Shown here: positions 1-34,254 of the stretch, piece after piece | Layout of the letters: every line of letters starts with the position of its first letter | Numbering within the stretch: the first letter of the stretch is position 1 | From: a bacterium | Lineage (GTDB): Bacteria; UBP14; UBA6098; B30-G16 | DNA: 34,254 bases | Assembly: GCA_021159335.1 (NCBI GenBank) | Contig: JAGGRZ010000026.1 | Span: 1 to 34,254 of the forward strand | Direction: 5' to 3' | The notes under the pieces: generated by a model | The model's database searches: none | Seen by the model: only the letters and a program-made list of their open reading frames with translations | Told to the model about the DNA's origin: nothing | Program-made: the position numbers and the translations under genes

Positions 1-1080
1 TACACCTGCGCGTATCTTCTTCCCCGTTTTAGCATCAGTAACCTTAACAGACTTTTTTACCAACTCAGTCCCCGCAGGGATAGGGTCAATTACCTTAAGT
101 CCGCTTTTAACCTTTTTACCGGCTGTGATTCTAATCGTGTATTCCAGTGTGTCTCCCTTTTCCGCGCTCTTTTTATCGACTGATTTTGAAACAAAGTAAG
201 TCCCCAACTTGCTCCTGACCGTAAGCAAATCGGCAAGTCCCGCCAAAGCACTAACGGTATCGATTGTCAGCTCGACACCAGCAGGCTGAATCGCCATTAC
301 TGGTTCGGTAACTTCAAAAGTTCTTACATCACTTTCCGCTATTTTTGCAACACCCGAGAAAAGTTCCACTCGCCAGGCATACTTGCCCAACTCAAGCTCT
401 TTAGCGCTAACCGGGTATCTTAACGATGTTTCCACAACTTTCGTCTCAAACCAAGGTGGATTAGCCTCCATAGCTTCGTAAGGCGTCTGTGCATCGTATA
501 TTTTAACCAGCCTAAACAGGAATGTATCGCCGACCATGGGAGTAGTGGTTCCCTCAAGGCGCCAGCTGAAAATTGGGGTTTTTGTGCCTATACGCACTCC
601 ATCTCCGGGTCTTATAAGGATGGGGCGGCGCGGGGTTCTAACCATGTGCTCTATGCAACTTTGCCCCAGAACCTCGCCCGTGGACGCGTTAACTACCTCA
701 ATGCATATTTTATACAATCCATCAGGAAGCTTTCTCGTTCTTTGAATATAGCTTCTGCATTCCTCGTTGTACCCCACATCGCGGAGTTTTCTTATGTCGC
801 TATACCTTATTATTTTCGTTCCGGGTGGCAGTTCGAAATCATTAGTTTTCGCCTCAAAAACCACACCAGCGCCAAAAGGTGCTTCGCTTAAAACCGTTGC
901 CGTGCCGTGGAGGTAAACCGTTAACGGTTCGCCGGTTCTGTTGTTAAGCGTTACCCACCATAAATCCTCGACAGCAAGCCTTTCGGGCGGAGGCGTGTGT
1001 ATACTTACGCCTACCATGCCCTGTGCAAAAATTACAAGCGGCAAAAAAACAAGTACAAATCCTATGAAATACTTTCTCAT
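1..1080 (-). CDS. Secreted Ig-like/DUF11-type protein, 3' end outside the window
   Basis: The reading frame is open for 360 codons from the ATG at 1080 to the window edge, so the C-terminus is missing. The start has a strong GGAGGG site 4-5 nt upstream, in the 11-bp gap after the preceding gene. The protein begins with a signal peptide (MRKYFIGFVLVFLPLVIFAQ). Its middle (about residues 200-270) has the P-I-F-S-W ... YAWRV pattern of FN3/Ig-like sandwiches. The last visible part (about 320-360) reads KGDTLEYTIRITAG ... VIDPIPAGTELV. This resembles the DUF11/TIGR01451 conserved repeat found in bacterial surface proteins. It is probably periplasmic or surface-exposed and co-expressed with the barrel protein encoded just upstream. 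Its function is not known. The DUF11 assignment is by motif recognition only. Confidence 0.75.
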   Translation of the reverse strand, partial: MRKYFIGFVLVFLPLVIFAQGMVGVSIHTPPPERLAVEDLWWVTLNNRTGEPLTVYLHGTATVLSEAPFGAGVVFEAKTNDFELPPGTKIIRYSDIRKLRDVGYNEECRSYIQRTRKLPDGLYKICIEVVNASTGEVLGQSCIEHMVRTPRRPILIRPGDGVRIGTKTPIFSWRLEGTTTPMVGDTFLFRLVKIYDAQTPYEAMEANPPWFETKVVETSLRYPVSAKELELGKYAWRVELFSGVAKIAESDVRTFEVTEPVMAIQPAGVELTIDTVSALAGLADLLTVRSKLGTYFVSKSVDKKSAEKGDTLEYTIRITAGKKVKSGLKVIDPIPAGTELVKKSVKVTDAKTGKKIRAGV

Positions 1081-1091
1081 GCTACCCTCCT

Positions 1092-2771
1092 TTACCAGTT
1101 AGTTTGAATTGATGCTTTAAACTTAAATTCATTAAAATCCTCAATCAAAGCTTCTGAAACTCCTCCGGACGAATCCTCGCTTTTGTTGTAGAACGAATTG
1201 TAAGCGCTCAGCCTTATGCCCAGATGTTTTGATATCGGCACTATGGTTGATAAGTCCAGAGTCACCCGCTGTCCCGACCAATCCGACGAGAACGAAAGTC
1301 CATAAGAGTTTTTCCACCGCTTTATTATTGGATGAGTGAACTCAACATTGCCGAGGTATGTGGGACTTTCCTCCGACGAAACAGTAACTACCTGGGCAGA
1401 CAACGACAAAGCCACCTGCGACGGAAACGAAACGGTATTTCCGAGCGTTAGTGTTGCATAGCTATCCTTTGTAGTCTCACCGCTGCGCTTTTCGTCATTC
1501 TGCTGGTACATAAGCGATAATGATGCACTATTCTCCCCACCTAAAATGCTCATCGTATGCATTAACGATGTGTTAACCATAACATTAACGGCATCTTCGT
1601 CAGTCGGGGAGGTATGCTGGTTGCTTATCTGATAGCTTATGCTGGCGGTCGTAGCAGAGCCAATAAACAAATCCAATGACGCGCCAAAGCAATCGTAGTC
1701 GGTGGTCGATGAGCTTACTTTAAGAATGTTATCATGCTCTCTCTCGTAGGTTAATCCCAAAAACGCGGTGCCCCCGAAAAGCCCTTTATTTATCGACAGC
1801 GAATATCCCAGTATGTCGTTTCTTAGATAAGGAGTGCCGAAGGATTGGAATCCCGGACCTACAGCTTCCGCCTTAGCGTCGATGCTTGCTCCAAAGATGT
1901 TCATAGAAAGCTTCAGCGCCAATGCGTAGTCGAATGATGTCGAAATCTTCGGATTAACGATGTCAACAACCCACTTTGGCACCCCGGAAATAGTTAGCTG
2001 AGGAGTTCTCACATCACGGGTTACCTCACAGCCGACCACTTCCGCGCCAAGCAAAACTCCGCCGTTAAAAAACGATATTGCTGCATCAACGCCCAACACC
2101 CTGTTTTCCATTGGCGTAACGGGTTCATAGGATACAGTGTCCGAATCTACCACTACTGTTTTAAAATATTGCTCGATTGAATTAGGATTGTCCCGGGCGA
2201 AAAGTGCGCTAACATGAATGTGTGTCCCATCTCGCCGACCGAAACCCAATCTTGTCGCGTAAAGCATTTGAGAATATGTTGGCTCGGTAGAATCGGAACC
2301 CTCAACAGCGCGTTTAGTTTGCCCCAGAGCTAACGAAACATAAAACGGCATGAACTCAAGCTCTGCGTAGGCGCCGAGAACAGATGCGCCCGAAAGCGTC
2401 AGATCAGAAAAATAGGGATTGCACTTGCCGAATGTGAAACTTGAAATTCTAAGTGTTAATTGGCTAAGCGAGAGTTCTGGAGAAAGACTTTGCGGGAAAA
2501 GCGTAAGCCCGAGTTTATTCATCGCCTGCCTGAAATTCGAACCCTCGTTCGACACAAAAAAGTTAAGATTAATGGGCATGCCAAAAATAGTCAGGGTTGG
2601 GTTAACGAAGAACCTTACAGCGGTTTTCTCACCCTCGCGGGGACCAGCGCTAACGCTTGAATATTCGGTTTGCATTGAAGCCGAGCCAGAAAACTTTATC
2701 GGAGAACAAAGGCTTAAACTTAAAAATAGACTAAAGGCCAAACAAACCGTAAACAAAAGTCTTTTTCTCAT
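1092..2771 (-). CDS. Outer-membrane beta-barrel protein (unassigned)
   Basis: This 559-aa protein has an N-terminal signal peptide of roughly 22 residues (MRKRLLFTVCLAFSLFLSLS). The rest alternates polar and hydrophobic residues with many Gly, Ser, Thr and aromatic positions, as in transmembrane beta strands. The chain ends in FKASIQTNW, an aromatic C-terminus of the sort recognised by the BAM machinery. The ATG is preceded by a GGGGG run about 5 nt upstream. No soluble domain or TonB plug is visible. Only 11 bp separate its stop from the next gene, which encodes a secreted DUF11-like protein, so the two probably form one transcript and may work together at the cell surface. The substrate is unknown. 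I do not recognise a named family. Confidence 0.75.
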   Translation of the reverse strand: MRKRLLFTVCLAFSLFLSLSLCSPIKFSGSASMQTEYSSVSAGPREGEKTAVRFFVNPTLTIFGMPINLNFFVSNEGSNFRQAMNKLGLTLFPQSLSPELSLSQLTLRISSFTFGKCNPYFSDLTLSGASVLGAYAELEFMPFYVSLALGQTKRAVEGSDSTEPTYSQMLYATRLGFGRRDGTHIHVSALFARDNPNSIEQYFKTVVVDSDTVSYEPVTPMENRVLGVDAAISFFNGGVLLGAEVVGCEVTRDVRTPQLTISGVPKWVVDIVNPKISTSFDYALALKLSMNIFGASIDAKAEAVGPGFQSFGTPYLRNDILGYSLSINKGLFGGTAFLGLTYEREHDNILKVSSSTTDYDCFGASLDLFIGSATTASISYQISNQHTSPTDEDAVNVMVNTSLMHTMSILGGENSASLSLMYQQNDEKRSGETTKDSYATLTLGNTVSFPSQVALSLSAQVVTVSSEESPTYLGNVEFTHPIIKRWKNSYGLSFSSDWSGQRVTLDLSTIVPISKHLGIRLSAYNSFYNKSEDSSGGVSEALIEDFNEFKFKASIQTNW

Positions 2772-2881
2772 AAAACCCCCTTTTATAAAAGTTATTAAAA
2801 ATTAAGTGAGCTGGCAACAGAAGTTTTAGCTGCAGCGCGAGACCCGAAAACGCCAGCAATCAAGCGCAACGCAAAAAAGAT

Positions 2882-5086
2882 TCACCCATTCTGTCTGAAT
2901 TGAATTCTATACAGGTGGGCATAAAACCCGCCTTTGGCCAGTAATTCCTCGTGCTTTCCGGATTCTATGATTCTGCCGTTGTGAACCACTAAAATTTTAT
3001 TGGCTTTCCTTATTGTGGACAGTCTGTGCGCCACAACGAGGGATGTTCGCCCCTTAAGAAGCCTATCGATAGCCTCCTGAATAAGCTTTTCGGTGTGGGT
3101 GTCTATATTTGCGGTGGCCTCATCGAGGATCAATATTTTAGGTTCGAAAACTAGCGCTCTCGCGAAAGATAATAATTGTCGTTCGCCTGCGGAGAATGTT
3201 GCTCCGCGCTCCGCCACAGGCTCGTCAAGTCCGCCCGGAAGCTTCTTTATAAACTCGTCCGCATTAACTATTTTAACCACTCTCATGAGGTCATCGTCTC
3301 CGATCCTTTTCTCAAAAAGTCTTATGTTCTCCCTTACATCGGTTGAGAAAAGAAACACATCCTGCAGCACCACACCCACAACGGTTCGAAGCGTCTTGAG
3401 GTCCCAGTCTCTGATGTCGACATCGTCAATGAGTATCTGCCCTTTGTTAACATCGTATAGGCGTGAAACAAGCGCAGTTATCGTGGTTTTGCCTGCCCCG
3501 GTTTCACCTACTATGCCCACGACTTCCCCGGGTTGGGCAACAAACGAAACACCGCGCAACACCCAATCTTTATCGTATGCGAACCAGACATCTCTGAACT
3601 CAACTTTCCCTCGAACCTGCGAGGGCTTTGGCTTGTAAACTTTCCGAACAACTTTTATCTCTGGTTTTGTGTCCATAAGCTTAAAAATCCTTTCCGCTGC
3701 CGCCATAGCAGATTGCATAATCGCGAACTTATCCGAAATCCCCATTAGCGGTCTGAAGAACATCTCTATGTAATACATGTAAGCCACAAGCATTCCCAAT
3801 GACATCGCCTGCCTTATAACCTGACCACCACCATACCACAAAAGAAGCGCCAGCCCCATATTTCTGAACAGTCCCACCACGGGGTAAAACAAAGCGTTAA
3901 CGAAAAGAACCCTCATTGTGGCTTTGAAATACCTCTTGTTAACCTCGTCGAACCTTTCTATAGCCCTTCTCTCCTGCGTGAACGCCTGAATAATGCGCAC
4001 ACCGCCGAAATCCTCCGAAAGCCTTGCATTAAGTGCTGCAAGCTCTCTCCTCATCCACCTGAACGCATCGCGGAGTTTACCACGCAGAATAGCCATGATA
4101 AGCGTTACAACAGGCAGCAACGCGAAAACAATAAGCGAAAGATTCCTGTTCATCATGTAAAGGATTATACCCACGCCTATAAGCACTATAATGTCCCGAA
4201 TAAGCGCTACCGCCACCGAAGTAAACATCTCTGAAAGGGCATTAATGTCATTCGTCAAACGGGTTACTATTTTGCCTATAGGATTGCTATCGAAAAACTT
4301 AAGCGAAAGTTTCTGGATATGCGAAAACAGGTCGACTCTTATACCGTGCATGGACTTTTGCGCAACAAGGTTAAGCGTGAATATCTGCACAAAGTTAAGG
4401 ACTAAAAGACCGATTAAAAGGACGAAGTAAAGTATTGCTATCCTTACTATTCCGCTTATATGCTGCGCACGAATCAACTTTATCTCTGCTGGCGGAATTT
4501 TGGAAAGGTTTTTATACGAAATAACATATTGTGGCAACCTTGGCTTTCGCGGAGTCTGCCTCATAAAAATGCTTTTCTTGGGCGGCGCAGTGAACTTTTC
4601 GCCACCTCTGCCTAAAACCGTAAGAAACAGCGAATCATAGCTTTTTATGATTGAAATAGCGGTATCCCTTAGCTGAGGCGGAATTTTCAGCGTGTCTATA
4701 GTCATGAATTTCATCGGAACGACAACCTTAAGACGCTGGGCAAGCTTCATATCAGCAGGGTCGATAAGGTTTCCATCGATAACGAACGAATCGCGCCCCA
4801 CAACGAACATGGCAGCGCCATACTTATCTATGTAGCGTTTGGCAAGGGTATCGTGCGCGCTGAAATCGAAAAGCTGATAGTTAAGAACAATGTATTCATC
4901 AATGGCTTTTCTATCGAGGGTCGGAAGGTAAACATTAATCGCCGAGGAAGCTATAAGGACGAAAAAGGCGAGCACCATAAGCCATACATAGGGCTTCGCA
5001 TACCTGAGAAGTCTCTTAACCAGTTTCGCATCATATATCTTTTGTCCCTTGAGGTCCTCATCGCTTATGTAATCCAACCGTGGCAT
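2882..5086 (-). CDS. ABC exporter half-transporter B (TM288/YheH/LmrD-like), with large extracytoplasmic insert
   Basis: This 734-aa protein fuses a six-helix exporter domain to a C-terminal ATPase. TM1 spans about residues 33-55 and TM2 about 213-237. The roughly 155 residues between them replace the short external loop normal for the family. The ATPase has Walker A (GETGAGKTT, about 525-533), signature FSAGERQ (about 633), Walker B with catalytic Glu (ILILDEATANID, about 652) and the H-loop histidine (VAHRLST, about 686). The LSGGQ signature is degenerate while the Walker B glutamate is intact. This is the pattern of the TM288-type subunit of heterodimeric exporters. The complementary half is encoded at 9788-11530. 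No convincing Shine-Dalgarno site precedes the ATG, so the start is less certain. The substrate is unknown; a lipid is an inference from the neighbours. Confidence 0.9.
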   Translation of the reverse strand: MPRLDYISDEDLKGQKIYDAKLVKRLLRYAKPYVWLMVLAFFVLIASSAINVYLPTLDRKAIDEYIVLNYQLFDFSAHDTLAKRYIDKYGAAMFVVGRDSFVIDGNLIDPADMKLAQRLKVVVPMKFMTIDTLKIPPQLRDTAISIIKSYDSLFLTVLGRGGEKFTAPPKKSIFMRQTPRKPRLPQYVISYKNLSKIPPAEIKLIRAQHISGIVRIAILYFVLLIGLLVLNFVQIFTLNLVAQKSMHGIRVDLFSHIQKLSLKFFDSNPIGKIVTRLTNDINALSEMFTSVAVALIRDIIVLIGVGIILYMMNRNLSLIVFALLPVVTLIMAILRGKLRDAFRWMRRELAALNARLSEDFGGVRIIQAFTQERRAIERFDEVNKRYFKATMRVLFVNALFYPVVGLFRNMGLALLLWYGGGQVIRQAMSLGMLVAYMYYIEMFFRPLMGISDKFAIMQSAMAAAERIFKLMDTKPEIKVVRKVYKPKPSQVRGKVEFRDVWFAYDKDWVLRGVSFVAQPGEVVGIVGETGAGKTTITALVSRLYDVNKGQILIDDVDIRDWDLKTLRTVVGVVLQDVFLFSTDVRENIRLFEKRIGDDDLMRVVKIVNADEFIKKLPGGLDEPVAERGATFSAGERQLLSFARALVFEPKILILDEATANIDTHTEKLIQEAIDRLLKGRTSLVVAHRLSTIRKANKILVVHNGRIIESGKHEELLAKGGFYAHLYRIQFRQNG

Positions 5087-5213
5087 AGCAAAATAAACAA
5101 TATTGTCTAATACTATCCATCAATTGTGAGGAATCAAGCATAAAGGGAAGATTTTTTGGCAAGCACAATGGGGATCATCCTGCAAATAAAAAACCACAAC
5201 AAAAACGCAAGCT

Positions 5214-6110
5214 TTATAGATACTCTATGTCCTCCTCCTCGCTGTCTTGTGGTATCTTGAGGTCTTTGAACGGCTCGGTTTCCTCAAGAACTTCTGGTGG
5301 TTTAAGGTCTTCCTTCGATGGAAGCTCAATAGTTTTATACCTTTTTTGCGAGCGGAGATTTATGTGGACTATTTTGCCCATGCCATCGTCCTTAGCCATC
5401 TCATCAGGGTTTAGCGGACGAACGCGAAGAAGCAAAAACTCGTTAAAAGAGCGAATACGATAAACAAATATCCTTGCTATCTCTCTTAAATACATAAAAT
5501 CGAGATTCATTAATTCTTCAGGTGGAGTTTCGAACAGCGGATAAAGTAGCGGGCTGCCTGAGAAATCTTCCCCAAAATGGGAGGCAACTTCATCTTTCAT
5601 TTTTTCTATCTTTTCCTCAACTTCCCTGATCTCAGCAAGCACGGCGTCTCTGTTGTAACTTGCATAATGCATTTTGGTTAAAAGTCGCATTCTCTCCGAC
5701 TGAAGCTCATCTATTAGGCGGAATTTTTCGAGTATTTCCTCGTAACCCTTGGTTTTGCGCGGTTTTTTGAGGTTTTCCTTTACTCTTTTTTGAACGAGTT
5801 GCATCACGATTCTATCCACGAAATCTGTCCTGTGAGGCACTGAATGCTTGCATTTGTCCCGGCACGCATAATAAAGCGTTGGAATCCTCTCACCCTCAGT
5901 GAATGCGCGAGGTGTGTAGAGGTCCATAGGTTTGCCGCAATACCCGCAAAAATAGATTCCGAGCCCATGAAAAATCGAGTAAGGTCGTGTTTGAATCCTG
6001 ACGCGGATGAGCCTCTTTTTAAGAGTGCTTATGCGGGTTAATTCGGACTCCTCCGCAAACAAACGCTTATTCTTGCGATTAATTGAATTTCTTCTTTCGA
6101 TTCTTGCCAT
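5214..6110 (-). CDS. Zinc-ribbon/coiled-coil protein resembling the C-terminal part of a large serine recombinase
   Basis: This 298-aa protein has a four-cysteine zinc ribbon: C55-X2-C58 in FCGYCGKPM, then C83-X3-C87 in YYACRDKCKH. A short helical segment (TDFVDRIVMQLVQKRV) and a charged coiled coil (about 120-190) follow. That order matches the recombinase zinc-beta-ribbon and coiled coil of large serine integrases. The N-terminal resolvase domain with the catalytic serine is absent, and only about 50 basic residues precede the ribbon. The C-terminus is acidic (SEEEDIEYL). Its ATG shares one base with the gyrA stop (TAATG), so translation is probably coupled. There is no frameshift and no adjacent mobile DNA, so it looks like a maintained gene rather than debris. 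DNA binding is an inference; the true function is unknown. Confidence 0.7.
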   Translation of the reverse strand: MARIERRNSINRKNKRLFAEESELTRISTLKKRLIRVRIQTRPYSIFHGLGIYFCGYCGKPMDLYTPRAFTEGERIPTLYYACRDKCKHSVPHRTDFVDRIVMQLVQKRVKENLKKPRKTKGYEEILEKFRLIDELQSERMRLLTKMHYASYNRDAVLAEIREVEEKIEKMKDEVASHFGEDFSGSPLLYPLFETPPEELMNLDFMYLREIARIFVYRIRSFNEFLLLRVRPLNPDEMAKDDGMGKIVHINLRSQKRYKTIELPSKEDLKPPEVLEETEPFKDLKIPQDSEEEDIEYL

Positions 6111-8554
6111 TATGTTTTCTCCCGCTCCACTACTTTTGCGAGTCCAGCAAGTTTTTGCCCGGGTTTAAGCATTATTAGTCTAACACCCTGAGTGTAACGC
6201 CCCATAACAGGCACCTCGCTCACCGCTATTCGTATAAGTATACCGTCAGAGTTGACAAGCACCACCTCATCATCACCATCAACCTCAACGGCACCAATTA
6301 TTTTCCCAGTTTTGGGAACCACTTTCATAGCTTTGATGCCCACGCCGCCGCGCGATTGAACGCGAAACTCCTTTATCTGCGTTCTTTTGCCGAATCCATT
6401 TTCCGAGGCGAAAAGTATCGTGCTCTCTGGATTCTCTATGCCGACCATAGCAACGACGCTATCCTCGCCCCGAAGACGAATCCCCATAACGCCACGAGCA
6501 CTGCGCCCCATTATTCGAACATTGCTCACCGGAAACCTTATCGATTGCCCCTTCGCAGTAACCAGAAGCACATTCTGCTCCCCATTAACGAGACAGCAAC
6601 CTATCAGCTCATCATCCCTGTCGACCGAAATCGCCACCACTCCACGCCGCCTTGCGTTGGCGAAAGCCGAAAGCGGAGTCCTTTTAACATAGCCCCGCCG
6701 CGTAACAAAGAAAACATTGCTCCCGTCGTCGAATCCTCTCGTCGTCACAGTGGATGCGATGGAATCACCGGGCTCCATTCTCAAAAGATTAACAATAGCA
6801 GTCCCGCGGGAGTAACGCCCAGCTTCCGGTATCTCGTAAACTTTAAGCGCATACGCTCTGCCCCGCCTCGTGAAGAAAAGCATGGTATCGTGATTTGACG
6901 CTATGAACAGGTTTGACACGAAGTCGGTTTCCGTTGTGGTCATTGCGGTTATGCCTTTTCCACCGCGCCGCTGAGCACGATAAGAGGATATGGGTGTTCT
7001 CTTTATGTATCCGCCCCGAGTAACTGAGACCACCATCTCCTCATCAGCTATTATGTCTTCGATATTAATTTCAGATTCAGCATCGATAATCTCCGTTCTT
7101 CTCTCATCTGCATACTCAGCCTTTATCTCCCTCAATTCATCGGAAAGGATTTGAAGCACTCTTCTTGGTTTCGCCAATATGTCCTCATAATCTGCTATCT
7201 TTCTTTTCAGTTCATCCAGCTCAGCAAGTATTTTTGCCTGCTCAAGCGATGTTAACCGCGAAAGCTTCATGTCAAGAATCGCCTGTGCCTGCGTCTCAGT
7301 CAGTGAAAGCTTGCTTATGAGCGCTGACTTGGCACTCTGAACATCCTTGCTTCCTCTTATTATGGAGATAACGAGGTCAATGTTCTCAAGAGCCACCTTC
7401 AGACCTTCAAGTATGTGTGCTCTTTCGCGTGCTCGCTCGAGTCTATACCTCGTCCGGCGAAGGATCACCTGCTGCCTGTGCTCGATGAAAGCATTAAGAA
7501 GCTCTTTAAGACCCATCACCTTCGGTCGTCCGTTCCTTAGCGCAAGGAATATTATTCCGAAACTCGTTTGAAGCCTCGTTAGCTTGTAGAGTTTATTTAT
7601 CACGACCTCTGGCACCTCGCCTCGCTTCAATTCTATAACTACTCGCAGCCCCTCACGGTCAGACTCGTCCCTTATATCAGCTATCTCCGACAGGCGCCCC
7701 GACTGAACGAGCTGCGCTATATGGGCTATAAGCTGTGCTTTGTTAACCTGGAACGGCAACTCGGTTATTATAATCTTATCCCTGGTTCCCTTCTGGCCAT
7801 GCTCAAGGTGCATTCTTGCCCGAAGTGTTATTATCCCGCGGCCAGTGCGGTAAGCCTCGACTATACCCTCCCTGCCAACGATTATCCCGGCAGTAGGAAA
7901 GTCAGGACCGGGCAGATAATTCATCAACTGCTCCACATCAGCGTCTGGATTCTCTATGAAAAAAAGCAACGCATCGATAACCTCGCCAAGATTGTGAGGC
8001 GGGATGTTTGTCGCCATTCCTACCGCTATACCCGATGCACCATTAACCAGTAGATTGGGGAATTTACCTGGCAGATATAGCGGTTCAGAAAGCGTATTAT
8101 CGTAGTTTGGAGCGAAATCCACTGTCTGCTCGTTGATATCGGCGAGAAGCTCCTCAGCCAGCTTTTCCATTCTGACCTCAGTATAACGCATAGCAGCAGG
8201 AGCATCGCCATCTATAGAGCCAAAGTTGCCCTGTCCATCTATCAATGTGTATCGCATCGAGAACGGCTGCGCCATCCGCACTATGGCGTCGTAAATAGCC
8301 TCACCACCGTGGGGATGATACTTACCCATAACATCACCAACCACACGCGCAGACTTTTTATACGGTTTATTGTGGGTGTTGCCCATCTCAAACATGGCGT
8401 AAAGGATTCGCCTCTGGACCGGCTTGAGCCCATCACGAACATCTGGAAGTGCACGGCCAACGATGGTGCTCATCGCATAGTCAAGATAGGAATGGCGCAT
8501 CTCTTCTTCTATATCGACGGGCAAGATTCGCTGTTTGTCATCCGCTGCGCTCAC
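6110..8554 (-). CDS. gyrA: DNA gyrase subunit A
   Basis: This 814-aa protein is the breakage-reunion subunit of DNA gyrase, which pairs with GyrB to introduce negative supercoils. It has the winged-helix catalytic core with active-site Tyr124 in [11 protein letters not shown] beta-pinwheel C-terminal domain follows. It contains a GyrA box (QRRGGKG), which separates GyrA from ParC. The start is GTG with a GGAGGG site 5 nt upstream. In the quinolone-pocket segment the sequence is [11 protein letters not shown]: Gly84 and Glu85 stand where E. coli has Asp82 and Ser83, while Asp89 (E. coli Asp87) is kept. The stop overlaps the next gene by one base. No gyrB is present in the window. Confidence 0.97.
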
Positions 8555-8619
8555 CTTAACCCTCCAAATTTGAGCGTGATAAACCTAACCAAATTTGTTA
8601 ACTATATCCTTTAACTCGT

Positions 8620-9021
8620 TTATTTTCCAAACATTAACATATTAAATATAATCATTTTTCTGAAAAATAAATCCATCATCAATGCCACCACAGCGGCAAC
8701 GGCGTATTCACCAGTGTGAGATATGCTCACATCAACACTAATCACCTTTTTAGCAACATTCTCTGGCAAAACGAGCTTGGGTTTTCCCGATTCTTCGTGC
8801 ATTATGCTTATCTTCTTTGGGCTTATCCGCCCAAAAACCTTGATGCAGGCTTCTTTTGCAGCCCACATTCCCGCAAGATGAGGCGAAGGGTCGGCTTTGC
8901 GGTTTAAATAATTGATCTCATCCTCCGAAAAAATCCGTTTCACAAACCTATCCCCATAAAGCTCATAGAGTTTCCTTATTCTTTCTATCTTCTCGATATC
9001 CACACCAACAGCAACCCTCAT
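8620..9021 (-). CDS. acpS: Holo-[acyl-carrier-protein] synthase
   Basis: This 133-aa enzyme transfers 4'-phosphopantetheine from CoA to a serine of apo-ACP, activating it for fatty acid synthesis. Family motifs are present in order: GVDI near the N-terminus with the metal-binding Asp, FSEDEINYL, WAAKEA with the catalytic Glu/Lys region, and SISHTGEYAVA near the C-terminus. The start ATG overlaps the plsC stop as ATGA, so the two genes are translationally coupled. After the normal end of the fold there is an extra tail of about 20 hydrophobic and basic residues (MMDLFFRKMIIFNMLMFGK), making the protein slightly longer than usual. A 65-bp gap separates it from gyrA downstream. Confidence 0.93.
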   Translation of the reverse strand: MRVAVGVDIEKIERIRKLYELYGDRFVKRIFSEDEINYLNRKADPSPHLAGMWAAKEACIKVFGRISPKKISIMHEESGKPKLVLPENVAKKVISVDVSISHTGEYAVAAVVALMMDLFFRKMIIFNMLMFGK

Positions 9022-9779
9022 TTCCCCTCCAGTGTTAGTTCATTCTCAAAAACTTCCCTTAAAAAGTTAGCCAACTCAGCAGGACGCATATCTGAGTAAT
9101 TCTCGTATGCTATCGGTTTCCCAATCAAAATTCTAACTCTTGACGGCGAAATTCTTATAGCACCTCTCGGAAGGATGTTTCTGCTGCCAAAAATTCTTAC
9201 AGGAATTATGGTTGACCTGGCAACTCTTGCTGGTCTAAGAGCGGATGGGTGAAATTTACCTATGGTTCCATCCGTGGACCGCGTTCCCTCAGGGAAAATA
9301 GCGACTCTGCCGCCTTTCATCAGTTCTTCTGCGACAATGTTAAATCTGCGAAGCTCCTCACGGCTTGGTCTGCGCCCGACAAAAAATGTCCCGAGCTGTC
9401 TCATCCACAGCCCAAGAAGCGGGACCCTCAAAAGGCTTTCCCGGGCAATGAATTTTGCGCGTTCGTCAACGAAGCCCATAACGAGAGGTATGTCAAAAAA
9501 GCTCTGATGGTTTATGATGTAGACGATATTACCGGCATCGCGAATAAGGTTTTCGCGCCCGTGAACGATGACGGTAGAACCGCTAAGATAAACGACAAAC
9601 CTTCCCCACACTTTGGCAAGAAATCGCAATACTTTCTCGCGAGCCGCTTTACCAAAAATTATTCCCACAATAACCAAAAACGCAAATGGAATGAGTGTAG
9701 CAATGAAAGTGATTAAAAACAGCACCGCATAAATTATCGTGAAAACCATCGTGGAAATTCTTTTAGGCAAGTTCCCCAT
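9018..9779 (-). CDS. plsC: 1-acyl-sn-glycerol-3-phosphate acyltransferase
   Basis: This 253-aa membrane-bound acyltransferase converts lysophosphatidate to phosphatidate in phospholipid synthesis. The catalytic H-X4-D motif is seen in INHQSFFDIP and the substrate-binding motif in FPEGTRSTDG. A hydrophobic N-terminal segment (about residues 10-40) gives one or two membrane helices. The ATG has AAGG six bases upstream and follows the ABC transporter stop by 8 bp. The 3' end overlaps acpS by 4 nt. Its place between an ABC exporter half and acpS, and downstream of lpxB, gives an envelope-lipid gene run. Confidence 0.93.
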   Translation of the reverse strand: MGNLPKRISTMVFTIIYAVLFLITFIATLIPFAFLVIVGIIFGKAAREKVLRFLAKVWGRFVVYLSGSTVIVHGRENLIRDAGNIVYIINHQSFFDIPLVMGFVDERAKFIARESLLRVPLLGLWMRQLGTFFVGRRPSREELRRFNIVAEELMKGGRVAIFPEGTRSTDGTIGKFHPSALRPARVARSTIIPVRIFGSRNILPRGAIRISPSRVRILIGKPIAYENYSDMRPAELANFLREVFENELTLEGK

Positions 9780-9787
9780 CGCTAACC

Positions 9788-11530
9788 TTACACTAATTCG
9801 GATTCGTACTGCTGAAGCATGTATATCTCGTAGTAATAGCCCTTTTTCTCTATTAGCTCTTGATGAGTACCCACCTCAATTATTCTTCCTCTGTCGAGCA
9901 CAACAATAAGGTCCGCATCCTGAAGTGTTGTTACTCTGTGCGATATGAAAAGCGTTGTTTTCCCTTGGCGAAACTCCTTCAGATTATGAAAAATTTTGTT
10001 TTCGGTTTCGGTGTCAACAGCGGAGAGGGCATCATCAAGAATGAGAATCGGTGGGTCTAAAAGCAGTGCTCTCGCTATCGCAAGCCTTTGTTTCTGACCA
10101 CCAGACAATGTCACCCCTCGCTCTCCAACCATTGAATTATAGCCATCGGGAAATGTTCTAACATCAACATCAAGCTCTGCTATTTTAGCAGCTCTTATAG
10201 CTTCCTCATCCGTCGCATCCGGACGACCAAACTTTATGTTTTCCATTATAGTATCGGAGAAAATGTAGCCATCCTGCGGAACCAGTCCGATACTTCCTCG
10301 AAGCGCATTGAGATCGTATTTCCTCACATCCACTCCATCCACGAAAACTGTTCCTTCTGGCGGGTCATAAAGTCGGGGGATAAGCGATATTAATGTCGTC
10401 TTCCCCGAACCGGTTCTTCCCGTTATCGCGATAAACATTCCCTCATCTATTTTCAAATTTATGTCCTCAAGAGCAGGTGGCAGATAGTCCTCATAGCGGA
10501 ATGTAAGATTTCTAAACACTATCTCTCCGCGCACCTTTTCGGGTTTATAAGCATCAGGAGGAGAAACTATGGCAGGTTTGCGCTTCATAACATCCATTAT
10601 TCTCTCAAGCGATGCTTTACCTCGCTGATAAAGGTTAACGACCCATCCGAGAGCTATCATGGGCCATATCATAAGCCCGAGGTAGCTATTGAAAGCGACG
10701 AAGTCACCCATGCTCATCTTCATTAGAATGACTTTCGTTCCTCCGACAAGCAGGATAAGCGCGAAAACCATTCCCACCACAAATCCTATCGACGGTTCAA
10801 GGAGTCCAGAAATTATAAGCATTCTTATGTTCTTTTTTACGAAATCCCAGCTTCTTTCTCTGAAGCGCTCAGTTTCCGCTTCCTCTCGAGCATAGGTTTT
10901 TATTATCCTTATTCCGCTTATAGCCTCGCGGGCGAAATCAGTAAGCGACGCGAACGCAGCTTGAACCTCTTTAAAGCGCTTTCTCATTATGTTTCCGAAA
11001 TAACCCACCACAAAAGATAGCACAAGCATCGGCGGCACGATGTAAGCGGTAAGATTTGCGTTTATTATCAGCATCATGGAAATTGAGGCGACAAGAAGAA
11101 TAGCAGTATCTATAAGCGAGGCGGTCCCCATGCCGACCATCATCCTTACGGAATTAAGGTCATTGGTGGCTAATGCCATAAGATTTCCCACCTTGTTTTT
11201 TGCGAACCAGCCGGGCTCAAGCGAGATAAGATGCTTGTAAAAATCGTGCCTGAACCTCATCTCCATGCGGCGGGAGATGCCTATTATGAGGTATCGCCAG
11301 AAAAAACGCGATATTACGATTCCAATGGTCAGAAGCAATATTATTCCAGCCAACTTAAGTAAGAATTTTGGGGTGGCAAAACCGAGGGCAAGCCTGTCTA
11401 CTCCCACGCGCACTATTCGCGGGATAACTATCTGGAGCCCATCGACCACAAGAAGGGATAGCACACCCAGCCAGAATACTCGCCCCTCACCAGAAAGGTA
11501 GGGTCGCAATGTTTTATAAATTTTTAACAT
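9788..11530 (-). CDS. ABC exporter half-transporter A (TM287/YheI-like) with degenerate Walker B
   Basis: This 580-aa half-transporter has six predicted helices in the first 310 residues and a C-terminal ATPase. Visible motifs are Walker A (GRTGSGKTT, about 371), a canonical signature (LSGGQKQR, about 478), Walker B (LILDDALSAVD, about 499) and the H-loop (FISHRVTT, about 530). The catalytic glutamate after Walker B is replaced by Asp. This marks the non-hydrolysing site of TM287-type subunits in heterodimeric exporters. The partner with intact Glu and degenerate signature is encoded at 2882-5086 on the same strand. The gene sits 50 bp after lpxB and 8 bp before plsC. No clear Shine-Dalgarno site precedes the ATG. 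Export of a lipid or lipid A intermediate is an inference from position. Confidence 0.93.
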   Translation of the reverse strand: MLKIYKTLRPYLSGEGRVFWLGVLSLLVVDGLQIVIPRIVRVGVDRLALGFATPKFLLKLAGIILLLTIGIVISRFFWRYLIIGISRRMEMRFRHDFYKHLISLEPGWFAKNKVGNLMALATNDLNSVRMMVGMGTASLIDTAILLVASISMMLIINANLTAYIVPPMLVLSFVVGYFGNIMRKRFKEVQAAFASLTDFAREAISGIRIIKTYAREEAETERFRERSWDFVKKNIRMLIISGLLEPSIGFVVGMVFALILLVGGTKVILMKMSMGDFVAFNSYLGLMIWPMIALGWVVNLYQRGKASLERIMDVMKRKPAIVSPPDAYKPEKVRGEIVFRNLTFRYEDYLPPALEDINLKIDEGMFIAITGRTGSGKTTLISLIPRLYDPPEGTVFVDGVDVRKYDLNALRGSIGLVPQDGYIFSDTIMENIKFGRPDATDEEAIRAAKIAELDVDVRTFPDGYNSMVGERGVTLSGGQKQRLAIARALLLDPPILILDDALSAVDTETENKIFHNLKEFRQGKTTLFISHRVTTLQDADLIVVLDRGRIIEVGTHQELIEKKGYYYEIYMLQQYESELV

Positions 11531-11580
11531 GGTAAAATATTATTAATTAAATAGTATTTATCAAAAGTTCCAACGCAATA

Positions 11581-12690
11581 TTATTGAAAAAGCTCGACGA
11601 CAATTTTCGCTGCCCTTCCCGCAGCCCCTTTCGGTCCAAGCAAATCTCTCAGGGAAAGTAACTTTTTGCGCAATCGCATGTTCTTCTCACGGTCGCTTAG
11701 GAGTTCATCGACTGCCTTTATAACCTTCCACCTTGGGATTCGCTGAATAAACTCTGGCAAAACTTCCTCGCCGGCTATTATGTTCGCTATGGCGAAATAT
11801 CTCGTTTTTATGAGTAGTCGTCCGAGATACCAAGAAAGCGGGTCAACCCTGTACACCACCACCGCTGGCAGCCCTAAAAGCATGGCCTCAAGAACTGCCG
11901 TACCAGATGCTATCAGCCCTGCATCCGCATAAGCCATGGCTGAATAGGTAAGACCATCCACGGTAACCACAAAATCTGGCAAACTTATTTTCTCAAAAAG
12001 CCCTTTAACATTTCGCGCAACAGGAATCACGCCAATAAGTTCCTTATGCTTAAGCCGCAGAACACTGACGACATCAATCATAAGCTCAAGCAATCGCCTT
12101 ACTTCAGCCTCCCGTGAGCCTGGCATTATCACCAAAAACTTTCCCCGATGCCCTATCGCTTCGCGAAACTCCCCCTCATCACATTCAGGTTTCACGACAT
12201 CGTAAAGCGGATGCCCCACATAGGAGACTTCAACTCCATGCGCAGCGTAAAACTCGGGCTCAAAAGGCAATATGCATATCATCCGATCCACATAGCGTTT
12301 GATTCTTTTAACCCTTCCCTCGCCCCACGCCCAGACTTGAGGAGAGATGTAATAAATTACTTTGGCGCCAAGTTTGTGAAGTTTGCTGGCAAGCCTTAGG
12401 TTAAACCCGGGAAAGTCCACAAGTATTGCACCGTCACTCTCTCGCCTTTTGAACTCAGAAACGATTTCGGAAAGGATTTTTTTGTAAAAAAAGAACTTCT
12501 TTGCCACATCTGAAATTCCCATCGCAGCCATATCCGCTATATCAACCACTACATCCATCCCACAGGCTCTTAGCCTATCGCCCCCGATGCCCCAAAATTC
12601 TGCCGATGGCTCGACCTTTTTTATTTCCTCCAATAAAAGCGATGCCTGAAAATCCCCGGATTGCTCTCCTGTAACGACGAGCAGGTTCAC
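11581..12690 (-). CDS. lpxB: Lipid-A-disaccharide synthase
   Basis: This glycosyltransferase (GT19) joins UDP-2,3-diacylglucosamine and lipid X to form the lipid A disaccharide at the inner membrane. The N-terminus LLVVTGEQSGD and the internal segments FWGIGGDRL, VDFPGFNLRLA, YYISPQVWAWGEGR and YVGHPLYD are characteristic of LpxB. I place the start at the GTG at 12690, giving about 369 aa, rather than at the in-frame ATG at 12711. A perfect GGAGG lies 7 nt upstream of the GTG. The GTG also overlaps the preceding stop as GTGA, which indicates coupling. It shows that the cell makes lipid A and so has a lipopolysaccharide-type outer membrane. Confidence 0.95.
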   Translation of the reverse strand: MNLLVVTGEQSGDFQASLLLEEIKKVEPSAEFWGIGGDRLRACGMDVVVDIADMAAMGISDVAKKFFFYKKILSEIVSEFKRRESDGAILVDFPGFNLRLASKLHKLGAKVIYYISPQVWAWGEGRVKRIKRYVDRMICILPFEPEFYAAHGVEVSYVGHPLYDVVKPECDEGEFREAIGHRGKFLVIMPGSREAEVRRLLELMIDVVSVLRLKHKELIGVIPVARNVKGLFEKISLPDFVVTVDGLTYSAMAYADAGLIASGTAVLEAMLLGLPAVVVYRVDPLSWYLGRLLIKTRYFAIANIIAGEEVLPEFIQRIPRWKVIKAVDELLSDREKNMRLRKKLLSLRDLLGPKGAAGRAAKIVVELFQ

Positions 12691-14180
12691 CAACTCACCT
12701 CCGTGGTCCATCCAGCACGAACGGAAATTGTGTCATCAAAAACCTCGGTGAATTCCCCCAAAACGAAGGGTCTATACTTCCCCGCGGTTACCCTGCCATT
12801 GCCGTCCTCGTCGCGGAATCTTATCAAAATATAACGCCCTTTGACCACAACACCTGAAAAACTCCCATCATTGCTACGATTAAGCCGATAAATCCTCTTG
12901 TTCTCGACATTTTTCGCGAAAATCAATCTTTTATAAGTATCAGATGGGCATTTGACCCGTATTTCCCCAAACAATCTCTGAGCATAAACGAATTCAACTG
13001 AGTCGGATGTGCAGTTTCCGTAGTCATCGCACAAAGAATCGAGGTGCAAAATGAACCTTTCCCCCACTCTCATGTCGGGACTAAAGATGAAGCGAATAGC
13101 ATTTGGTGAAATTTTCTCTGCCCTTACGGAACCGGGCAAACCGCTGATTTTCACTACAGTTGGTTCGTCAAAAACAATCGTAAAATCGGGTTCGACAATG
13201 CCAACGGTTTTCTTTTTCGGCGATACAATCCGCGGCGGAAGAGTGTCTGGTGGCATCGTATCAGTTACTTCCCGAGAAAGTGAGTCGCAATTGCCGAATT
13301 TATCACAAAATTTGGCGCTAATCATAAATTTCTGTGGCAAGCTGTCGAAACGCGCAAAAACTAAGGACGAATCAGTAATTGCCCATAAATCACTCGGCTT
13401 GATTCCATTGGCCGCAAGCGAAAACGCTTTCAAATCCAAACATTCCGAAAATCTTAGCGCAAAAGTGTAACAGTCCGCTAAATCAACGCTACGGATAGAC
13501 GGCGGAGTGGTGTCGAATCTGGCTACCATCACTGCAATTCTCTCCATATCCGGGACGATTGGGCCTATTGCTCCGAACGACACAAGGGCGCTGTCCTTCC
13601 CGATAACCTTGGCGACGATAATAACGGAATCGCGTGGTAAATAACCTATTTTGAACTCGCCGTGGGTTCCGCTTACGGTGAACATAATTGTTGACAAGCT
13701 ATCGCTTAATGCATAAACGAGCGCACCACTTACGGGATTAAGCTTTTCGTCGAAAACAAAGCCACTGATAATGCCTTTTTCAATGGTTTCACCTGTTGAA
13801 AAAGCGAAAGTTATCGTCCTCCCGATTTTGTTTCCGTGCAAATCAGAAAGGTCCGGCATGATGTGAACAATGTAAGTCGTGTTGGCTTTAAGCCCACTGT
13901 GATAAATCAAAATGGATTTACGCTTGAATTTGACCTTCATCCCCTTGGGCGTTGGAAAAATTCTTATCGCTTTTGGGTCAGGTTTTATGCGCTCATCAAA
14001 TCGGATTACTATAATCGAATCGAGCGGGACATTGACAGCGAGGTCATTAGGATATGTTTCAATCACTTTTGGGGGCTTCTTATCGATAGGTCCGCCAGGT
14101 GGCTTTGCTATCTTGGCGCAGCCTACCAAAACAAGTGCCACTAAAACTATCAGGACGAGAATGTTTCTTAAATAGAGCAT
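12687..14180 (-). CDS. Ig-like (Big_5/SbsA-type) lipoprotein
   Basis: The product is a lipoprotein of about 497 aa. Its signal sequence (MLYLRN followed by a Leu/Val-rich stretch) ends in the lipobox LVGC. The mature protein starts with CAKIAKPPGGPIDKKPP, a Cys followed by a GGP-D-PP linker often seen in Bacteroidota Ig-like lipoproteins. The first domain (PNDLAVNVPLDSIIVIRFDE ... TYIVHI ... FSTGE) is a Big_5/SbsA Ig-like fold. A carboxypeptidase-regulatory-like sandwich (GIISGFVFDEKLNPVSGALV) and further beta domains follow. An in-frame GTG lies 18 nt upstream (14198). I prefer the ATG at 14180 because it gives a normal signal peptide, but neither has a Shine-Dalgarno site. Its stop overlaps lpxB. 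The function is unknown, probably cell-envelope. Confidence 0.85.
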   Translation of the reverse strand: MLYLRNILVLIVLVALVLVGCAKIAKPPGGPIDKKPPKVIETYPNDLAVNVPLDSIIVIRFDERIKPDPKAIRIFPTPKGMKVKFKRKSILIYHSGLKANTTYIVHIMPDLSDLHGNKIGRTITFAFSTGETIEKGIISGFVFDEKLNPVSGALVYALSDSLSTIMFTVSGTHGEFKIGYLPRDSVIIVAKVIGKDSALVSFGAIGPIVPDMERIAVMVARFDTTPPSIRSVDLADCYTFALRFSECLDLKAFSLAANGIKPSDLWAITDSSLVFARFDSLPQKFMISAKFCDKFGNCDSLSREVTDTMPPDTLPPRIVSPKKKTVGIVEPDFTIVFDEPTVVKISGLPGSVRAEKISPNAIRFIFSPDMRVGERFILHLDSLCDDYGNCTSDSVEFVYAQRLFGEIRVKCPSDTYKRLIFAKNVENKRIYRLNRSNDGSFSGVVVKGRYILIRFRDEDGNGRVTAGKYRPFVLGEFTEVFDDTISVRAGWTTEVSW

Positions 14181-14266
14181 AACGAAAAATAAATTCACAA
14201 AAGTGAAAGAACAAACAAGTTTATTTTGAACAACAATGCCACCTTACAAAAATCCAAAAATAAAAA

Positions 14267-14290
14267 GGCTCCCGACTTTTGCCGGGAGCC
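14267..14290 (-). terminator. Rho-independent terminator after the 1548-aa surface protein gene
   Basis: Read on the minus strand, GGCTCCCG pairs perfectly with CGGGAGCC around an 8-nt loop. TTTTTATTTTTGG follows directly. It begins about 30 nt after the stop codon at 14319, so it ends the giant surface-protein transcript and separates it from the lipoprotein-lpxB run. Confidence 0.9.
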
Positions 14291-14318
14291 CGCGCAAAAA
14301 CGCTATTTTTTTGTATCC

Positions 14319-17300
14319 TTACTTGACGAACAGCACTTTTGTCGTCGCCGTGAGGTCACCATATTTCAGCTCGACAATGTAGATTCCGCTGCTTCTGCCA
14401 GTAGCATCCCAGTGCAATGTGTGCATTCCAGCTTTCAGCGTGCCATCAAACAGCTTACTAACCACGCGACCATTTATGTCCTTTACATAGACCGTAACAT
14501 TATCCTGCTTGGGAATCTCGAATGTTATGTCGCACACAGAGTTGAACGGGTTCGGTGCAGCAGTAAGAGTGAACACATCAGGTTTGAGCGAAGCGCTCTC
14601 CAGAACAGCATCATTGGTTATAGGTGCGTGAAGGAGAATTCCACCGATTATGGATTTAGCGATATCCCAAGTAGAGGTTACTGAAGCAGGATAAATCGAT
14701 GTGTAGATTCTTCTATCAGTGTAAGCTACGCCAACCACCATGGAGTCATCATTAGCGTACAGGATCGCTTTTGCACCAGCATTGGGCGTAAGTCTATCTA
14801 TATAGTTATCCGCTGCACTACCGAACGGATAGCTACCTCTTATGTAACCTCTGTTCTGGAAGAATACCGAGTCGCCGAACACTCTATGAACATTACCTGT
14901 AGTTGAAGGGTTACCGTCTATAGCGGAGAAGTTAAATAGGTCCAAGAATGGGGTTCCGACATAATCCTGAGCGAAGTCGGGACCCTGCACGAAGATGAAT
15001 CCGCCAGCCCTCACATAATCTGCAAGCGCATTAACCATAGCCGCCGGCATAACTTCATCACTACCATCGCCACGAATTCCAAGAACTATAAACACACCCG
15101 CATCAGAGCCGCCAATGTAGTCGTTGAGGTCATACTTGTTGTATTGCGTTATGTCCTCATCCTGGTCTGTTACCGTGTAAGAAGGAATGTGTATCGCATC
15201 GAGCACATCGGTAAAGTCCTCTGTGAATCCTGCGCCATTATCGAAGTCGATAACAAGGATCTTGTTCGGGTCAGGATTAATGTGAATAGTCACGGAGTAT
15301 GTTGGCGACGGCAGCGAATAACCACCATCCGTGTAGTGAACGACCACATAGAAGCTGTATGTCTCACCATCTCTGACATCGTGCACCACATATGTTGTAT
15401 CATTCGGTCCAAGAGCGTCAGTTATAAGCGTTCCAGAGCCATCATAAAGCGCATAATGGTCTATGGTAAGATATGCACTGTATGGTTTATTCCACACCAC
15501 AACAAGGGTTTCTGGTGCAGGAAGCGGTCTCTGAGTAGGACCATAACTTCCAGTAATAGTCGAAACGGGCCAGTAGTAAGGTAAAATGATGTCTATAGTA
15601 GTGGGCGCATTAACATTTATGGTAGTATCGACTGTATGATGGTAATCCTTGCTTACCGTTATCGTGTAAGTGCCCCAATCGACGCTCGGCCAGCAAACTG
15701 AACCGTCATCGGGGGTCACCAATGAGGGCATAGGCGGCATTGAAACCACAGCGCCAGCCTCACTCGTATCCTCCTCAAGGTCAACATTCACGCAAACTCG
15801 GACCGGCTGCGGAAGGAGATTGAAGTTAATAGTAGTATCGTGGTCGAGGTAGAATGAGGCACTGCTTGAATAATAGCCAGTATAGCTTGCCTCAAGCGTG
15901 TAGAAACCAACAGGCAGGCTTATTGAATAGCTACCATCAGATGCTGTTGTTGCTACAGTAGTGCCAGCCAGCGAAATGGTTATCCCGCCAGCAGGTGTTC
16001 CATCAAGCGAGGCGACTCCGCTAACAGTGTATTCTATGTGATGAAGATTTATGTTAACCACAATGTCGTGGTCAACGATTGTGACCGTATCGATAAATGT
16101 GCTATAACCAGGAATAGTATTCTCAGCGCGAATAATGTATGAGCCCGCGAGAAGACCAGTAAACTCATAATATCCTGAGCTGTTCGAGAACACATCAGTA
16201 GAACCAATAGTTACTCGCACATTAGCTGTAGGAACGCCGTCCACAAAAGTAGTTCCGCTTATTGTATAGGTTGGCGGGTAAAGGTAAGCATCAACATTAA
16301 TGTTGCTGTCAACTATAGTCACAGTAGTATCCCAATCGACATAACCAGTAGCACTGAAGCTAACAGTGTATGAACCAGGAGCAAGTCCAGTTATCTCATA
16401 GGCGCCGTGGGTTCCACCAGAACCACTAATGTCGGTAACTCCGCCGGCGGTTACTGTCGCACCATCTATTGGTGTTCCCGTAAGTCCATCGTAAACTATT
16501 CCGTAAATGGAGTATGTTCTTGCCGCAGCATAGAGACCAAACCTTATGTGAGCCTCCTGGGTGGATGTTATCGCTATTCTGTTGGTGTCGGACATATTAA
16601 TGTAGTCAGTGCTGTCGGGTGGAATACCAATAGGTGAAACTGCTATCTGCATTACCCAATCACCGCTTACGGGAACAAGTGACGAGTTCCATGTCAGCCA
16701 CTGATGCGTGCCAGAAGCACCGCTAATCTTTATTATCCACTCGTTCTGCACGCAGTTATCCCTTATGTCCTTCATCAACTGCGGGAACGGTGTGGCAAGA
16801 GGATTATCGATAAATCCATAGAAGCCAGATGGTGTTACTATGAGCGGTATGTCAACGCCGGCATCGTAGGCTACAGTAGTTGATTCGCTCGCGCCAATAA
16901 CGAGATTGTATATGTTGACCATAGCGCCGGAATCAACAGCGGTAACAGTAAACTCAAATTCCGGTCCGCAAATCATACCAGTAGTGAACGACCAGGAAAC
17001 ATCAAGTGGGTGCCGCGTTGGAACATCGACATCCGTGCAGTGAACGAACACAGTATATGTCGTCATGGGCGAAAGCAATCCTGGTGGGTCGTATGTGAGT
17101 TCGTAACCATTTCCGCTTACAAGTCTCTCCCAGTGCAGGGAATCTGTAACATCGCGTCCGTTGAACTGAACCACAACTGAAGCGCTGTCAATATCGTTAT
17201 CGTCGTATAATCTGAACTTAATGTCCGTGTCAGGACCAACGCCTGTGGCACCAGAAAGCGGTCTTATTATTGTTATCTGCGGGTTTATGACGGGACGAGT

Positions 17301-18965
17301 GGTATCCCTTATGATAGCCTTGACAAATATAAGGTCGGATGCGGGAACGGTAAGACTGCTGTAACCGGTCATGTTGAACCATGTTATCGAACTCGGGTCC
17401 GGCCCGTGACCGACGAAAAGCTGAAGCATCAGCGGCGCGCCGAGAACCGGTATGGTTGACCTATCCCAGGTTATATCTATATTTCCAGTAGCACCTGATG
17501 TTCTTACCTCGAAAACATCCATACCAATATCAAGATGATGAATATTTGTTCCGAGCATGGTTACTTCGGGGTGAGTGGGGTCAGCAAGCGGGAAGTAAGC
17601 ATAGAAGCCGGGGAACGCAGTCATCGGTATGTCGATTCCAGGGTCGAAACCATCCGTTGCTGCCGGGTCCATACCGAATGTCAGGACTGTAGGCACAGAG
17701 GTTCCGCTGCTAAGATTTATCGACATTCTCCAACCTGTGAATGCTTCCGGCGAAACGAAGAACACAGCTTCTACCGAATCACAATTGCCCGAATAGTCGC
17801 ACGCATAGACCCATAGCGTGTGGTTAGTCATTCTTGGCCATCCGCTCGCCGGCTGCGGCGGAATATCGATATCGTAATCGTAGCTCACGCCTAATCTCGT
17901 ATACGACCATGCTCCACTGGCAAGCGTTGTGCCATCAACTTTTATTATAACAGATGAAATGTCAACACCAACACCATAATCCCTTATCTGGAACCTTATG
18001 TGGTCATCTGCTTCGATAGTATCTATTATCATTGGATCAATGCTCCAGTTCATGTAAACTGGTGGGTCTATATCGCCCGGTGGAGTAGCAGTAGTCATGA
18101 AGCACCATGTCGTGGTATCCATAACATGAGGACCTGTCTCGGTATCGAGGTCAGCAGCCACCACTGCAACGCAAATATTGGCAGAGCCGGGGAACATATC
18201 GGCAGGATGCTCGTAAATGAATCTATAGCCGCCGATTATTGGTATTGTTCTTCCGAGTGAAGTTATATTAGCAACGCTATCAATAACACCATCAGTATCG
18301 ATATCAAAGTAAAGGAGAACCGATATCGATGTCTCATCAACGCCGGTCACATCGTCAACTATGTTGAACGAAACCACTTCGTTCCACTCTATATCGTCCG
18401 CGCCATCCGCTGGATACATGCTTATAACCGATGGCGGGAAATGGTCTACAGCACCGTGTTGCCTTATTCTGATAACCACTTCCTGGTGCGGCATGAAGTA
18501 GAATGTATCGACAGTGCTCATGTCGGTCCATGTGGGAATGTCGAAAGAACCAACATTTCTTGCGCCTATCTGAGCCATCTCAACATCGGCGGGTATCGCA
18601 GTATGGTTCCATACTACCATGCGCGGCGAGGATGTATAATCGTATTCTACTCTTATTATGTAATAGTGTTCTCCAACCGTTGAATTTCTGATGTCGGTGG
18701 TAAGATATGGGTCGAACCCTGCAGGAAAACCTGTTGTGCATGGTGCAACGAAGAAGAACCTCACGCCACCGGGAATCGGCGGCATAGCAGGAACATCGAA
18801 ACCCGCATCGAAACAATCAGAAGCGCGAGGGTCCGCGCCCAGAGTAAGGGTTAACGAGCTCGTTCTATCACCTGAATATACCTCTACATCATATGTCCAG
18901 CTTTGTGCATATAGGCCGCCCAGTAGTAAAACAAATACTACCAAACTAACTGTTGCCTTTCTCAT
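14319..18965 (-). CDS. Giant multidomain secreted protein with T9SS-type C-terminal sorting domain
   Basis: This protein of about 1548 aa starts with a signal peptide (MRKATVSLVVFVLLLGGLYA). The ATG at 18965 has GGGGG 6 nt upstream; another ATG two codons earlier touches the Shine-Dalgarno site and is less likely. Visible parts: three copies of a G-D-P module (about residues 54, 439, 702; for example DPAATDGFDPGIDIP) and Big_5-like Ig segments near 175, 305 and 568. Three or four carboxypeptidase-regulatory-like repeats (about 815-1050; for example TYTISGTTFVD) and an FN3-like domain (about 1145-1225) follow. A globular Rossmann/GATase-like region (about 1235-1445, starting ILVIDFDNG) comes next. 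The C-terminal tail has APNPFN, SGIYIVEL and ends TTKVLFVK. The tail suggests T9SS export and surface anchoring. No catalytic residues were identified; an adhesive or structural surface role is inferred. Confidence 0.88.
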   Translation of the reverse strand: MRKATVSLVVFVLLLGGLYAQSWTYDVEVYSGDRTSSLTLTLGADPRASDCFDAGFDVPAMPPIPGGVRFFFVAPCTTGFPAGFDPYLTTDIRNSTVGEHYYIIRVEYDYTSSPRMVVWNHTAIPADVEMAQIGARNVGSFDIPTWTDMSTVDTFYFMPHQEVVIRIRQHGAVDHFPPSVISMYPADGADDIEWNEVVSFNIVDDVTGVDETSISVLLYFDIDTDGVIDSVANITSLGRTIPIIGGYRFIYEHPADMFPGSANICVAVVAADLDTETGPHVMDTTTWCFMTTATPPGDIDPPVYMNWSIDPMIIDTIEADDHIRFQIRDYGVGVDISSVIIKVDGTTLASGAWSYTRLGVSYDYDIDIPPQPASGWPRMTNHTLWVYACDYSGNCDSVEAVFFVSPEAFTGWRMSINLSSGTSVPTVLTFGMDPAATDGFDPGIDIPMTAFPGFYAYFPLADPTHPEVTMLGTNIHHLDIGMDVFEVRTSGATGNIDITWDRSTIPVLGAPLMLQLFVGHGPDPSSITWFNMTGYSSLTVPASDLIFVKAIIRDTTRPVINPQITIIRPLSGATGVGPDTDIKFRLYDDNDIDSASVVVQFNGRDVTDSLHWERLVSGNGYELTYDPPGLLSPMTTYTVFVHCTDVDVPTRHPLDVSWSFTTGMICGPEFEFTVTAVDSGAMVNIYNLVIGASESTTVAYDAGVDIPLIVTPSGFYGFIDNPLATPFPQLMKDIRDNCVQNEWIIKISGASGTHQWLTWNSSLVPVSGDWVMQIAVSPIGIPPDSTDYINMSDTNRIAITSTQEAHIRFGLYAAARTYSIYGIVYDGLTGTPIDGATVTAGGVTDISGSGGTHGAYEITGLAPGSYTVSFSATGYVDWDTTVTIVDSNINVDAYLYPPTYTISGTTFVDGVPTANVRVTIGSTDVFSNSSGYYEFTGLLAGSYIIRAENTIPGYSTFIDTVTIVDHDIVVNINLHHIEYTVSGVASLDGTPAGGITISLAGTTVATTASDGSYSISLPVGFYTLEASYTGYYSSSASFYLDHDTTINFNLLPQPVRVCVNVDLEEDTSEAGAVVSMPPMPSLVTPDDGSVCWPSVDWGTYTITVSKDYHHTVDTTINVNAPTTIDIILPYYWPVSTITGSYGPTQRPLPAPETLVVVWNKPYSAYLTIDHYALYDGSGTLITDALGPNDTTYVVHDVRDGETYSFYVVVHYTDGGYSLPSPTYSVTIHINPDPNKILVIDFDNGAGFTEDFTDVLDAIHIPSYTVTDQDEDITQYNKYDLNDYIGGSDAGVFIVLGIRGDGSDEVMPAAMVNALADYVRAGGFIFVQGPDFAQDYVGTPFLDLFNFSAIDGNPSTTGNVHRVFGDSVFFQNRGYIRGSYPFGSAADNYIDRLTPNAGAKAILYANDDSMVVGVAYTDRRIYTSIYPASVTSTWDIAKSIIGGILLHAPITNDAVLESASLKPDVFTLTAAPNPFNSVCDITFEIPKQDNVTVYVKDINGRVVSKLFDGTLKAGMHTLHWDATGRSSGIYIVELKYGDLTATTKVLFVK

Positions 18966-19076
18966 AATCATCCCCCTTTCATTGGATTCTTAACTTTTAT
19001 CATTCCTTTTACCTAAAAAAATTCTAAAAAATCCATCAAAAGTTTTCCTAAAACTCCTTTCAAACTCTCTTTCCTT

Positions 19077-19118
19077 GCCCTTAAGGGCCGGGACCCCCAT
19101 CAAAGGGAGCCCCAGCCC
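19077..19118 (-). other. Strong intergenic RNA hairpin between the two giant surface-protein genes
   Basis: In minus-strand RNA, bases 19118-19105 pair with 19098-19085 over 14 positions (11 Watson-Crick and 3 G-U) around a UUUGAU loop. A 12-bp palindrome (GCCCTTAAGGGC, 19077-19088) overlaps the 3' side. The pairing is complete only in the minus-strand transcript; plus-strand RNA would have A-C mismatches. No U-tract follows, so it is not a standard terminator. It lies just after the stop of the 3161-aa protein and about 120 nt before the next start. Partial attenuation or protection of the upstream mRNA end is an inference. Confidence 0.6.
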
Positions 19119-19132
19119 TATCAAGCCTCGCA

Positions 19133-22100
19133 TTACTTGGAGAGCATCATCGTTCTGGTCTGGACGAACTTTCCGGATGTCAGCTTGTAGATGTAGATTC
19201 CGCTTGCGACCTCATTTCCAAGGTCATCGGTGCCGTCCCAGACAACGGTTCTGAATCCAGGAGTCTGCTCCTCGTTAACAAGTGTCTTGACCTTATGACC
19301 AGTAACATCGAATACCTCGATCTTCACATGAGCATTCTTCGGAATCTCGTACGCTATAACAGTAGCAGTGTTGAATGGGTTCGGATAGTTTCCGCCGAGA
19401 GCGAACTTGGTCGGAACGGCTCTCTTCTCAGCCACTATGAAGTATTTGCCCTCAGTAAGCGTGACGCTACCAGCCTCTCTGAGGTTGATTCTGTTGCCGT
19501 CAACAACGATGAACACATCGTATTCCTCAGGAACATTGCTCAGGTCAGGTGTGATGCTTATAACCTTGTCAATAACATGGAGCTTCCATACGAGCTTATC
19601 AGCCTCGGGCTTGTAGTTAACTTCCATGTGGTTGTCGAGATAGACCTCAGGCTCACCAGGCATAGCAGGAAGTGCCGGCTTATCAACACCCTCATCAAGC
19701 ATGTCTGTGGCGCCATCGGCAGCACCAACCACGAGTGTCTTCGCAATAGTTCCTGCCTTAACAATCAGGTCAGCATCCCAGAGAGCTGTAACCGGCGAAG
19801 CCTTGAACGAGGAGTGTCCGCTACCGGCTGAGCTAACTGTGAGCGTGCACGGAGCAACATTAACCCAGATTATGTGACCGCGGCACTGATGGAGAGTGTT
19901 GGTCGGCACATAACCGTGAGCCGCGCAATCGTAGTAGTAAGTCTGTGTGATGTTTATGGCACCAGGAGGCGTCACATCGACTCTGGATATAGGCACATCA
20001 CCCCAGATAGCGCCTATGGAGTTCCAGGACGGCTGCAGGTCGTCAACGGTGAACTCAGTCACCGGATCACCGCAGACCACTATGGTATCCGCTGTGCTGG
20101 ACATCACGAGGTAACCATCGCCGATTCTGAGAGGATCAGGTGCCGGGATGTAGGTTCCACCGCGATTGAGGAATACTGGTCTTGTGCCGAATATGGTGCT
20201 CTTGCTGAGGTCAGGCGGAATTACAGACAGAGCAACTAAGCTCCAGCCTGGGCAAAGCTCCCACTCGCAGCATTCGACCTCAGGTCTTACCACTACTCTG
20301 TCGCAGCCGGTGTTGCCAGCAAGGTCTGTGGCGCACACATAGACTGTATCGCCTGCGGTAAGTGTCACTGCAGCCTCACTTATGGAACCGTCATCGTTAG
20401 TAGGTATGGAGTCCGCATACTTCGTGCTCATATCCAGGCTGTAGATGCTTACATACACATATGTATTGTTGAGGACATCGCGGAATCCTCTGCCGAGCAG
20501 GTTATCGGTAATCGCGCCCGCATCACCCTGGATGCTTCCAGAAGTAAGCGTTATCTGACCACCATTTACATGAGGCGGATCAGTATCGATAAGCACGAAC
20601 TTACCGTAGGACCTCGAGTATCTTGCTTCATCGTAGTCGAGAACATTACCCGCGACATCGCGACCCTTGACGAGAATCATAGCAAGACCATTACCAGCAG
20701 GATCAGAGGCTACCGCCCAGCGATACTTGTAGGAATTATCCGCGAAGTAGTACATCGGAAGCGGATAGGAATCGTAACCGCCGTCAGGCTGATGCCAGAA
20801 CGGATGGAGAAGGTCGTCTGTGGTATGGACAGCGTGATACAGTCTTGCATCGAGCATGTCGTTAGGATCGTCAGTGTGGAATCCGAGATGAGGCGGACCA
20901 TCTATGGTCATTCTCAGGTAATCCCATGTTCTTCCGTAGGTGCTGTCGTCGTAGCATACATAGTCCTCAGCGCCAACAGCCTGATCGAATATCGTCTGTC
21001 TCCAGTAGATATATATGTCGATAGTGTCAGCATTTGTGACCCAGATAGTCTCACCGGGCAGCGAGTCGGAGATGCAGGTCATCATTGGCGCACCACTAAC
21101 TCTGGTTAGCTGCACGCGATACTCAGGATCATATGTATCAATCAGCACATAGGTCGGGTGGTCGGTCGCGTAAACCGATGTCATCGCCACATCGTGCTCG
21201 TATGTTGTGAACACTATCTTAGCTGGACCATCGAAGCGGTTATCCTGGTCGTCGAGCACCCAGTTGTAAACCAGATATCTGTGCGTATCACCGAGGCAAT
21301 CGGTGAATGTTACGATATCATCAGGCAGATAGAACATATGGCGAACAACCGGGTTGGAACCGCTTATAGGTCCACCGTACTCGTCCTCGATGGTCAGCAG
21401 CACACTGTCGGTGTAGATAAGGTCATCCTCAAAGAGCTCGAACAGGACATAGATTGAATCGCCAGGATAGCCACCCTGCTCAGTGTAAGAGTGCATCAGC
21501 GGGTCAGTAATACCGGATGTCGGGTCAGGATTGTTGAATGTTATGACCTGGAACTTATGCAGGTGCTCATGACCCTCGATTATCGACTGTGTGATGTATA
21601 CCCAGCCTGGCCAGTCAGGATACTTATCCTCGTTAGGCCACGGATAGATATCGTCAGCCCACGGCTGGCTCGGATAGTTGCAGGACGTTCTCTTCATAGC
21701 ATCCACGAAGTTGTCGCCGCGTGCAAGGAACGCCTCGCGCGGAATCTGTATGTTGCCGCGGGTGAACATGAAGGTATGCGGATAGGTTTCGCTGGTAACC
21801 ACGCCGTCATCCTCGTAAACATTGGTAACCTCGTTAATTCCGTAAACCTTCACTCTGTAGAGTCCCGGAATAAGCTCACCAGCGCAATCCCACTCGTAGA
21901 TTATCGCATTAATCGTCGGGTCATACCACAGACCATCTGACGGATCCTCATCCACGCGGATGAAATCATCGTCGTAAGGCGGTGTGTGGTCAGTTATAGG
22001 ATAGATAGCTCCGGTAACCTCGTCGATCCAGGCAAGGCCAATCTTGTCAACTCTGGTGATCTCAGGACCCGTGATAACGAATCTTATCTTCTCAGTGGTC

Positions 22101-25100
22101 GGCAGGAATATCAGTCTATCAGTTCCCATCGGAATGTCGCCGTCAAAGTCGCTCGTGAGGTATACATCGGTTCCGCCCTCGATAACCTTGTTGTCGAACC
22201 ACAGGTTGAGAACCGTATCCGCAACATAGTCTCCAGGATAGAATCTCGAGTAAACCTTGAACACTATCGAAGCGTACAGGCTTTCCTCGCCGGCAGCCGC
22301 GGTGAATATGTCGAATATGGAGCACGGGAGCTTAGCGGCATATGTTCCGTAGTGATAGCTATACCACACATACGGCGATGTCGGAACATCGTCTATGACG
22401 AAGTGGTAAGCATCACCAGGTCTTGTCGGAACATCGCTGTCGCCCCAGGCAACGGTGTGGAAGTAGACATCGAACACCACGCTGTCGGTAATTGATGGGT
22501 CGAAGTCGTATGCGAATATGTCGTTGCATCTTCCGATAGGCGAGATAAGCCCGAACAGTCCACCGCCCTCATAGGATGTTACCACGCCAGCACCACCGCC
22601 GTACGGAGTTTCCCAAGCATCGTTCTCAGAAACATCGGATGTGAACTCGGTTACCGGCCAACCCATTGTCGGCGGATGATACCTTGTCTCAATCCTGAAC
22701 GGATAGACATGAGGCAGCATCTCGTTGCCGGCATTGTCGGCGAAGCCCTGAACTCTTATCTCCGCAACACCGTCCATAAGTCCGCCGCCAGCTATAATCA
22801 TGTAACCAATCCATTCTCTGTCAGTATTCCATCCTGGCTCAACCGTAAGAGCGCCAGGAGTTCCTACCTCTTCGTCACTGCTGGGCACGGAGCTTCTATA
22901 AAGCGGACCACCAGCGACATGCTCGTAATCAGCATATATGTTGGCAAGCGGGAAGAACCTTGCATAGCTTTCTATAGGAACAACAGGGAACCAGTGCGTC
23001 CAGCCTTCAGGTCTAAATCTGACCATGTGGCCAAGCTCTTCTCCGACATCCATATTATCGTTGAACCATATTCTCACATAAACCGTGCATATAGCACCAG
23101 GCTCATCAGGCGGTGAGAAGTTGTACACGCCTATAAGGCTGTCCTGAGTCGGTATCAGCCACGGAGCCTTGAACAGGCTCGGATCCCAGCAGTTGAAGTC
23201 GAGAATCTCACCAGTAACTGAATCCTTTATAGCGGTGCAGAACGCGATACCCTTAATCTCCGGCAGACCATTATCGAGCGCCATCTTGTCGGACATCACG
23301 AACGCGCTGTTACCGAGCTTATCCTGAATGGTAGCAACAGCATACATAGAATCCGCAATGTAGAGCGTGTCGTAGGTTATCGTTGTCATCTCTGCGACCT
23401 CAGGGTGCACGCTGTGGTCGATACCGTGATAGAGTTGCACCGGTGTGACAAGCCTCATTGTTCTCGCTATCTGAGTCTCATCTGCGCAGTTGTGGATAAC
23501 GAAGGACTCATTGGTGAACAGGTAGTAAGTGCCAGGATTGTATCTTAATTCGAGATATTCATTGAGCTCTGGATGCCACTCGTAAACCAGCGTGTCGGAG
23601 TAAGGCACCACTGCTGGCAGTGGCCACGGTGTCGTCCAACCCTCAGTGGTTCCACCACCCGAGCATCCGACGCCATCGTCAGTTATAGCCTCAAGTCTTA
23701 CCCTTATGTTATAGTTGCTCCTGTGGCGAGCAACGCAGTTAACCTCATCATAACCGGAAACCGCTACAAGAGGAGCAAAGTGTCCAGTGGGCGGCTCCAT
23801 ATCTATTATGTAATCCCATCTGTATTCATGATACACCGAAAGCGTATCCTCACCGAACATATTCGGTGTCCTGGTGTGGATTCCGACGGTAACAACGATG
23901 CTGTCCTTGTTGCGGTAACCGTATATCGGAATCAGATGATGAATAACACCAATGGTATCACCGGTTATTGAATCGAGGTAAGGCTCAACGAGGAGCTCCC
24001 AATCTCTCGGTGCAGGCCAGCCGCAGTACTCATGAGGAATGAAGTTGACTGGTATCAGATAACCACCCGCACCAAAGATGTACACTGTATCGTAAATCGT
24101 GTCGCATGTCATAAGCTGGTCGAGCGGACCGATTATGAGCCTTCCGCCGTCGATGCAGCCATCTGTGCCGTAGGGCACGCCATCTCTCATCGGGATATAC
24201 TGCAGCCAACAAGCGATGCAGTCAGCATCATACCAGTCCTCACGGCTCCAGATTAGCGTACCGGTGGAGTCGTAAAGCTCTACCTTAGCATACGGCGAGT
24301 GATTAACCACGGAATCGCTGCCAGGATGGCTTCCACCACGATGCTCGTAAACTATCGAATCGGTGCATGTCTGTATGTCGAATGTTATGAAGTTGAGTTC
24401 CTTGGCATATTTACCAAGATACGGGTCACGGTCCATATCGGAAAGATCGGTCTCGCTCGTAACCTCATCAAGGTTGTAATATGTACCATGAAGGTCAGGT
24501 GGATAATGGAAATCTACACCGTGTACCCAGTCATCATAAGCTTCATCGTTGAACCAGTTGACCTCTGTTACTTCGAGGTCAGGCTTAATCTTAACAGCCT
24601 CGGTCCATACCTGCTGCCAGTTCGGGTTCTCAAAGTCGTTGTAGATGTATTTAACGCCAGTGGTTCCGCCGGACTCGTAGTTGTAAACCGTATCGCCGAA
24701 GAACGACTGATAGGAGTGCTCACCAGTACGCCAGAATGTGAAGAACATGTATTGTATAGCATCATCAGAGCTGAGATATGTTCCACCGGTGTAGCAGTCG
24801 AACTCATGATGCCACTCATAATATTCTCCGCCGGTTCCGCCAAGATATGGACCACGCCAGTTGACCTGACGCTCGGTCGCGGGGAACCACGGAGTGTTAA
24901 CAGCGTCACCAGCATAAATCTCGACTATAACGCTGTCGCCGGGCTCGAAGAAGTGGCAGCTATGTTCATCACCATCTCCCCAGTAGAGCTTAAGCCACGC
25001 GGAACGCTCAGGATCAAGTGAATCTTCCTCAAGCTTCACATAGAAGTATCTATCTGCTCTGTAAGCATCACTGCAGCATGGCAGCCAGCGGCAGGTATCC

Positions 25101-28100
25101 ATTCCGTGACCATAGTACGCAGTGAAGTAGGTTCCAAGATGAGCGTCGTGATAAACCAAAGCTTCCTCGCCAACCGGAAGGTCATTAATGAATATGGTAT
25201 CTATGTTATAAGGAATGCCATCTGTTTCGTCGCAGTCCTCGTCGTCAATGGTAATTATTCTCACATCGACAGCACCCATGCCGGCAACATGAGCGTCACA
25301 CCATCTTGGACCAACATGGCGAGCAACATCGGTTATCTTGAACTTCCACTCGAACGGGCACTGGTCGAACTCGGTTACCTGATACTGTGGCGGATCGGCG
25401 TCGACATAGAATGTCCATCTCGCTACCTGTCTTGGCGCAAGAACCAATCCGTCAGGGTCAACCACATCCTCAGCCCAGTTGTTGCCGGGCACATAATGTG
25501 TGAACCTGAACTTTTCTACACCGCCTGCATAGGAACCAACGACAGTGCAGCCACCCACGCTGGTTGGGCATGGACCGAATCCGCCGCACTCCATCGTGCA
25601 GTTGGTGTAGGCATTATCGGCTGCGTATACTGTCACGCAGACCTCATCGCCCGACCTGAACGCAGCAGCACCAGGAAGCGGCCTTGTTGCATACGGGTCA
25701 AACACGACTCTTGTGCCCCACCAGCTGTAGAGCGAGTCGTGCATTCTTATCTTCTCGACGACGAGGTTAGGAACGCTCGCTGGATGTGTCGTCGGATAAA
25801 CGCCTGAACGATTTATAACGAAATTCCTGCCCTCAGGACCACCGTAATACGGATGCCATGTGCCGTCGCAACCGCGAACCTTTATGTTCATTATTATCGA
25901 GTCCGCATTAACGCCTGATACACCATAGAACCTTGGACCGAAGTCTCCGAGGTTATCCTTATAGTAAGTCGGGTTGTCGACATTATCGAACCCTATCTGG
26001 TCATAAAGGTCAACAGTTATCACCTGTGTGGTGTCAGATGTCACCCAGCCATGAGGCGGATAATAGTTGCTTGTGGGCGCATACGGTCCAACAAGGTCTA
26101 TTCTTACTATTCCAAGGGTGTCAGGGCTGTAGCTTGTGTAACCAGGGCAGGTCACGCTCCAAAGAGGAACATGATTGTCAAAGGACGTCTTGGTTCCGTA
26201 GTTGGGGTCATTTCCGCCAGCGGAGCACCAGGAATCGGACGGATAAAGGTCTATTGAGCCGTATGCGATAGCGGTATCTTTCTGGCTACCCTGACCGTAG
26301 TCGGGGTCGTCCATGATCATCGTCGCGATTATGTAAACCTTATCGCCGGACTGAAGCTCAAACAACGAGGCATCCGTTCTGTATGGCGAACGATATAGAT
26401 GCTCGAAGTTAATATACAGATATCCGCCCGTGCCTTCGTCGTTCTCATCGAAGTAAACGCCCTGAATCGAGTCGCCAGAACATGCATCATACCACTTAAT
26501 CATATCATCTTCCGTTACGGTAAGCGTATATGTCGCAGCAGGCATAAATGTTCCAGCCTCAGAACCAGTAGCCTGACGCTCAACTATGAATGTAATCTCG
26601 AAGTCTCTCTGATTGAATCCTGAACCACCTGCTCCGCCAGTGTACTTCGTTCCATGGTTGGTAACATCGTGAACCCTTGCGTAATCGTCATAAACTTCTA
26701 TGGTGAATACGGGGAGGGAATCTGCAAGCCATACATAAGGAACGGGCGCACCCTCAATTTCATCGGCTCTGTTGAAATTACCAGCTGTGCCGTAATCTCT
26801 GTAGGCTCTTGTCTCATTATCATGGCCCTCAGTGCTGGGGCAAACGAGTTCAGCATTAGGACCGGAAAGGTCAACGATGAATATCCATGAAGTATCGGAA
26901 TACCAATTCGGACCGCCGTTAGCACGGTTGAATACTCTTACTGAAACCCTCACTATAGCACCGTCAAGGAATGGGTCAAGATAATCATCCACAGTTGAAG
27001 GACCATCATTACCGACAGCAATCCAGAACGAATCTATACCGCATCCGCCAAGGTCATTAACTGCGCCAGCTTCATAGAAGTTACCCCAGCGAGGCGTGGT
27101 ATGTGCGGGGTCACTAACGCAGTCGTCATCATTGCCGTCAGCCTTTATGTAAACCTCCCAGCCGAGCCCATGACCACCATTTCTTAGCGTATCCCGACCG
27201 AACTCGAGAGGATTCCTGAAGAATATGGAGTCTATTCTGCACGGGAAGTTTCCGCCGTTAAGATAGCGAATCTCGACCACCACCGAGCCTATGCAACTCT
27301 GCCTGTCCTGTGCCATGAATGAGATAAGCTGGGTCGAATCAGCAGTGAAGATATAGAAGTCGTTGGTGGCTGGCCTTGAAGGCTCAGATGCCCACTCATA
27401 CTCAGAACCCGGAATGCCACCATAGGTCGGGTCAACGCCGTCAACATTGATAGCATCGGAATGCGGACCATTGGAACCGACAACATTGCTTGGATAAAGT
27501 GCGTAAATCTGCGGTGGGAAGTTCTCTATACCATAAAGGAACTCAGCGCTCGCCCAACGCTCAGCAAGAGGATTGGTTGGGTCGGGATTGTTCGGTGTAA
27601 CCTCAACATGACCAAGCGGCGGGACGGATTTGTGTTGATAGGCATCGTCAATGTAACAATGAATATCGGCTATGGAATCGATACCCACAAAGAATGTGTC
27701 GGCCTCAGTTATACCAGCAATACCGCCACCATACAATGTATCTTCACAATCATGGCAGCCGATGGTGCGCAGAACCACCCAAATCCTCTTGAACGGAAGG
27801 TTCTTACCTGTCCATGAGAACTGTGGTGGTATCGCTATCGGGTTTCTGAACGGGAATATGGCGACCCACTTATTGTATGTTCCCAGCGGCGTTGATGCAG
27901 TTCCGACCTTTATCCACTTAAGCGTTGGGTCGGTGGGATCGTCGGGGTCATATGTCAAGGTCTCCGCCGCGGTGGTTGGGTCATAAGGAACTGAGAAGTC
28001 AACATAATACGCCCTTGCAGTATCGAGAAGTCTTTCAGGAAGACCCGCTATATCGGAGTTATCAAAGATATCACAAAGAGGAGCGTGAGCAGGAATGCCG

Positions 28101-28618
28101 TCGTCCCTATCCACATAGAACTGAACGCCAGTGTAGTAGTCCTCCTCAGTCGCTGAAACGCCAAAGAATTCCCTTGCGTCTTCGGGCTTAAGCGGAGCCA
28201 GGTCTTCGTTGGGGTCGAAGTGCTGATTCCCCCAGATGGTGAGCTTTATGGCGGTAATGTATATTCTGTGCGAGGATGCCAGCACATCTAACCTTAGCAC
28301 CGCTCTATCGGACTGAAGCCCTATCAGTTCCTCGTCCATCCATGTTACCGCATCAACACCAGGAAGTCCGTAAACTCCTACCTCGGTGTGGCTTCCGTCA
28401 AGCTTGAATGTGGACCAGCTGTGTGGTCTTGCAGGGGTGAACGATGTTACTGTGCTGAAATCGGTAGTATAGTTGCTGGGGATATTTGTACCATAGCCCC
28501 CATCCACCAGGTTGAACACATTGAAATACTGCCAATCACTGCCTGTCCCCTGCGCGAATAGGGTGCCAACAAGCACCATAAGGCTTAACAACAGAACAAC
28601 TGCGCCTCTCCCTCTCAT
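19133..28618 (-). CDS. 3161-aa giant secreted surface protein with T9SS-type tail
   Basis: The ATG at 28618 has AAGGAG six bases upstream and begins a signal peptide (MRGRGAVVLLLSLMVLVGTL, then FAQ). An upstream in-frame ATG (28690) adds 24 charged residues and is unlikely. The mature protein has repeated Ig-like boundaries shaped like V-D-x-D-P-P: near residues 581, 840, 1073, 1606, 1781, 2493 and 2678. I count about fifty cysteines, some clustered (CGGFGPCP, CCEWELCPGW). A GW-S-L module lies near 2770-2900, a G-D-P module near 2978 (GATDMLDEGVDKP), and the tail runs from about 3075 with GGNYPNPFN, FDVTGHKV and SGIYIYKL. The tail suggests T9SS export and surface attachment. An S-layer-like, fibre or adhesin role is inference; no enzyme motif was seen. 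Confidence 0.88.
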   Translation of the reverse strand: MRGRGAVVLLLSLMVLVGTLFAQGTGSDWQYFNVFNLVDGGYGTNIPSNYTTDFSTVTSFTPARPHSWSTFKLDGSHTEVGVYGLPGVDAVTWMDEELIGLQSDRAVLRLDVLASSHRIYITAIKLTIWGNQHFDPNEDLAPLKPEDAREFFGVSATEEDYYTGVQFYVDRDDGIPAHAPLCDIFDNSDIAGLPERLLDTARAYYVDFSVPYDPTTAAETLTYDPDDPTDPTLKWIKVGTASTPLGTYNKWVAIFPFRNPIAIPPQFSWTGKNLPFKRIWVVLRTIGCHDCEDTLYGGGIAGITEADTFFVGIDSIADIHCYIDDAYQHKSVPPLGHVEVTPNNPDPTNPLAERWASAEFLYGIENFPPQIYALYPSNVVGSNGPHSDAINVDGVDPTYGGIPGSEYEWASEPSRPATNDFYIFTADSTQLISFMAQDRQSCIGSVVVEIRYLNGGNFPCRIDSIFFRNPLEFGRDTLRNGGHGLGWEVYIKADGNDDDCVSDPAHTTPRWGNFYEAGAVNDLGGCGIDSFWIAVGNDGPSTVDDYLDPFLDGAIVRVSVRVFNRANGGPNWYSDTSWIFIVDLSGPNAELVCPSTEGHDNETRAYRDYGTAGNFNRADEIEGAPVPYVWLADSLPVFTIEVYDDYARVHDVTNHGTKYTGGAGGSGFNQRDFEITFIVERQATGSEAGTFMPAATYTLTVTEDDMIKWYDACSGDSIQGVYFDENDEGTGGYLYINFEHLYRSPYRTDASLFELQSGDKVYIIATMIMDDPDYGQGSQKDTAIAYGSIDLYPSDSWCSAGGNDPNYGTKTSFDNHVPLWSVTCPGYTSYSPDTLGIVRIDLVGPYAPTSNYYPPHGWVTSDTTQVITVDLYDQIGFDNVDNPTYYKDNLGDFGPRFYGVSGVNADSIIMNIKVRGCDGTWHPYYGGPEGRNFVINRSGVYPTTHPASVPNLVVEKIRMHDSLYSWWGTRVVFDPYATRPLPGAAAFRSGDEVCVTVYAADNAYTNCTMECGGFGPCPTSVGGCTVVGSYAGGVEKFRFTHYVPGNNWAEDVVDPDGLVLAPRQVARWTFYVDADPPQYQVTEFDQCPFEWKFKITDVARHVGPRWCDAHVAGMGAVDVRIITIDDEDCDETDGIPYNIDTIFINDLPVGEEALVYHDAHLGTYFTAYYGHGMDTCRWLPCCSDAYRADRYFYVKLEEDSLDPERSAWLKLYWGDGDEHSCHFFEPGDSVIVEIYAGDAVNTPWFPATERQVNWRGPYLGGTGGEYYEWHHEFDCYTGGTYLSSDDAIQYMFFTFWRTGEHSYQSFFGDTVYNYESGGTTGVKYIYNDFENPNWQQVWTEAVKIKPDLEVTEVNWFNDEAYDDWVHGVDFHYPPDLHGTYYNLDEVTSETDLSDMDRDPYLGKYAKELNFITFDIQTCTDSIVYEHRGGSHPGSDSVVNHSPYAKVELYDSTGTLIWSREDWYDADCIACWLQYIPMRDGVPYGTDGCIDGGRLIIGPLDQLMTCDTIYDTVYIFGAGGYLIPVNFIPHEYCGWPAPRDWELLVEPYLDSITGDTIGVIHHLIPIYGYRNKDSIVVTVGIHTRTPNMFGEDTLSVYHEYRWDYIIDMEPPTGHFAPLVAVSGYDEVNCVARHRSNYNIRVRLEAITDDGVGCSGGGTTEGWTTPWPLPAVVPYSDTLVYEWHPELNEYLELRYNPGTYYLFTNESFVIHNCADETQIARTMRLVTPVQLYHGIDHSVHPEVAEMTTITYDTLYIADSMYAVATIQDKLGNSAFVMSDKMALDNGLPEIKGIAFCTAIKDSVTGEILDFNCWDPSLFKAPWLIPTQDSLIGVYNFSPPDEPGAICTVYVRIWFNDNMDVGEELGHMVRFRPEGWTHWFPVVPIESYARFFPLANIYADYEHVAGGPLYRSSVPSSDEEVGTPGALTVEPGWNTDREWIGYMIIAGGGLMDGVAEIRVQGFADNAGNEMLPHVYPFRIETRYHPPTMGWPVTEFTSDVSENDAWETPYGGGAGVVTSYEGGGLFGLISPIGRCNDIFAYDFDPSITDSVVFDVYFHTVAWGDSDVPTRPGDAYHFVIDDVPTSPYVWYSYHYGTYAAKLPCSIFDIFTAAAGEESLYASIVFKVYSRFYPGDYVADTVLNLWFDNKVIEGGTDVYLTSDFDGDIPMGTDRLIFLPTTEKIRFVITGPEITRVDKIGLAWIDEVTGAIYPITDHTPPYDDDFIRVDEDPSDGLWYDPTINAIIYEWDCAGELIPGLYRVKVYGINEVTNVYEDDGVVTSETYPHTFMFTRGNIQIPREAFLARGDNFVDAMKRTSCNYPSQPWADDIYPWPNEDKYPDWPGWVYITQSIIEGHEHLHKFQVITFNNPDPTSGITDPLMHSYTEQGGYPGDSIYVLFELFEDDLIYTDSVLLTIEDEYGGPISGSNPVVRHMFYLPDDIVTFTDCLGDTHRYLVYNWVLDDQDNRFDGPAKIVFTTYEHDVAMTSVYATDHPTYVLIDTYDPEYRVQLTRVSGAPMMTCISDSLPGETIWVTNADTIDIYIYWRQTIFDQAVGAEDYVCYDDSTYGRTWDYLRMTIDGPPHLGFHTDDPNDMLDARLYHAVHTTDDLLHPFWHQPDGGYDSYPLPMYYFADNSYKYRWAVASDPAGNGLAMILVKGRDVAGNVLDYDEARYSRSYGKFVLIDTDPPHVNGGQITLTSGSIQGDAGAITDNLLGRGFRDVLNNTYVYVSIYSLDMSTKYADSIPTNDDGSISEAAVTLTAGDTVYVCATDLAGNTGCDRVVVRPEVECCEWELCPGWSLVALSVIPPDLSKSTIFGTRPVFLNRGGTYIPAPDPLRIGDGYLVMSSTADTIVVCGDPVTEFTVDDLQPSWNSIGAIWGDVPISRVDVTPPGAINITQTYYYDCAAHGYVPTNTLHQCRGHIIWVNVAPCTLTVSSAGSGHSSFKASPVTALWDADLIVKAGTIAKTLVVGAADGATDMLDEGVDKPALPAMPGEPEVYLDNHMEVNYKPEADKLVWKLHVIDKVISITPDLSNVPEEYDVFIVVDGNRINLREAGSVTLTEGKYFIVAEKRAVPTKFALGGNYPNPFNTATVIAYEIPKNAHVKIEVFDVTGHKVKTLVNEEQTPGFRTVVWDGTDDLGNEVASGIYIYKLTSGKFVQTRTMMLSK

Positions 28619-28624
28619 ACCGCG

Positions 28625-28630
28625 CTCCTT
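28625..28630 (-). promoter_or_regulatory. Ribosome binding site that decides the giant-gene start
   Basis: AAGGAG on the minus strand lies six bases before the ATG at 28618. This supports that ATG, which opens a clean signal peptide, over the longer reading frame beginning at 28690. Confidence 0.85.
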
Positions 28631-28791
28631 TCTGAAAATGGTTTTACTCTCATTAACACCTTCACAACCACCAAATTTCTCCTTATCCACTATACTACCT
28701 CCTTACACTAATTTTTGCCCCACATCGCCAAAATAAATCATAACAACATTAATCAAAGAACACAAAATCTCCACAACTGAATCTTTTGAAG

Positions 28792-28820
28792 AATCTACTT
28801 CATCACACCTTTCTTGTCAA
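28792..28820 (-). promoter_or_regulatory. Candidate sigma-70-type promoter for the giant surface-protein gene
   Basis: On the minus strand a perfect TTGACA (28820-28815) is followed after 17 nt by TAGATT (28797-28792), four of six matches to the -10 consensus. It lies in the AT-rich 284-bp gap upstream of the giant gene and would give a 5' leader of about 165 nt. The gap contains no gene. Confidence 0.5.
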
Positions 28821-28864
28821 GCCAATTTTGAATATTATCATCAAATTTTTATTAAAACATTTTT

Positions 28865-28896
28865 ATTATAGTTAGAAACATTATTTGCTTTGTCAA
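28865..28896 (-). promoter_or_regulatory. Second candidate promoter element with long spacer
   Basis: On the minus strand TTGACA (28896-28891) and TATAAT (28870-28865) are both perfect but are separated by 20 nt, longer than usual. It sits just after the stop of the Wzi-like gene. It shares the context GCTTGACAA with the promoter candidate about 76 bp downstream. Confidence 0.3.
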
Positions 28897-28902
28897 GCGA
28901 AA

Positions 28903-30375
28903 TTAAAAGCCCTTTCCAAAAAGGATCAAACCCAAATCAAATTTTATTTTCCATTCGTTTCTCTCCTTACCTTCTATATGATCAGCGTTGGCAACACGGC
29001 AATACTCAAGCGATAAACTTATACTAAAATCGGATTGAAAATTTTTGCTCTCATAAAAACCTCTATCATAAAACAGATCCACGCTAAAACCAGCTTTCTT
29101 TTCGACAACACCAGTGGGGAACGGTTCTTTATAATTCGGGTCGTCAAGCCAAGGTTCAGTCCATGGGTCGTCAATCCTGCCCTCGCCTTTTCTTATATAA
29201 AACACATCAAGATTGCCGCCGAAGTCCTTGCCGAACAACTTTATACCAGCACTTATTTTATCAAAATCATTTCCCAGCTGTGCTCCAAGGGGTTTTCCCT
29301 CGTAGAGATACCTATTCCACGGCTTCGATTGATTGAAGGTTCTATTCAAAACGAGTTCGTATCTTACCGTTGGCGTTAAGAACAACTTTTTAAAGGACAA
29401 GCCGTAATCAACCTGTGCTGCAAGACCGGCTTCCGTCGGCTCTCTGTCCCCCGGTGTTTTGTGCTCTATTTGATAGTCATCAATCACTATCTCCCCTCTA
29501 AGTCTTACAGGTGGCAAAAGAAGCTTGCCGTTTAATATCCACACGGTATTGTCGTCCCACCTGTGGTTAAGCTGCTCACCATGAAGCTCAAAAAGGGGCA
29601 ACATATAATACATCTCAACCCGCCGCCCAACACCACCAAAAAGCATAAGCTCTGAGAACGAAAGGTTAGCAGGTCCTACCGATACTTCCCACATGTGCCC
29701 GGCAAGAAACCTGTTGTAAATCACCTTGGTCGTTCCAGCCCATTCAACATATTCGTCGAGCTGCCCGATAAACCAGTGAAGGTTAACATATTTTCCGAGT
29801 CGAAATTTAGCCTGTGCCATCTCGAAAGGCTTTGCCCCCGACAGAGCCACACCAAGCCCATAGGAGAGGTAATCTCTTCCAAGTTGAACATAATAATCAC
29901 CCTTTCGCCACCTTAAATAAACTTGGTCGGCTTTGCCTGCTATCCGTTCCCACCTTGCCCCAAAGTATTCGGGGTCGTAGTAATATCCGCTATCAAGTCG
30001 ATAAATTCCGAGTATGGTGAAATCAGAGTGCATTCCTCCCACGCCAATATTCATTCTGCCGAACTCCCTCAATCTCGAATTCCACCTGTTGCCGAACCAC
30101 ACACCAGGTGTCCAATAAATCCAGCCCACATCAGGGATGCTTCTCCTATCTATCAATCGCGAAACCCTTCGAGCGTAAAAAGCATGGGGATTGGCTTTAC
30201 ACGCAGCCAAAAGAACATCCGATGAATACGGTTTAACTTCAGGGAGTTTTGGGACTATACCTCTAAGCTCAAGTTCCTCGCACAAATCGTTAAGATGCCA
30301 GTCAGGGCTTAAAGTAAAATCAGCACCCAAAGCCATTGCGATAAGCATAATTTTTGTCAATATAATTTTTCGCAT
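28903..30375 (-). CDS. Outer-membrane barrel resembling the Wzi capsule-assembly family
   Basis: This 490-aa protein has a short signal peptide (MRKIILTKIMLIAMALGA). A small helical N-terminal region precedes a long alternating beta-strand region. The segment with YVQLGRDYLSYGLGVALSG and the following FIGQLDEYVEW resembles Wzi-like barrels (PF14052), which help hold capsular polysaccharide at the cell surface. The C-terminus is aromatic (LGLILFGKGF), as expected for an outer-membrane barrel. The start lies 18 bp after the GGDEF gene stop, suggesting a shared transcript, but no clear Shine-Dalgarno site is present. No polysaccharide genes are adjacent, so the Wzi link rests on motif resemblance. 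Another barrel family is possible. Confidence 0.7.
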   Translation of the reverse strand: MRKIILTKIMLIAMALGADFTLSPDWHLNDLCEELELRGIVPKLPEVKPYSSDVLLAACKANPHAFYARRVSRLIDRRSIPDVGWIYWTPGVWFGNRWNSRLREFGRMNIGVGGMHSDFTILGIYRLDSGYYYDPEYFGARWERIAGKADQVYLRWRKGDYYVQLGRDYLSYGLGVALSGAKPFEMAQAKFRLGKYVNLHWFIGQLDEYVEWAGTTKVIYNRFLAGHMWEVSVGPANLSFSELMLFGGVGRRVEMYYMLPLFELHGEQLNHRWDDNTVWILNGKLLLPPVRLRGEIVIDDYQIEHKTPGDREPTEAGLAAQVDYGLSFKKLFLTPTVRYELVLNRTFNQSKPWNRYLYEGKPLGAQLGNDFDKISAGIKLFGKDFGGNLDVFYIRKGEGRIDDPWTEPWLDDPNYKEPFPTGVVEKKAGFSVDLFYDRGFYESKNFQSDFSISLSLEYCRVANADHIEGKERNEWKIKFDLGLILFGKGF

Positions 30376-30393
30376 ACATTATTATAATATCAT

Positions 30394-31335
30394 CTAATTT
30401 CTCAGAAGCACTTCATATCCTCCAAAAGTATTGCCGCCCAAAAATTTCAATCGCTTCTTAATCTTTGCAGCAAGCCGTGTTATCTGTTCAGGGGTTGGAT
30501 TAACATATGAGGCATCTATATCAACTATAGCCACAGTAAGGCTTAGGAAAGGGAAAAATCGTTTGTTGCCGTCCCTATCGAGTCCCTCAATACCGCCCAT
30601 TTGCCTGTGACGATTATCGTAAAAACCTGGTGCGTTCTGCCTTACGACTCTTATAGCCTCAGCTGCGACATCGCGCATGGTATAAGGGTTTCCCACGAGC
30701 ACGAAATCATCCCCGCCAAGATGGCCGAGAAAGTCTCCAGCAGTGCCGTACTTCCTGAGACTGTTTTTAAGCGTCCTCGCCACCATAAGTATAACCTGAT
30801 CACCTCGCGAAAAACCGTATGCATCGTTAAAAGGCTTGAAATTATCAATATCGGCGTAGCCAACGGAAAATTGCTCGCCACTCCTTAGCGCTGAAACTAT
30901 CCTTTTTCTAACTATCTCATCTCCGGGAAGACCTGTCAAGGGATTCATGTTCGCATTTAACTCGACTCGTGCGATAACATTTCTTATCAACGACGAGAAA
31001 TTAGGGTGGAAAATCTGCTCCTTTAGTATGAAGTCATCTATCGTTCCACTGAATGATTCGAGCCTTATCGAGCTTCTCGCGTTCGCAACGAGCAGAATTA
31101 TAGGTATGTGAGACAACGCTATTTCGGACTTAACCGATTGGCAAAGCTCCACTCCTCGACCACCGCCCAGACCTGAATCCACAATAATGACATCTGGGTC
31201 AAGTCTTCTTGCAAGGGAAAGCCCCTCGCCTGCTTCCGATGTAGTAATCAACTCGAACTCCTCGCCGCCAAGCGCATTAACGAGCATCTCAGCGGTTAAA
31301 TCGTCGTCGCAAACTATTAGCACTCTTTCTTTCAT
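30394..31335 (-). CDS. Response regulator with GGDEF (diguanylate cyclase-like) output domain
   Basis: The product is 313 aa, starting at the ATG at 31335 with GGGGG 4 nt upstream; an in-frame ATG 16 codons earlier overlaps the preceding gene and lacks support. Residues 1-120 form a receiver domain with the acidic pair D10/D11, phospho-acceptor D53 and K105. The usual Thr/Ser switch position is Ala84. Residues 130-313 form a GGDEF domain. ADIDNFKPFNDAYGFSRGD keeps the metal and guanine-binding Asp/Asn, but the active loop is GGDDF (207-211) instead of GGDEF or GGEEF. The inhibitory RxxD site reads TAGD, without the Arg. It probably makes c-di-GMP under control of an unseen histidine kinase. 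The gene follows the 4Fe-4S membrane protein by 16 bp. Confidence 0.88.
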   Translation of the reverse strand: MKERVLIVCDDDLTAEMLVNALGGEEFELITTSEAGEGLSLARRLDPDVIIVDSGLGGGRGVELCQSVKSEIALSHIPIILLVANARSSIRLESFSGTIDDFILKEQIFHPNFSSLIRNVIARVELNANMNPLTGLPGDEIVRKRIVSALRSGEQFSVGYADIDNFKPFNDAYGFSRGDQVILMVARTLKNSLRKYGTAGDFLGHLGGDDFVLVGNPYTMRDVAAEAIRVVRQNAPGFYDNRHRQMGGIEGLDRDGNKRFFPFLSLTVAIVDIDASYVNPTPEQITRLAAKIKKRLKFLGGNTFGGYEVLLRN

Positions 31336-31351
31336 CGTTCCCCCGCCGTTT

Positions 31352-32146
31352 TTATAGATTTCGCCTGCCCCAATACAACGCATTCAAAGGGCACGACAAA
31401 ACGCACTCGTTACAACTTATGCAGTGGCTGCTTTTTACGGTAAGCTCCCTTGTTATGTCAATCCCCATCGGGCAAACACGGCAAACATAGCAGTTTTTAC
31501 ATACCTCAAGGTTCAGCCTTACTTTGTAACGGGACAGCGGCACGAAAACCCCCATAAGCGCACCAAATGGACATATGTATCTGCAGAAACCTCTTCTTAC
31601 ACGAAGCGAAACAAAAACGAAAAATAAAAGCAAAACCAAAGTAACAGGTGGCACGCTCATTTTGAAAGCATTGCAGCTCCAATAAACTGGGCAGCCAAGA
31701 ATGCAAAATAGCCGCTCAGTGGCAACAGTTCCGACAACAATGAAAATCAAAACTCCATACGAAAAGTATCTCATCCTCTCGTTCAGCCAATGGGGAATTT
31801 TTTTCGCGTTGATGTGCAATCTTTCGCCAAGCTCGCCAAAAATATCAGCGACAAAACCCACGGGACAAACCCAGCCGCAAAAAGGTCTCGGGATAATTAT
31901 CGTTGAAGCTATCGCCAATGCACCCAAAATAATGCCAGCAAGCCAAAAAATTCGAGTGCCCTTAAGAAGCGAAAGCAATGGGCTTTCAAAAAATGCTATG
32001 GGGCAAATGGTATGCACCCAATGAGGACCAATGACGAAAAACACGAGAATAATGAAGAAGGCAAAAGAAATAATTTGAATTATGGTTCTTTTCGGATATT
32101 TGAAAAGAAAAGCTGTAGCTTTGTATGCCGAATGTTTTCGGTTCAT
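31352..32146 (-). CDS. Membrane 4Fe-4S electron-transfer protein (NapH-like)
   Basis: This 264-aa integral membrane protein has four or five helices (near residues 22-40, 66-86, 126-144, 165-183). It has two C-X3-C-P loops (C90/C94 in CGWVCPVG, C188/C192 in CRYICPFG) of the Fer4_5/NapH type. Two C-terminal clusters follow: C216/C219/C222/C225 and C242/C245/C248/C252. The second is a canonical CX2CX2CX3CP ferredoxin motif. The first is one residue shorter (CX2CX2CX2CP). Such proteins pass electrons between the quinone pool and periplasmic or cytoplasmic partners. No nitrate reductase, Rnf or cytochrome oxidase genes are nearby, so the partner is unknown. It heads a tight group with a GGDEF regulator. 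Confidence 0.85.
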   Translation of the reverse strand: MNRKHSAYKATAFLFKYPKRTIIQIISFAFFIILVFFVIGPHWVHTICPIAFFESPLLSLLKGTRIFWLAGIILGALAIASTIIIPRPFCGWVCPVGFVADIFGELGERLHINAKKIPHWLNERMRYFSYGVLIFIVVGTVATERLFCILGCPVYWSCNAFKMSVPPVTLVLLLFFVFVSLRVRRGFCRYICPFGALMGVFVPLSRYKVRLNLEVCKNCYVCRVCPMGIDITRELTVKSSHCISCNECVLSCPLNALYWGRRNL

Positions 32147-32156
32147 CGCAACTACA

Positions 32157-32185
32157 ATTATATATAATCAAATATGTTTTCGCAA
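32157..32185 (-). promoter_or_regulatory. Candidate promoter for the 4Fe-4S/GGDEF/Wzi-like group
   Basis: On the minus strand TTGCGA (32185-32180) is followed after 17 nt by a perfect TATAAT (32162-32157). The predicted start of transcription (about 32150) is only a few bases before the ATG at 32146. No Shine-Dalgarno site is visible there. If real, the mRNA would be nearly leaderless. Confidence 0.45.
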
Positions 32186-32238
32186 GTATTTAATTAAATT
32201 ATTTAGAGAATTTTTGTAACTTATTGATATAAAATCTA

Positions 32239-33720
32239 TTAATCGGATAGTTCTAATCTAATGCCATAAATGGGACCGCTATAAACAAAATAAGGCGGAT
32301 AGTATTCTCGTGCCCCAAGAACATTGTCCAAATTTACGGTCGCATTAATAAATTTCCATTTTACCGTAAAGCCTAATGATATGTCCCAAAAGCCATCAAC
32401 CCACCTGCCCCCTCGACGAAGAAACATTCCCGAGCAATAGGTAACGCCCAATTTCGCCGAAAACCAATCCGTAGGCGCGACCAAAACTTTTGCGGTAGTC
32501 TTTGTTCTCGGTTTCAACGGGACCCAGCCGCCCCGCGAAAACGAGGAATAATCTGCCATCGACTTCAAGGCAATTCTTATATCCACCCCCGCTTTCTTAA
32601 GCTCGCTTTCAAGAGTAAAGCTTCCGTAAAGGATGTTTACCCTATCGCAGTCTGCTGTAAAACCCCAGCTCGTATCTTTCTCGACGAATGCCCTTTTGTC
32701 CGCCTTTCCTGCTACTCCATTAAATTTTATCATCATGGTTTTGAACCGAGATTTTATCGATATCGATAGCGATTCCGCCATTTCATGCACACCCGGTTTC
32801 ACGCTCACCGTTGGCTCATCAATTGTTACTTTAGCCAAAGGTGCCACGCTGGCATCGGCGCCGTATTTCGCGCTTATCCCAAGGATAGGCGTTGCATACT
32901 CAAATTCAAGAAATGGCCTCGTGATTTTTTCATCATAGCTGTTGCCCACATGCTGAATTCCTGCTCTAAGGATGCCGAACCTTAAAATTTTAAATCCGCC
33001 AATGGCTGCGTTGTAAACATTCTCGTCGTCGCTTTCCTCGCCAAAGCCGCATCCCGCATAACCCCCCGAAAAAACCAAGCCGAAATCACCCTTTATCCGC
33101 TGATGAACCCTTGCTGATATGCGTCCGCTCGGCTCGCTTTGCCTTCCTATCATGGTGGCGTCATCATCGCCCCACACAGGATACCAATCCCTTAGCGCGA
33201 ATGCTCCGTAGCCGTTTATCGAGAAAACGCCGCTTCGCCACGGAAAAATCATTCCACCCTCTACCGCCGCTGAAATAAGCCTTGGCGCCCACGAAAGATA
33301 GTGCCTCTTGCGGTATCTGGCGACCAAATCGAAAAAAGCCGTTCTAACGCCAAACTTTTCCCTGCGGAATTCGCCCTCAAGGTCGATGAAGTAAAGCGTT
33401 GATGCCCTCTTGTCCATTCCGTTTGAGAGATACCATCTCGTAAGATTTGTGTTTATCGCCCCACCGCCGAAAAAATCTTTGTTGCTCGCATTAAGCCACA
33501 TTCTTTTGTTCGCGAATCTCTTTTCCCGCCTGAGAAACCTCTCGAAAGAGCTTTTTATCAGTGGCTTGAAGTCGCGCAACGAGGCTATGGAATCCTCATT
33601 AACGGTGATTTTACCTTTTGGAGTCTCTCGTGGTGGTTCAATTCCCTCAACGGCGGGGACAGCCGAAAAAACGAACCAAAAAAGCGATAAAATCAAAAAT
33701 TTAGCGCGAAAACTCACCAA
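32239..33720 (-). CDS. Outer-membrane beta-barrel protein (TonB-receptor-like barrel, no plug)
   Basis: This 493-aa protein begins with a hydrophobic signal peptide (FLILSLFWFVFSAVPAVEG). A short polar linker precedes a long run of amphipathic beta strands. The last strands (NLDNVLGAREYYPPYFVYSG, then an IRLEL ending) resemble the C-terminal strands of TonB-dependent receptors, but there is no TonB box or plug domain and the length is too short for one. The start is TTG at 33720 with AGGGG six nt upstream, or the adjacent GTG at 33717; the sequence does not decide between them. It is separated from its neighbours by 92 and 111 bp and is probably its own transcript. No substrate can be inferred. 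Confidence 0.72.
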   Translation of the reverse strand: MVSFRAKFLILSLFWFVFSAVPAVEGIEPPRETPKGKITVNEDSIASLRDFKPLIKSSFERFLRREKRFANKRMWLNASNKDFFGGGAINTNLTRWYLSNGMDKRASTLYFIDLEGEFRREKFGVRTAFFDLVARYRKRHYLSWAPRLISAAVEGGMIFPWRSGVFSINGYGAFALRDWYPVWGDDDATMIGRQSEPSGRISARVHQRIKGDFGLVFSGGYAGCGFGEESDDENVYNAAIGGFKILRFGILRAGIQHVGNSYDEKITRPFLEFEYATPILGISAKYGADASVAPLAKVTIDEPTVSVKPGVHEMAESLSISIKSRFKTMMIKFNGVAGKADKRAFVEKDTSWGFTADCDRVNILYGSFTLESELKKAGVDIRIALKSMADYSSFSRGGWVPLKPRTKTTAKVLVAPTDWFSAKLGVTYCSGMFLRRGGRWVDGFWDISLGFTVKWKFINATVNLDNVLGAREYYPPYFVYSGPIYGIRLELSD

Positions 33721-33831
33721 TCCGTTCCCCTTTCGACACTATTACATCAGGTAAATTTAAAAGATATCATTTATCGCACAAGATTTTATAATTGCTTTAC
33801 AAATTTCGTTATATTCATTTTTTAGATTTAG

Positions 33832-33905
33832 GCGCCCATAGCTCAACTGGATAGAGCACCGGACTTCGGATCCGGTGGTTGGGGGTTCGAGTCCCTCTGG
33901 GCGCG
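33832..33905 (+). tRNA. tRNA-Arg (anticodon TCG)
   Basis: A full cloverleaf can be drawn. The acceptor stem GCGCCCA pairs with TGGGCGC and the D stem is GCTC/GAGC. The anticodon stem CCGGA/TCCGG carries loop CTTCGGA, and the T arm has loop TTCGAGT. The anticodon TCG (33866-33868) reads CGA and probably other CGN arginine codons. The discriminator is G and CCA is not encoded. It is one of the few plus-strand features and lies just upstream of the CRISPR leader. Confidence 0.97.
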
Positions 33906-33957
33906 AAAAAAATTTTCCCAAAAAACCAGAAAATTCTTGCGCAGCGTTCCAAAACAT

Positions 33958-33973
33958 CCCTTATTAATAAGGG
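33958..33973 (+). other. Perfect 16-bp palindrome between tRNA-Arg and the CRISPR leader
   Basis: CCCTTATTAATAAGGG is a perfect palindrome about 50 nt after the tRNA. It could fold to a 5-bp stem with a 6-nt loop. It may be a weak tRNA terminator or a protein site at the leader boundary. There is no U-tract, so neither role is certain. Confidence 0.4.
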
Positions 33974-34178
33974 TCTTTGAAAATTTAACATTCAAAAAAT
34001 TTCCGGTGGCTTTGTGTCTCAGAAAGTATGGGGGTTACGGAATTTTTGTAACTTGTTGCAGGACAAGATGTTAGGTGTTCTTGTGATTTTTCCCAAGCGG
34101 ATTTTTCCCGCTTATTTTTGGGGATACTGAAAAACGGCTTTGTAAATTGTTGGTATTCAGGGGTTTACGGGTTCAAGG
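33974..34178 (+). promoter_or_regulatory. CRISPR leader
   Basis: This non-coding stretch of about 200 bp directly precedes the putative first CRISPR repeat. It begins with TCTTTGAAAATTTAAC, like the TCTTTGACAA-type motifs found upstream of many arrays. It contains short G/C runs separated by T runs (CCCAAGCGG, CCCGC, TTTTTGGGG), a hairpin at 34095-34113, and ends in GGGTTTACGGGTTCAAG next to the repeat. No open reading frame fits it. The assignment rests on general resemblance to leaders and on the adjoining repeat. Confidence 0.55.
34095..34113 (+). repeat. Inverted repeat in the CRISPR leader
   Basis: AAGCGG (34095-34100) and CCGCTT (34108-34113) form a perfect 6-bp stem with a 7-nt T-rich loop. 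CCC just before it and GGGG a few bases after it could extend the pairing. It could mark the array promoter or an adaptation site within the leader. Confidence 0.45.
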
Positions 34179-34254
34179 GTTTCAAACCTATCCTCGGCTA
34201 ATAGGGGATTGCGACCCCACATTGTTTTTCCACCGGGGAAATTTGCTGAACCGT
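34179..34254 (+). CRISPR. Start of a CRISPR array: first repeat and partial first spacer
   Basis: The putative 37-nt repeat occupies 34179-34215. It starts GTTTCAAACC and ends GGGGATTGCGAC, which fits the GTTTC/GTTGC start and GATTG(A/C)-AC end of many type I and III repeats. CCTAT (34187-34191) and ATAGG (34201-34205) can form the usual short internal stem. The remaining 39 nt (34216-34254) would be the first spacer, cut by the window edge. Only one repeat copy is visible, so periodicity cannot be tested here, and no cas genes are present in the window. Confidence 0.6.

Follow-up and report, generated by a model that had tools for sequence, protein, structure and literature searches.

Proteins exported by the type IX secretion system (T9SS) can build an S-layer, as exemplified by TfsA and TfsB of Tannerella forsythia, since the S-layer of this bacterium is lost in the T9SS mutants porK, porT, and sov (PMC4175972). 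TfsA and TfsB are two large surface proteins (133 and 151 kDa) with sorting-tail-like C-termini. Another kind of T9SS surface cargo is represented by RemA and SprB of Flavobacterium johnsoniae, the latter being a protein of several hundred kDa (PMC10202324) that has a type B sorting domain and is a part of gliding. The giant protein encoded in the present window, the whole stretch of 34,254 nucleotides that was analyzed, can be likened to TfsA and TfsB in its proposed mode of working rather than by an established homology. It has a mass of approximately 350 kDa and a signal peptide, whereas TfsA and TfsB are far smaller and lack the peptide, and it matches no TfsA/TfsB-like family in Pfam or NCBIfam in a family-level search. 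With SprB it shares great size, whereas its sorting domain is of type A. The main features of the giant are as follows.

19133 to 28618, minus strand: giant secreted protein, 3161 amino acids from the ATG, 54 cysteines, 353 kDa, pI 4.35
28553 to 28618, minus strand: Sec signal peptide, residues 1-22, MRGRGAVVLLLSLMVLVGTLFAQ, assigned by inspection
19739 to 20272, minus strand: region of residues 2783-2960, with conserved Cys2783, Cys2784, Cys2789, Cys2849, and Cys2912
19145 to 19387, minus strand: T9SS type A sorting domain, residues 3078-3158, matched by TIGR04183 and FlgD_ig (PF13860), both above the cut-off

An earlier interpretation made from the letters alone (the sequence-only reading) had described an open reading frame of 3161 residues with about fifty cysteines and a PNPFN-type sorting tail. 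The frame is borne out exactly at 19133-28618, on the minus strand, and 54 cysteines are counted. The tail is also real, since TIGR04183 matches the giant with 40.8 bits (cut-off, 23) and the PNPFN sequence is invariant across 12 orthologs, all of which (12/12) are matched by TIGR04183. The same reading had further claimed repeats, a recurrent boundary motif, and an excess of cysteines, which hold only in part, as described later. The frame itself runs on upstream to an in-frame GTG at 28690, which gives 3185 residues. A Sec signal peptide is present in every homolog whose N-terminus is available, judging from inspection and a simple pattern, and the region of residues 2783-2960 is common to other T9SS cargo proteins. 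The proteins are acidic, with pI values of 4.05-4.35 across 13 orthologs. No Pfam family is found in the giant at E ≤ 1 outside the last 85 residues, and sequence matches to solved structures (PDB) outside the sorting tail are at chance level only. A type B sorting domain is not supported, as CHU_C gives 18 bits, below its cut-off of 27.

The sequence-only reading would have been refuted by a genome devoid of T9SS components, and such components are present in the source genome (2.06 Mb, 98% complete). SprA is found in frame with 617.7 bits, five PorV-family proteins are above the cut-off (the best with 185.8 bits), and six proteins belong to Peptidase_C25, the family of the PorU sortase. The six are encoded on contigs C168, C155, C87, C37, C163, and C77. 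FlgD_ig-like tails give 35 matches in this genome, and SprA is above the curated cut-off in 15 of the 17 genomes of the phylum. Because of SprA, the PorV family, and the C25 proteins in the genome, and of SprA in nearly all relatives, it is very likely that the giant is exported to the cell surface by T9SS, as far as gene content and sequence can indicate.

The search for homologs of the giant covered 17 genomes of the phylum (G000, the source genome, to G016) and 273 genomes outside it. Thirteen of the 17 genomes possess one (one of them cut by a contig end), and a contig-end fragment is found in a 14th, whereas none was found in G007, G012, and G014. Since G014 is 92% complete, a loss of the gene is possible there. 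Where assembled, the gene is single copy and co-linear. Complete orthologs have 3.0-3.35 thousand residues and show 38-62% identity over aligned residues. The blastp identities to G001 and G015 are 49% and 38%, respectively, against 52% and 38% for SprA. Conservation is lower in the neighboring cargo described below (42% versus 60% for the giant in G006, blastp). Judging from their isolate names, the metagenome-assembled genomes with related loci would come from Auka, Guaymas, and cold-seep sediments. Among the 273 genomes outside the phylum, a substantial match is found only in G073, a single-contig genome of 5.04 Mb that is the sole member of its phylum among the genomes examined; in a second one, 46 residues match at E 5e-4. 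The G073 homolog (2671 residues, 86 cysteines) has its own sorting domain and aligns co-linearly with 26% identity. Most of the match score comes from the C-terminal region common to T9SS cargo, and stretches in the N-terminal and middle parts likewise match the giant in the same order. The cell surface of such small uncultured phyla is poorly known.

Within the phylum, the genes on both sides of the giant are kept along with it.

14319 to 18971, minus strand: companion T9SS cargo, 1550 amino acids, with Big_5, CarboxypepD_reg repeats, and a type A sorting domain
28903 to 30375, minus strand: gene of 490 amino acids upstream of the giant, a probable outer-membrane beta-barrel protein, Wzi-related by its orthologs

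The companion also gives weak fn3 matches in Pfam, and in each of the 11 further phylum loci long enough to include this position, its ortholog lies directly downstream of the giant. In G073, a second T9SS cargo having domains in common with the companion occupies the same position. A likeness to Kustd1514, an anammox S-layer glycoprotein, belongs to the companion and not to the giant; it is confined to two short stretches, the best of which falls within the CarboxypepD_reg region, and membership in that family (NF052345) is rejected with 43 bits against a cut-off of 1400. The upstream gene is kept in 11 phylum loci besides the window. The Wzi family (PF14052) matches six of the 11 tested orthologs of its product, with the best E-value of 6.5e-12, and gives no match at E ≤ 1 to the protein of the window itself. 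Judging from sequence, the 490-residue protein is probably a beta-barrel of the outer membrane and a relative of Wzi, which anchors capsules. The upstream side of the G073 giant is occupied by nucleotide-sugar genes (L095:13837-17947), which encode epimerase/dehydratases, a dTDP-sugar epimerase, and a protein of the UDP-glucose dehydrogenase family. The only tRNA gene in the window is that for tRNA-Arg (tcg) at 33832-33905 on the plus strand.

The sequence-only reading had regarded the giant as a possible fiber, sheath, or S-layer component. The part on surface export is well supported by SprA, PorV, and the C25 proteins, and a role in a coat or S-layer is the best available reading. We estimate the probability that the giant is a structural outer-coat (S-layer-like) protein exported by T9SS at roughly 55%. 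At the level of sequence, the signal peptide, the sorting domain, the export machinery, the conservation, the gene order, and the paired cysteines and tandem starts described below support it. The coat reading would explain the single copy found nearly throughout the phylum, the constraint over the whole length, the acidity, the fixed cargo partner, and the ribosomal-type codon usage. As for the last point, the giant takes rank 9 among 137 sampled genes for codon usage like that of ribosomal protein genes, in a source genome whose codon bias is weak. On the other hand, the high cysteine content, the failure to find DsbB and VKOR, the lack of Pfam matches and of meaningful PDB matches outside the tail, the low confidence of the structural models, and the failure to find a homolog in G007, G012, and G014 are counted against the coat reading. 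An SLH anchoring domain has no Pfam match in the giant at E ≤ 1. The SLH domain is common but not universal in S-layer proteins, and S-layers of diderm bacteria do not require it. The idea that a wall-less cell needs a protein exoskeleton was rejected, as Mur ligases are found in 17/17 genomes.

In the proposed mechanism, translation of the giant would begin at either or both of two in-phase starts. After crossing the inner membrane by Sec, the protein would fold in the periplasm as a long row of units, most of them beta-sandwiches, and internal disulfides would probably staple many of these. Its type A sorting domain would then direct it to export by the type IX translocon (SprA/PorV), and a C25-type sortase would cleave it and fix it to the surface, where it may form a coat together with the smaller adjoining T9SS cargo. 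The upstream Wzi-like protein may help to anchor the coat or a polysaccharide. In this scheme, we infer the formation of the coat, the partner role of the companion, the anchoring, the abundance, and the disulfides. A single-copy protein whose co-linearity extends over most of a phylum and to one genome outside it makes a good candidate for the main coat protein, to which microscopy and metaproteomics could be directed.

The cysteines of the giant should be noted. They account for 1.7% of its residues. In the sampled genome, the corresponding values are 1.2% for the remaining T9SS cargo, some of which reach 2.4-3.4%, and 1.0% for the remaining proteins. The high content claimed by the sequence-only reading is thus raised but not exceptional. 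What stands out is the conservation and the paired gain and loss of the cysteines rather than their content. Across 13 orthologs, nine cysteine columns show no change, and in another nine the cysteine is missing from none but the most distant ortholog. Of the cysteine columns with two or more changes on the tree, 12/32 (38%) have a nearby cysteine column with an identical pattern, versus 4-20% for the other 19 residues by the same measure, the numbers being small and the tree being derived from the same alignment. This observation suggests that cysteines pair with each other, though a joint metal site would look alike; 2762-2772 is one of the predicted pairs. Disulfides are thus supported indirectly by the paired gain and loss, whereas searches of the 17 phylum genomes, which gave no DsbB and no VKOR, speak against them. 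Paired cysteines in genomes in which neither was found raise a testable question on how disulfides are formed in anaerobes. A high cysteine content is atypical for bacterial S-layer proteins, which usually have few or none, though this is not a defining property.

The sequence-only reading had taken recurrent V-D-x-D-P-P boundaries as marks of at least seven Ig-like units. The strict motif occurs only once, at residue 1072, whereas the form [VIL]D-x-x-x-P, which was loosened after viewing the sequence, occurs nine times against 1.2 ± 1.1 in shuffles. At seven of the loose motifs (582, 840, 1072, 1605, 1781, 2493, and 2677), the Asp and Pro residues are invariant across orthologs. Seven to nine loose motifs with this invariance fit a chain of beta domains. 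Repetition in sequence is nearly absent: in a profile-profile self-comparison of 253 segment pairs, the best pair (632-763 versus 861-995) has a probability of 73%, and nearly all the remaining pairs are insignificant or very short. With this one moderate repeat pair, a tandem repeat protein by sequence is not supported. No Ig domain is found in the body of the giant in Pfam at E ≤ 1, and Big_6 is above the cut-off once, in the G073 homolog. Structure prediction by segments, which had been suggested as a check, gives beta-rich AlphaFold models of poor to partial confidence (mean pLDDT of 43 for residues 24-1085 and of 55 for residues 1607-2785). Foldseek lists mostly antibody-type Ig domains with low TM-scores, and the matches to these low-confidence models are taken no further than a beta-sandwich of the Ig-like class. 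The claim of Ig-like units is thus supported only in part, by the loose motifs, the beta-rich models, and Big_6 in a homolog, but not by sequence repeats or by Pfam for the giant itself, and a chain of Ig-like units is plausible from the motifs and the models.

The main rival explanation is that the giant is a T9SS adhesin or fiber that binds surfaces, polymers, or cells, like SprB and RemA of gliding Bacteroidota. Its size, its beta-rich build, and its export by T9SS fit this role. Adhesins are, however, usually variable in repeat number and binding domains, whereas the giant is single copy, nearly phylum-wide, and co-linear, and is conserved to about the same degree as SprA. Furthermore, no lectin or adhesin domain is found in it in Pfam. 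The type A sorting domain argues against an SprB-like role; it does not speak against a RemA-like one, since RemA is also of type A. On balance, we regard an adhesin as rather unlikely. A secreted degradative or substrate-binding protein, such as an enzyme scaffold, would also be compatible with T9SS, many cargo of which are enzymes, and the CarboxypepD_reg, Big_5, and weak fn3 matches of the companion are common in secreted enzymes. Nevertheless, no catalytic family is found over the 3161 residues in Pfam at E ≤ 1, nor among the NCBIfam matches to the body, nor in the 12 orthologs, which makes a scaffold improbable.

The conserved cysteines might instead bind a metal, iron-sulfur, or heme group for redox chemistry at the surface. 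Two CxxC motifs (CHDC at 288-291 and CIAC at 1467-1470) that are kept in most orthologs would suit such a function, as would the failure to find a known quinone-linked disulfide oxidase in the 17 genomes and the anoxic habitats suggested by the isolate names of the related genomes. However, most of the conserved cysteines are scattered singly, and disulfides account no less well for their gain and loss in pairs. The heme motif CxxCH does not occur in the members from G000 and G010, the two tested, and a heme-bearing (multiheme cytochrome) protein is rejected on this basis. A metal or redox role is considered very improbable, and the structural coat protein remains the reading that we prefer.

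The coat reading includes two in-phase starts, which are seen upstream of the signal peptide.

28619 to 28690, minus strand: in-frame leader of 24 codons from GTG 28690 to the signal-peptide ATG, open in frame
28697 to 28703, minus strand: first ribosome-binding site, AGGAGGT, 6 nt before GTG 28690
28625 to 28630, minus strand: second ribosome-binding site, AAGGAG, 6 nt before ATG 28618 and within the leader
28792 to 28820, minus strand: possible sigma-70 promoter, TTGACA-17-TAGATT, a 10/12 consensus match only, in a scanned region where sigma-70-type matches are fewer than in its shuffles

All 14 phylum homologs for which the N-terminus is available, as well as that of G073, have 22-33 codons of in-frame leader ahead of the Met of the signal peptide. 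Over the 405 codons of these 15 leaders, this frame is free of stops, whereas the two others have 42 and 31. In G002, the frame is open further upstream, and the ribosome-binding site precedes a GTG 24 codons upstream. A strong AGGAGG(T) lies 4-6 nt before the upstream start in 12/14 phylum homologs, G015 and G016 being those without it, and G073 has AAGGAGG 9 nt before the second in-frame ATG. The site before the signal-peptide Met is also retained, as an AAGGAG-type sequence at a distance of 6-9 nt in nearly all homologs (GGAG in G002). Of 32 signal-peptide-like reading frames sampled in the source genome, just one besides that of the giant combines a leader with a strong site. Because of the open frame, the strong sites, and this rarity, the leader is probably translated, and GTG 28690 is probably a second real start.

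Adachi et al. are said to have described in 1990 tandem in-phase starts before the signal peptide of the middle wall protein, an S-layer protein, of Brevibacillus brevis. In both cases, a signal peptide is preceded by a pair of in-phase starts, and each start has a separate ribosome-binding site; since that protein is a Gram-positive S-layer protein, the likeness is one of architecture only. Large autotransporters also have an N-terminal extension before the Sec signal (26 residues in EspP; PMC2805444), and resemble the giant as large surface proteins with such an extension. They differ in their secretion route, and no extended-signal-peptide family gives a match at E ≤ 1 in the four leader regions tested, including that of the window. 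A conserved tandem start would provide a clean system for studying the control of translation and targeting of very large exported proteins. It is possible, though tentative, that there is a nearly phylum-wide coat consisting of a single disulfide-stapled, T9SS-secreted chain of approximately 350 kDa in anaerobes without DsbB or VKOR. The synthesis and Sec targeting of this chain would be set by the tandem start together with translation of the leader (22-33 residues).

The sequence D-[S/T]-[AILVMT] (D-[S/T]-hydrophobic) is reported as an O-glycosylation motif of T. forsythia (PMC8550257). It occurs 41 times in the giant against 14 expected. The motif is enriched in most T9SS cargo of the source genome, but not in GyrA. 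The enrichment may reflect glycosylation or beta-strand caps, the latter being a possible explanation because it is common to most of the cargo. A cargo protein larger than the giant, encoded at L079:3497-14938 (contig C76 of the source genome), has 3813 residues and 92 cysteines, and contains 123 of these motifs against 28 expected.

Follow-up and report, generated by a model that had tools for sequence, protein, structure and literature searches.

Leader end of an assembly-broken CRISPR array, probably serving a type III complex, at the edge of a bacterial contig

The window (the whole stretch of DNA analysed, 34,254 nt) is the whole of contig C26 and ends where that contig ends (34254); its right edge is interpreted as the start of a CRISPR array broken by the assembly (leader, first repeat and an incomplete first spacer), the crRNAs of which probably go to a type III complex. 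That the 37-nt unit found there is part of a real CRISPR array is near-certain, and the array is ordinary CRISPR biology in kind. In the source genome (2.06 Mb in 170 contigs, rated 98% complete), assembly breaks interrupt each of the two CRISPR arrays as well as the type III operon, and contig-by-contig annotation would miss them. Feature coordinates are collected in Table 1.

The unit GTTTCAAACCTATCCTCGGCTAATAGGGGATTGCGAC was found exactly where the original prediction had placed it, next to a tRNA-Arg gene (anticodon TCG) that ends 273 nt before the unit starts, with 39 nt remaining to the window end. In an ORF scan, no ORF of more than 66 aa overlapped 33906-34254, which agrees with the proposal that no protein gene explains this region, and an Rfam search of the window gave the tRNA as its sole match. 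The DNA between the tRNA gene and the unit has no other copy in the genome except one 34-nt match (82% identity, E 0.05). A second copy of the unit is absent from the window, where the next-best 37-nt stretch matches at 22/37 positions, and the exact 37-mer had 0 matches in genome_contigs; with a single unit present, the window alone is therefore no proof of an array.

Table 1. Coordinates of the array features, the window genes and the cas genes of the same genome.
Feature	Contig	Position	Strand	Remarks
tRNA-Arg	C26	33832-33905		anticodon TCG
Leader-like stretch (putative leader)	C26	33906..34178	+	between tRNA-Arg and first repeat; free of ORFs >66 aa
CRISPR repeat, leader-proximal copy, 37 nt	C26	34179..34215	+	35, 35 and 34/37 identical to the three full C157 copies
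Hairpin TCCTC, loop GGCTAATA, GGGGA within repeat	C26	34191..34208	+	formed by all full copies in the genome
First spacer, cut by contig end, 39 nt present	C26	34216..34254	+	unique in the genome
Secreted-looking protein, 3185 aa	C26	19133-28690	-	very large
Secreted-looking protein, 1550 aa	C26	14319-18971	-	very large
cas6, 320 aa	C157	11235-12197	-	1.4 kb past the last repeat
Four small ORFs (89-155 aa)	C157	12142-13536		between array and cas6
Type I-A-like locus	C164	2916-11060		complete

Further copies were found when the genome was searched for the unit with up to 3 mismatches, which recovered one copy on C26 and three on contig C157 (reversed control pattern, 0), and a search with the 25-nt 3' block added a fourth C157 copy whose last bases are decayed. 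On C157, successive copies begin at intervals of 80, 85 and 79 nt and are separated by unique spacers of 43, 48 and 42 nt, similar in length to the contig-cut 39 nt of the window. Regular, near-identical repeats are present genome-wide (one on C26, three full and one decayed on C157), not in the window alone, and their 79-85-nt spacing bears out the earlier suggestion that a CRISPR array starts at the window edge. The copies begin 4 nt from the end of C157, which also breaks inside the array. Since the decayed copy marks a trailer end and the leader-like stretch lies on the side opposite to it, the window holds the leader side, and C157 most likely carries the trailer side of the same array; that C26 and C157 belong to one array is what we infer from these ends.

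A cas6 gene follows the last C157 repeat. Its product matches PF10040 (E 5.7e-18) and the PADLOC Cas6 model (E 1.2e-88), scores below cut-off with the NCBIfam Cas6 model (E 6.9e-11, 43 bits, cut-off 58.65 bits) and has one weak Cas6 match in the PDB by sequence (E 0.0082). Cas genes near the array had been anticipated as a possibility; on C157, its probable continuation, cas6 lies 1.4 kb from the repeats. The four small ORFs between array and cas6, some membrane-like by eye, matched nothing in Pfam or NCBIfam at E 0.01. Relatives of this Cas6 were found in 7/61 genomes, the source genome included, and their context was inspected in five of the six others (G032 left out; G046 at one of four places). 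A Cas6 of this family heads an operon of Cas10-Csm2-Csm3-Csm4-Csm5, plus Cas1, in G028, a CARF-RelE gene occurs in the context of the G022 relative, the G005 relative is a fragment at a contig end, and those of G042 and G046 (one place) had no cas neighbour by eye. A 20-mer scan found no array in these five stretches, which leaves Spirochaetes SKW14 (described below) and the source genome as the basis for linking the repeat to this Cas6 family.

Evidence for a type III effector was found on a third contig, C117, which is without a physical link to the array. The right end of C117 encodes the C-terminal 64 residues of a Cmr6 (E 4.3e-25), followed by Csx3 (E 2.4e-38) and by a Csx1 of the CARF-HEPN type (E 8.4e-108); these genes form the final part of a type III-B operon that is truncated where the contig stops, and they supply both a CARF effector and a cyclic-oligoadenylate accessory gene. 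Those 64 C-terminal residues are all that was seen of the Cmr1-Cmr6 set, the remainder being beyond the contig end or missing, and the PF03787 model found no other RAMP protein in the assembly. The Cmr2 model for Cas10 gave 0 matches in the assembly, in which the C117 operon is cut, and the Csm1 model gave one match below cut-off, to a protein that reads by eye like RNase Y.

The original prediction had described a 37-nt repeat with an internal CCTAT/ATAGG stem. The repeat is real; the stem occurs only in the C26 copy and is lost on C157, where the 5' arm reads CTTTC or TTTTC. A different stem, TCCTC and GGGGA around an 8-nt loop, is possible in all four full copies of this genome and in the copies of G001, and in Spirochaetota A05DMB-I-13, as on SKW14 contigs L019 and L020, the arms of the repeat stem are CCCC and GGGG around a 7-nt loop. 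The minimum free energy structure of the window copy agrees with TCCTC/GGGGA, at a stability not above that of shuffled sequences (z -0.74; -0.7 to -2.1 across five repeats of this class). As predicted energies are unexceptional and stability alone proves little, it is conservation that supports the stem. The last eight repeat bases, after the conserved stem, are ATTGCGAC. Cas6 cutting at the base of a stem leaves the bases beyond it as crRNA tag, and the likely candidate site here is the 3' base of the hairpin, which would leave ATTGCGAC. A literature search for Cas6 with ATTGCGAC found none.

Spacers were compared with viral_contigs by means of six exact seeds from four spacers, of which two matched and four did not; a reversed control seed (n=1) and the 3' block of the repeat each gave 0 matches there, and two 20-22-nt seeds from the first (window) spacer had no exact viral match. 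Spacer S2 matches IMGVR_UViG_3300005098_000009 at 44/48 positions and S3 matches IMGVR_UViG_3300021472_000014 at 41/42, so that 2/4 spacers match phage contigs and the array links these uncultured phages to an uncultured host lineage. Genes for a large terminase subunit and for a DnaC-like helicase loader occur on both phage contigs, and IMGVR_UViG_3300021472_000014 additionally encodes portal and major head proteins. The S2 target falls within a 93-aa ORF that is read from the other strand, and the S3 target (1743-1784 of L041) lies opposite to overlapping replication-initiation and helicase-loader ORFs. Both spacers are antisense to their target genes, and the two crRNAs would thus base-pair with transcripts, which is what type III requires; two of two in this orientation would occur 1 in 4 times by chance, which makes this weak evidence. 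The repeat tag matches the target flanks at 2/8 and 0/8 positions, and the targets would therefore not be taken for self.

Separately from the array, similar secreted-looking proteins are encoded in both spacer-matched phage contigs (L040 3372-4076, L041 3496-4218). Their C-termini resemble, by eye, the sorting tails of the host's large proteins. In the two very large window proteins the C-terminal parts likewise look, on inspection by eye, like sorting domains of the gliding or FlgD type.

The single copy in the window would fit a chance look-alike within non-coding DNA, a reading that is refuted by the regularly spaced C157 copies near cas6, which the reversed control pattern did not reproduce, and by the phage matches of the C157 spacers; its probability is negligible. 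Another alternative is that the C26 unit and the C157 array are two separate arrays with nearly the same repeat, in a genome with more than one type III array. No overlap joins the two contigs, 2-3 mismatches in the 5' half separate the C26 copy from those of C157, and Table 1 of PMC10989782 lists seven arrays of Thermus thermophilus HB27 that share a single type III repeat. Against this, just one leader end and just one trailer end were found in the genome, the other array of which is likewise split between contigs (C164 and C28), so that separate arrays are considered unlikely. If the two contigs met within a single spacer, that spacer would have 39 + 4 = 43 nt, a length in line with the others; this agreement may be chance.

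The crRNAs of the array could instead serve the type I-A-like complex encoded on C164, not a type III complex. That locus (Cas6, Cas3 helicase, Cas3 HD, a Cas8a/Cas11 protein, Cas7, Cas5, Cas4-Cas1 and Cas2) is the sole effector set assembled in full, no Cas1 was found in the genome outside it, and neither Cas10 model, Cmr2 or Csm1, identified a Cas10 in the assembly. However, its 18 mutually identical repeats (GTAAGACC...GAATTGAAAG; three on C164, 15 on C28) are unlike the window repeat, and the locus encodes a Cas6 of its own that resembles the C157 protein only weakly (23% over 200 residues); assignment of the window array to this locus is accordingly regarded as improbable. The C164 locus contains a Cas4-Cas1 fusion, and the C-terminal part of its Cas8a matches Cas11 models. 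A candidate leader motif common to both arrays (score 39) was not relied on: this score was reached by 3/500 shuffled pairs and by 1/249 forward window slices, that one not separated from the leader itself, and one of 249 reverse-strand slices scored 42.

A type III complex, a type that the original prediction did not name, is thus the preferred, and probable, reader of the array. The C157 cas6, the C117 fragment, the Csm neighbour in SKW14, the Thermus repeat end and the antisense phage matches make it likely; the counter-points are that Cas10 was not found, C117 is unlinked, the Cas6 match is below cut-off and the hairpin is no stabler than shuffled sequences. Pairing of the array with the type III-B operon of C117 in particular is reasonably probable. 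The array would probably be transcribed rightwards, and the C157 Cas6 would probably cut the transcript at the base of the TCCTC/GGGGA hairpin, leaving ATTGCGAC as a 5' tag. The crRNAs would most likely be loaded into a type III complex, probably III-B (Cmr), of which only the end of Cmr6 is assembled. By what is general for the Csx1 and Csx3 families, cyclic-oligoadenylate signalling to Csx1 would next be triggered by phage RNA and probably be turned off again by Csx3.

Five stretches of genome_contigs contain the repeat's 18-nt 3' block: three are contigs of Spirochaetes SKW14, a fourth, with 18 copies, comes from Spirochaetota A05DMB-I-13, and the fifth is QNEG01000209.1; a pattern search matched 2/98 genomes, the source genome and G001. 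QNEG01000209.1 (C209 of G001, bacterium isolate B30_G16, same family) likewise has a 37-nt repeat, identical to the window repeat in 25/25 3' bases (three copies) or 24/25 (five copies) and different in the 12 nt at its 5' end, and its array is alike in spacing (74-84 nt) and in a ninth, terminal repeat with a decayed 3' end. No cas gene was noticed by eye in the ORF list of this 4.3-kb contig. In the A05DMB-I-13 array (L021 43-1380) a block of spacers is present at least two times in the same order, as a real duplication or an assembly loop. The single match on SKW14 contig L018 has a different 5' half and is possibly not functional as a repeat. On L019 of SKW14, a contig-end repeat is followed by Csm5, Csm4, Csm3, Csm2, Cas10 and Cas6 in that order; this type III-A locus shares the 3' block CTAATAGGGGATTGCGAC with the window repeat, and its Cas6 is of the same family as that of C157 (35% identical), whereas its repeat is 35 nt long with another 5' half and adjoins a Csm operon, the Cmr6 of the source genome being on a separate contig. 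One could speculate, with considerable doubt, that a hairpin-plus-tag repeat (the CTAATAGGGGATTGCGAC end with one Cas6 family) has been traded between III-A and III-B effectors across distant lineages, and that the type III array here needs the co-resident type I-A-like adaptation genes for new spacers.

Among known systems, the III-A/III-B repeat of T. thermophilus HB27 listed in Table 1 of PMC10989782 agrees with the window repeat in its last 12 bases, GGGGATTGCGAC, and ahead of these a C-rich arm allows a possible hairpin CCCC GTAA GGGG; it is 36 nt long versus 37 nt for the window repeat and differs in its 5' half and loop. In the same table the I-B and I-C repeats of T. thermophilus end in GATTGAAAC, and a similar repeat is given for Thermus sp. 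CCB_US3_UF1 in PMC4599208. Sharing of such a repeat by III-A and III-B is thus already published; the Thermus repeat listed there is common to both complexes, whereas in the source genome a III-B fragment alone is seen and no Cas10 is assembled.
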